64,000 bases of DNA from Branchiostoma floridae (Eukaryota; Chordata; Leptocardii; Amphioxiformes; Branchiostomatidae). The translations under genes were made by a program, and so were the position numbers. The notes beneath the pieces were generated by a model. It was not told the DNA's origin. It ran no database searches and was given only the letters and a program-made list of their open reading frames with translations. Positions 1 through 64,000 of this stretch are shown piece after piece. The stretch is from contig NC_049994.1 in the NCBI RefSeq assembly GCF_000003815.2, positions 18,643,876 to 18,707,875 on the forward strand. The letters are read 5' to 3'. Each line of letters starts with the position of its first letter. The stretch's first letter is position 1.

Positions 1-551
1 TCCAATCATTAACCACTTAAAAGAATCATGGCACTTTTGCAGTAATTATGCAAATTAGAAACTTATTTGCATAATTGGTATCAGTTAATGCCTTTATGCT
101 ACATAATGTATTTGAGTTAGAATTTGATAGAATATGGAGATCTCATTTAATTTGAGTCAAATCCATATGGAGATATTTGTAGAATTCTTTTTTTTTCCAT
201 CAGAATGATATACCCCGAGTCAGTGCTCAATTGTCCTTGCAAATCATATCATATCATATCACATCATCGGATAGGAGGCAGTTTGCCTGTGAAATCCGCT
301 TCTAACGATTACAATTAAAAACTAGTTTCCGTTTTATTTAACAATTAACAATTAAAAACGTGTCGATTTATTCAACAATTAACAATTAAAAGCTAGAATC
401 TAGAGTTTGTGAAAAGAGACTGTAATAACAATATAGAGTTCATGTTGGGCTAGGCGTATCTGCGACTTTTAACTTCTATGAAAAATGCAGTTTTGTGTGT
501 GTGTGTATGTGTGTATGTGTGTATGTGTGTATGTGTGTATGTGTGTTTGTG

Positions 552-586
<35 letters not shown>

Positions 587-870
587 GTGTTATATGTGTG
601 TGTGTGTGTGCGTGCGCGTGCGCATCTGTGTCTGTTTCTGGATATGTGTGGTCAGCATAATTTCAATGGACAATGATGATATTATTCGTTAACGTCTGCA
701 ATTGCTGTGACTGTCGCACAAGAATATCGGCATCGTTACGCGATGACTTTGGTGGCTTAATGTCACCAGTACTAGGAATATAATAAGTGGCCTTTTTACT
801 ATCATGGTAAGCTGTTTTGAGTGGAACAATTGTGGTTTGACCAGCTCTGTTTTCTGTCCTCCCCGGGCAG
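1..870. other. upstream noncoding sequence
   Basis: No coding exon is recognised before the first receptor exon at 871. There is a short ATCAT-type run near 241-265 and three tandem copies of an AACAATTAACAATTAAAA-like unit between about 300 and 395. The exon(s) with the signal peptide and start codon of the receptor gene must lie here unrecognised or, more likely, left of the window. Confidence 0.6.
495..630. repeat. (GT)n microsatellite
   Basis: An almost uninterrupted GT run with occasional A and TT variants. Open frames across it encode only Cys-Val runs and are artefacts of the repeat. Confidence 0.95.
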
Positions 871-3800
871 TGACACCTTCGACAACATCACCCACGACTG
901 TCGTGCCCAGCACCGAACCCACGACTGTCGTGCCCAGCACCGAACCCACGACTGTCATGCCCAGCACCGAACCCACGACTGTCGTGCCCAGCACCGAACC
1001 CACGACTGTCGTGCCCAGCATCAAACCCACGACTGTCCTGTCCAGCACCGAACCCACGACTGTCGTGCACAGCACCAAACCCACGACTGTCGTGCCCAGC
1101 ACCGAACCCACGACTGTCGTGCCCAGCACCAAACCCACGACTGTCGTGCCCAGCACCGAACCCACGACTGTCGTGCCCAGCACCGAACCCACGACTGTTG
1201 TATCCAGCACCAAACCCATGACTGTCGTGCCCAGCACTGAATCCGCAACTGTCGGGCCCAGTACCGAACCCACGACACCGGCCACCACACATTTTACTGG
1301 TAATCGCTGGAATCAATTATCACACATTGCTCTACCTTGTAATTAGAAAAACTTTTTTTACAGTTCAAAGATAGAATTATTCATATAAGCCAGAGAGATC
1401 AACATTAATGTACTGGCTAACTTTCAGGTTACTTAGATTACAAGAAATGAGTCAGAGAAAATATTTGTTGAAATGTCCGTTAGTGAGCATGACATGACAT
1501 GCTGCTTATACATGTATTTGTTCATGGAGTACAATGTTGTTTCAGAGTAAGTTTCTCCATATCAAGGGGAAACCATTACTCTAGAGTAGGTACATTGGTG
1601 GTAGAATTTGCGCTTGTAAACTGGCTTGATTAGAACATGTTTATTTGCAGGCTGTCCTCCTGGCTACTCTGCCCATGGGGGTTCGTGCTTCAAGGCGTAC
1701 AACCAAGGCAAAACCTACAACCAGGCCAGGAAGGTGTGTGCAGCGAACAGGGGGCTTCTGGCCATGCCGAAGGACGAAGACGCGGACGACTTCTTGAGGG
1801 ACCTGAAGGACACCGTGGATCCCAACTCCCCTTTCTGGTTTGGCATGAGCGATCAGAGTGGCGAGGGAAGGTGGGTGTGGGAAGATGGGACTCCGTACAA
1901 CACAGCCGCGAACTGGCCGAATGGGGGGTGGCAGCCGGGGGAACCCAACAATGAAGGGGAAGGAGAAGTCTGCGCCAACCACTTCCGTTCCGGCTGGAAC
2001 GACGCGCCCTGCTCGACTCCACACAACTTCATCTGTCAGCTGAATGATGGTGTGTCACGTGCTATGTTTAATAAGGCCTAGGGAAAAAATTTGTTTGGCA
2101 TTGGAAATATAAGTGTCCTCATGCTAGAAGAAAGGGTATGCCCCCCAGTAAGGGGCGGTATAACCCCAACGGTGCTGTAATACACCGTATGACTCTACAT
2201 CTACTTCCTCATGAATTTCAGTTTTACTTCAGTTTTAAGATATTCTCACCCCTTGATCATTGTAGGACTAACACAATATTTCTCCCACAGCAATCGACTG
2301 CCCCCTGGGGTACCACCAGTGCGGACACGGAAATGCCTGCATCCTGGCGTGGCAGCGGTGCGACGGGCGGACGGACTGTACAGACGGGAGTGACGAGGAA
2401 AATTGTGGTAAGTTAAAATGGTATTAGATCCGCACATGTACGCAAATGGTTATTTTCTGCAAGAAATCAAATTCAAAGGACCCGATGTTCATCATTTCCT
2501 TCCTGCTCTCGTTTGTTTTGAATCTTTCACCTCTCTCTAGTGGTTTTTAGAACTGTTCTGTCGTGGTAATTAAAACTGAAAAAAATTAAGAGCAGAAATA
2601 AAATAAAACATCAGAATGGTAAGAAAAAGTTGCTGTGGTAAAGTTAACTTGGTCCTTAGATCAACACATGTACTTAAAATGGTTATTTTCTGCGAGAAAT
2701 CCTATTCAAAGGACCCGATGTTCTAATCTCCAAGCAGATCCTACGGTGCCATAATATAGTATCAAAGCTGGCCAGGGAGTATAGCCGGCTAAGGAGGTCA
2801 AACCGGCCAAGAAGTTATGCTATGAATTACGCACAGTTGATCTGGTTGGAGATTACCGATGTTCATCATTTCCTTCCTGCTCTCGTTTGTTTTGTAACTT
2901 TTAACCTCTAGTGGCTTTTAGAATTGTTCTGTGGTTATTAAAATTGAAAAAAATTAAGAGTAGCTATCTAAAATAAAACATCAAAATGGTAAGAGATAGT
3001 TGCTGCAGGCAATGGTCAGTCGGTTTTGTGGGAACAATTCGTTCAATAAAAGATTATTTTTCTTGCACATTTTCTATAAGGATATCTTTGCATGTTTGGT
3101 AGATTTCCAAATCAATGATTACTTCCGTATTGTTACAAGTGCCCCCTGTTAATACTTATAATATTGGTATGTAGATGTTCAAAGCGATTTATTTTCTTTA
3201 TTGTTATAATTTTCAGTGTGCCTGCCAACTCCTGTGGATCTGAACCTCGGCGGCAGACTTGCGATGCTGCCGAATCAGCTGGAACAGACGACGTTTGAGG
3301 AGATACAGAATTCCTCTGTCGTGGAGCTGCTCGACAGTTCGACCAGCAACGCAGAGAACCAACATCCTGAGTTCCGGGAATTCGTATCTACGGTCATCTT
3401 CCCGCGATGTCTTGTCTCCGAAGAGAACAACACATCCTGCACTTTGTCTCCACATGGAGACAACACGGCCTCGTGCATGTGAGTAGCATGAAGCGTGTCA
3501 CTGGAAATTGGGGAAATGATTTTGATTCATCAATTTCAATTCATTCATTGATTCTTCTAAGTTGAATAGTTTCATACTCAAGATTGCAATGAAAATGCTT
3601 GCGCTGAATTGCATTGTATTTGTTTTTTTTTATCTATCTTAGATTTCTGTTATTGCTAGGGGTGGTGACAAGCCTCACAATTTCAGGGTGTTTCTGAACC
3701 TGCCTGTTTTGTAGTAATTGTTGGGGGTGGTGACAAGCCTCACAATGTAAGGGTGTCTCTGTTTTGTAGGACACAACTGCTGCCGTGCCGCTCGTGGTGT

Positions 3801-6800
3801 GAGGAAGTTCTCCACAAGGCTGATGACCGGACGAAGAACCGGTTCCCTACCTGTGACCTGTTTCCGTCACCACCACACGCCTGTTGGAACCCGGAGCCAG
3901 ACAAGAAGTACAACCAAAGTAAGGACTCACTGACATTGTTCGATATTGTCACTCAGTCCCTCAGATTTTACCATTTCCTGTATGATCACTTCGCAGAGCA
4001 GAAAGGAACTTTCACTTCACGACACACATTCAGGAATGCATCACTTTGAACATTTTTACAATCTATATATGTCCATTCACAGTTTGCTACTATGGCAACG
4101 GTATGAACTACCGCGGTACATGGAATGAAACTTCATCCGGGGCAGATTGTGTGGAGTGGTCCGCTGCGCAGGCTGGTTTCTACCCGACCAAGTACCCCTG
4201 GGCTAACCTGGAGAACAACTACTGCCGCAACCCGACTGGACTCGGGCAGCCATTTTGCATGACGGAAGATGGCAGCCAGGAGGACTGTGACGTCATTCAG
4301 TGCAGTAAGTTGGCTTGTCAAGATAGGAGACATCCTCTGAACCTTGTCAAGTTTCTTAGGCCTCCCCAATTCATTTCCTTGCTTGTCAGACTTGACTTTA
4401 AAACTTAAAAAGACGTTAAAACTTAAAGGCCTTTGAAGAAATTTAAAATCAGGCAACATTTAACCGAAAAATTGTGTACGATAGCCACAGACTTACCTCT
4501 CAGAGTCTTTTCCATACTTTTGGTTCCGTTTTTTTAAAATCGAGAAGTAATGTATTTAATATACTATTGCCTTTTCTGATGTATTACTATCACCCACAGA
4601 GCTCTTTCTCTGCGAGGACCTGGGTCCTCCAAACTACGGCCACAGAACCCCTCTCAAAAGGCACTACAACGTGGGGGATAGGGTCGCGTACACCTGCAAC
4701 GTGGGGTACTCACTAAAGCCCGGGGCTCCCACCGACGTGAGGTGCACTGATGGAGGCCTCTGGCAGTATGACAAGCCCAGCTGCTCAGGTAATTGTTGTA
4801 GATTTTTTGGTTGCATAGAATAGAAATTTAATGAATATAATATGGATAGTATCAGAAAACTGGTAACGGTAACAAAAAAACTTGTGTCTTGTTGTAAAAC
4901 AAAATATGGGTATACATGTGGATCATGATCATTCTGAAATTCTATCAGAAAACTGGTGAAAAATTAACTTGTAGTCTTGTTGTAAAACAAAATATGGGTA
5001 TAGATCATGATCATTCTGAAATTCTACAGTACCTTCCGTGGGTATAAGTTATCCTAACGATGGGCATGTACTTTTTCCTTCCTTAGTGGATTTCAAGGGT
5101 AGGCTGGAAAAGGAGATACTCGATGTGTACAACGCAAACCAGGCGCCTGGGGCTGAGACTGAACCTGACAGTAAGACTGAGACTGAAACTGACACTATGA
5201 CTGAAACTGACTCTAAGACTGACGCTATGACTGAAACTGAGACTGAGACTGCAACTGAATCTAAAAATGACACTTTGACTGAAACCGAGACCGAGACTGA
5301 ATCTAAAAATGACACTATGACTGAAACTGCAAAGCTCTCTCGGTCCGTCATCCGCTTCAATGGCTCTGTCGAACAGATCGTCGACTTGGTAAGTTTTAGC
5401 ACCCGTAACACACTTGAAATCTTTGTTGGTCTACAGCAAATAGATGACCCCAGGATGTAACAAAACGCAACTAATCACTGCGATGACTTTTATTACAGGA
5501 CGAGAAGAAGGAGCTGCTGATTACCTCTGTTGCCATCAACTTCGTAAGTTGACACAATTATGTAAACTACAGGCACTTCAGAAAATATTCCATTTATGTC
5601 GTTTTCTCATTAAAAGGTTTAAGGGCTATTCTATTCTTACACATCTGAAGATATATTTGTTTTGTTTCAGACCTGGCAGGACAGCCGGCTGAAGTGGGAG
5701 CCAGAGTACTACGGGAACACTAGGAATCTCACCTTGCCGGGCAGCAGCATCTGGACCCCGGCATTTACTCTGAAGAAGAAGTATGTAATCTCTTCTTAAA
5801 TGTTACCATGGCATCTAAATTGTCAATTGACATAAGCGGTAATCTTTTTATGTGAGTTCATCTGTGATTGTAAACGTTATGAAAGAAATTTTATACTTTA
5901 AGACCATGCACAGAAACAGAGCGTTTACCAACATGCTTTCGACCAGTCATCTGGTCCTTCTCTAGTTGCCAAGCACCTTTGACCCTTTGTTGACGTCACA
6001 CTTCCGGTCTGGATGTGTGACATAGGCTTTGGGTCATTTCACCATGATAAGGACTAGAGGACTGGTAAACGTTTCGTGTACGGTCTTAAAGTATTAAATT
6101 TCTTTCATTATCATTAATCTTGTTGTGTCAAATATTACACAAATTTGTCGCCGCCCAATATAATAACATGGACAGTATTTGTGAAGATTCTGGAAACAAT
6201 TCTTTCAATAGTTCCATCATGCTGGTAGATTAACTTGAAAGTTCATCTGTGTTCGTGGAAGTCCTTCTTAATAAAGTTAAACTGCAATTTCCAACACAAA
6301 AACATGACTTACCCAAATTTGTCAATTCCAAGACTAGAGTTGATCAGTTGAAAATTTGGGTAAGTCCCATTTTTGTTTTGGAAATTGCTGTTTAACTTTA
6401 TTAAGAATGCTGGTAGATTGTAGACAAATAATGGGCCTTTGAAGGCAGATCCCAAAAGAGATTCAGTCATGAATAAAATTAACAACCCAATTCGGGTAAC
6501 AGAGGTACTGAATTGCTCTACGAGTAGCATATTTTTTCCGACATGCAAAAAATTTATTTTACTAGGTAACAGAATCTTTCAACTCTTCTCATGCCAGATA
6601 TTGTATGATTCTATCTTCAGTGCAACACAACAAATTGAGCAGTTCAAATACCTAAATGCATCTTTCCATCCGTCTTAGGTACGAAGAAACAGTCTGTGGT
6701 TGTTGAAAAAAATCCATAATGACTAGTCAAAGAAAAATGACGACACTTTGTTGACTTCTCCACAGTGCTGACCCTTTGTACCGAGGCCTGCCAAAGGACG

Positions 6801-8813
6801 TACCGATCGTGATCAGCACTGATGGTACGGTAACATGGAGGGTGGAGACTCTGACCAGCACCATCTGTGATGCAAACCCGTTCTTCTTCCCTGCCGACAC
6901 CATGGAATGCCACATCTGTTTCTCTGTGTCCCCTGCAATTGAAAAAACCATCGGTAAGTTTTGCAGATATCTAATGTAATGAGATAAAGTGAATCAGTGT
7001 AGTATTAGTTCAACAGAGAACTCTTGGCTTATTTTAGATTATTAATATTGCGGAATGCTGAAATGGTGCGTGTACAGAAAGGATATCTATGCATGTTATC
7101 TGCTTTTTTATTTCTTAACCTCAAATAGTTTAACACGAGTGTAGCACGAAATCCAAGACTTAAGTATATGTGAATACCTTAAAGTAAAAGGTAAAGATCA
7201 ATGTTGAAAAAACGGCATCTTTACAAATGCTTTAAGTAAGCGTAAAGCAGAGTAAGGCGCGTTGATGAAGCCAGACATATATATTAAACGCATTGCGGTC
7301 ATCAGAGTCGAAGGGTGTTCATTAGTCTTTTTTTTCTTATGTGTCTTTCTCATAGAATAAAAAGAAAAAAAATGAATTCTTAGACTATGTGGTTAAAATC
7401 ATTTGTTGGACACAGAATGCGGAGGGGGGAGTTCCTGTGACGTCTGGTCTCCCCCACAAGACGAAGGCGAATGGATTCGGAAGGACAAGATCTTCGCTAA
7501 AGGCGGCAAGGAGTCGTGCTTCGCTGTTTATCTGCAAAGGGTCCCGCTGTTCCACATCGCCACTACTGTTACCCCCTGTGCCATCCTGGTGGTGCTGATG
7601 ATCATCACCTTCATCATGCCCATAGACAAGGGAGACCGGATCTCCTTCGGAGTGACCATCCAGCTCTCCATGGTCGTGTCTCTCGTGTTTGTCACGGACG
7701 TACTTCCTGTGAAAGGAGCGCTGCCATATTTCGGTGAGGACAAAAAAGTTTCCCTGTTCTTCTTTTGTCCACTGGTCCTTACCTCACTCAAACCATTTAA
7801 ACACAAAATAGCCTTTGTTTAGATTCATTTAGTATTCTGGAAACTAGAAAATTAGGCTCTTGAATCACAACTGGAATTTACCTGGCCAATCTTTCGGTAA
7901 CTCCTCAGCTACCTTTCTGAGTATCTGGGAAGAGTAAGGGACATGCTACTTAAGATGTGATTCAAGAACCCCATTTTCCAATGACCAATCCCATAAAGAT
8001 GTCACGGAACATTCCGGTAACTGTTTCCCACGGATGATGTTACAGCCTCTCTGATCGTCGTGTGCATGGCGCTGATGGGACTTTTCCTCCTCTTCACCTT
8101 GTACATCATCAGCATCCACGACAAGGAGGGCAGTCTGTCTCCGATGGCGAAGACTTTCTTTCTCTACTACATGGCAAAGTACGTACTACTTAAAACAATA
8201 TTTTGGGGTCACTCATAATACACATACCAAGCCCTCCACATCACGGCTTGTTTTCTTGGTTGCCTAGATTTGTTTACAGGAGGTTGCTTTGAGTTATAAA
8301 TTGCTTTTATTTTGTGCTCAGAACGAAGTAACCATCCTTCGGGGCAGTTAAACTTCTTTTGGATGCAATGCAATGCAATTGGCAGGTTTAATTCATATTT
8401 TATCGGCTAATACTTTTTGTTGATGTTTGTTCAGGTTCCTGCTGCTCGGAGACCTCACAGAGAAGGAGGCTGCGAGCGGGGATGGAGAGGCTGGCCTGAC
8501 CGGCGGGAAGCTGGCCTGGCCTGAGCGGGCCAACCGCGTGGTCCCTGCCGATGACGTGGTGGTGACCGACGTGGAGACCCCTGTTGCTGTCCCCGAGACA
8601 ACCCGCCAGCCCACCCGCCTGGAGGCAGCCCTGGAGGAACAGACCTCCTGCCTGCGTAATCTGATCCGCATGGCTGAGGAGCAGGTGATGAAGAACGAGC
8701 CGGAGGTATCCGATTACACCCTGCTGACCCAGGTGCTCGACAGACTGTGCCTTGTCCTGTACGTCATCAGCCTTGCCGTGGCCGTGCCCATGACCATGTA
8801 TCTGGGCAAGTAA
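871..8813 (+). CDS. chimeric Cys-loop ion channel with lectin, LDLa, Frizzled, Kringle and Sushi ectodomains (5' partial)
   Basis: Exons: 871-1299, 1651-2049, 2291-2407, 3217-3478, 3770-3918, 4083-4304, 4600-4788, 5087-5388, 5499-5543, 5671-5780, 6766-6953, 7416-7733, 8046-8178, 8435-8813; every junction is GT-AG and in phase, giving about 1,080 residues plus a missing N-terminus. In order: PTTVVPSTE repeats; a C-type lectin domain with EPN and WND motifs; an LDLa module (six Cys, DGSDE); a Frizzled-like CRD ([10 protein letters not shown]) over two exons; a six-Cys Kringle; a four-Cys Sushi domain; then a channel subunit with its N-terminal helix, an acidic Thr/Glu repeat, a WEPEYYG loop, a Cys-loop (Cys-x13-Cys containing FFFPAD), M1-M4 and a roughly 100-residue M3-M4 loop. 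M2 starts GDRISFG and has Asp at -1', Leu at 9' and Asp at 20', which resembles cation channels. No vicinal Cys pair is present in loop C and no Trp at the usual loop-B site, so acetylcholine binding is doubtful. The product should be a plasma-membrane receptor. Confidence 0.88.
873..1285 (+). repeat. coding 27-bp VNTR, nine-residue mucin-like unit
   Basis: About 13-14 tandem copies of a 27-bp unit encode PTTVVPSTE and close variants within receptor exon 871-1299. The unit length is a multiple of three, so copy number can change without breaking the frame. Thr, Ser and Pro richness suggests an O-glycosylated stalk. Antisense and other-frame ORFs here are shadows. Confidence 0.9.
2415..2965. 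repeat. direct duplication inside receptor intron
   Basis: About 150 bp from near 2417 (containing GGACCCGATGTTC and later AAAAAATTAAGAGCAG-like sequence) recurs from about 2650. The second copy is split by the small element at 2724-2855. The first copy therefore serves as the empty site. Confidence 0.8.
2724..2855. mobile_element. 132-bp fold-back MITE, 9-bp target duplication
   Basis: The ends are TAATCTCCAAGCAGATC and its near-perfect inverse. CCGATGTTC flanks both sides (2715-2723 and 2856-2864) and occurs once in the uninterrupted upstream copy. A 9-bp duplication is typical of Mutator-like elements, but no transposase is present. Confidence 0.85.
3656..3769 (+). repeat. duplicated splice-acceptor region before receptor exon 5
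   Basis: The tract GGTGGTGACAAGCCTCACAA through TTTTGTAG occurs twice in tandem, the second copy ending at the acceptor used at 3770. It is a two-copy, intron-side example of the exon-edge duplication seen in other genes here. Confidence 0.75.
5130..5330 (+). repeat. coding Thr/Glu/Asp repeat between channel helix and first beta strand
   Basis: An ACTGA-based microsatellite-like tract encodes ETETDT, TETDSK and TESKND units. It lies inside exon 5087-5388, between the helix [11 protein letters not shown] and the strand [16 protein letters not shown], so it would form a long acidic insert at the top of the channel domain. I know of no such insert in standard nicotinic subunits. Confidence 0.85.
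5879..6110. mobile_element. fold-back element in receptor intron
   Basis: GAAAGAAATTTTATACTTTA near the left end is matched by an inverted copy at about 6083-6109. The interior contains a CATGATAAGGACTAGAGGAC tract. It has no coding capacity. Confidence 0.65.
6271..6405. repeat. inverted repeat with arms of about 50 bp
   Basis: The arm starting TAAAGTTAAACTGCAATTTC is followed 40-odd bases later by its imperfect inverse ending GGAAATTGCTGTTTAACTTT. It could form a stem-loop in the pre-mRNA of the receptor intron. It is probably a small fold-back transposon. Confidence 0.8.
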
Positions 8814-8817
8814 AGGG

Positions 8818-10360
8818 AGTGTTCCAGTTTTCTCAGCATAGTCTGAGCATAGGGGCCCCTATGCCGTAATTTTGACCCCCTATGCTGAGATTTGAACCCC
8901 CTATGCTGCGATTTTGACCCCCCCCATGCTGTCATTTGGACCCCTATACTGTGATTTGGACCGCCTTTGCTTTGATTTAGACCCAAATGCTGTGATTTTG
9001 CCCCCACATGCTTTGATTTGGACACCCTATGCTGTGATTTGGATCCTTATGTTGTGATTTGGACCTCTATGCTGCCATTTTCCCCCATATGCTATGATTT
9101 GGACCCCCGATGCTGCCATTTGCCCCATAGGCTATGACTTGGACCCCCTATGCTGCCATTTGGACCCCTATGCTGCCATTTGGACCCCCTATGCTGCCAT
9201 TTGGACCCCTATGCTGCCATTTGGACCCCCTATGCTGCCATATGGACCCCCTATGCTGTCATTTGGACCCCCTATGCTGCCATTTGGACCCCCAATGCTG
9301 CCATTTGGACCCCTATGCTGCCATTTTGCCCCCATATCCTATGATTTGGACCCCCAATGCTGCCATTTGGACCCCCTATGCTGCCATTTTGCCCCCATAT
9401 GCTACGATTTGGACCCCCTATGCTGCCATTTGGACCCCCTATGCTGTCATTTGGACCCCCTATGCTGCCATTTGGACCCCCAATGCTGCCATTTGGACCC
9501 CTATGCTGCCATTTTGCCCCCATAGTCTATGACTTGGACCCCCTGTGCTGCCTTTGCTGTGATTTAGACCCAAATGCTGTGATCTGGACCCCTGTGCTGT
9601 GATTTGGACCCTCTATGCTGCGAGTTAGACCCCCATGCTGTACTTTAGACCCCCTAATGCTGTGATTATATATGCCCCCATATCACATGTGCTGTGACTT
9701 GGATCCCCTATGCTGTGATTTACTCTCGTAGCTTTGATTTGGACAACCGATGCTGTTATTTGGACCTCCTATGCTGTAATTTAGGCCCCTCTGCTCTGAT
9801 TTGGACCAGCATGCTGTATTTTTGGCCCATATGCAGTGATTTAGAAACCATGCTCTGATTTTGCCCCCCTCAGTATGCGGTAATTTCCCCCCCCCCCTCC
9901 CTATGCTATGATTTCAGCCCCTATGCTGTGATTTGGACCCCCAGTGCTGTGATTTGGGGCCCCTATGCTGTAATTTAGACCCCTGTGCTGTGATTTTGGC
10001 CTCCTATTCTGGTTTTCGAACCCATATGGGTGTTTCTTTCTGGGGAGAACCCCTGGATCTTTCATAGTTACTTGATCGATGGTTGGCTTTATTTTAAAAG
10101 AAGAATTTAACAGATCTAGAGGGAAAACTTTACAAAATTTGTCCACCCAAATGAAAGAAATAGAGTCTTGTTGATTATGAATTGTAAACAGTTCTGAGAG
10201 GATGTGGCCCCGACTGTGACAATTGTCTTCGGCACTTTGCACGTGGCTTGTGCCGCGCAAAACTTGGCCCCTCCCCCCTCCATATGCTGTAATTTTGCCC
10301 CCTATGATTTCGGCTCTATGCTGTGATTTAGACCCCTATGCTGTGAGAACCCCGGTGTTC
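8818..10360. repeat. minisatellite of about 21 bp (TATGCTGCCATTTGGACCCC), possible element of hAT-like type
   Basis: Dozens of tandem or interrupted copies fill this 1.5-kb stretch just after the receptor stop codon. The most regular part is 9090-9540. The left edge (AGTGTTCCAGTTTTCTCAGC) resembles the termini of the element at 40832-42075, and the inverse of the right edge (GAACACCGGGGTTCTCACAG) looks related, so this may be an element with an expanded subterminal array. No clear target duplication was found. ORFs across it are repeat artefacts. About 200 bp of unique sequence lies near 10020-10260. Confidence 0.8.
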
Positions 10361-12913
10361 AGACTCAGGCTCCGTAAATACGCCCGAGCACAGTCACAGC
10401 CAGGTCTATTGCTGTGCATTTATTTAAACTTTGAATGATCAATATTCACAGCCAGAGCTGCACAATTGTTAACAAAGGATTTGTGTTGAAGATGAGCAAT
10501 GATGCTAATGTGTGCAGAGCCTATCGGGAGTATGAATTAAACAAAATGTTGTATTTTTTAAAGGTACTCAATGTAAGATTAAGAAGATTCATAAAATGCT
10601 TGAAGTCAATTTTATGACCTTTTTTTTAAATGGTATGTGTATCTTAAATGGATTGGATAACAATAGTCAGGTAATAAAAATATGAGAACAACAGATCATA
10701 CGAACTCATAGAAAAGCTTACAGTGTGATTACATTCTGCCAGGGTTTATTTATTGGTACCAGCCAAAAAATAGGGGAACCACAGTGTGAATTGTATATGT
10801 GGCGTTTATAAGTGTCATAGATTTGGAATAATGTGCTAAAATGTGCATCTCAATGTCAATAACTGTTTACATTAAAGATTTTGCTTTTTTGGTCTTACCG
10901 CAAAAACATTGAGTACTTTGAGTACCTTTAAGTTTTAACTTATTCATACATCTATTTATTTGTCTACGTATAAAAAGCATGCAGCCTATAAGGCGTTTTC
11001 AGTGTATCCTGGGGAAGACCCCAAACATAGGTAAGGACCAAAAAAAGAGTGACCTTCTTATAAATACTTGCTACGATGTTGCTTATTCGATCTGTAAACT
11101 CTTGTTCCATTCTGCCACTTCACAAATAGATTTTTATTGTAAGTATCGGTCCGTTGTGTAAACACACCTACACACCCCTGGAGCCAAACTGTTACAGCTT
11201 TACTTACATTCTATGTACTGGTTCATCTTGGAAGGAAATACATGTACAGCCAGGGCTGCCTAACCAGCCTGTGGCCATCACATACGGCTAAGTCTGCTGA
11301 CAAAGAAAACATCCAGCTGTTACATATAACTACTGTTTCTTCATCTCTGTCGACTTATGCATCATTAGGCATTTCTGTTAGATTGTGTGTAATTATTACC
11401 GAAGCGTATTATATTCATATTCAGTTTAAGTGATATATAGAATGTGACTTCATAGCTGTTGCAGCAGCAATATTGTAAGTCACAGACACCCTAGATCCCA
11501 TACGTGATAATCTGGCAAAACTGTGTTGAACAACAACGAACACACAGTACACTGTATGTGCGTGCAGGGTTTGTCTGATTTTATGCATGCATGTTAGCAA
11601 GAAACTGAAATGTTAAAAAGCGTGAGTTTTATATTAAAACATAACGCACAAACTTGGCGTCTGTTATTGCTGCGTTTCATGGATTACGGCTTTTGTCTGT
11701 GTGCGTGCGCAAATGTACGCACGTGTGTGTGTGTTTGTTCGCACGTGTGCATACATGTATGTATGGATGCATGTGTATACGTGTGTTTCTGTGTGGACGA
11801 ACACGTATGTGTGAGTGCACGTTTACAGCGAGAGACAGACTATCTAAATTTAGTTGCTGCATATTATTAGATCTTTGCTTCTCCAGGCACGGTACAGAGG
11901 TACTGCCTGGTCCAATGTCTCGTACGTGACCTTCAAATGACTTGCCAATACACGGCACAAACCTTACCATGAAGGGAGGAATATTCATGTCTAAAATCAC
12001 CAATGACCTTTCATTCTAGTCAAGAGGCACAAACACGTTCTTAAACTTCATCGTCAAGAGGCACAAACAAGTTCTTCATCGTGAAGAGTCATTGCAAAAA
12101 CCACGAACCTTTACACCACTGCGAATATTTCCACCTTTACAGTAACCTTGCACAAGTATGTGCTAACTAGATCTACACCAATGGTGCTATCCCTGTCAGG
12201 TAAGGCTGAAACCTGATATGTGTAAACAAAGGGCCTGACAAACACCTACATGTATATGGAAAGGTGGGCCAGCAGAACTGTAACCTTGGGGAGCTTACGT
12301 CAAGAGGCTATCAAAATGGCGGCTGCACCGTCAAAATTGGGGACACAATTCACTGAAGAACTGTCCTGCAGCAATGACCTTTCATTCTAGTCAAGAGGTG
12401 AATAACACTATAAAATAAAAATAAAAACTAGAACTGATTTATAGAGATAGATCACACTTTTGCATTAAAGGGGCATTCCACTCCAGAAGGAAGTCTTGTT
12501 TTCCAATAGATAATGTGTCAATGAAAAATAAGCCGAATTTTGTGGAATTCACCTTGGGATGAATTGCGCGATGTGTGTTTTGTAAACAAAATGACACTCA
12601 CTAAACCCATGCAGACCCTGCCCATGCATTCCCTATACGCATAGACACTTTGTTTATCGTGCCTATTTTCGGAATAAATGAGGGTCGCTGAGCAAACCGA
12701 GAAGGAAAATTGCTCCTAAGATAGCAAAGAATACATAACAAGACGAGATTTCTTAGCGATCCTGAAATTAGTTTTCTAACCTTACCTAGAATTTTGCCTT
12801 GTATTCAGCTATAGGATTAGTTCAATCAGAGGGTACTCGGGGAGTTCAGTAGAAGACTGAATGCTTTTGAGGCACGTGGAGTAACTGGGTACTTTATCGT
12901 ATAATGTAAAGTA
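10361..12913. other. intergenic, no gene recognised
   Basis: AT-rich sequence with only short ORFs lacking family signatures. There is a degenerate GT/GC-rich tract at about 11700-11820. The phrase TGACCTTTCATTCTAGTCAA occurs at about 12003 and again at about 12376. Confidence 0.6.
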
Positions 12914-13087
12914 CAGTGGAAGCCGCTTAATTGCACATCCAATTTGCCAGCAAATTCCGTGCAATTATCCGGCGTGTGCGATAATGCGAAGTTACCCAGT
13001 TGGACCGCACCGCCACGGGATTTGGGGATTCCGTGCAATTGACCGAAGTGTGCGTTTATCCGATGTGAAATTAACTGGCGTCCACTG
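12914..13087. mobile_element. 174-bp MITE with TA target site, pogo/Tigger-like ends
   Basis: Ends CAGTGGAAGCCGCTTAATTG and an inverse ending GCGTCCACTG are flanked by TA on both sides. A second copy lies at 50342-50519. TA duplication and CAGTGGAA-type ends are known from Tc1/mariner pogo-group elements. Confidence 0.8.
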
Positions 13088-13305
13088 TAGTATGCATTTA
13101 TTACTTCCTAAAATCAATATCTATCGGAAAATAACACTCCCGTGTGGAGTAGAAAGCCCCTGTATAAGATGCACATGTACGTATATACATCTTATAGCTT
13201 AATTGGATTGATTTGTAAAAAGTAGCCTGAAACCTGTAGAATTCTGAGTGGTCATGACTTTGGTTTTCTTTCATTGAAAGTTTTTTAACATCATTACATC
13301 CTCTT

Positions 13306-13478
13306 CACATTAGGCGAAACTTGATCGGACGACGAGTCTGCGAGCTCTAAATTATGAGGAGGCCTGACCCTGCTGCCGACGAAGAAATGGCAAGAGTTCC
13401 CCCCTTCCCGTCATGGTCATTCTTCCTCGTAGTTTAGAGCTCGCAGACCCGTCGTCCGATCGATTTTCGCCTAATGTG
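13306..13478. mobile_element. fold-back element with arms of about 55 bp
   Basis: CACATTAGGCGAAACTTGAT at the left is mirrored by an inverse ending TTTTCGCCTAATGTG, and similarity continues through GGACGACGAGTCTGCGAGCT. No transposase or clear target duplication is seen. Confidence 0.8.
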
Positions 13479-14438
13479 AGGGGGGTAATATGACACCAGT
13501 GTAAAGTTGTGAAAATAAGATTGTTTTGAATGTGGTCTTGGATGCTGCATTTACCTAAGGAGTTCGTCTTTTTTTCAAGGGTTGTTCATGTAATTTACAT
13601 TACTTTCAGCGTGCTCTAAAGAATTTGCTACTCTTTGTACGATAGATAAACTGAAGTACATTCTGGGAGGCGATAATCCTCACTGTGTACAAGTAGGCAA
13701 ATATATACAAGAATGTCTATACCGTAGAAGCAATAGTGTAAACGACATGCTAGTCCCTATATGTTGACTCATTCATACCTATAAATATCCATATACATTG
13801 TATGTGTGTTTAGTTGTACTATAAGTAGTTGTTATACATGTAGACCTTACGAAAGCCGCTGTGCTTTTGTCGTGTCAATAAAGATTTGTTGTAATGGCCA
13901 AAACATCATATGATTCCCAAATCTTCTGCCTGGCTTAGAGGGCTTAGGGGCTTTATTCGTCCATTAGCAGTGATACAAAAACATATCAACAAGTTGATCT
14001 TGTTTCTTGGTTTAAAAAAGAGTTAAATGATGAACCGAAAGATAAAAGAGAAGCTCACAAGGAGAGTCTGTAATTAACCCAGTTCACACATTGCCAGGAG
14101 CTGAATTAAGTCATGTAAACTTTTGGATTAAATTGCTTTGTACAATTTCGGGGCCAAAATGTTCCATGATCGGCCTTTAACGGCGACACTTGAGGTGTTT
14201 GATAACTGTTCTTTTATCCCTTCTACAATTGAAAAGCGAGGAGGAGTTAAATTTGTCTGATAGTTTTGCATCTATTAACTGTTCAACACGTTTGGTTGTG
14301 ACTCGAGTACTTTAGGCCCAAAGTGGCAAAAATATGCAATAAAAGTCTTCATTCATTCATTCATTTACTAACGAGACACTTGGGGTTTTACATTAACGTT
14401 TTATTCTTAAGAATATTTTCAATTTCGTGGCCAGTATG
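13479..14438. other. intergenic region downstream of the SDR gene
   Basis: No ORF of interest. At about 13853-13892 a tract including GTGTCAATAAAGATTTGTTG is close to one at about 57485-57525, so both are probably the 3' tail of a dispersed repeat. About 14171-14197 is a short copy of the end of the SDR last exon (GGCCTTTAACGGCGACACTT). A TTTATT at 14400-14405 reads AATAAA on the SDR strand. Confidence 0.6.
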
Positions 14439-14642
14439 TTAACACTAGTTAACGCTTTCTCTGCGGGGGTAACCTATATCTGTTGTGTTGGCATTTAGTG
14501 ACATTGAGTCAACGGACGGTGGTTTCAAATTGCAATATTTTCTTATTATTGTCAAAATATTGTACCGTTCGTTGACTTCATATGTCCTTAATGCAAAACA
14601 ACGTATATAGGTTACCACGCGGATAAAGGTGCACTAGCGTTA
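14439..14642. mobile_element. MITE of the TAACGCTAGTTCACC family, copy 1
   Basis: Fold-back element with inverted GGTAACCTATAT-type tracts and ends TAAC...GTTA. Its edge is about 12 bp from the SDR stop codon, so it is probably in the SDR 3' UTR. Related copies are at 18344-18545 and 58172-58393, and a fragment at 16041-16083. Confidence 0.8.
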
Positions 14643-14654
14643 CATGCAGGGCCT

Positions 14655-17600
14655 TTAACGGGGACACTTGAGGTGCCAGCCGCCGTCTACGGGCACCTGG
14701 GCCCCGGTGATGAAGGACGCGTCTGACGAGGCCAGGAAGGCGATGGTCCGCGCCACTTCAGACACCTCCCCGTTCCTCCCCAAGGCGTGTAAGGACTTCA
14801 TGTGTTCCAACATCTGAATGAAGAATTGTGCAACAATTGTACCAGGTATAATGTTTGGCAACCTGTACATGCATGGCTATACATTATAGTCGTACTTAAA
14901 TGGCAGTTGAACTATATATGTCAAAAAGCAGTTACTCGAGCAACTGGATAAGATTTTGAAAACGGTCAGACGTTTCAACCGGCATCCACCAGTTTTCGTC
15001 AGTGACACTTGTGGATGCTAGTTGCAATGTCTGACCGTTTCCAAAACTACTCTCTCTTGGCAGCCGGGGGCTGAATTGCGAGGAGCTTACAATAGGCGGG
15101 GCTAAATCGCAAGGGTCTGGAGCGAGCTGCCATTCGGCGCTAACTCAGGTGACCTCAATACGACAGTAATTGCCCCAGGTGCGGCCACGGGGCTCTAGGT
15201 TTTGAACCACTCACACCGGGAAGGGCCCCTTCTCTTTTCGATAAGTGTGGTGGGATCATTACACGAGGCCTCCATTTAACGTCCTAGCCGAAGCTAGGAA
15301 CTCACTTTCGCCTGAGTGAAGTGACGAAAGTCAATTTCTCTTACCTGTGCGACTCCCTCGTCGTCCAGGCCAGACATCCGTTTCAGAATTTGTGTTGGGA
15401 ACGCGCCGAGGCTGGAACCGTAAGCAGAGATGGTAATACTTAGCCAATATACGTTGGCCAATTTCTTCTACAGTAACTGTAACAGTGGAAGCCAGTTATT
15501 TGTATTTCTTATAACTGTATTTCCGAAAAGTTGTATAGAACCTTAAAATACCAAATTCACTTAGTTCTAAAAACAATGTTTAATTGTATCACAATTTGTC
15601 ATATAATCCGGGGTATCGTATTGGATTTCGTCCAGTGACATCGTGTAATGATCTGGAACTGTGTATTAAAAGTTAGTAAAGACGGTATTTGGATGTCTGT
15701 ACAACGTACAACATACATGGCATTTTCGGCCGAAGACTCCGACCATCATCAGATGAATGACTCGCTGCACTAATCCGGAAGTCGTCGGATGACGTCAGGT
15801 AGCAGCGAATCATAAATGGTCGGAGTCTTCGGCCGAAAATTTATGGTGAGTTTCTTTTTGTGTTGGAACAAAATTCAAACTTTTTCACTATGGAATTTGA
15901 TAACAAAGATGAGCTTTCATTCGGATATATATGGAATTGTTTGTTATAAATCACAAATGAAGAGGTCCGGATCGAAAATTATGATCTAATAGCGAGATGT
16001 GGAGCCTAGTAGAGCCTCTAGATACCCCGTCTTTAAATGCAACGGATATAGGTTACCCCGAAAATAAAGGTGAACTAGCGTTAATTACTAGTGCTATAAT
16101 GTCAATGAGAAACATCTATAGCATCGGTCTATTACCATACTTTTAGACCTATGAGTAGCACTGAAAAATTCATATTTCCCATATGTCTTCACAAACCGAC
16201 TATTGCCTAGCTGTAAGGTAAAGGCAATGGTAAAGATAGTCCCACCAACCAGTGGTGGAGCTTTCATTCGATACATTTTCTATTTGACTTCCTTAAAATA
16301 AAAAGAATGAAATTACAGAAATAAGTGAACTTACTTGACAGAGTTGACCCTGATTTGCTTGGAAGCAAGTTCTGAAAGATACATGTAAGAGTTCCAGTCT
16401 TCAGTAACGATGTAACAGCAGTTTACACTATCTAAACCAAAAACACTGCTATAACGAAAACCTTTCTGTACAGCACTAAAACATAATATCAGACCATCGA
16501 CAGCGTCCATGTTCAGAAAACACTTTAAAAAATGGATCAAATGTAAGTTTGCTCACCAAGCGCCACACATCGTGTGAACTGGTCCAGCGCTGCCTTACTC
16601 ATATTGGAAGCCAGGAGCCCCGGAATCTGTACGGGAATATGTGATAAATTGTACGAATAAAAACTCATTCGTGTTGGTGGAATCCATAGTTGTAGAATTT
16701 GAACTTTATGCAAAATGCAAAAGAAAATAAAATTTCAGTCGATCTCGTCGACCTTCATCAGATGTCTATTTCACTGGGCTGACTTTCCGGAAAATGGAAT
16801 TGTGAAGAAGGCAAGAGTACACCAGGGCCCATTGAACCCCACCGAACCGTTATGATGGTAGATTCCACACTAATTGTTGCACGGATGAAATAAGCCCTTT
16901 CACAGAGATCAGAACGCATGTGCAGCGACAGGAATTCTAGGTAATTCTAGGTAAAGGCCCCGAAATTTAGAACAGCCCTTGTCTTCACCATTGTTTTGAT
17001 TTGCATAATAATGTCCAGGCGGTTTTTTGTTTTCAATTTTAGGGCCTTACCCTTTGACATATTACCTAGAATTCCTGTCGCCGCACATGCATTCTGACCT
17101 CTGTGAAAGGGCTCATAACAGTAACAGTGCTTGGTCGTGGAGGCACAGTATGGTGGGGTGAAGTTAATATTTCAAACTTTTGTGCCGAGTATAAATTGTA
17201 AATTTGGTATATAATGTTTTTTTATTTAGATAAATAAAGCTGGAATATTTAAGTTTCAGCTTACCGCCCGCAATCCATTAACGCTGGACACATTTACAAT
17301 GGAACCTGGGTGGGACAGAAGAAACAAGAGTTCGAAAATGTCACAACTCCTTCCGAAATAAGTTCTTCAGAGAATAAAGAGACTCTTTTTACACAACCAT
17401 TGCTTTATTCTCACCGACGTTTCGGTGACCGTCTGTCACCTACTTCAGGGCAATTCTGACTGGTTCACATTGTACTGCAGGACAGGTGTCGCTGCTCACA
17501 GTTCAGATGCGGTCACAAAACGTAAAGTATTTACATATATACAGACAGATTGCCTCGAAGGACGTGACAGACGGTCACCGAAACGTCGGTATGGATAAAG

Positions 17601-20600
17601 TAATGGTTGTGTAAAAAGAGTCCCTTTATTCAGTGACTTACCAACCTGATGAAACTCTTCACGGAAATAATTTCATCATGCAGGTTGGTAGATACTAGTA
17701 ATAGGACATATGCGTTTTTTTACACAGCCAGTTAATCTTACCTTAGCTGACGTTTCGATCTTCCTCAGAGCTTCTTACTGGAGTTCTGCTTCTCGCCGCT
17801 ATATGTAGCCGATGTTGTTGGCGCTTTTTTTGCGGCGAGAAAACAATATATCTAATATATCTGATATTGTTTACCTGGATGTTTAACCTTCATAAATGTA
17901 ACATTACCTTTAGTGACAGTGAGATGTGGCACACACAGTTGAGTCAGCGCCACCACACTGCGCACGTTCACGTTCATGAGTTTGTCATATTCCGCCATGT
18001 CTGTTGTTTCTATGGTTGCCAGGTGGGCAGTGCCGGCATTGTTCACCTGCGACAGAAAAAAATGATCTCGAAGTCGAACCATCAAAAATTATTAACAGTC
18101 TGGTAGCACATACTATTTAGGATCTTGGAGTGTTTTAAATTTTTGTTATTTGCACCGCAGGCAGTAGATGCCATACTTTGTTGAACTGTTGTTCAATAAT
18201 GACAAAGCTTCCATATAATGTCCTTTTTAAAGATACTGTCTATATATCAGACATCTTCCTGAGAGCTTCTGACTGGAGTTCTCATTGGAGTATATAGCCA
18301 ATGAAGGTGGAGAACAAATCAAACCAAAGAAAACCAAACCAATTAACGCTAGTTCACCTTTATTCGTGTGGTAATCTTTATCCGTTGTATTTCGGGATAT
18401 CAAGTCGACCGGCGGTAGTCTCAAACCATGCATTTGGAAAAAAAGCAATTTGAAACTACCGTCCATCAACGAGATATCCCTAGATATTCTGTTTTTTGGT
18501 ACAACGGATATAGGTTACCCCGCGATTAAAGGTGAACTAGCGTTACCGTACCAGCACGTCTATCCGGCCGAATTTCTGCACAGTTTGATCCACCAGGTTT
18601 TTCCGCAGTTCTTCGTCGCAGATGTCTCCGGTTATAAGCAGAACCTGGGGGGAGAGGTAAAAAAAAAGGTAAGGGTAAATTGATGAAGGTAGGACAACCT
18701 GGTAATACGATACGCCAAGTGGCAGTTAGTCACAGGAAACCGAATAATCATGATATTAGGAAGGTACTAGTAGTTCTTTTTGAGGATGAATTAATTAATG
18801 AATGTACACTGTATAAACTCTTATAAAGCACAAGCATGGAAAGATACAAATTCCGTCGGAGCTTACATTATAGAATACAAATATGACAAGAAATGCGGTC
18901 TATCAAAATGGAAGGATGCCTACTACGGTTTCACATTTTCGTGTATCGTAGAGTACGTTAAGATAGGGGCACTGAGGTTTATTTACTGTACGATTGTGTC
19001 TAGGGGGCGGTTTTGTAAGGCGGAGTCCACCCCTCTCCCTCCACAACCTTTTACCTCCCCTACCGAAGTCAGGTGTCCATTTTTACATCTGGGTAGACTG
19101 AGGAAGGTTGTATAAAGTGCTTTTCCCAAGGGCACATGGTCGCCACCACTCTGGATACCAGATATTGGAAATAAACAAACAAACAAACAAACAAGCAAGC
19201 AAACAAGTACCTTGTCTTGCGGAGTCCCTGCCTCCACACAGGCCTTTGCTGTGGCCTGCAGGTTTTCCTGGTTCCTCCCAGTCAGAGCCAGGTGCGCTCC
19301 CAGCTGGGCAAATTCCACAGCTGTCCCCTGCCCGATTCCGGAGCTTGCACCTGAAGGGGCGAAAAAAACATGAGAGAGAGAGAGAGACAGAAAGACAGAG
19401 GGACATAGAGAGAAAGACTGAGAGAGAGAAAGAAAGAGAGAGACAGAGAGAGACATAGGGGAAAGGAAAATTTCCACAGCTGTCCCCTCCCGATTCCGGA
19501 GCTTGCACCTGGAGGGGGTGAAAAAAAAGAGCCATGAGAGAGGGGGAGAGGGAAAGAGAGAGGGGGGCGTAGGATGGGCAAATTCTACAGCTGTCCCCTT
19601 CGCGATTCCTGAGCTTGCACCTGGAGGGGCGAAGAAAAAACACAAAAAAAAGAGAAGGAGAGTGAGACATAGAGGGAGAGGTGGGAAGGACAAATCCGCA
19701 GCTGTCCCCTTCCCTTTTCATGAAATGGACAAATCAGTATGGCCTAATGATTCATAAATAAAATAACAAGCCACAACAATAGAAAGCAAACATTACATCT
19801 GTCCCCCGAAGTTCCCGATATCAGAAACGCAACTTTACAAGTCCTGATGCGCATTTCTAAGTGTCAGCTATTGGCTGGGCTTATACACCCGTTTTCCCGA
19901 TCGGAGTCAACTCGCAGTACACTCTGCCTACCCCCGACTCAACGGAGTCCATGATCAGAGGAATAAAATCTTCTGGGAACCCCAAAATAAAAGACCTAAA
20001 ACGTAAGTCCAACATGTATATTCCGCCACGCCCCCTTTTACAAACGAATGAGGCCATGTATGATTCCAAGTGCATTGCAAAAATTCTGACAGCATTCACG
20101 CGAGTTAACCTTGTACTATCCCAATTGTGCTCTATCCTAAAAGCGCTTTTAGGATAGAATCACTTCTGGGATAGGCCTGCATCCTAAATGTGCCTCTATT
20201 CTAAAAACCAGAGCGCATTCAGGATATCCCAGACGCGCCTTTGTCGCCGTCAATCTTGGTGATTGACAGGACCGCAAGCGGCGATTATTTACGCCCAGGT
20301 TTCCATATTTGGTTCGACCTGGCGATCGCGAGACGTCGCGAGAGTCTTCTTGCGAGAGTTTAAAAAGTTCGACAAAACTTCTCTTGCGCTGAATGCTGGT
20401 TGATGTTGTGCGATTACCGCAAGTAAGATCCTTTTTTGTTGTCGTTGTTGTTTACTTTTGTATATTTCCTGTGAACCATTTGTGTATGATGCTTATTAGT
20501 GCCTCTAGCAGAAGTCAGAATGGAGCTTGGAAATTCGAGTGTTTCTCTTAGACGATCGATATTCATGTTTTCACTTTTACTTTTAGTAAATATTATAGGG

Positions 20601-23349
20601 GGAGGGGGGCGGAGGCAATCTACTCTACATCCACCTACAAGTTTTGTTTTTGTTTTCAAGTGACGATCAGTAAAGCAGAGGCTGCTGCCCTGCAATACTA
20701 CCTGGACAGGGATAAACAAAGGCCCGGTGGCACCGACTGGGGGCAAACGCCAGACCCTGAACTTCCAGCGCATGGCCAGGAGCTACTCCAATGTGGAGGG
20801 GAAGCTCCACAAGAATGGTAAACTTGTTCTTATTCAGGAGGACTTCAAAGACATCATGCGTGTTTATCATGATGCCGCCTCACACCCGGGCATCACAGTA
20901 GTGAAGCGAAAGGTAATGTATTCAATACATATTACTGGTATTTACCATGTTGCTGTAAATAATTACTCTATCAAAGCACCCTTGTGTGCTCGAGAGAATA
21001 ATGTTGACAGAGAGAACACACATTTTAACAACCTTCTTTTGGCTACAGCGGTTGGAGTATGGTGTGATGGTAGTGCTTCCTGAAGCCTTGGCTGCAATCT
21101 ACCAGCTCTACTCAAAAGGCACAGCCACCCTACAGGAGGCTAGGGATTGTGTTCGGAAAGCAGGAGTTCGGGATTAGTATTATTAAACACACAATATTTC
21201 TTGTGTAACATGTTTTACAAGTTAGATTTCATGGAGCTAAATGCTCATTCATCTGGAAAGAGTGTCCTTGTTTTGATGTTGAGAACATTTTCAGAGTAGA
21301 CTAGAGTTGAACTTTGACCTGTTGCAGTCTGTTGCTGCATTCCTCATTTGACTTAAGGACAATTACAAATAAGATTTCTGAAGTTTAAAAAAAGTGCCTT
21401 CCTTTAGATCCCTCATCATTGAGTATGGTATTATATTGCATTAGTTCTTTTATTCTCAAAGCAGGTGTTACATCTCCTGAAAGTCTGTATTACTGGTCTG
21501 TAAGATAATACTATTTTCTGTCTAGTGCTGTTTAATCATCTTGGCTGTTTACAAAATGTCACCCACATATGTAAGATGTTGACTTAATTTTTAGTTCTTG
21601 ATGGTAATCAAAGACGTGTACATAAAAAGTGCAGTCAGGAGCTTATATTCTTTCACACATGAGCTAATGTTCTTACACACAATATTTTTGTGTAACATGT
21701 TTCACAAGTTAGATTTCATAGAGCAAAATGCTCATTCATCTGGAAAGAGTGCCCTTGTGTTCAGAGCATTTTCAGATTAGAGTAGAGTTACACTTTGACG
21801 CAGGAGGAGCTGCGGGTATGTTGAAAGTATGTTGTACAATTGTCTTGTTGACAAATGTTCAATTATCTGGTTGAACCTAAACATACTGTTTTGAAGGTTT
21901 ATTAAAATTTTGAAATGATATTGACCCATTCATTTATCTAAGACATCTTGTTTCTGAAATAAAAGCATGGAGGAACTGAATGAGATGAGTCCTTTTAGTT
22001 AATGATAAAATTTCTCAAAGCCCGTACTGTATAGTAACTTTTATTTATCTTTCATGGATAAATCTATTTATTAGGCAAAGAAAAGATGACAAATCGTATG
22101 ATAAAAGTTACCTTTATTGCAAGTTACTGCACAGAGGTAATTGCACACTGCTGACTACAATATATATACAGTGTGCACAGATAATGGGAAATTTATCAAA
22201 CTTAATTCCATGCAGATTAAACACTATTTTGTCCTTTTGATTACAACTATATGATTTTTATCCATCTAATTTTGCAAAGAAAACACAGAAAGCACTTCTT
22301 AATAGCGCATCCCAAGATGTACTACAAAATGTACCATAAAAAGTACTACAAAATGTACCATAAAACATGATGACAGTCAATGAAAACGTCCAGCTGCACA
22401 TTGATCAATTCCCCAAGCCATTCAGTTCACAGGTTGTGTTCTATCGCAAAAGCGCTTCGCGTCTAACAAGAATAGTAGATTGTCGTCTATCCTATAAAAA
22501 GCGCTTCTGGGATAAGATGTGCTTCTATCCTAAAAGCGCTTCTATGATATCCAGAACACGTCGCAAGCGAAGGAGCGCTTTCTGGATATCCTAGAAGCGC
22601 TCCTGTCGAAGGAGGCCGACATCTGTCTTCTCCCAGGGTGACTTTGTTAATGGTTTGCTGAATTTCAGCTTTTGGTTTGTTTCGAACTATCAAACCGGAG
22701 ATAGCGATACTAGTCGGTGTTTAGGGTTCCATGCAGTCAACACGTCGCGAGAAAATGGCAGCAGTAATTTCCGGTGATTGTTTACACCGAAGTTTCCATA
22801 TTTAGTTCGGCCTCGCGACACCTGCCGTAATCTACGTGATCGAAATCCGCAGTTTATAAAGCAACCGCTGAACCTAGATTTTACGTGATTATGTGAGGGT
22901 TACACCGGCCCACGGAGTCCCAAAAAATTATTTGGTTTGTGCAAACTGCGTTAATTTGGCGTAAGTATATGCGATCTTCTATCACAATCAAACCCGGAAG
23001 TGACCGAGTAGGGAGAACAAAGATGGCGGCCTTTTGACTACGAAAAATCACAAGATAGTCTCCGCCTCCCAAGACACTAAGCTCCTCCCACAAGTGCACG
23101 TTCTGGATAAACACGTCGGCTTATCCTGAATGCGCTCCGACAGAAGCGCATTCAGGATATCCAGAATGCGCTCCTCGCTTGCGACGTGTTCTGGATATCC
23201 CATAAGCGCTTTTAGGATAGAAGCACATTTTTGATGCCGGTCTATCCTAAAAGGGCTTCTATCCTAAAAGCGCTTTTAGGATAGACGACATTCTAGGATG
23301 TAACAAACCTACCTGTTATGATGGCTACCTTTCCGCCTAAGTCAGGCAT
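14655..23349 (-). CDS. short-chain dehydrogenase/reductase with substituted catalytic Tyr
   Basis: Exons on the minus strand: 23349-23313, 19350-19211, 18644-18552, 18046-17908, 17305-17265, 16626-16557, 16371-16335, 15411-15345, 14813-14655, all GT-AG and in phase, 260 residues. The family is NAD(P)-dependent oxidoreductases. Seen: the cofactor motif TGASSGIG split across intron 1, NNAG after DVLV, the active-site Ser in IVNVSS, and the C-terminal tract TGAQVPVDGGW. The YxxxK motif reads SNMSK, so the proton-donating Tyr is Ser (TCC); NPG after RVNSV reads NLG. The reading frame is otherwise intact, so this may be a pseudoenzyme, an early-stage pseudogene or a sequence error. The substrate is unknown. 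Intron 1 is bloated with mobile elements. Confidence 0.85.
14930..15050. repeat. dispersed repeat containing GGTCAGACGTTTC
   Basis: CAGTTACTCGAGCAACTGGA followed by a GGTCAGACGTTTC tract and an inverse near 15030. Related sequence lies at about 29755-29882, with fragments near 18690-18735 and 26375-26510. Confidence 0.6.
15722..15840. mobile_element. 119-bp perfect fold-back element
   Basis: A 25-bp perfect inverted repeat (ATTTTCGGCCGAAGACTCCG and on) encloses about 69 bp. It lies in an SDR intron and has no coding capacity. Confidence 0.85.
16041..16083. mobile_element. fragment of the TAACGCTAGTTCACC MITE
   Basis: AACGGATATAGGTTACCCCG followed by AAAGGTGAACTAGCGTTA matches the right end of the copy at 18344-18545. 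The left part is missing. Confidence 0.75.
16893..17113. mobile_element. fold-back element, about 220 bp
   Basis: AGCCCTTTCACAGAGATCAG at the left pairs with an inverse ending TCTGTGAAAGGGCT. Arms extend through GACAGGAATTCTAGGTAA. It is in an SDR intron. The ends resemble PIF/Harbinger-type MITEs, but I cannot define the target site. Confidence 0.7.
17373..17632. mobile_element. fold-back element with arms of about 68 bp
   Basis: AATAAAGAGACTCTTTTTAC and the following CCGACGTTTCGGTGACCGTC tract are repeated in inverse at about 17562-17632. The GGTGACCGTCTGTCACC core recurs near 54770, and a looser relative near 25685, so it belongs to a dispersed family. Confidence 0.8.
18344..18545. mobile_element. 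MITE of the TAACGCTAGTTCACC family, copy 2
   Basis: Ends TAACGCTAGTTCACCTTTAT and inverse GGTGAACTAGCGTTA enclose inverted GGGATATC-containing arms. The right edge is five bases from the SDR exon 3 donor (GT at 18551-18550), so the donor reads GTACGG followed at once by the transposon end. Confidence 0.85.
19351..19720 (-). repeat. three partial copies of SDR exon 2 with acceptors
   Basis: Upstream of true exon 2, GAGCTTGCACCT plus adjoining CAGCTGTCCCC recurs at about 19471-19508, 19576-19620 and (short) 19688-19720, separated by GA-rich low-complexity DNA. On the minus strand each copy gives a 3' splice acceptor followed by the first dozen or so codons of exon 2 (GASSGIG), but the copies lack the rest of the exon. 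The Ser/Leu-rich ORFs spanning this array are shadows. Confidence 0.85.
20127..20400. mobile_element. half of a fold-back element rich in TATCCTAAAAGCGCTTTTAG palindromes
   Basis: Starts CTATCCTAAAAGCGCTTTTA and runs through GTGATTGACAGGACCG to CCATATTTGGTTCGACC. The same order of blocks occurs at 22488-22830 and, with diverged sub-repeats, in the element at 31151-32586. The opposite arm is not adjacent. Confidence 0.75.
20660..21177 (+). pseudogene. integrase-like (H2C2-type) relic in two exons
   Basis: Two pieces joined by a plausible intron (donor after 20911, acceptor before 21049). The first contains a tract ending YHDAASHPGI, which resembles the start of the zinc-binding H2C2 region found before retroelement integrases. 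The upstream helix-rich part is in a different frame, implying a frameshift near 20720. The second piece ends at TAG near 21177 and I do not recognise it. No integrase catalytic core is present. It lies inside SDR intron 1 on the opposite strand between fold-back elements. Confidence 0.5.
21178..22430. other. SDR intron 1 interior, no gene recognised
   Basis: AT-rich. A tract of about 110 bp including AACATGTTT, ACAAGTTAGATTTCAT and AATGCTCATTCATCTGGAAA occurs at about 21190-21300 and again at about 21675-21790, a direct duplication. TACTACAAAATGTACCATAA is doubled at about 22318-22365. Confidence 0.6.
22488..23283. mobile_element. fold-back element, about 800 bp, with 130-bp arms
   Basis: The left arm begins GTCGTCTATCCTATAAAAAG and the right arm is its imperfect inverse ending at about 23283. 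Both contain CCAGAACACGTCGCAAGCGA-like sequence. The right edge lies about 29 bp from the SDR exon 1 donor. It is related in layout to 31151-32586, including a shared tract around TTCTGGATAAACAC. Confidence 0.85.
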
Positions 23350-26217
23350 CTTTTGCTGGAAGACGACTGTTATACGTCTTACTTTGTTGCTGAGACGAAA
23401 AAAGTGTTCCCCCTCCTCGATTTTCACCGTGACCGAGGACTTTAGACCAGGGACGTCTGAACTTTAACCGCATTTTCAATGGCACCGCGGCATCAAACAA
23501 CAAGATATATGTTTCAATTTTACAAACTGTAACATAAAAGATTTAAAATATTTTAAATGTTTCTTCATCATTTGGTTGGTAGCAAAGCAAATCCTACCCT
23601 GATGGGGCTTTGTGTTCGTTCAAACCAAAGATTTATACATTGTAACTTTAATGCTTTACGTTTTGCTGCGTTGAGCGAAGCACCGTGCCCTTGAATGACC
23701 TTATTGGTAGTTCTCCAAGCAGATATTGGGTGGGATCATAACGTACCATTATGTATTCAATTAAAACCAACGACAGACATCGAACACAGAAACATTTAAT
23801 ATTGCAGGTAAAAAAAGTCGGCATACAGCATACATGTGCATGTGCATGAGTCTAGGCAGAGGTTTCTTACTGTACATGTATATAGATCCCTGCATGGTAA
23901 TTCACTACTCTGCAAGCAGACGTGCGTTCATGCTGTTTGTTTATGTGTATTTGGTTGCGCGTTTTGGTCTTTCTATTTTCTACATTTTTTGCTTTATGTC
24001 TTGGCCAGAGGAAAAACAAGGAAATAGTACAAACTAGAAAACCTAATAAAAACGCAAACAACACGACAAAAACAGCCGAAGCCGAACCTCTGCTTGCAGT
24101 GTATGGTTTCACCACGATGCAATAGCTGTGATTTCTGTGATCAATATTCGACCAACTTTGTGATTTTGTAACAGACCAATGAGGTTGGAGTATATTGTTC
24201 ATTATACAAAAAATGAAACGGTTCTATCGGTAAGGCCTGGAAATCCGACAGCAAACGACAGGAAACGGTTTGCATTTTGCGTTCACGATGCAAACTTGCA
24301 AACCGTTTCAGTTCCTTGAAAAGGCAAGGTAATGCGACCTCTGACCCCTTAGGTTGTTGTGATCTTGCCCAAACTTGTACTTCTGTGTCAGATCATTGGT
24401 CTTTGATCGTAATTTAACCAATGTCTTACTGAATTCGAAGCTGGGTTTTGTTATGACCTTGGAAATGCCTCTGAAAACATTGTGGTCCCGATATATGCCA
24501 TGCTATGACATTTCCACTGGATCTCCTGACACATTCCCCTTGCGATATCAGGACTGCTAGCTCCTCAGTCGACCAGGAGGCGGCCTGATTATAGAAACGA
24601 ATCGTACAATTGAAAACGCGGCCAAAACACCCGAATGACAGGTTAAAAATGGTACTTTTCGGAGTTTTCCCCATAACATTCCGCTAGGTATTCGATTAAA
24701 ACAGACAAACACAAACATCACACACAGAAACATTTTAATATTGCTGGTAAAAAGTTTATCCTGTACAGCATACATGTGCATGTGCATGAATCCTGACTGA
24801 AGTTTCTTACAATACAAAATTCTCCATTTCTGTCATCATCATTCTACCAGCTTTGTGATTTTGTAACGGAGCAATGAGGCTTATATCATTGTTTATATTT
24901 TAGCAGATGCGACTTAAAAGTGCAGGTAAAACAGGCATCCTGTACAAAAACATGCATGCATCCCATATAGTCTGTGAAACACAAACTATGCTATCCATGA
25001 TTCAATCACGCTAAATTCCAGTGGAATGGTATGAAATTCTGCTTGCATGGCTTTACCGCAATTAAATGACTATGCAGTTTTGCCATCACCTTTATATCAG
25101 ACAGCCCTGTGGTGTCGCTACAGACTGTTGACGCTCGTATTGTGTACAGCACTCATGAAATATTTCCTACATGCTGGTGAGCTAACCCTGAATCAAACCC
25201 TTTTGTCACTACCAAATCCTGAAAAAATGTTGCTTTGATCTCATACCTAAACAGCTTTTTGCTAGCTCATTTCTAGGGATTACACTGCCTTATTTCATTT
25301 ATAGTTTGTAGCTGTCCATACAAATGTTCCTGTTAATGTAACAGTGCTTCTTGTTGCATCGAAAAAGCTTTAATGCCTTCATATTCCAACACCACATATT
25401 CCATACACCACACCTAGTAAAAATATCAACACTTAAATATACATACTTAATATATAACCTATCAATGTGTTAGCAGAATCTATGAAATATCAACATGTTA
25501 TTCCACAAATCTAAGCTTCTGCCACCTTTAGTTTAAGTCATACACTTAGTGGGGAAAATCAAACTAAATTTTTTTTTCATAACCTATAGCATACCAAAAC
25601 ATTTGTTGATACAACTGACCAAAATTATCAAATATTAAGCACTTAACAAGATGTTTTACAATCAAGAGATATCCACCTGCGAACATTTCGGTAGTTCTTT
25701 TTCTACCTTCCTCAGGGCAAGAATGACCAGTTCCACTTCCCACTGATAGGTGGCGCTGCAAACTTGACTAACAAAACAGTGTCAGGAGAATGTTTCTTAA
25801 TTCTGTGCAAGCAACTTTACCAATAATTGAATAACCAACCTGATGAAACTGCATCTCATTCAAAGTTGCAACTACTTATCAATCACTTCTCATTCACTGG
25901 TGTCAGATAATACATAGCCACTCTATTAGTGCTAGATATTATTACAGCCATAAACTGCTTCATATATCTATATATATCTTATGCCCAGTATACAATCTTC
26001 AAAATGTCCAAACTGATTGACAAGTAGCAAGGGGGTGGGGAGGGGGGCTCATGACAACTGTGGAATCAAACACTGCTCCATTCTTGGTTTCTCCGAAGCT
26101 ACTATATGTATTAAGATTATTTATATAACAATAAACCACTTTATATATGTATATCTCAGGCCTACTACAGTTGTGAAAATGTCCAAACTGATTGACAGAT
26201 GGGGGGGGGGGGGTGTC
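23350..26217. other. intergenic between SDR 5' end and CHMP5 3' end
   Basis: No gene recognised. The SDR promoter and 5' UTR should lie just after 23349. A GGTGGGGAGGGGGG-type G-rich run occurs near 26033 and a G12 run near 26201, close to the CHMP5 stop. Confidence 0.6.
23755..24895. repeat. direct duplication, first copy carrying an insertion
   Basis: The segment with CAGCATACATGTGCATGTGC at about 23826 recurs at about 24765, and CTTTGTGATTTTGTAAC at about 24155 recurs at about 24852. In the first copy the two blocks are separated by about 230 extra bases (about 23875-24105) ending in the inverse of AGCAGAGGTTCGGCTTCGGC. That matches the tip seen at 30507 and 63940 and suggests a transposon insertion. 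Confidence 0.65.
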
Positions 26218-29200
26218 TCATGATGACTGTGGAATCTGAGGAAGTCCAAACTCATCCACAAGTACTCCTTCCTGTAGGACAAATGATAGAAGAGAAGGGA
26301 CAGATGTTAGGAACAAGATTACTTATAAGAACGTGGGGGGGGGGGGTATATGTAAACTTTTGAGCATCAATAAACATTAGACATCCAGATAATATGACAC
26401 ACCAAGTAGCATTTTACTCAAGCAACTCGATATAATTTACGAAAAAAAGAATTTCAGAGTCACATCCAGTAGCTTGTCAATGAGTAACTATTATTTGGCG
26501 TATAAAAGTGTTAGATATCCCAATAAAAATGTATTTATTCGAGTCATAGAAGTCGCATCTTCTATGTTATTGTCGAGTTACTAGTTCCGTATTCAGTGAC
26601 CTTTTCTGTGTTTACATTTCTTGGACTCCTGCTACAAACCTAACAGTAACACCCTGCAAAAATAAAGTTATTTACAGCAATAAATATTTTAAAAGACTAA
26701 AACAGACCTGGTTGGGTTTCCCTCCATCCTTGATGCTATCAGAGGGGACAGATGGAGCTCCGACAGCCTCGTCAAGGTAACCCTCATCCTCATCCATAAA
26801 CATCTCATCTCCCAGGGCCTCAAGTTCTGTAAGAACAAGAAATCCTTTAAAAAAAACAGCCTCAATTGATGATGAGAAGGACATGGTAAGAGAGTGTAGT
26901 TTGTGAATGACTGGAAGTGTACAGTGTGGTACCACTCCTATTCTTCAATCGTGCGATGATTGATGGGAGAAAAAGCACCCTTAAGCGATTCATTGCGGGC
27001 CATTGTTTATGATAAAAGATCTAATTGTGGCAGCCATGGTCCATTGTGCAGATTATTTCATTTCCGTACTGCCACAGTTCTCAATCTAAAAACAAAGCTG
27101 ACACCTTTCCAGTAATTGCCATAAGTCGTGGTACACGAAGTGACTTTTCAGGTCATGGCTGATTTAAATCATGGCTGCATTTTAAGGAGGTTGATTAGAT
27201 GGCGTGTTACTGTGGGACAGGAATTAATGAATCAAATATGATTAACAAAAACAGACAGGTGACTGCGACTGACCAGCCTCTAGTTCGTCCTCATCCACAT
27301 CCGGCATGCCGTAGCTCCTCCCCATCACATCCTGGATCTCATTGGCCTGTTCCATCATGTCCTCCATCTGGTCTTGTAGGTCCTGGAGACAACAGTATGG
27401 AACATTAGCGGTCACCAGGCAACATGAACTCTAACCCCTAACCCCTGACCCTCCCCATCACATCCTGGATCTCATTGGCCTGTTCCATCATGTCCTCCAT
27501 CTGGTCTTGTAGGTCCTGTTATACACAACAACACAACATTGAACACTAACCCTTAACCTCTAACCCCTAAACCCTAACCCCTGACCCTCCCCATCACATC
27601 CTGGATCTCTTTAGCCTGTTCCATCATGTCCTCCATCTGGTTTTGTAGGTCCTGTTATACACAACAACACAACATTAAACACTAACCCTTAACCTCTAAC
27701 CCCTGACCCTAACCCCTGACCCTCCCCATCAGATCCTGGATCTCATTGGCCTGTTCCATCATGTCCTCCATCTGGTCTTGTAGGTCCTGTTATAGACAAC
27801 AACACAGCATTAAACACTAACCCTTAACCTCTAACCCCTAACCTCTGACCCTCCCCATCACATCCTGGATCTCATTGGCCTGTTCCATCATGTCCTCCAT
27901 CTGGTCTTGTAGGTCCTGTTATAGACAACAACACAGCATTAAACACTAACCCTTAACCTCTAACCCCTAACCTCTGACCCTCCCCATCACATCCTGGATC
28001 TCATTGGCCTGTTCCATCATATCCTCCATCTGGTCTTGTAGGTCCTGGGCATGGAATGTTAGAGGTCATGACCTTGTCAAACAAATGTTAAACTTATAGT
28101 AGCCTTTGGGGGAGGAGGGGGCATTTTCTATCTAAAACAAAATGTCTCAAAAGCCTGTTTAATCATGTTACATGTCCTCAATCTGGTCTTGCAAGTCATG
28201 GGGACAAGAGCATGGGACAGTCAAGAAAGAACATGGCTGAAGTCCTCACCTCTATGTCATCGATGTTCACCTTCTTGTATTCCTTCTTCATCTCCTTCAC
28301 TCCTGTCTTCATGGCATCCACCTGTAACAAACAAACAAACAAATAAACAACAGGTAACAATTATGAAGAATAACTGCAAGTCAAAAATAACAACAAACCA
28401 TCAGAATACAGTAAATGTTGTACAATAAAAATTGTCAACACAGCAATGTAAAGAAATAAACTTTTCCAAATCTTAATATAGTAAATGCAACATCAGCCTT
28501 CTTCATGGTGGAATGAGCCACGGAAAACAACAACACTTTTTGACGATTTGTTTCCCCTACCGTAGTTTTTGTGTCCTTGAGCATCTGTGTAGTGAAGTTG
28601 GCTTGTTCCATGTTAAAGGACTGGGTCCTCAAGTTGTCCAGCTGGCTTTCATACCTGGGGGAAAATAGACAAAACGAAATGCATCTTAAATTTGATTTTA
28701 TTTGACTTTATTTCAGCTTTCTCAGTAAATACATGTTCTTTGTAAGGGATCTTTAGAGTCAATTCCGAGTCACCGAGAGGATTTTAAAATGATATTTGTC
28801 ATAAGTTTGAACTATTCTAAGCAAAAAAATATTTCAGTCACTAAAGTTCTAAATTGTTCAAACAATTAAAAATGAATGTTTGAACCTGTTTGAACGTACC
28901 TACATATGTTGTAAACATCGGGAAAGTAATGGTACAAATATCTCTTTATTTAGAACAATTTAGAAACATCTATGTGTTTTTGTTATGGTTGAAACATGTG
29001 ATCACATGTTCCAACAATTTGTGTCATTTTTTCCCTCCATAAAAACTTTTATTACCCCCATAAACCAAACTGCTAAGCTTTGCCTTTTCTTTGGGTCTTG
29101 TATTTTTAGATTTTCTTTAGTAGACACTGGTGACTCCTTTGTCAGAAGGTGTCAGACAGACACAATTTCCTGTACTTGGCAGGGATGTGTGAATTGCCCT

Positions 29201-32200
29201 CTTCCCAGCCCACTGACCCAGTTTCATCATATTGTTTCCATGTTCGAACATGTGATCACATGTGATCACAAATGATGAATCTATGTTGGAACAGTTTAGA
29301 AACTATCAGAAATAATGACTTTGATGTTAGAAATGTTTCTAACATGTTTGAATAATGTAGAAAATATTTAGAACATCACAATGATGTTGTTAACAGTTCT
29401 AAACAGTTGCTTATCACAATTATTATGTTATAAAGATTTCCAAAATGTTGTAACAAAAGGCAAGAAACACCCTCTTGGTAATGTGGAATTGACTCTACCT
29501 ACTAGTAGCTCTTTGCAACAAGTACAATGAACACTACAGTAGACATGGACTACAGATGCTTTGGATCGCAACCCTGTTCAGCACCAGTTGCTCATCTAGT
29601 CAAACAACGTGCTGGTTATATTATAAACACACAAAACTTAGTTCAGGAACTAAACCATGAAAGCTACAGATTTGCGCTGATAAACAAGAAAATGACTTAA
29701 ACATCTCCCTTAGTTCAGAAAGGTAACTGCAACCGATAATGTACGTCGATGTAGGTTAGACATCCAGGTAAATAAGATACGCCAAAAATAGTTACTCAAG
29801 CAACTGGATATGGTTTTGAAACGGTCAGACGTTTCGGAAAGAATCCACTTTCCTTCGTCAGTGTCTAACTATTTTTGGCGTAACCGATAATGTAGTTAGT
29901 AGTACGCCTTACACAAACACCATAAGACTCACGTCTTTTTCTGCTTGAGAACTCTCAGCGCCTTCTGCTTTACCATGTTCTGTAAAACAATCACAGCAAT
30001 ACATAAAATACATAAAATAAACAAACATAAACATTCGACATTGTGCGCTTTTATAGAGCTAATTTGTTCAATTGGTCATGACAGAGAAGACAGATGTTAT
30101 GTACAGTATTTAGCTCTTTCTGACAAGCAAAACTGTTGAACAGTGGACCACAGCTTAATGTCCTGTCCTGAGGACTGCAACCCTTTCCAGTAGCATGCAT
30201 ATCAGGTGAGCAACAACAGCTGGGATTAGAATTCTCTGACTCTTGGTGTAGAGAAATGAATGGAAAATATAGTTTTCTGATCTTCCTGTACCTTAGAGGG
30301 GCCGTCCCTCATCTTCTTCATCTGTTCTCGGTACTTCTTCAGCTCAGCTTCCAGCTTGGAGATCTTCTTCTCTATGGACTCCCCTCGACTGTCCACCTGG
30401 GTATAAACATAGAATGCAATATATATAATACATGCACTTTGTAGAGTCAAATCAAGGTCTTTGGTCCAATCTTGTAACTCAGTGGGATATCCTATTAATA
30501 CTACTCTCCAAGCAGAGGTTAGGCTCCGGCTGTTTTTTTAACGTTTTTTTTGTCGTTTTTATCGGGCTTTCTATTTTGTCATTTTTTTTTCTGTGTCCGG
30601 CCTAAGGCCACACCAATTTAATTTCTTGGTTCACGGATTTTTTCATAAAAAATATGGAGCGAGAGGGCGAAATAAAAATAAAAATAAAAATTGTAAAATG
30701 GTTGGGGTAAAGGTAACGGCTAATCCAAAACATAAAGAAAAAAAGTTTTCAGCTTGAAAAAAGTCCAAAAACACTATTTTTGTACAGTAACAGCACCTGT
30801 ACCCACACTTTAAGGAGCTTATAATATAAAGGCCAATTTGCTACACCAGAAAGTTGGTGAATGGTTTCATTAATGGTGAAAATTTGCTGAGTGGTAATTT
30901 TTATTTTTATTTTTTTCCCCAAAAAATAGGAGCGAGCGAATCCGTGAACCAAGAAATTAAATCGGTGTGGCCTAAGGCCTTCTTTTCAAGAATGTCCTGG
31001 ACACCTGGATATCTCATGTGAGCATAGTCGTATACCTCTAGCATTAGATGCTGCACTGACAAAGTGCATGAAACGAAACATAGAGGGTATCATCAGGTAT
31101 GTATTTCCGTATTTTACATAATTTTTAACCAAGTTACACTAACTTACAATGGGCCGTTCCCAAAAATAAAAATAGAGGGGGGTTGATTACACCCCAATCT
31201 GTATACCCCTGTCGCATCTACTTTTCGGCGGCTCCAGGAATCGTCCAAAAACCTTACGAAAACTAGATATCCAGGATTCGTACTTCCGGTGCCGTCAATC
31301 ATGGTGATTGACAGGACAGAAAACATTATTATGCACGCCCATGTTTCCATATATGGGTCGACCTCGTGAGACCTCGACAGACTCAAGTTGCGAGAAGAGA
31401 TTAAAACCCGGAAGTGACCGCTGCCCTCCCCATGATAGGACGTCATCTGAATGCTACTAACACGTAAATAGAATGTGACGCTACACGAAAAACAAGTTCA
31501 AACACACAACACATATATAGTCGTGCGACTGTTATTGTCTATCGTTGTGGACAACGGTTGTCTTTAGACATGCGTTCAGAGTATTACGGGACACCCGCGG
31601 TGCAGGATACCATTGCAGTGCGTGCGTGACCCACAGTGACCGCTTGCTCGCAAATCAAAAACGGCGGGAGAATTCCTTATTTTCGTCAGGCGTTCAGGCC
31701 GTTTTCTGGATATCCAGGAATCGTCCTCCTGTTCAGGCCGTTTTCTGGATATCCAGGAATCGTCCTCCTGTTCAGGCCGTTTTCTGGATATCCAGGAAGC
31801 GTCCTCCTGTTCAAGCCGTTTTCTGGATATCCAGGATTCGTCCTCCTGTTCAAGCCGTTTCCTGGATATCCAGGATGTGGACCAGGCCTTGTGTGACAAA
31901 GGGACGCCATCTGGATGCTATTAACACGTTACCGTGAATGTGTCGCTATACGGAAAACAACAATAACTTTATCCCGTCTTGACTGCCATTTGTTAATTCA
32001 TTACGCAAAAAAAGAATTTTGGGCCTGATACGTAAGTAACATGTAAACATCAAAGTATCATTATCAACATTCGTTTAAGTTCTGTAACACCAGGATCAAC
32101 AGAATAATCTACACGATCTTCTTGCCGGGAGATACAAAGATAGCGGCTTTCTGACGAAAACAACATGCCCCCGCCCTCCGCATAGTCTCCTCCCTCGAAA

Positions 32201-32812
32201 ACAGGAAGCTCCACCCCCACGTACACGTTCTGGATAAACACCGTCGTCTATCCAGGAAACGTCCTGTTTGCGACGATTTCTGGATATCCAGGAATCGTCC
32301 TTCTGCTCAGAACGATTCCTGGATATCCAGGATTCGGCATATTACGAAAGTTAGATACTGACGAAAGTTGGATACAACAACCCCCTAGGTCCAAGAGTCC
32401 TAGCTTCCAACCCCCTAAGTCCAACGGTCCTAACGCTAAAAACCCCTAAGTCCAAGGGTCCTAACGCCTCCAACCCCCTAAGTCCAAGAGTCCTAACGCT
32501 TCCAACACCCTAAGTCCAAGAGTCCTAGGGATTTCCATCCCCCTAAGTCCAGACCCCCCCTCTATTTTTATTATTTGGAACGGCCCAATCGACCTTTAAC
32601 GCAATTTCTACAACTTGGACACTAGGTCGTTGCCAAATAACAATGTTTAGCTAATCTATAACAAGAATATAATACCTGAACACTAATATACTGTAACTTT
32701 CGAGCGGTTAGACTTCTCAAGAAGCATTCCCAAACCTACTCACATTTGAGATACAGTCGGTCAGGTTAGGTGGCGGTTCCTTCGGCTTGCCTCGGCCGAA
32801 CAGGCGATTCAT
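26218..32812 (-). CDS. CHMP5: charged multivesicular body protein 5 (ESCRT-III)
   Basis: Exons on the minus strand: 32812-32744, 30396-30292, 29979-29933, 28654-28561, 28321-28250, 27382-27274, 26826-26708, 26271-26218, GT-AG and in phase, 222 residues (vertebrate CHMP5 is about 219). The protein starts [20 protein letters not shown], continues with basic coiled-coil helices, [10 protein letters not shown] and [17 protein letters not shown], then an acidic tail, and ends [13 protein letters not shown]. These match CHMP5 from end to end. The family polymerises on endosomal membranes for vesicle budding; CHMP5 partners with LIP5/VTA1 to regulate VPS4. The start is the first ATG of the conserved MNRLFG. 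It lies head to head with TLCD5. Intron 1 contains two mobile elements. Confidence 0.96.
27388..28049 (-). repeat. five partial copies of CHMP5 exon 6 with acceptors
   Basis: About 66 bp of exon 6 (from CCCCATCACATCCTGGATCT to GTCTTGTAGGTCCTG on the plus strand) recurs at about 27452-27517, 27588-27653, 27721-27788, 27850-27917 and 27981-28048, with period about 130 bp. On the gene strand each copy has an AG acceptor and 22 codons of the exon but not its 3' part or donor. The spacers are CTAACCCCTAACC-like runs that resemble degenerate telomere repeats. Only the copy at 27274-27382 is complete. Confidence 0.92.
29755..29882. repeat. fold-back repeat with CGCCAAAAATAGTTA arms
   Basis: CGCCAAAAATAGTTA and its inverse bracket a GGTCAGACGTTTCGG tract. 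It is the same family as at 14930-15050. It lies in CHMP5 intron 3. Confidence 0.7.
30505..30598. mobile_element. orphan transposon tip (AGCAGAGGTTAGGCTCCGGC)
   Basis: CTCTCCAAGCAGAGGTTAGG and following GGCTGTTTTT ... TTTTATCGGG matches the right edge of the window (63935-64000), and in inverse about 24062-24100. The other end is not found here. Confidence 0.7.
30599..30979. mobile_element. 381-bp MITE with GGCCTAAGGCC ends
   Basis: The left end GGCCTAAGGCCACACCAATT continues to CTTGGTTCACGGATT. The right end is the inverse, with AATCCGTGAACCAAGAAATT through GGCCTAAGGCC. Arms are about 45 bp. It lies in CHMP5 intron 1 and has no transposase. Confidence 0.85.
31694..31885. repeat. 39-bp tandem array, about five units
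   Basis: Unit GTTCAGGCCGTTTTCTGGAT plus ATCCAGGAATCGTCCTCCT. Each unit contains the palindrome CTGGATATCCAG. The array is inside the element at 31151-32586. ORFs reading [10 protein letters not shown] and similar are products of the repeat. Confidence 0.92.
32377..32550. repeat. tandem array of about 32 bp (CCCCTAAGTCCAAGAGTCCT)
   Basis: Five to six imperfect units just inside the right terminus of the element at 31151-32586. No matching array occurs at its left terminus. Confidence 0.85.
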
Positions 32813-34035
32813 GGCGAGTTTTCTACCTTGTTTGCAAACCACGGAATAAAATGGAACTCCCAAAGCACTCCAGAGAGGTGCCCTAGCTTGTTTTGTTTCT
32901 TAAGGTGGTTTAGAAGTGTGTCTGAAGACTGTGCGTCAGGTAGAAATGTTCGTCTGAGTCACAGTCACAACACTGGTCTCAGCTCGGGGTTCTTCATCCG
33001 GGGAATCAGAGAAATTTTAGTCTTACACCGATGTTTTACGATCAATTGTTTTGGAGTAATCTTGGTCGAAACTAATATATAGGTTCCTATCAATCTATTT
33101 CCATTTATATTCATTAATAAGTTGGCATTTTTAAGTATTCAATCTAAGTCTTGCCGACTTTTTTCTACGGTTGAGCACAAAGAAAACTTACATCTTATAT
33201 CGAATACCTCTGTTGCAATAAATGGCTAGTGTTACGGTAGTATGACAGGGAATCATCGCACACAAATTGCGGACTAGTCTCAGCTGGCGGCAGGTCAAAG
33301 TTCAACCCATAGAAAACCAGGTGAGTTTGGTCTTGCGTTACCTGTTGTGCCAGTTTTGTTGTGGCGACTGCAGCAAGACGTCAGTTTCAAGGTTGCTCAA
33401 GACATCTTGGCTCTTTTGATGCCCCAGAACGTTGATTTAAGTCAGATTTAGGTGAGTAACTGGTAAGACATGCAAAATTTCCACTCCCGGCCGTTTCTAA
33501 TTTCTTACCGTTTCTTATAACGGTCTAATATAAGCGGTCCCATTCAAATTGAACTGAAACTTAACCTTGATTGTAATAGTGGAAATGGTGACATTGATTG
33601 CGATATTAGATTTTACAGCAGACAGCAGTAGCGTAAAGTTGTAGCTCATAGGGACAGTAATATAGATAGTGACCAGACTTCGCCCCCCTCCCCACCAGTG
33701 TGCACGGCGCGTTATGTAATTCGACACGCCCCTATAACGTTTCACTTGATTACCCCACTGAGCCACAGTGGAATACTTGTCTGACTTATCACCAGTCGAC
33801 AGATTTCTTTTTATCTAACTCCTCTCTTTTGAAATATCAACGTAGGCAATGTTAATTTGATTATCTGGATATATTTATGTTGATTTGATTATATGGTGAA
33901 TATCAGCTTGTTAGCTGCCTAGTGACCACATTGCAGTCTCCCTGTTGCAATTCATTGGCCATATTTCTAATTTATCATCCAAACTTGAAAAACACTTATT
34001 TTTTTTTAAACAGGTGAGCTTTTACTTAGTATGTT
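32813..34035. other. region between divergent CHMP5 and TLCD5 genes
   Basis: No coding exon recognised. A shared or paired promoter is expected because CHMP5 is transcribed left and TLCD5 right. CCAGGTGAGTTTGG at about 33318 and CAGATTTAGGTGAGTAAC at about 33440 are possible donors of noncoding first exons of TLCD5; this is inference only. Confidence 0.45.
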
Positions 34036-35068
34036 TTTACAAAAACTTGCTACAATGGTAGTGGTTGTTCTAAAACTCCTCGTGAGCCCGTTGCAGTTTA
34101 TTTGTTTGTGCCGAGTGCTCTGTCTCCTGAACACTCGCTGTCTTCCTAGTTTATCACCCAGTGACACTAACACAGGTTTTTATGGTAATACAGGAACTAA
34201 GTACCAATGGTAGAGATTGTCCTACTAGTAGGACTCCTTGTGAGTGTGGTACTTTGGGTTTGTTCGTACCGAGCGCTCTGTCTGGTACCCTGGGAAAACG
34301 CAGACTCCTTCGAGGCTCGCAAGGCCTAGTTTACCGATCCCCACCACACGCGCGCACGGGACACCCCCCGCCTAACACCCGCCGGCACGACAAACCAGCT
34401 GGCCTCAACTATCGCTTGCCTCTTACGAGCGATAGTTGGGGCCCGGCGTAAGTGGGGCCAGCTGGTAATGTAGTGGGGCGGGTGCGGGAGGGCGCGCGTT
34501 AGGCAGAGGATCGGTAACTGTTCTAATTCTTCTTTGCGAAGCTTCTCGAGCTGGTTTCCCAGGGTATCTGTCTGGTGAACGCTGTCTGTGTTCCATGTCT
34601 AGTTCATCTGTTCCCTGTACTAACACAAGTCTTTATGGTAATACAGGAACCAGCTACGATGGTAGAGGTTGCCCTAGGACTACTCGTGAGCGGACTGCTT
34701 TGGGTTTGTTCGTACCGAGCGCTCTGTCTGGTGAACGCTGTCTGTGTTCCATGTCTAGTTCCGCTGTTCTCTGTACTAACACAGGTTCTAATGTTATAGG
34801 AACTAGCTACAATGGTGGAGTTGGTTCTAGGTCTACTCGTGAGTGGACTGCTGTGGGTTTGTTTGTACCGAGCGCCCTGTCTCTGTCTCTATTTATCACC
34901 CAGTGACACTAACAGGTCTTTTTGACTTTATGTAGGAACTAGCGACAATGGTAGAGGTTGTTCTGGGTCTCCTCGTGAGCGGACTGCTCTGGGTTTGTTC
35001 GTACCGAGCGCTCTCTCTGGTGAACGCTCGCTGCAGTGACACTAACACAGGTTTTTATGCCTTTACAG
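34036..35068 (+). repeat. five tandem copies of the TLCD5 start-codon exon
   Basis: Copies start at about 34042, 34190, 34645, 34797 and 34933, each with an ACAG-type acceptor, a GAACTAGCTACAATGGT-like start site (diverged in the first two copies) and roughly the first 25-30 codons (MVEVVLGLLVSGLLWVCSYR and variants). Only the last exon, at 35069, runs on into the conserved AEWNCRLV sequence. Copy 2 is split by the element at 34286-34566. Several copies contain an internal CTCGTGAGT or CTCGTGAGC that could act as a donor. Confidence 0.9.
34286..34566. mobile_element. 281-bp GC-rich fold-back MITE, 9-bp target duplication
   Basis: Ends TACCCTGGGAAAACGCAG and inverse. Arms include TTACCGATCC and ACCAGCTGGCC. 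TCTGTCTGG flanks both sides (34277-34285 and 34567-34575), and the sequence without it matches the neighbouring exon copies. Probably Mutator-like. Confidence 0.88.
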
Positions 35069-35080
35069 GAACTAGCTACA

Positions 35081-37195
35081 ATGGTGGAGTTGGTTCTAGG
35101 ACTCCTCGTGAGCGGACTACTGTGGGTTTGTTCGTACCGAGCGCTCTGTCTCATTAACGCTCGCTGCAGTGCGGAATGGAACTGTCGCCTAGTTACGGCT
35201 GCCCATGGCGTCCTCATCACGTGCCTGTCTTACAAGAACGGCTTCATAGACAACCGCTGGCCCTTCACTGATCCAGGTCGGTAAACTGTACCCATTATAT
35301 CTGTCTTTTATTCCAGTCTTTGATTGGAGCCAGAAATATTTCTCATCATTGCACATAAAATATTAACTAGTTTCCTCTTTCTTGTGATCTTGGTCCCCCT
35401 CTCCTTTTGCCTTCAGATCAGCATACTAATGAATGATGCTTTAGCTACATCTTCTCTGATCAACTGAGGCAGGTACAATGGGTGGCCCTTATGCAGATAA
35501 TTGCTGGAATCAAGGAAAAAAAGCTCTTAAAAGTTTGATAAAAGCATTTGTGTAAGGGTCCATAATATTTTGAATTTAGGATTAAGGAAAACTTTAAGTT
35601 GACTACAAATCTTGATAAGACTTTCCCTCATTTATTTATTTTTCTGTTGCTAAGTTGTTCTCCCAGTAATAGACATTACCCGGTACATTTTTAAGTCCGA
35701 GGACCAAGTAAGATAAGATTTAACTCCCTCTCCCATCTTTCCCCAGGCCTGCCTAACACACAGTATGAGGTACAGATCATTGTGCTGTGTCTCGGGTACT
35801 TCATGTTCGACTTCTCCTGGTGTGTGTACCACGGGACGGAGGGGATCGTCATGCTCACTCATCACTGTGCAAGTATATTTGGGCTCACTGCAGGTAAGGA
35901 ATACAGGGTCATTAGGGGTTCAAATCCTAAGGTTAGGGGTTTGATTCCCATCCCTGGTGTGTGTACCACGGGACGGAGGGGATCATCATGCTTACACACC
36001 ACTGTGCCAGTATATTTGGACTCACTGCAGGTAAGATACATAGGGTTATGTCATAAGGTTAGGGGTTTGATTCCCATCCCTGGTGTGTGTACCACGGGAC
36101 AGAGGGGATCGTCATGCTCACTCACCACTGTGCCAGTATATTTGGACTCACTGCAGGTAAGATACATAGGGTTATGTCATAAGGTTAGGGGTTTGATTCC
36201 CATCCCTGGTGTGTGTACCACGGGACAGAGGGGATCGTCATGCTCACTCACCACTGTGCCAGTATATTTGGGCTCACTGCAGGTAAATAACACAGTCTGG
36301 ATTGTAAGGTTAGGGGTTTGATTCCCATCCCTGGTGTGTGTACCACGGGACAGAGGGGATCGTCATGCTCACTCACCACTGTGCCAGTATATTTGGGCTC
36401 ACTGCAGGTAAGGCACACAGAGTTGTGTATATCATGAGGTTTTGGGTTCGAATCCCATTGTTTGGGGTTTGAATGCCAAGGTTAGGGTTCGAATTTAAAG
36501 GTTAGGAGTTTAAATCCCAAGGATAGGGGTTCAATGCCCAAGGATGGGGTTTGAAATCCTGAAGTTAGGGGTTTGTATCCTAAGATAAGGTATTCAAATC
36601 CTATGGGTTAGGGTTCAAATCAGGATTTGGGGGTGCACTCACGCCATGCTCAGTCACAATAAAAGCTCTGTAAATACATTTATTTTATCAGTGGCGCTGA
36701 GGAGAAGTTATCTTCAGATTTATTTTGGTTACTATAAATGATTTATTTGTCATCAGTAATGTGTTTCTATGTTGTTTGTGTCTCCCTCTCACAGCCCTGA
36801 TACTGGGGGTATCCGGTACAGATGTGATCGGCGTGATATTCGGAGCAGAGCTGACAAACCCGTTCCTACAGTTACGCTGGTTCTTAAAGGAAACGGGACG
36901 CTACCACACCCTCCTTGGCGAAATCAACGACTTTCTCTTCATCAGTCTCTTTGCTGGCGTTCGTATCGGCGTCGGCGGTTATTTCTTCTACACAGAATGG
37001 ACCAACGATCGACCGCTGTTGCTGTTTAAGTTAGGGGGAACGTTACTTTATATCGTCAGCTGGGTTTTCATGCTGCAGATTGGGAGGTTTGCAATAAGGA
37101 AATACTCGAGAATGTATAGAGAATGGAGAATGAAAAGCAGTAGTCATAAAATGAAGGTTAGTCATAGTAATGGTGCTTTTAATCATGTCAAGTAG
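35081..37195 (+). CDS. TLCD5: TLC domain-containing protein 5 (TMEM136)
   Basis: Coding exons 35081-35276, 35747-35893 and 36795-37195 join in phase to 247 residues, the usual length. A first transmembrane segment (MVELVLGLLVSGLLW) is followed by WNCRLVTAAHGVLI, YKNGFIDNRWPFTDPG, LGYFMFDFSWCVYHGTEG, MLTHHCASIFG (the His pair typical of TLC domains), GAELTNPFLQLRWFLKETG and further hydrophobic segments with a basic tail. These match vertebrate TMEM136/TLCD5 closely. It is a multi-pass membrane protein; its exact biochemical role is not settled. The start is the ATG in the last and only complete copy of a repeated first exon. AATAAA begins directly after the stop codon. Confidence 0.95.
35894..36415 (+). 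repeat. four partial copies of TLCD5 exon 2 with donors
   Basis: The last 75-80 bp of exon 2 (CCTGGTGTGTGTACCACGGG to TCACTGCAGGTAA) recurs at about 35957, 36079, 36203 and 36330, with period about 120-130 bp, separated by GTTAGGGGTTTGATTCCCAT spacers. Each copy keeps the 5' splice donor; none has an acceptor of its own. Degenerate spacer units continue to about 36640. Confidence 0.92.
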
Positions 37196-39351
37196 AATAA
37201 ATGCTGATAGTGAAAAAAAATGAAATGAAAATTCAAAATATTATGATAAGAATCATGGAAAAGGGCAGCTGGAATTTATATGTATATATGTTGATGATTT
37301 GAAAATCTTTGATATAATTGTGAAAATTTTGAGATTCTTTTTGAGAAAGCTTTTTGTATTGAGGACTATAGTGGAAATGATGAACACTGCTGTTTTTACC
37401 CAACAATATTATAGAGAATAATATTTAATACCTAGAAGTGATTATTATTGTTAAGAGGTTATCGTGCAAACTTGGAACAAATGTAACAGACATCAGACCA
37501 ACTGCTGTACTAGGTGGCTTGACTTTGTACAGGAAAAAATGCAGTAAATTATTCATTCCTCTCTGTATAAGAATAGGTAGCTTTTTTAAGTGTCTTTATG
37601 TTTGTTATCTAAAGCCACAGTTACTTGTAACAGACATGTTTTTGCTGCACTTTGCTGAGCTGGAATAGTATGAAAGAATTGCACGATTGATGACAAGAGT
37701 CTATATGACTTTTATTGTACAGCAATTATTGTGTCACAAGATAACTGCATTTTATGTGATATTATGATGTAAGACTGTTGGAAGAAAAATGTCATAAGTT
37801 TACTGTCAAAGTGAAAATTCCACCGCTGCATGTTGATTTGATTATAATTTTCGATGTCATCTGGGATTATCCGTGTGTGACGCAGTAGTTGCTCGAGGAT
37901 GAAACTTTGATCTGGTTTAAGATTTTGCTGCTTTGTAAGATTATTGACCATTGTGTGCAAGAGTCTGTAGGTAAAGGCAAGAACTCAGGACTTTTATTGA
38001 AGCTGCTTTGTACCTACTATGGCTGTGTACCTGAACCCTGTACCAGGTCCTGTACTTGTAAAATAATTTACATTTCATGTAGGTACAAATCCAGACCTGA
38101 ACACCTGGTGTACTTGTACCTGTTTGTACACCTGTACCTGTACTTAAACAAATTATATAAATAAATCACTAGTGGACAATTTGAATAGATCCCATCTCAA
38201 AGATGACAATTTTGGTACAATGTAAGTTGCTAATTGAAGAATGAGAATACTTACAAATAGATTGTTTTAGACTTAGATATGTAAATTCTCATAAAAAGAT
38301 GACAAAGGTTACACTCAGATGATTGATCAAACTTGTTAGGTACTGGTACAGTTACAGAGCTGGACCTGTACCTAGACTACTGTACTTTTTCTAAGATTTG
38401 TTTACCCTGTAAGTACACAGCCCTATCGCGGATACTTAATTTACTGTATTATAAACATTGCCGTGAGATATGTAACAAACTTGCCTGTCTATTAAAAGCC
38501 ACCTTTACCAAACAGTACACTTTTGCACAATTATTTCACGTCTCCTTGAAGTATTACTTGTGTATTCTCTCTGGTTTGCTTGGTTTCAAAATATTCAGTA
38601 TTGTTTGAATATTGTAGGTAACGTCAAGTTGAAAAAGGTAATGCTGCCAAACCTGTGACTGAGGATAGGATGAAATATTAAATTCTGTGGTTTCCAAATA
38701 CGGCCTGAGTATAACATATAACGTTAAAATATTATTTTATTATTATTTTATTTATTTATACATATAAAATATATAATGATATATAAAAAAATCAACCAAC
38801 CGAGTGTTGTTTTCTAATGGTTCTGAGTATTACTTTGGTAATTCAAAACTGATATATGGCGGTCTACATCGTCTTGCTGAACATCCTACAGTTAGCAAGT
38901 TCCTTCCCAACATCTGCTTGGAGACTATCAGGAATGTGGCGAACACCGGTGTGACACACTAAAGGTCAAAGGTCGCCCTGCCCCAGTTACGCAGCTGATC
39001 GGTGGACTCTGGACGTGAGACGATCTTACGTCACCTGAAGACGTGCACAGGTGCAGGTGTGAACGTCAGCAGGTGAGAGACGTCAGGTAACGTCAGAACG
39101 GCAGGTGAGAACCTACGTCAGGTGCTGTCAAAACACAAGGATTGTAGAATTTGGCGGACACGCAAAGATTTGTGTGTTGGGGAGGGGGGTATAATTTTCT
39201 TACTAAACTGAGTATGCAAAACTAAGTTTAATTTTAAGCACCACAGTTGAAGTATATTTTAGGTAACGGGACAAAGTACAGTAAGGGGTCTTATGTCATG
39301 AAATAGTGGGCATGCAATAAGCTTAAGGGACATGTACGTACCAATTGTTAC
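37196..39351. other. TLCD5 downstream and intergenic sequence
   Basis: No gene recognised. At 38010-38145 TGTACCTG-like octamers are clustered. At about 39010-39125 ACGTCA and CAGGTG motifs alternate (see findings). The rest is AT-rich. Confidence 0.6.
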
Positions 39352-39384
39352 AATGGGCTATTCCAAAAAATAAAGGAGAATGGG

Positions 39385-40020
39385 GGGCGGAAGAGGTTGG
39401 ATTGGATGGATAGGGGGGGTGGGTCAAAAATGTGGATTGGATAGGGGGTTGGGTCAAACAAATGTGGATCGGATAGGGGGGTTGGGTCAAACAAATGTGG
39501 ATCGGATAGGGGGGTTGGGTCAAACAAATCAGGATCGGATAGGGTGGTTGGGTCAAACAAATCTGGATTGGATAGGGGGGTTGGGTCAAACAAATCTGGA
39601 TCGGACAGGGGGGTTGGGTCAAACAAATCTGGATCGGATAGGGGGGTTGGGTCAAACAAATCTGGATCGGATAGGGGGGTTGGGTCAAACAAATCAGGAT
39701 CGGATAGGGTGGTTGGGTCAAACAAATCTGGATCGGATAGGGGGGTTGGGTCAAACAAATCTGGATCGGATAGGGGGGTTGGGTCAAACAAATCTGGATC
39801 GGATAGGGGGGTTGGGTCAAACAAATCTGGATCGGATAGGGGGGTTGGGTCAAACAAATCTGGATCGGATAGGGGGGTTGGGTCAAACAAATCTGGATCG
39901 GATAGGGGGGTTGGGTCAAACAAATCTGGATCGGATAGGGGGGTTGGGTCAAACAAATCTGGATTGGATAGGGTGGTTGGGTCAAACAAATCTGGATCGG
40001 ACAGGGGGGTTGTGTCAAAT
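39385..40020. repeat. 33-bp minisatellite (GGATCGGATAGGGGGGTTGG), left array
   Basis: About 18-19 units with consensus GGATCGGATAGGGGGGTTGG plus GTCAAACAAATCT. ORFs on both strands (QTNLDRIGGLG, DPTPLSDPDLF) are open only because the unit is a multiple of three. The G-run in each unit could form G-quadruplexes. Confidence 0.95.
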
Positions 40021-40831
40021 TTTGTTGGGTCATATTGTTGTCTTCTTAGTTATAGACAACTAGTATAATTATTATTGCTTTTCTTGTAGCCAAAAGATCA
40101 CAAGCCTTCACGGAACCATGTGTCTGCAGCTCAGCACAGTAGAGTGAAATGATGGTTTCATCGCTGCTATGTTCCAAAAACTCCTTGGCTATAATGATTT
40201 TTAAAATAGCTTAGATTGATTGAGGACATTTGGATTTATGTGAAACAATCACCACACTGATCACAAATAGATATTTGTCCTGGGTTGTTAAAATTCTTGG
40301 CAGCTGTCACTCACTGAACATTTTAGAGATGTGAATTTCAAAGTAAAACTATTGAAAATGAAAAAGAATATCATAATACTTTGCATCCTGAACACTCCAA
40401 AGTTACTTAGTCTGACTCTGAGTCTATCTTTGCCTGATTCCCTTCTAATGCCTCCACAATTTTACAAGGTAGCGACATGATCCAGTAGAGGAATAGCAAA
40501 TCTATCAGAAGACAAAAGCAGAGAAGAGATTAGCACAGATTAAGGTCAGCATAACAATGGAAGTCACTACAGGACAAAACCTTTTGCCAACATCAGAGGA
40601 GTCTCATTAGCATACAATCAGAGATGATTTTCTGCCAAGTTCATTTATTAATGTGAGGTGAATTCTGCTGCTGGCAAATCAGAGAAATTTTAGGTCAGAA
40701 ATATATTCAACTTTACAGCGATACCAACCGGTTGATAGGAGAGAAAATGTCCCCCTTGGACTGACTTGGTTGAACTTCGAATCCGTTCCCTTCCAAAGAA
40801 TGACCTGACTCTGACTGCTGGAAGCAGTCCC
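40021..40831. other. interior of the 5.9-kb element, left part
   Basis: AT-rich sequence with no recognisable coding region. Confidence 0.6.
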
Positions 40832-42075
40832 CAGTGTTCTCACCAGGATTTTTTCACAGCGTCGGGCAGGGGTCCGGGGGCCGCCGAAGGCCCCCGGCGG
40901 GGTCCAGGGGCAGAGCCCCTATGGGGGGACCCAGGGGGGCGAAGCCCCCCGGAAGCTCTTGCATTTTAGGCTATTCAGAAGGCTTATTGTATCAGTTTTT
41001 AGGGGCATATATACGATAATTGTAGCAGTTTGACGTAACGATACTTTGAGTCAAAGCATCAAAGACAACTAAAAACTCATAAACAACATACTTTACTCAG
41101 CTCAACAGTACTTTAATAAATATTGTCCGGTTTGCCACCAACTTTATCTAGATAAACAACTTTGACAGTCTCTGTTTTCATCGTATTTTTTTTCATCGTA
41201 AACAGAACAAAACACGCAGAAACATGTGCTCGGCACGGCCCGGGGAATCCCCGGCCGACTTTCAAGTTCGCGATCGGCGGACGAATAATGCGTTCACATA
41301 AGAGGTGTTGGACGTAAAAACAACAAGAATACCTTTGCTTCCTTTTGATATGAGTTTTGGGCCCGCAAAATCTCCAAAACGGCAGAAATTTTCGGGGTAA
41401 AATACGGTAAAATTTGCTCCAAAAATGGCGGTCGCTGCTGTTGTTTATCCTAAAGTCTTTGCCTAAACCAATGAGATCGCTAGTTTCCCCTGACGTCACA
41501 GAGACGCATCAGATCTCGTGAGAATTTTTTGCGAGATTTTACGATGTTTTCGCCGCCATTACCGCTAGCTGTCTGCATGCATGCAGGCACGATGTTTTTC
41601 GTCATTTCTCAACGCAAATTTCTCGATCTTTGGAAGGTTTTAGATGATTTACAAGTATACTGCAACATAAAAGGGAATATATACAAGTGCTATTTTTGTG
41701 CAAGTCCAAGAAGCGTTTCTTGCCGTTCCGATTTTGACCGGACTTGAACCGAAACTTTTTACAAGTTTTGTGCCGGTTCTCTGTTTACAGTACAGAACGC
41801 ACGCCGCGCAAGGGGCGGTCCTGGGTGGGGGCTGCGAGATAGCGGTACGCGGGGTGCTGTAAAACACCTCCCTTCGAGCTGAAACTTCCTGAAACAGCGG
41901 AGGCGCGTGCTTGGCACGTGCTTTCGTATTTTTAGTACGGTATTTTTCCAGTTTTCCCCCATTTTTTGGCCGCTACGCTGGGTGAAAATACAGCGTAGCG
42001 GGCTTTTTACAGCGTCATTTTTCCAGCCCACAGCGTATCGGCCCGCTATGCTGAAAAGGCCTGGTGAGAACACTG
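40832..42075. mobile_element. 1.24-kb element with CAGTGTTCTCACCAGG ends, 5-bp target duplication
   Basis: CAGTGTTCTCACCAGG and its inverse bound the element, and GTCCC flanks both sides (40827-40831 and 42076-42080). Near the left end is a GC-rich hairpin tract (GGGGGCCGCCGAAGGCCCCC). Near the right end GCGTAGCGGGC-type repeats occur. CAGTG ends suggest a hAT-like element, although hAT usually duplicates 8 bp. The ORF at 41499-41113 on the minus strand has no known signature. It is nested in the larger element. Confidence 0.82.
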
Positions 42076-42080
42076 GTCCC

Positions 42081-44860
42081 TTCTACCAAGGAGATAGACA
42101 TTCTTTCCAAATTCTTTTTCAACCTCCTTGCTTCTACTTCTAGCTTCCTTTGCAACCTTCCACAGGTGTTGATGACTTCCAGTAATTTGCAAGTTTTGAG
42201 CTTTGAGAAGGCACTGGTACGTCTATTTTTGAAGTTAAATCAAGGAGGTTAAAATTTGATTTTAAGCTGCTTGGTCCAAAATCCAAATTCATCTGAGCTA
42301 ATTTCCAGGACAAAACTTTTGGTGAGATTGTGCTTTATCAAGTTTATGCCTCTTTTTTTACATGTTCAAACATTTCTATTGAGCCCCTAACAGGAACATT
42401 TTTCAGACTTCTGCCTCCCATGTACTTTTTGTTACTTTTTCATCGCCTTTTCAATGTATGTAACATTAGCTGTCAAATAAACAAAGATTCATTTTCAGCA
42501 ACTAAATTATCTAACATTCCTTTAAAATACCGGTACCTACATGTACGTATGATTCCTTCTCAGTTCTCATCACTGAGTATAACCACAGAAGACAAGTTTG
42601 GTGCAAAGAAGAGCTCATTAGAGAGTCACATAATCCCTTACACTAATCCTTAATCCTAGAGGCTAAAGTAAACAATTCTATTCTGATTCAAACCTGCCAC
42701 TGGCTGCCAATGTTTACTTTGCTATTGTTTCATGAAAAATGCAAATTAGTCTTCTGTTTATTTTCTACAGTTTTGGATGCCAGGCTCTAAGAATCCCAAG
42801 GTTTTCCAAGGAGGAAAAAAATTCAATTGTATTATTATTTTTTTTCCTTTTAGACAGTCATCTCATGTAAACAATACATTTGTCTTGCGACCAGAACATC
42901 AAAACCCACCGAAACCTTGGGACTTTCTCTTCTGCATATGTGATTATGTTTTGGTATAAAGAAACAGAGCTTGCTTGCTATTTCACTGAAATACAAATTG
43001 TGTAAATCATGGTTTTCAAATAGTGCTGTAACTAAACTGTAATTCTTTTCTCAAATAGGACATCAGACATCCACCAGTAGCTAAACCTGCATCAACTAGA
43101 AAGGCTACATTTTCGAAGAAAATGCAGGATGTTTCCGAAGCAAAAAGCAAGGAATAATCACAAGAAAAAAACAACTGAAAATGCAGAATATTTTCCAGCG
43201 GTTTTCAGGCCCCAATCGTTCCAAACTTCTACAGCTATTAGGGACACAATCAGTAATATTGGATTCAATCAAAACAGAATGGCAGGTGTAAACAGAATTC
43301 TGCCAGCCATTCCACCAAACAGCCTTGATGAAAGCTGCTTGGTTCCACTCATTCCACATAACTTCACAACTGCAGAAGCTTATAGAGCTTTGTTTTGATA
43401 AGGGATTTAAAAGGTCGAAGGAATTCATTACCACAGCTTTTGTCAACAGTGAACAAAGAACTGTTTACTTTGATCCTGCTCGCTGTCATCAAACATTTAG
43501 CATTACTAGTCCATAAATACTACAGACTTCACCATTCAATGTACTACTTTGATAAAATGATATTTGCTGCCGTCATGATTCGATCTGCCTCATCAAATCA
43601 TTATATATAACGTCATTGGTACAGAAGAGTACATGGTGCATATCCAGACTGACTTATTCAATCCTGACTCATATTGGGAAGAACCCCCACTTTTTCTTGA
43701 GTGTGGTGGGACCTTCTTTTACACTGCAAGGTGTGGGTTAGTGGGAAAAATCATGACCCTTTACTTCCATCCGTTTCTTTTTCGATCAGCATTCCCACTG
43801 ATAAAAAAAGGTCACGATTTACCCCACCAACTTCTGCTCTAGAGTATGGATGTCCTCAAGCTCGTTCTATCCAAAGGGATGTCCCTAACCCAAGTTAGGT
43901 AGTCATTATGACCTGAGTCAGTGAGTGATCAAAGTGAGAAAAAAGTCATGTAAAGTTCCTTACCTAGTGCTCAACATCAGAGCATCTCAGGACAGGAATT
44001 TGACCAAGCCTATCGTTATGATAGATGATACCACATGAATCTCCTGAACACAAACTTAATAATTTGCCCTGCAAATAGTTGCATCTATCAAGATAAAAGC
44101 TCCTTGCATCTATTAGGCAAAGTTAGCGCTGAGATGAGGACTCCGAGGTATTTCTGAGATCTACCCACACCTAAGTACTTTTTTCTTTCCTGTAACTAAT
44201 ATGTATTCTAAGAACTAAGAAATTGCCAATCAAAGAAAATAATAAATAGCTTTGTTACTGCTTTCCATATGACAAATTCTTTTCCTGCAGAGTAGTGCAA
44301 GTAAACTTTCTCTGGTACTAGTGATGCTGCATTAGTATTAAGATTATGCCCTTGTTCCAACACCTGCTACAGGTACCTGCATACTCTGCATACATGATGA
44401 AATTGTATTTTGATGACTTAGTCTTGTAGGACTTTCAAATAGTTCAAATGAGCTGAAACCATGACCAATAGGGCTCAAATGACGGAAAGACCCACTAGTC
44501 TGAACAATACAGTTGTTACTGATTAGCACCTACTTGAGAAAATGACTGTTTGTTTAACATTATTCTATTGCAATCAAAAATAACAAATCAAGGGATGAAC
44601 ATTTGCAAAACAGTTCTTAATAGTTAATTAATACTGTATTGTGCAACTTATAATGATTATGAGATAAACAACTAAGTACCCAGGGTCATAAGAGCCTCTG
44701 TAAAAAGAAAAGCGTCCCGATTGGTTTGGATGCTGGTCCAGGACAGCACCCGTGTCCAATCATGACCAATGACTGATTTGGCTGATGAGCAGCAGGTCTT
44801 TTTTCATTAGAAAATGTCTGAAAATGGACATCAATTTCTTACTCGAAAATCTCCAACGGA
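42081..44860. other. interior of the 5.9-kb element, right part
   Basis: Several ORFs of 60-110 codons (for example 43129-43398 plus strand and 43446-43105 minus strand) overlap without family signatures. A decayed transposase is possible, but I see no catalytic motif. Confidence 0.5.
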
Positions 44861-44864
44861 CGGG

Positions 44865-45200
44865 ATGAAGCGAATCTGGATTGGACAGGGGGGTTGGGTC
44901 AGGGAAATCAGGATTGGATAGGGGGGTTGGGTCAGGGAAATCTGGATTGGATAGGGGGGTTGGGTCAGGGAAATTTGGATAGGATAGGGGGTTGGGTCAG
45001 GGAAATCTGGATTGGATAGGGGGGTTGGGTCAGGGAAATCTGGATTGGATAGGGGGGTTGGGTCAGGGAAATCTGGATTGGATAGGGGGGTTGGGTCAGG
45101 GAAATCTGGATTGGATAGGGGGGTTGGGTGAAAATGATGAAATTGGATTGGACGGGGGGGTTGGGTAAAAAAAATCTGGATCGGATGGGGGGGTTGGGTC
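44865..45200. repeat. 33-bp minisatellite (GGATTGGATAGGGGGGTTGG), right array
   Basis: About 10 units of GGATTGGATAGGGGGGTTGG plus GTCAGGGAAATCT. The G-rich strand is the same as in the left array, so the two arrays are direct repeats although the element ends are inverted. Confidence 0.93.
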
Positions 45201-45258
45201 GGAAGCTGGATTGAGACCTCTTCCACCCCCCCTTCTCAATTATTTTTTGGAACAGCCC

Positions 45259-46113
45259 AATCTTTACTTTCCCATCGGGAACAAGAGCAACCCCAAACAA
45301 ATTATCTGGTGCTGTGTGAGGTCGAACCCCAGAAAACTGTATTCACATAATTATGCTGATCCATATGGTAAACCTGGAAATCAAGTTTGTTGTGTCAAAA
45401 CAGTTCTGAATCACCAATGATTAGATAACGGTGCGTTGGGCCTCAGTGGTTATCCTCAAGAAGAAGAGATGGTTGAAACAAAAAATATATAACGGCACTG
45501 AACTTTAATCCAACACATTCCAGCATATTCAAAACTGAACCATAAATAAACAAGCAGGCTTTTGCGCTTTCCAGAAACTGTTTCGTGCATTGTTTACTAT
45601 GTTTCCCCGGTCATTGCTTCACGTGCATTGATCTCTCACTTTCTGCGGTGTCGCAAGAAAAACACTTCAAAGAGAGTGTAACTGATAGCAAGTCCCTTGA
45701 GATTCTATTCCCAGTGGAACTTTAATCCAACACAATAATATAACAAGGCTGTTTATCTGTGGATTTCATATATACACCGACAAATTTGTATCAAACGGCA
45801 AGTACTTACGTATGTACGGAAGCTTTAATTGGCAAATCGGCATGTCGGTAAACTGCTGATAGCCGCGATGTTTTGTGCCAACACAGATGAACTTTCTTGT
45901 AGTGTACAATGTATGTTTTTGGACATGTAGGTTACAGCTATAGGTGACTCTTCACTGTTCCGTATTACAAAGCAGTGTATCCACTGGCTAGAAGACAACC
46001 GTAGTTCTAATACAGTATGGGTTAAGTTAAACTTAAATCTCTTTCCAATGATGTTTTATACCAAATAACACAGATGAACTTTTTGTATGTTTTCTGACAC
46101 CTAGATCACAGCT
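45259..46113. other. DHCR24 upstream region
   Basis: No coding exon before 46114. The promoter and any 5' noncoding exon should be here. GTGCCTTATTACG-like core motifs were not found. Confidence 0.4.
45927..46015 (+). repeat. degenerate partial copy of the DHCR24 first coding exon
   Basis: TTACAGCTATAGGTGACTCTTC is close to CACAGCTATGGGTGAGTCTTC at 46108, and similarity continues through CCACTGGCTAGAAGACAACCG. The start codon is ATA here, and the copy breaks off after about 80 bp. Confidence 0.8.
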
Positions 46114-49100
46114 ATGGGTGAGTCTTCCCCGTTCCGTAAGCGGCTGATCCGCTGGTTAGAGGACAATCGCGGTTTCATCATCCTGGTCTTCTGTCTACCT
46201 GCCAGCTTCTTATTCGACACCTGTCTGCAGCTCAGGTGAGCACTTTCATTTCAATTTCAGCTGTGCACTAATGTAGTACCAGATAGAAGGGAAATCAAAA
46301 GTGGCAAGGTAAATCTGAAGATGGCGGGTTTTAGTCCCTAGCAGACATCCATGTTTTGCCTACAGGAAAGACTCTTTACACCTACCTACTGATTATAGCT
46401 GTGGTTGGGGATGTCCTTTAAGATGGATCAAAAAGCTATGATCTTGATGAAGAGAGCCCGATAAAGAACTCACCAAACATGTAAGAATATCGAATCTTAC
46501 AGTCAGCTTTAACGCAACCTGTACTTACTGTACAAATAATCCATTAAACTTGTGTTTTCAGTAGAAATTATTTGTCAGTATTAGCAACAAGAAGACATGA
46601 AGATCCAATTTTATTGCATTGTCTCCCTGCAAAAGCCCCACCAACATAGCTATAGGTTACATACATGCGTTATAGCAGTGAGAAGTAACACTCCAGTCTG
46701 AAGCTCTGAGAAAGCTCTGATAGGCACACTTCAGAAACATATATATTAAGCAGGTGAGAGCCACTGCTGGTTTGTTATATCAAAGATTTTCTAACTTTTC
46801 TTCCTGTCCTCTCGCCACAGGAACTGGTTCCGTCGGACATTCCTCTCTGCTCCAGAGAAGCATGATGAACGCGTACGCGACATCCAGCGGCGAATCCGGC
46901 GGTGGGGCGACCAGCCGAAGGACAAGAGGAAACCCATGTGCACGTCACGCCCAAACTGGCTCAGTCTCTCTACAACGTTCTTCCAGAAGGTAAGATTGTT
47001 GCAGTTTTTGTGTTTGTTTGTCTTGGTGTGTGTCATTTAAATATTGCAGGGTCACAGGGTATCAGATGCTGGAAGGAAGTGTATATGTGCACATCATGCC
47101 CAAACTGGCTCAGTCTCTACAATGTTTATCCAGAAGGTAAGATTGTTGTTAGGCCAAAGTCGTGTGTGAGAGCATGTCTAACCCTCACCTGATGGGAAAC
47201 AAAAGATGATAAACCCAATAGTGAGTACCATGTAGTGCATCATTATGAATCTGGTGGTGGAATGACCAGTTAAAGGACAAGAGGAAACCCATGTGTACAT
47301 CGCGTACAAACTGGCTCAGTCTGTCTACAGCGTTCTTCCAGAAGGTAAGATTGTAGTACTAGTAAGGACAGAACTGTGTGAAAGCATGTCAAACCCTTGT
47401 TGAGCCTGATAGTGAGTGAGTGTATCACTATGAATCCGGCGGTAGGGCGACCAACCGAAGGATAAGAGGAAACCCATGTGTACATCACGCCCAAACTGGC
47501 TCAGTCTGTCTACTACATTCTTCCAGAAGGTACAGTTATTGTTACCTGCTTCGAGATAAACAGACTCATTTACAGTATTTTGTGTTTGTTTGCTTGTTGT
47601 GCAAACAGTAATCCTATTGCAATGATTGGTGACAAAGTTTGCAAGTTTTTATTTGAGTCTTTACATTTTTAATTCAGTCCCACAGATCTGTCTGAGACTT
47701 GCCCCAAATCAGGGGTGCGTACATTAATTGAGGTCCGTACTTTATTCGAGAAAATACAGTAGTCTTACAGGTTGGATAAGTTCATTCAGAAGCTCAGGAA
47801 TATGTTGACTGTGTCCTCTCTGCTATCAGCCACTACCAGCTGTTCCTGTGTTGCCATGGCAATGGCACATGGCCTCTCCATGCCTGTAGCGATGTGTTTC
47901 TGGAATTCTCCTGTCTTGTCAAACATTTCTACTCGACGGTTCAACCAGTCTGCCACGATGATGTTACCTGCCCTGTCTGTACAGATACCAAGGGGAAACT
48001 TTAGCTGACCTTCAGCTCTTCCATGACCTCCAAACCTGAGCAGAAACTGTCCATCCTCGTTGTACACAAAGACACAGTTATTTAGACAGTCTGACACAAG
48101 AATGTTCCCTTCCCTGTCCACAGTGATGTACCATGGGTACTTCATCCCCTGCTGCTGACCCACAGTTCTCACAAGTGTCCCATCTGGCCGGAACAACAAA
48201 ACTTCACCATATGGGTTGGATGAGTCTTTGGTTTGTGTGATGAGGATGTGGTTCCTCCTGGTATCCACGGCAATGCCCCTGCCCCACCCTGTTGCCTGCA
48301 GGTCAAACTTCCTCAGAACTGTGCCCTGTTTGTTGTACTGCACAGCAAACCCAACAAAGTCTGTATCCATCCCCCATAGGTCCCCCACCACCCATAGGTT
48401 CCCCTCCCCGTCCATGGCCACATCTTCTGGGTATATCTTCTGTTCACCTGACATGACTGTTGGGAACTGTCGGACAAACTTTCCCTGTAGGGTGAAGACT
48501 TGGATTCTCTGGTTCCCCCTGTCTGCTACAAATATTTCCCCTTCATCTGACACTGTCACACCAAATGGATCCCTGAACTGTCCTGTTCCTGAACCCTCTC
48601 CACCAAATGTTACCCTTTGTGGCTGGCGGCAGTTCACACACTTGAAGTCCACTCCCATCCTTACAATGTCCTGTAGACAGTCCTGACAAACACTGTGTCC
48701 ACATGGCAGCACCTTGGGCCCAGTGAACAGCTCCAGGCAGATGCTGCAGGTCACACCTTCCTTGAAATGTGTCCCCAAACTTGATGCGGCCGCCATGATT
48801 TTTTCTGCTGATGTGCTTTGACCTCAAGTCAAAGTCTCACTTGGGCCATGTTTTGCTTTGGGTAGGACTAAAAACAATAAAAGCTGAGGCTACCCAAATA
48901 AATCCCATTTGAAAAACAAACAGGGTATTAATTTTTTTAAACCCTTTGAGCTCATAATTTGAACTATTCTTGTTTTTCTTCACTTTTCATAAGAAGCTGT
49001 TAAAGCTGCATCCTGGAATATTTTTTTATTGATTTATTTGTTTGTTTGTTTGTTTGTTTGTTCTAGGACCAGTGTGAGAAGATCCCAGTAGACCTGTACA

Positions 49101-52100
49101 ACATCCTAGAATATTTGTTTATTTAGCTGTTTATTGTTTATTTATTTGTTTGTTTACAGGACCAGTGTGAGAAGACCCCAGTAGACCTGTACAACACCCT
49201 AGAATATTTGTTTATTTAGTTGTTTATTGTTTATTTATTTGTTTGTTTACAGGACCAGTGTGAGAAGATCCCAGTGGACCTGTAAAACATCCTGTCCCTG
49301 GATGAGAGAGACAGGTGTAAGTTACATCCTGGAATATTTGTTTCTTTATTTATTTGTTTGTTTGTTTACAGGACCAGTGTGAGAAGATCCCATTGGACCT
49401 GTAAAACATCCTGTCCCTGGATGAGAGAGACAGGTGTAAGTTACATCCTGGAATATTTGTTTCTTTATTTATTTGTTTGTTTGTTTACAGGACCAGTGTG
49501 AGAAGATCCCATTGGACCTGTAAAACATCCTGTCCCTGGATGAGAGAGACAGGTGTAAGTTACATCCTGGAATATTTGTTTCTTTATTTATTTGTTTGTT
49601 TGTTTACAGGACCAGTGTGAGAAGATCCCATTGGACCTGTAAAACATCCTGTCCCTGGATGAGAGAGACAGGTGTAAGTTACATCCTGGAATATTTGTTT
49701 CTTTATTTATTTGTTTGTTTGTTTACAGGACCAGTGTGAGAAGATCCCATTGGACCTGTAAAACATCCTGTCCCTGGATGAGAGAGACAGGTGTAAGTTA
49801 CATCCTGGAATATTTGTTTCTTTATTTATTTGTTTGTTTGTTTACAGGACCAGTGTGAGAAGATCCCAGTGGACCTGTACAACATCTTGTCCCTGGACGA
49901 GGAGCGGCAGGTGGTTCGGGTGGAGCCGATGGTTTCGGTTGGGGACATCACACGCTACCTCATCCCTCGGGGTAAGAGTCTGAAATATCTCAAAACAATT
50001 GGTTCTTGATTTATCTGGAAGTATGGATTAGTGCAGACCGAAAAGGAATACTGCTGGTAGTACTATACCCATGGTTCTAGTTAGTGCATTTTAGAGTCAC
50101 CACTGTGACACTAAGATTTGCTACCGCCACGCTAAATCTGGACCATTATGCTTAATTTTCAGCAAGTGTAGTCACTTTGCTGAAGTACTTACTTGTGGAA
50201 GAATGTCTGATCAAATATGGAAAATGTTTTGATATGAATGTTTTTTGTGTTGGTTGCAAATTGTAGAATGGTGGCCTGTTGTGCTGGGATTAGGCACTAC
50301 CTAGAACATTGTGTAAAAGAAAACTATACCAGAAATATATACAGTAGAAGCCAATTAATTGCATGGTCTATTTGCCAGTTAATTTCGTGCAATTATCCGG
50401 CTGGTGCAATAATGCGAAGTTATCTAGCTGGACCACACCGGTTTGAGATTTGAGGAATCTGTGCAGTTAACACTCAGAAGCGTCCGTTAATCTGTTGTGT
50501 AATTAACTGGCTTCCACTGTAATTTAGATGTTGAAAAGACACAGGTAAAACACTGAGACTGAGCTGGATCCTTGCGTCTGCTTTGATATCATAAAGTATA
50601 TGATAAGAGTAAATACCTTTTATGATTACCCAGGCTTCACCCTGGCGGTGACCCTGGAAATCGCAGATGCGACCTGTGGAGGTCTGGGGTTGGGTGCAGG
50701 GATGACCACCTACTCTCACAGGGTCAGTCCTGTTTAACGTGTACCAGGGCTGTTTCCAGGACCCGTCCCTCCTAGCCAGACTAAAAGGGCGCCCCTAGCT
50801 GCCGTCCCTACAATTCTCGGGGAGGGGGTCATTAACCCCAGCCAGCCTCTGTGTTGGGATTGAAATTTGCTTGTTGTGACCTACAATTGATCCAAACAAT
50901 CTGAATTTCAAAATTGAAAAAAAAAATGTGTGCACTGAACATGGCTGTCTTGACAAGGAAATTTAACAACATGGGCCAAAAAAATAAGATTTTGCCACGT
51001 TCCAGCAAATTTGTAAATAGCATTTATGGGGGTTTCTTTTCCAAGATTTTCTGTGGAAGGATGCTTCAAGACCCTTCTGACTTTTGTGAGCACTAACCCA
51101 CAGGGCCTTCAGCTACACCCTTCAACCCATAAAAATGGAAACCTGGAGACAGTCCTACAGTGTACAGTACCCACATTTAGGCCTGATGTTTTATTGCTCT
51201 TCCATGCATGATTTATTAGGATACACCTTGGCCGTTACCTTGGAGATTGCGGATGCGACTTGCGGAGGTTTGGGGCTAGGCGTCGGCATGACAACATACT
51301 CACACAGGGTTAGTTCTGGGTATGGTCCTTATGGGCCTGGTAAATGCAATTCCTTGGTTAGTGGAAACACCTTTTTTAATTCACAAATCTTCATACTACA
51401 ATGTAGTTGGCCTTGTAATTATTTACTCTGATTGAATGTGTAGATACTGAAAACCTTCCATACCATTGTGTTTTAACAACAAACTTAATCATTCTGCAAG
51501 CAGACCTGATTTTCACCATTCCACAAATTTATAATTAGCTGCCACAAAGCAAATTTGAAGAATTCTCTGACAATACATAACATCAACTAAGGATGTGTTA
51601 TTTACATGATTGTTAATTGGAAGACTGATAATGTACAGACATGTACTTGTACTATGGAGGATCGGAACAGATGGAGGGAAGGATTCAAGAACTTCCCAGC
51701 AACCTGAACCTCATCAGGGGCCTTCAACTTTGACATATAACCCTGTGACAATGCAACTTACTGTGCATGTGCAGTTTGAACCATGATCCAGCTTATTGAA
51801 ACTTGATATCCCACAGGTGGGCTTCTACCAGGAGGCTGTGGAATCATGGGACGTGTTGCTAGGCGACGGCTCGCTCGTGCACGCCACAAAGGACAACGAA
51901 CACTCTGACCTGTACTACGCTTTGCCCTGGTCCCATGGTTCTCTGGGGCTGTTGGTGGCCATGGAGCTCAAAATCATACCTGTCAAGCCTTATCTTAAGG
52001 TAAGCATTTATAAAGTTTTTACTGCAAAACTTATTAAAGGTATGAGATTTTACATAGTTTCGTCTACAATTATCATTGAAGGAATTTTTTGTTGATGGAT

Positions 52101-55100
52101 TTGGCATTTCTAGTCAACTTTGAAATGACAATTTTGGACACTCTGAAATGTGATTTGAGAGTTTTTGTTATGCTGTAATGTAACACATTACAGCAAGGAG
52201 GTTGTACAGTTGTGCTCAACCTTCCTGGTTGTACAGGTTTGAACAAAATAGCTCCAGAGTGCAGCATGATTCTTTGTGGCAAAAACCAACAACTAAAGAA
52301 GGCTTAATATGACTGAGGCTGGTTATCTCATGACGTTTAATCTTTTCAGCTGAAGTACATCCCCGTCCATGGTCAGAAGGCCTACTGTGACATGATGAGG
52401 GACCTCTCAGGGGCCTTGGACAAGACGGCAAAGGTGGAGACTTTATGGAGACTTAGTTCATTTTTGTTCAGAGTCATGTCCTATTTAGTCCCTAAACAGA
52501 GATTGACATACTCAAACTAGTAAAAGATTCTGTGTTGGGCATATGGCAAGGCGACACACATTGATGTCCTTCTTAAACACACTCCCAAGATTTCCTTGGT
52601 CTCCCACAGCCTCTGCTGCCTGAATGGCGTTACTTGCATTACACGAATCTATTGTCTGATTGTATTGTTTGATTGACTGAAGAAGAAAAGAAGTCTTTTA
52701 GCGCAGTCCCCACTGTTGTCTCCCCAGCTACCAGAAGGCCACGGCATTCTCTTTAGCCGAGTCGATAATTCAGTATACTTTAGGATTCTACTATCTGATA
52801 TATACACTATACAGTTTAATTGAATCAATCATGAAGAAAAGGATTCTGATTAGGTTCCGATGTTACTCCCCCCAGTTGCCAGACTACCTAAAGGCGACAG
52901 TGCATACATTTCAATTTCAATTGTCTGTTTGTACAGTTTGATTGAATATTGAAGAAAAGAGTTCTGAAGTCTTTTTGACCAGTATGTTGATATGTTTTCT
53001 CCCCCAGTTGCCAGACTACCTGGAGGCCACAGTGTTCTCTAAGGACGAGGCTGTTGTGATGGTCGGGAACTTCACTGATGTCACCGACCCCAAGGAGAAG
53101 GCTAAGGTCAGTTTTAAGAAGTATCTTAATTAAAAAGGTTTATCTTTGTTGAATATGATATCCTGCATCCAGTCTTCTTCTTCGTGTCATTACTAATCCA
53201 GTTAAAGGATTGAAGTCAAAGCACCTTTATTGCATTTGCCTAGTGTGTTGGGTTTGTGCGCTGGTGGCCTGGGTTTGGTGCTGGTTCAAATCCAGAAGGC
53301 AGGAGACTGTCAGAAAACTCTAACAGTCAGTTACTGTACAGTGGGATTCAAGCACCGCCAACTGACTAGTCTTACTGGTCTGGACTTTTCAGCCTAGCTG
53401 TTATTTTAGTGTGATGGCGGTCCAGGTTTGGCGCACGAATTTGAAACCAAGGAGCCAGGATACTGACTTGCCTCTTATGTTTCAGATAAACCACATGACC
53501 AGCTAGTACAAGCCCTGGTTCTACAAGCATGTAGAGATATTCCTAGCGCACAACAGTTACTATAGTTTATGTATTCATTTATTCAGAAATGTACATTACA
53601 CAGACTCTCAGGCAGTGTTGCTGATATTGGAGTCCACAAGCAGGGACAAACAAATACACAAGTTAGAATGGTCAGTATAATCATTTCAGATTCTATTAAA
53701 CACCTTTTTCACCCCACCCAGATTAACCATGTGGCCAGCTGGTACAAGCCCTGGTTCTACAAGCACGTGGAGACTTTCCTACAGAAGGGAGAGGACTATG
53801 AGTACATCCCTCTCCGGGAGTACCTCCTGTATAAACAGTATAGTAACATATATTATAAACCCATTTTCCTCCCAGATCAACCATGTGGCCAGCTGGTACA
53901 AACCCTGGTTCTACAAGCACGTGGAGACCTTCCTACAGAAGGGAGAGGACTATGAGTACATCCCTCTGCGGGAGTACCTGCTGAGGCACAACCGAGCCAT
54001 CTTCTGGGTCGTGGAGTCCATGATTCCCTTCGGAAACAACCCCATCTTCAGGTGGGTCATTCTTTTTATTTTACCTTAGTTTAGAAATCAAACTTAATGC
54101 ATTTACCTTCTGTTGGTCCTTAATATGCAACAAAGTTCATTGTCATTACATGTGGCCCCTATGTTGGTCAATGGTGATCATGGTAAACCCAAACTAACAT
54201 CAACCCTACACCATTTAAGCTATGGCTAATACCTGTATATTATACTATATAAATTATGAGAATGACATAAGTTACATCTGTAAGCTGACTCAGTTGACTC
54301 ACCCAGTGGCTCCAAATGGCAGCTGCTCCAGACACTTGCAATTTAGCCCTGCTTATTGTACGCTCCTCGCAATTCTGCCCCTGGCTGCAATGAGAGAGTA
54401 GTCGACTCCTCCATTAATAACAGCTCTGTCTGAGATTTCTAAAATGTTTTTGATATACTTCTTGATTAGTCAAATAATCTGAAGCAAAGAATGGTGGTCT
54501 CACAATGTTTATATGCTAAGCCTAATTTGCTATCCCCCCCCCCCTCCCCCATGCAGGCTGCTGTTTGGCTGGCTGTTGCCCCCCAAGCCTGCCTTCCTCA
54601 AGTTCACCACCACCCCAGGGGTCAGGGCCATGACCTTTGCTAAACAGGTAACCTCTCACCTTTAACCTTTGTGTCTGATATAGAAACTGCTAGTAACCTC
54701 CTACCAGTATATTACGTGCATCTTGTCTGTTGCCATGATGACCAGAGATTTATTTTTCAATACATGAGTTTTTGGTGACCATCTGTCACCTTCTTCAATG
54801 AGGGCAATACTGACTGGTTCTATTTGGCAGAGTAGGTAGGTGTGGCTACAGCAGTGTTTATAATGTGGTCCCAAATGTCACCAAGCTTGTATTCCCCCTC
54901 ATCTCTACTGTATACAACGTTTAGCTTTGTTATCCAGTCACTTCAAAGCCCCTGGCTGTGAAGAGAAACTCAGAAAGTAGTCAGCCCAATCAATAATCCA
55001 ATCTATTCGGTGTTTCAGGACATACTGGAGAAGTCTGTAAACAGAGAGGAGCAGCTGTTCAACACCTACCCCTTTCTTAATTAACCCCTGTCTAATCTGT

Positions 55101-58071
55101 GTTTTGTTTGTTTGTTTGTTTGTTTGTTTGTATACAGGTGTTCCAGGATATTGTCCTCCCCATGACAGTTCTGGAGAAGTCCGTAGACAAAGCTGAACAG
55201 CTGGGTGACACCTACCCCATCCTGGTCTTTCCCTGCTGAATCAGACTACTTTGTTTGTTTATTTGTTTATTTATCTGTTTGTTTGTATACAGGTGTTCCA
55301 GGACATAGTCCTGCCCATGATAGTGTTGGAGAAGTCCGTAGACCAAGCGGAGGAGTCATCCGACACCTACCCCATCCTGATCTATCCCTGTCAGATTGAC
55401 AGGGATAGATCAGGATCAGGATACTGACTGTATTGTTTTAGTTTATTTGTTTATTTGTTTGTTTACAGGTGTTCCAGGACATAGTCCTCCCCATGACAGT
55501 GCTGGAGAAGTCTGTAGATCGAGCTGAAGAGTTATTCAACACTTATCCCATCCTAATCTACCCCTGCCGGATCTGACTGTGTTTTGTTTGTTTGTTTACT
55601 TATCTGTTTATTTGTTTGTTTACAGGTGTTCCAGGACATTGTCCTCCCCATGACTGTACTAGAGAAGTCTGTAGATCGAGCTGAAGAGTTATTCGACGCC
55701 CACCCCATCCTGATCTACCCCTGCCGAATCTGACTGTTTTATTTGTTTGTTTACTTATCTGTTTATTTGTTTGTGTCCAGGTGTTCCAGGACATAGTTCT
55801 CCCCATGACAGTGCTGGAGAAGTCTGTAGACAAAGCTGAGGAGCTGTTCGGCATCTACCCGATCGTGATCTACCCCTGTCAGATCTGACTGTATTTTTTT
55901 TGTTTGTTTACTTATCTGTTTATTTGTTGTTTACAGGTGTTCCAGGACATAGTCCTCCCCATGACGGTGCTGGAGAAGTCCGTAGACAGAGTGGAGCAGC
56001 TGTTTGACACCTATCCCATCCTGATCTACCCCTGCCGGATTTGGCTTTGTTTTGTTTGCTTATCTGTTGTTTGTTTCCAGGTTTTCCAGGATATAGTACT
56101 GCCTATGACTGTCCTGGAGAAGTCTGTAGACAAAGCTGAGCAGCTGTTTGACACCTCTCCCATCCTGATCTACCTGTCATTGATGAGTTTTGATTTTGTT
56201 TACTTTTTGTTTATTTGTTTGTTTGTTTACAGGTGTTCCAGGACAGCTGTTTGACACCTATCCCATCCTGATCTACCCCTGCTGAATCTGACTGTATCTT
56301 GTTTGTTTGTTTATATCCCTGTTTGTTTGTTTGTTTACAGGTGTTTCAGGATATTGTCCTGCCCATCACAGTCCTAGAGAAGTCCGTAGACCGAGCGGAG
56401 CAGCTGTTTGACACCTGTCCCATCCTGATCTACCCCTGTCATTGACAGTTCTGGATTTGTTTGTTTATTTGTTTGTTTATAGGTGTTCCAGGACATTGTC
56501 CTGCCCATGACTGTCCTGGAAAAGTCCGTAGACCGAGCTGAAGAGTTATTTGACACCTACCCCATCCTGATCTACCCCTGCCGTATCTGACTGTATCTTG
56601 TTTATTTGTTTATTTGTTTTGTTTGTTTCCAGGTGTTCCAGGACATAGTCCTCCCCATGACAGTGCTGGAGAAGTCCGTAGACCGAGCTGAAGAGTTATT
56701 TCACACCTATCCCATCCTGATCTACCCCTGCCAGATCTGACTGTGTTTTGTTTATTTGTTTGTTTATCTATCTGTTTACAGGTGTTCCAGGACATAGTCC
56801 TGCCCATGACAGTACTGGAGAAGTCCGTTGACCGAGCTGAACAGCTATTTGACACCTATCCCATCCTGATCTATCCCTGCCGTATCTACGACCACGGCCC
56901 GGCCATGGGGCAGCTGCGCCCTCCGAGGAAGGACCAGATGTGCCCGGGGACAAACTACGGTGGGGAAGGCTTATTTGATATATTCATCATGTTCATATAT
57001 TCATGTTCTATCCACTTGTTTTTATGTCATACCTGTGACGCGAAAACGTTCGACACGGGTGTTCCGGACTGGGTGATAACTTTCCGTATCAGACGGGCTC
57101 TAAGTTGTATCACACGGGCTCCATTCGAATAAATCGAAGTGTTTCAAGCGGGACGAGTGCGGCGCCGTCGAAAATTCGAATACCGGATTCGGACGTTGGA
57201 ACATTACTTTTTGTTCGAGGGCACCAATTTAGTTCAACTTCTGGCGCATTTTGCATCAAAACAGGGGTTTTCTCAGGTGGGTATGACATAAATGAAATAC
57301 AACACGGTGTATTCCGTATCACCCCAGGTCCCAGGCCTCCCGCGGGGCTTATCACCCACTGGCCCTCGGGGGTTCCGTCTCGTGGTCGAGCGGGAACATC
57401 AGTTGATACGGACAACAACTGTGGTGTATTCTATTTTTGGACTGCCACGCCAGCTTACAAGGAGTAATCCGTGTCAAAGTTTATGAAAGTCGCTGTACTT
57501 TTGGTCTGTCAATAAAGATTTATCAGTATTTATGATCAGTTTGTTTTCTGTTGTTCCCTATCTTGTAAGGGTTACGTCTTATGGATTTTGTTTTTATAAC
57601 TCTGTTGATTTTCTTTTTGCATTGATATTAATGTTTCATTAATAATGATTGTATGATTGTAAAGTTCTAATGTTCTTGTCAAAGGAAAGTTTTGACCATT
57701 GATAGTCTACCATGATCCTCGAACATGGAAAAAGTTGAAATTTGATGATTAAACAGTTTTGATCTAGATGTAGTTGTAGTATCCAGTATGACCTTTGTTA
57801 AAAACAATGCTGCAAGATGAGAATAAACTGCAGTTGTATGTAATTGTCTGTAATTTCAGGTGTTTCCAAGAGACACGCACAGTCACACACATTTGCCATG
57901 GTTGCTATTTGAGGATAAAATTTGTCACTGAAGACAGCAACATGACTTTTCATTCATGATTAATTTACCCTATCCAGGCATGTTCTATGACCTTGGTGTG
58001 TACGGAGTTCCGGGTCCGGTGAAGCGTCGCGAACGCTATGATCCCGTCCACGCCATGCGCAGTATGGAGAA
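46114..58071 (+). CDS. DHCR24: delta(24)-sterol reductase-like flavoprotein, last exon missing
   Basis: Exons: 46114-46235, 46821-46989, 49848-49971, 50634-50722 (or the alternative 51220-51308), 51817-51999, 52350-52433, 53008-53106, 53876-54051, 54557-54647, 56782-56959, 57978-58071, all in phase, 469 codons. The protein shows an N-terminal membrane segment (FIILVFCLPASFLFD), RVRDIQRRIRRW, MCTSRPNWLSL, VRVEPMVSVGDITRYL, the FAD-domain tract [84 protein letters not shown] and FYDLGVYGVPGPVKRRERYD. These align in order with human DHCR24 (516 residues), which reduces the sterol C24-25 double bond at the ER using FAD and NADPH. The expected C-terminal 45 or so residues are absent; the open phase at 58071 points into the N gap. 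The exon 6 donor (GTGGAG) is weak. Confidence 0.93.
46990..47530 (+). repeat. three partial copies of DHCR24 exon 2 with donors
   Basis: The 3' part of exon 2 (CGCCCAAACTGGCTCAGTCT to TTCCAGAAGGTAAGA) recurs ending at about 47134, 47344 and 47529. The third copy extends 5' to GGCGGTAGGGCGACCAACCG. Each copy keeps a donor-like GTAAGA or GTACAG but no acceptor. Confidence 0.9.
47786..48796 (-). CDS. intronless RING finger-NHL repeat protein, nested in DHCR24 intron 2
   Basis: A 336-residue single-exon ORF. Residues 17-56 form a RING (Cys17, Cys20, Cys32, His34, Cys37, Cys40, Cys53, Cys56); from about residue 65 there are NHL beta-propeller repeats (GQFRDPFGVTVSDEGEIFVA, GQLKFPLGICTDRAGNIIVA). 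RING-NHL proteins of the TRIM2/3/32 type are E3 ubiquitin ligases whose propeller binds substrate or RNA. This one lacks B-boxes and a coiled coil, and its RING is short. Lack of introns and nesting on the opposite strand suggest retroposition, though I see no poly-A tract. The start MAAASSLGTHFKEGVTC is the first ATG. Confidence 0.9.
   Translation of the reverse strand: MAAASSLGTHFKEGVTCSICLELFTGPKVLPCGHSVCQDCLQDIVRMGVDFKCVNCRQPQRVTFGGEGSGTGQFRDPFGVTVSDEGEIFVADRGNQRIQVFTLQGKFVRQFPTVMSGEQKIYPEDVAMDGEGNLWVVGDLWGMDTDFVGFAVQYNKQGTVLRKFDLQATGWGRGIAVDTRRNHILITQTKDSSNPYGEVLLFRPDGTLVRTVGQQQGMKYPWYITVDREGNILVSDCLNNCVFVYNEDGQFLLRFGGHGRAEGQLKFPLGICTDRAGNIIVADWLNRRVEMFDKTGEFQKHIATGMERPCAIAMATQEQLVVADSREDTVNIFLSF
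49050..49847 (+). repeat. seven partial copies of DHCR24 exon 3 in intron 2
   Basis: Copies begin at about 49068, 49159, 49252, 49371, 49490, 49609 and 49728, the later ones every 119 bp, each as TTTACAG (or TTCTAG) then GACCAGTGTGAGAAGATCCC. The last five differ from exon 3 by CTGTAAAACATC in place of CTGTACAACATC, giving an in-frame TAA, and end GAGAGACAGGTGTAAGT, a good donor. They therefore look like complete poison exons of about 65 bp. TTTG runs fill the spacers. Confidence 0.92.
50342..50519. mobile_element. 178-bp MITE with TA target site, copy 2
   Basis: Related throughout to 12914-13087; ends CAGTAGAAGCCAATTAATTG and inverse ending GGCTTCCACTG, flanked by TA. It lies in a DHCR24 intron. 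Confidence 0.85.
51220..51308 (+). CDS. DHCR24: alternative DHCR24 exon 4b, mutually exclusive with 50634-50722
   Basis: Same length (89 nt), same phases and proper AG and GT sites as exon 4a. Codon by codon, about 17 positions differ only synonymously, and two change the residue (Phe to Tyr at the start, Ala to Val in GLGLGAGM). The exon encodes the FAD-binding tract [11 protein letters not shown]. Including both exons shifts the frame, so splicing must choose one. This pattern indicates selection on both copies. Confidence 0.85.
52715..53007 (+). repeat. two degenerate copies of DHCR24 exon 7 start
   Basis: CCCCAGCTACCAGAAGGCCA at about 52724 and CCCCAGTTGCCAGACTACCT at about 52872 match the acceptor and first codons of exon 7 at 53001-53025, then decay. 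A GATTGAAT...GAAGAAAAG spacer recurs with them. Confidence 0.8.
53470..53875 (+). repeat. two partial copies of DHCR24 exon 8 with acceptors
   Basis: A degenerate copy at about 53484-53552 has TAG stops. A nearly exact copy at 53722-53830 keeps [20 protein letters not shown] and YIPLREYLL, then ends without a donor. True exon 8 follows at 53876. The near identity of the second copy implies recent duplication. Confidence 0.9.
55015..56781 (+). repeat. about twelve partial copies of DHCR24 exon 10 with acceptors
   Basis: Units of about 150 bp start CAGGTGTTCCAGGA at about 55137, 55291, 55467, 55625, 55779, 55935, 56079, 56232 (internal deletion), 56338, 56481 and 56630, plus a short decayed copy near 55018. 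Each has a 3' acceptor and most encode VFQDIVLPMTVLEKSVD and onward in an open frame to YPC, then most end in TGA within a few codons where exon 10 continues YDHGPAMG. TTTG-rich spacers supply the pyrimidine tracts. No donors are evident. Confidence 0.92.
57040..57540. repeat. unclassified GC-richer repeat in the last visible DHCR24 intron
   Basis: Contrasts in base composition with the surrounding AT-rich intron. CTGGGTGATAA near 57070 pairs with TTATCACCC near 57348. Its right part, GTCAATAAAGATTTATCAG at about 57507, matches a tract at about 13880. It may be the 3' end of a retroposon or a fold-back element. Confidence 0.5.
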
Positions 58072-58171
58072 GTAAGCTTCTTCAGAATCTTTCTTTTTTT
58101 AAATTGAACTACTGTCTTGTAGTTAGAGTTGTTGTCTCAGAACCCAGAGGTACATTGTATGTACCCTTCAA

Positions 58172-58393
58172 GTTGATTCACCTTTATCCGTGGGGTAACC
58201 TATATCCGTTGTGTTTAAAAACACAATAATTAGGGATATCAAGTTGATGGACTCAGATGGTTTCAAACTGCAGCAGTATTTTGAATATTGCAATTAGAGA
58301 CCACCGTTCATCGACTTGATATCCCCAAATACCATGTTTTAATTTTGTAAAAGCAATGGATAGGTTACTGCAGATAAAGGTAAACTGGCGTTA
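58172..58393. mobile_element. MITE of the TAACGCTAGTTCACC family, copy 3
   Basis: TTCACCTTTATCCGTGGGGT and inverted arms around GGGATATCAAGT match copies at 14439 and 18344. It lies between the last visible DHCR24 exon and the gap. Confidence 0.8.
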
Positions 58394-58523
58394 TACTGAG
58401 GTCCAATCCCTGACCGGTCTCATTGCAGTATCTTTAATGGGAAAGGCTCTTAACTCCTATTTCCTTACTCGAATCAGGTGAAAATGAGTATTTACCAGCT
58501 TCACTTACATAGGGACGTCTTGC

Positions 58524-58623
58524 NNNNNNNNNNNNNNNNNNNNNNNNNNNNNNNNNNNNNNNNNNNNNNNNNNNNNNNNNNNNNNNNNNNNNNNNNNNNN
58601 NNNNNNNNNNNNNNNNNNNNNNN
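58524..58623. other. assembly gap of 100 N
   Basis: Exactly 100 N, a usual placeholder for a gap of unknown size. The final DHCR24 exon(s) and the 5' end of the zinc-finger array are both missing at this point, so real sequence is absent or the join is wrong. Confidence 0.97.
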
Positions 58624-60830
<2,207 letters not shown>

Positions 60831-61132
60831 CCTACATGCCCTCCAGAAGTAACTATTTCAACTGTAGTCTTAGTCTGTACCTGGTACTGATAACTACTGT
60901 TATAGTAAATAAATACTCATTTGACTTAGAGGCAGGTTGTTTGGTGTGGTTTATGGCAAATGTGTCCAAGAAGGCGGCTTTTACCAGTTTAGAAATTACA
61001 AATATGTTAATTGATTAATAATTGCAAGTTTTCCACCTTTGATAGTAGTTTCTTTTTATTTACTGTGACAGACATGACAGACGTAGTTGTGACGCACTAA
61101 AAATTATCTACTTATTTTAGCGCCACCAATTT

Positions 61133-61137
<5 letters not shown>

Positions 61138-61184
<47 letters not shown>
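61138..61184. repeat. (AT)n microsatellite
   Basis: An uninterrupted AT run of about 45 bp. Confidence 0.95.
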
Positions 61185-61185
<1 letters not shown>

Positions 61186-62958
61186 AAAAAAAACATAATT
61201 AAACTAAGCAAGTTATATATACAAAATGAAGCAAGATGTAAACAATACTAAAGGAAAATGGAAAATGTGTATGGCAAAAATTGTTATGCGTGCGTGTCCT
61301 AGCCCCTATCATCAGCAATTTGATGATGGCCACCTAAACACGAAGAACGAAGAAGATCCCAGTGATGAAAGGAGAAATTTTACACGTACAAGAATTTAAA
61401 AATGTGGAAGAATAAATCTGTTTGTGGAGTGTTTATAGTGATGAAATTTTGGGTGTTAGAAATTATAGCTAGGATTTTGGAATCTATGGAATATGAATAT
61501 AATTGACTTCCACGAAGTAGTAAAGAAATCTGGGCATTTGATAGTATTTATACCTAGGCAATAGAACACTGAGGAGACAGGAGAAGTTCTATGAATCTAT
61601 CGATAGGTTCTGTACGGCGCATGAACTGCGGTGTGAGACCGCGAAGGTCAGCGGCCGGTCGCTCTACTGAGAAAACATGGCCGCTGTGCGGAACTATTGT
61701 GTACATTATATTAATTCTTTTCATTTGCCCCACAAATAAGCAAAAATAGATTCAAGTCTATTGACGAGTTTTATTCTATTTATTTTTTATTGTGTTGACA
61801 TTAAGTGTATTATCAGGAGCATCTGGGGAGCAAATTGACCTTTGCCCTACACCACTTCACCCCTGACCCCTACGCGTAAGAAGAAAGGGGAAAGCTGCCC
61901 GACCGGTTTAGTGACGAGGAATCTATCATAGGAAGCAGGTAAGACTTACAAACGTGCTTTCAAGTATTCTGATACAGATTGTAAGAGTTAGGGGTCATTT
62001 CTGTGGGACAGTAATCTAGTAAGTATTTAAATATCATAATTTATAGGCATTTTCTTGATGTAAATACGGCAGAAATAAAGGGGGAGGGGGCGAAGCCAAA
62101 CATACGTGAGACCCTCGCCACCAAGTCAGTTTGTTTTCTTCCATATGAAACCGTTTGACCTTTTCTTGGTGTACATTCGAGTTTTGTGCATTGTAATAAT
62201 GATGGAAAACTATGATAGGGACTTAGATCTGAGCCACTATACACCAAAGGAGACATTTTAATCACTCGATACAAGCGATCCATTTCAGACAGCAACTTTT
62301 CCATGAAGAAAGTAGTCTGCAATTCAAACACGATGAAAAGGGAGCAGACAACCTGGGTATATGATGTAGCCAACTGTCTTTTTCAGTGATAAATTCATGA
62401 TGAGGATTTGTATGAGGATTTATATGTATGGATCTCAACGCAGTTTTCTGCATATTGTCTCAATTGTCAACTACAAGATTTTTTGTTTACAAAAATTGAT
62501 AACATCGTATATTCCCAATTTACTTATCTGTAGTCTTAAAAAAGTTATGTTCACGTTTGTTTTTGTTTGGTTGAACCTTTGTTTATTCATGAAAGCTCAG
62601 ATCGACCTGCAGGCCGCTTTTCATTGCGGTCATGAGGGAAGAGGCAAAGTATGTACAGTTTATAGAGGTCAAGGGTCACAAGTGCGCTGGATATAACAGC
62701 TGTCAATTTGTTTGTTTGTTTGTTTGTTTGTGCCTTTATTCGTACCTGATCATTAGAAATGGTGCAGAAATCGAAATTGTTGTCGTATCTTCTAGAATTT
62801 TTTTTTAAACCTGAAAATCAGGTGATCTTACAGAATTTTAAACGGGTAAAATATGTGGACAGAATAATGTATTATATATCTACGCCCGTTTCCATTTTTT
62901 TAAAGAAAGAAAGCAAGAAAAAAATCATCATCTAAACAATATTTTTACTGTTTTAGAG
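61185..62958. other. intergenic, upstream of the intact zinc-finger gene
   Basis: No coding exon recognised. A (TTTG)n run lies at about 62708-62731. A TTTTAG acceptor directly before 62957 implies a noncoding first exon somewhere in this region. Confidence 0.55.
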
Positions 62959-63876
62959 ATGGCGGAGTTCACATGTGTGCCTCCTGCTAAAGAGCTTAAC
63001 GTGGAACAAGCTGTGAACATCAAAGAGGAGCCGACAGGAGACACTGGATGGCAGCAGGATGAACAGGAAACGTACAACGAGGACCAGGAAACCTACGACT
63101 ACTTTGGCTTAAGCGAACCAACTGGACATCATTGGAACGAGACTTACAACAGTTGTGAGCAGTCAGCAGACACGAGATGGCAGCAGGAAACGTGTGACGT
63201 GAACTTTCCCCAACCTGACAACACATCAACCTCACAGGTACAGGAGAGCAGAGACAATAAGGGAAGGCATCTGGTTAAAAACACCGATGAGAAACCCTAC
63301 ATGTGTGTGGAGTGCGGGTACAGTACAGCCAATAAGGCTCACCTATCCCGACATAGGAGAACTCATACAGGGGAAAAACCCTACAAGTGCGACCAGTGTG
63401 ACTATTCTGCTGCAGATAAAACTACGTTTGACAGACATCTAGCAAAGCACAGTGGCGAGAAACGCTACATATGTGAGGAGTGCGGGTACAAAACAGCTCG
63501 AAAGTCTCACTTATCCCAACATGTGAGAACCCATACAGGAGAAAGACCCTACAAGTGTGACCAGTGTAACTTTTCAGCGTCAAAGAAGTGTAATTTAAAT
63601 GAACATCTATCAAAAAAGCATTCTGGCAAGAAACCCTACCTGTGTAGGGAGTGCGGATACAAGACAGCTTATAAGTCGGCCCTATCCCAACACATGCGAA
63701 AACATACCGGAGAAAAACCCTACAAGTGTGATCAGTGTGACTATGCTGCTGCACAGAAGTCCAACTTAGACCAACATCTTGTAAAACACTTCGGTGAGAA
63801 GAAACCCAACATGTGTAGAGTACAGAAGGACTTGTCACAACACATCACAACCCATATAGAGCAAGGTGAGACGTGA
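62959..63876 (+). CDS. C2H2 zinc-finger protein, six fingers plus a degenerate seventh
   Basis: A 305-residue ORF starting MAEFTCVPPAKELNVEQ two bases after a TTTTAG acceptor. Residues 1-108 are acidic, without a known domain, but include IKEEP (21-25), a SUMO-acceptor consensus. Fingers follow from about residue 112, alternating MCVECGYSTA and [10 protein letters not shown] types with TGEKPY linkers. A seventh unit (MCRVQKDLSQH) has lost its second Cys. The protein is presumably a nuclear DNA-binding factor. It is a sequence relative of the decayed array upstream and is probably the surviving member of a local duplication. Confidence 0.92.
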   Translation: MAEFTCVPPAKELNVEQAVNIKEEPTGDTGWQQDEQETYNEDQETYDYFGLSEPTGHHWNETYNSCEQSADTRWQQETCDVNFPQPDNTSTSQVQESRDNKGRHLVKNTDEKPYMCVECGYSTANKAHLSRHRRTHTGEKPYKCDQCDYSAADKTTFDRHLAKHSGEKRYICEECGYKTARKSHLSQHVRTHTGERPYKCDQCNFSASKKCNLNEHLSKKHSGKKPYLCRECGYKTAYKSALSQHMRKHTGEKPYKCDQCDYAAAQKSNLDQHLVKHFGEKKPNMCRVQKDLSQHITTHIEQGET

Positions 63877-64000
63877 AAACCATATGGAAGAAGAACCCCT
63901 CCAGGATCTCGGAGTGACCATGCTAACTGTAGTTACTCTCAAGCAGAGGTTAGGCTCCGGCTGTTTTTAATTTTTTTTCAGTCGATTTTATCGGGTTTTC
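63877..64000. mobile_element. 3' flank with transposon tip at the window edge
   Basis: From about 63935, CTCTCAAGCAGAGGTTAGGC through CGGCTGTTTTT and TTTTATCGGG matches 30505-30575. The element runs off the window. Confidence 0.75.

Follow-up and report, generated by a model that had tools for sequence, protein, structure and literature searches.

Extracellular modules joined in phase to a Cys-loop channel in a gene family of the lancelet Branchiostoma floridae

Exons of the window gene and upstream sequence

The window (the whole 64,000-nucleotide stretch of DNA that was analysed, C16:18643876-18707875) contained a gene whose 14 exons formed a single open frame (871..8813, forward strand) with a stop at 8813 and a predicted protein of 1079 aa (Table 1). 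The exon ends were re-derived by enumerating GT and AG sites up to 4 bases away from the boundaries read by eye. Three open chains reached this stop, and the one that kept all the LDLa cysteines was chosen as the gene model. An earlier note on this DNA had claimed that fourteen exons lead in phase from extracellular modules into a complete Cys-loop subunit. This was borne out by the splice-site enumeration and by Pfam, where Lectin_C (E 6.8e-21 to 6.7e-19), Kringle (1.4e-17 to 1.2e-15), Ldl_recept_a for the LDLa module (1.5e-10 to 8.8e-08), Sushi (8.1e-10 to 2.4e-07), Neur_chan_LBD (1.1e-25) and Neur_chan_memb (1.3e-14) were all over the curated cut-offs. The N-terminal helix, the Cys-loop and M1-M4 listed in the same note were likewise found in the sequence, with both channel families of Pfam over their cut-offs.

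The joins before exons 2, 3, 4, 6, 7 and 8 were in phase 1 in six cases out of six. Thus, the lectin, LDLa, Kringle and Sushi exons were symmetric 1-1 units, and the two Frizzled-type exons together made up another one. The stalk in exon 1 consisted of a 27-base repeat unit present in 14.3 copies. The lengths of exons 9 and 10 are those of exons 3 and 4 in vertebrate nicotinic genes, where intron 1 is in phase 1.

Table 1. Exons of the window gene and features upstream of it (negative coordinates count back from window base 1)
Feature	Position	Strand	Content	Phase
Candidate signal-peptide exon	-26676..-26601		putative signal peptide; strong donor	1 out
Stalk exon, second copy	-10620..-10300		second copy of exon 1	
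Propeller exon	-5639..-5388		LDL-receptor class B propeller	
Propeller exon	-3344..-3179		LDL-receptor class B propeller	
Propeller exon	-1942..-1824		LDL-receptor class B propeller	
Propeller exon	-1555..-1387		LDL-receptor class B propeller	
Propeller exon	-905..-805		LDL-receptor class B propeller	2 in, 1 out
Exon 1 (numbered within the window; the gene starts upstream)	871..1299	+	mucin-like stalk, Thr/Pro-rich	1 in, 1 out
Exon 2	1651..2049	+	C-type lectin domain, EPN and WND motifs	1 in, 1 out
Exon 3	2291..2407	+	LDL-receptor class A module	1 in, 1 out
Exon 4	3217..3478	+	degenerate Frizzled-type cysteine-rich domain, first half	1 in, 2 out
Exon 5	3770..3918	+	Frizzled-type domain, second half	2 in, 1 out
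Exon 6	4083..4304	+	Kringle	1 in, 1 out
Exon 7	4600..4788	+	Sushi	1 in, 1 out
Exon 8	5087..5388	+	start of the channel: N-terminal helix and strand 1, with an acidic Thr/Glu repeat inserted between them	1 in, 0 out
Exon 9	5499..5543	+	45 bases; ligand-binding-domain core	
Exon 10	5671..5780	+	110 bases; retains loop D Trp, lacks loop A Tyr	
Exon 11	6766..6953	+	Cys-loop with 13 residues between cysteines, FPxD motif; loop B Trp lost	
Exon 12	7416..7733	+	shortened loop C, pre-M1 Arg, M1, M2, M2-M3 linker	
Exon 13	8046..8178	+	M3	
Exon 14	8435..8813	+	intracellular loop, helix before M4, M4, stop	

The start of the gene was located upstream of 871, since exon 1 of the window was entered in phase 1 and required a preceding exon. 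Accordingly, about 40 kb upstream of the window were examined. Five exons of an LDL-receptor class B propeller with in-phase joins were present there. At the thresholds used, the one nearest to the window was the sole single-exon candidate that continued from phase 2 to phase 1 before 871; this search asked for a single exon, and chains of two or more small exons would also be possible. The same exon resembled the last blade of a propeller. The spliced propeller (YWTD) matched Ldl_recept_b at 1.4e-18, and its PDB relatives included LRP2, LRP4 and LRP6. Farther upstream we found a second copy of the propeller and the Thr-rich stalk, with aligned blocks 84-94% identical; the first exon of this second propeller was visible as an open frame and was not recovered by the splice-site scan. 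The scan yielded two candidate signal-peptide-like exons, and the one in Table 1 was 26.7 kb away.

The Frizzled-type region of the window gene, called a Frizzled module in the earlier note, had no match by Pfam or by a single-sequence PDB search. It kept six of the ten conserved cysteines and had two extra ones. The four lost cysteines presumably corresponded to two whole disulfide pairs, judging by the Fz8 pattern. The identity of the module came from relatives of the window gene. Paralog L067, 60% identical to the window gene in this region, matched PF01392 at 4.8e-4 over nearly the whole model (21.1 bits, under the cut-off of 32.1), being the one of four aligned family members with a Pfam Frizzled match. 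Moreover, the equivalent exon of a divergent paralog (C11:19752616) reached 44.7 bits, over the same cut-off, and this copy had all ten cysteines, five in the first-half exon and five in the second half. A profile comparison with four Frizzled domains was suggestive only (probability 25%, E 7.6e-4). A zf-C3Hc3H match on this region in three of the four sequences, below the cut-off wherever the score was shown, was judged to be a chance match on cysteines and rejected. Because of these relatives, the module was best read as a true Frizzled domain; in the branch of the window gene it probably lost four of its ten cysteines and acquired two others. Thus, the identity given in the earlier note was retained via the paralogs, with the qualification that the window copy was degenerate.

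Among the other modules, the closest solved relatives of the lectin part were langerin and DC-SIGN-type lectins. We take its EPN and WND motifs to indicate the calcium-dependent mannose type; EPN was also present in L066 and L067, and L065 had EPD. The Kringle lacked the acidic pair of the lysine-binding site in plasminogen kringles. As a test for a MuSK- or ROR-like protein, we looked for a tyrosine kinase domain among the Pfam matches of the 1079-aa protein and found none. The protein ended in the four-TM channel and not in the single TM segment and endocytic tail of the LRP type.

Paralogs, genome-wide family and the single-gene model

Three paralogs (L065, L066 and L067) were read. Exons 2-7 and 9-14 were open in all of them; the exon phases of the window were imposed in this search, so that open exons with those phases exist and the phases were not found independently. 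Exon 8 was open in L065 and L066; manual reading, which used a GC donor, showed it to be open in L067 too. For the stalk exon 1, no usable model was obtained in any of the three. The dN/dS ratio of the module exons lay at 0.31-0.35 for five of the six pairs; the pair of the window gene and L065 gave 0.95, with a dS of only 0.041. The ratio of the channel exons was 0.29-0.43 in all six pairs. These values indicated that both halves, modules and channel, are under constraint in the three paralogs. A close copy at C16:19016022 had a frame break before M1. The pseudogene reading was rejected for the window gene, although not for every copy, on the basis of the frame open over 14 exons and the dN/dS pattern.

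To describe the family we searched the 513 Mb genome. Channel places were defined by the M1-M3 exon, including the window's own, from the 100 matches listed; 87 of 3537 first-look candidates were scored, and therefore the number obtained was a lower bound. There were at least 52 channel places with 42-96% identity to the channel half of the window gene. Up to 32 kb upstream and on the same strand, a Frizzled-type exon was found at no fewer than 46 of the 52 places, Kringle at 48 or more and Sushi at 42 or more. All three were present upstream at 41 or more of the 52 places, the window included, and in each of these 41 the order was the same: first half of Frizzled, second half of Frizzled, Kringle, Sushi, channel. 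The 32-kb limit was chosen after viewing the lists, and the modules at C11:103883 and C3:9265562 were 23-29 kb away. These module counts should be read as lower bounds because a divergent copy without Sushi by the search did have Sushi when it was read.

Genome-wide, the Frizzled exons had 91 matches (104 candidates, all scored), and 89 of them lay no more than 32 kb upstream of a listed channel versus 0.15 expected by chance, so that chance co-location was rejected. The other two matches belonged to one C5 locus, where lectin, Kringle and Sushi also matched but no channel was listed. As a control, the Frizzled, Kringle and Sushi exons were found upstream at none of 30 other Cys-loop exon places, which were the best 30 exon matches of the search, some of them from one gene. 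The search with the PF01392 model added three channel places, giving a Frizzled exon at 49 of 52; at the remaining three neither the exon search nor the PF01392 search found one. This model search was checked for 22 of 151 matches, nine with a listed channel up to 32 kb downstream (C230:281841 being ambiguous at 30 kb) and 13 without. For Kringle and Sushi, 107 of 155 matches were entered, the weaker ones being left out, and 14 of the 107 were not upstream of a listed channel.

The lectin was found at 16 or more and the propeller at 11 or more of the 52 channel places, with 27 of 150 lectin matches checked (the 25 highest-ranking and two more chosen for lying near channels) and 24 of 144 propeller matches. 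Either the heads differed between copies, or they differed in how easily they were detected. Other genes accounted for many of the propeller, lectin and Frizzled matches in the rest of the genome. From these counts, a similar fusion appears to recur at some forty other genomic places, and fusion appears to be the rule of this family.

Could the modules and the channel be two neighbouring genes, or an artefact of the gene model, in which a lectin/Kringle/Sushi protein is followed by a separate channel gene? Such an arrangement would suit the C5 locus, where head exons were seen without a listed channel. However, the exon order was shared by at least 41 of the 52 places. In addition, intron 7, between Sushi and channel, was 298 bases long in the window gene (4788 to 5087) and 205, 192 and 98 bases long in the three paralogs, so that a second promoter and signal exon would hardly fit. 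A signal-peptide exon just before 5087 had been named in the earlier note as a mark of two separate genes. A scan of positions 1-5086 for exons that resemble a signal-peptide exon and end in a phase-1 donor gave two matches, one overlapping the lectin exon and the other at 3115-3166, and none within intron 7; the phases fit as well. Thus, the two-gene explanation was very improbable, and the modules and the channel very probably form one fused gene, as the note had proposed; the comparative support came from the order of exons, the sizes of intron 7 and the phases.

Channel core and comparison with known receptors

The channel half shared with nicotinic and 5-HT3 receptors the 13-residue Cys-loop, the FPxD motif, the arginine before M1, the four TM segments and the cation-type ends of M2. 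Its best PDB relatives were nicotinic alpha4 and Torpedo-type nicotinic beta, followed by 5-HT3A, and its identity to alpha4 was 24-26% across the aligned stretch. Unlike nicotinic and 5-HT3 receptors, the lancelet gene lacked the loop A tyrosine, the loop B tryptophan and the CysCys of loop C, and its channel was preceded by six module types and a stalk. Namely, in the alignment of the window gene, L065 and L067 to alpha4 the loop D tryptophan was kept, the loop A tyrosine was changed to lysine, a Met-adjacent lysine or arginine, the loop B tryptophan was replaced, and loop C was about 10 residues shorter. Since these residues of loops A, B and C were lost, acetylcholine was an unlikely agonist at the subunit's own principal face.

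M2 was nearly invariant across 29 locus entries, which represented 25 distinct places (four were fetched twice). It had the ends GDRIS...VTD in the window gene, with D or E at 20' in the aligned paralogs. The intracellular end had no Pro-Ala insertion, and the -1' and 20' residues were acidic. Acidic ends of M2 without a Pro-Ala insertion are characteristic of cation-selective channels, and the pore was accordingly predicted to be of the cation type. The acidic Thr/Glu repeat of exon 8, located between the N-terminal helix and strand 1, was missing from L067.

Several known systems resembled the lancelet gene in part. The chemotactile receptors of octopus and squid, as described in the available part of PMC11526382, are also a lineage-specific expansion derived from nicotinic receptors that does not bind acetylcholine; in contrast to the lancelet family, no added extracellular modules are mentioned in that part of the paper, and their ligands are hydrophobic. 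The nicotinic receptors of molluscs and annelids are similarly expanded and occasionally have extra domains at the annotation level, a few in molluscs with dynamin or GAIN domains; unlike the lancelet copies, they are said to tend to intronless tandem copies (passages of PMC6896357). The words Kringle, lectin and LDL were absent from the main text of that paper. In bacterial pLGICs, a PBP-I or MCP-N/Cache sensor lies N-terminal to the core and preliminary capture of the ligand has been proposed (PMC549065, in excerpt), but these sensor domains were unrelated to the modules of the lancelet head. The same excerpt, from 2004, describes the members then known as stereotyped in architecture, the bacterial ones being more diverse than those of animals, and association with other domains was evidenced only at the genome level according to the consulted part of PMC4795631. 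Adhesion GPCRs of B. floridae carry Kringle, Lectin C and LDLa heads on another class of receptor (sections of PMC2246102), although these are seven-helix receptors and not channels.

No description of a Cys-loop channel fused to these modules was found in the open-licence PMC literature among the matches listed, and the retrieved portion of PMC6354393, on amphioxus nicotinic genes, did not mention such heads. The lancelet gene appears to be a new form of Cys-loop receptor and one of about fifty channel places. For the stereotyped layout of Cys-loop receptors it would mean that ordinary phase-1 exon shuffling can add six further module types and a stalk to the core.

Possible functions of the head

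Starting from the features read directly in the DNA (the open frame, the shared exon order, constraint in both halves, the cation-type pore and the loss of the acetylcholine pocket), we propose that phase-1 exon shuffling gave rise to an expanded family of cation channels that sense surfaces or glycans, a proposal with about an even chance of being correct. The recipient would have been a nicotinic/5-HT3-like gene whose signal-peptide exon and first channel exon were separated by a phase-1 intron. The modules would have entered this intron, and copies of the fusion would afterwards have spread through the genome, giving the roughly fifty channel places. In lancelets, exon shuffling has been described as extreme and biased to 1-1 exons (PMC4284660, in the part available). 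The product could be a pentamer with five heads crowning the pore, where the calcium-dependent lectin of the EPN/WND type and the LRP-like propeller would capture a glycan or another surface ligand from matrix, mucus, a microbe or a neighbouring cell. Capture might then concentrate a second ligand or tilt the extracellular domain and so gate or prime the pore, and in this way contact would become cation entry. If the heads do gate or place the channel, recognition of a surface would be converted directly into an ion current in a manner that is new. Some of the modules might serve as nothing more than spacers, since the Kringle was without the acidic lysine-binding residues and the Frizzled domain had lost four of its ten cysteines.

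A more specific version of this proposal is tentative. The lancelet would possess a repertoire of about fifty Cys-loop cation channels in which contact with glycans or matrix, recognised by heads made of varying sets of lectin, LRP-propeller, Frizzled, Kringle and Sushi modules, opens the pore; equally tentatively, such a repertoire could be regarded as the ion-channel equivalent of pattern-recognition or chemotactile receptors.

The earlier note had suggested either a self-clustering or a matrix- or glycan-sensing channel. The second suggestion fits the EPN/WND lectin, LDLa and the LRP-like propeller, whereas the first was weakened. ROR, like MuSK, has Frizzled and, in some cases, Kringle modules. 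As a self-anchoring receptor, the channel would have LRP4-like parts (propeller, LDLa and Ser/Thr stalk) and MuSK/ROR-like parts (Frizzled and Kringle) in cis, and would be held at the synapse or matrix without separate organiser proteins. The LRP2, LRP4 and LRP6 relatives of the propeller would be in agreement with this, and so would the match of the module types to neuromuscular organisers: propeller and LDLa in LRP4, Frizzled and in some cases Kringle in MuSK, LDLa in LEV-10 and Sushi in LEV-9 (parts of PMC6966886 and PMC9083331). LRP4, MuSK, ROR, LEV-10 and LEV-9 act as proteins of their own, single-pass or secreted, and none contains a channel. The functional parallels were mixed. In C. 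elegans, the clustering function of LEV-9 is ascribed mainly to its Sushi (CCP) domains, but LDLa of LEV-10 in the same animal is dispensable for clustering (passages of PMC9083331), and agrin stimulation still leads to receptor clustering by MuSK that lacks the Frizzled domain, with Rapsyn binding altered (excerpt of PMC6966886). Moreover, the acetylcholine pocket was lost, and some fifty varying copies would be many for a single anchor; such a set of channel places with varying heads would, as we infer, suit a repertoire for recognition better than a single synaptic anchor. Both the self-anchoring structure and the dispensing with organiser proteins were considered unlikely.

An accessory role for the subunit was similarly unlikely in our judgement. 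Here it would assemble with ordinary nicotinic subunits, which would supply the agonist-binding face, and the head would only modulate or target the mixed channel. The loop D tryptophan, which belongs to the complementary face, was kept and the residues of the principal face were lost, and this is the pattern known from non-alpha subunits. However, the nearly invariant M2 and the large size of the family could equally fit homomers.

Possible exchange among the heads

Between the window gene and L065, one of its three paralogs read exon by exon, dS was 0.133 over the channel exons and 0.041 over the extracellular module exons. Judging from these values, this contrast looked as if gene conversion had swapped the heads of the two genes. 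On C16, the contig of the window, a block of propeller and Thr-rich stalk was duplicated. Measured from the window start, one block spanned -17.9 to -10.3 kb and the other -5.7 to +1.3 kb; the two shared 84-94% identity, counted over the aligned pieces only.

Module exons away from listed channels

Exons related to the modules also occurred apart from the listed channels (52 places with an M1-M3 exon, a lower bound for this genome). The related propeller exons on C9, C11, C12 and C16, which had no listed channel nearby, possibly represented the donor family of the propeller head. At C10:11256060-11260663, Frizzled and Kringle were followed by a channel TM exon lying outside the list; therefore, channel family members still more divergent than those listed may exist. 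Ordered matches to lectin, Frizzled, Kringle and Sushi, without a listed channel exon, were observed at C5:4743573-4749092.

Module exons apart from listed channels, and other features of the window
Feature	Location	Strand	Remark
Related propeller exons	C9 0.5-2.5 and 23.4-25.3 Mb		no listed channel nearby
Related propeller exons	C11 15.9 Mb		same
Related propeller exons	C12 19.4-19.7 Mb		same
Related propeller exons	C16 18.85 Mb		same
Dense Frizzled-domain exon clusters	C3 2.02-2.07, 11.82-11.83, 12.86-12.88 Mb		matched by PF01392
Dense Frizzled-domain exon clusters	C4 10.19-10.23 Mb		same
Dense Frizzled-domain exon clusters	C290		same
Frizzled then Kringle	C10:11256060-11260663		no listed channel
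Frizzled then Kringle	C16:11378172		same
Frizzled then Kringle	C2:13258126, 14724262, 27941535		same
TRIM-like open frame	window 47786-48823	-	RING and NHL-repeat matches
C2H2 zinc-finger array	window 59245-60261	+	
C2H2 zinc-finger array	window 62842-63876	+	recognised by reading sequence
N gap	window 58524-58623		

Repeats and a copy with a frame break

Exon 8 of the window gene contained an internal acidic Thr/Glu-rich repeat (window 5153-5329); among the paralogs, L065 and L066 carried varying forms of it and L067 lacked it. A 21-base minisatellite of 33.9 copies (window 8856-9556) started 43 bases 3' of the stop codon, and its variants extended to about 10.0 kb (whole tract 8856-10011). 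The further copy L037/L059 (C16:19016022) was otherwise close and had a frame break immediately before M1, which could reflect a pseudogene, a polymorphism or an assembly error.
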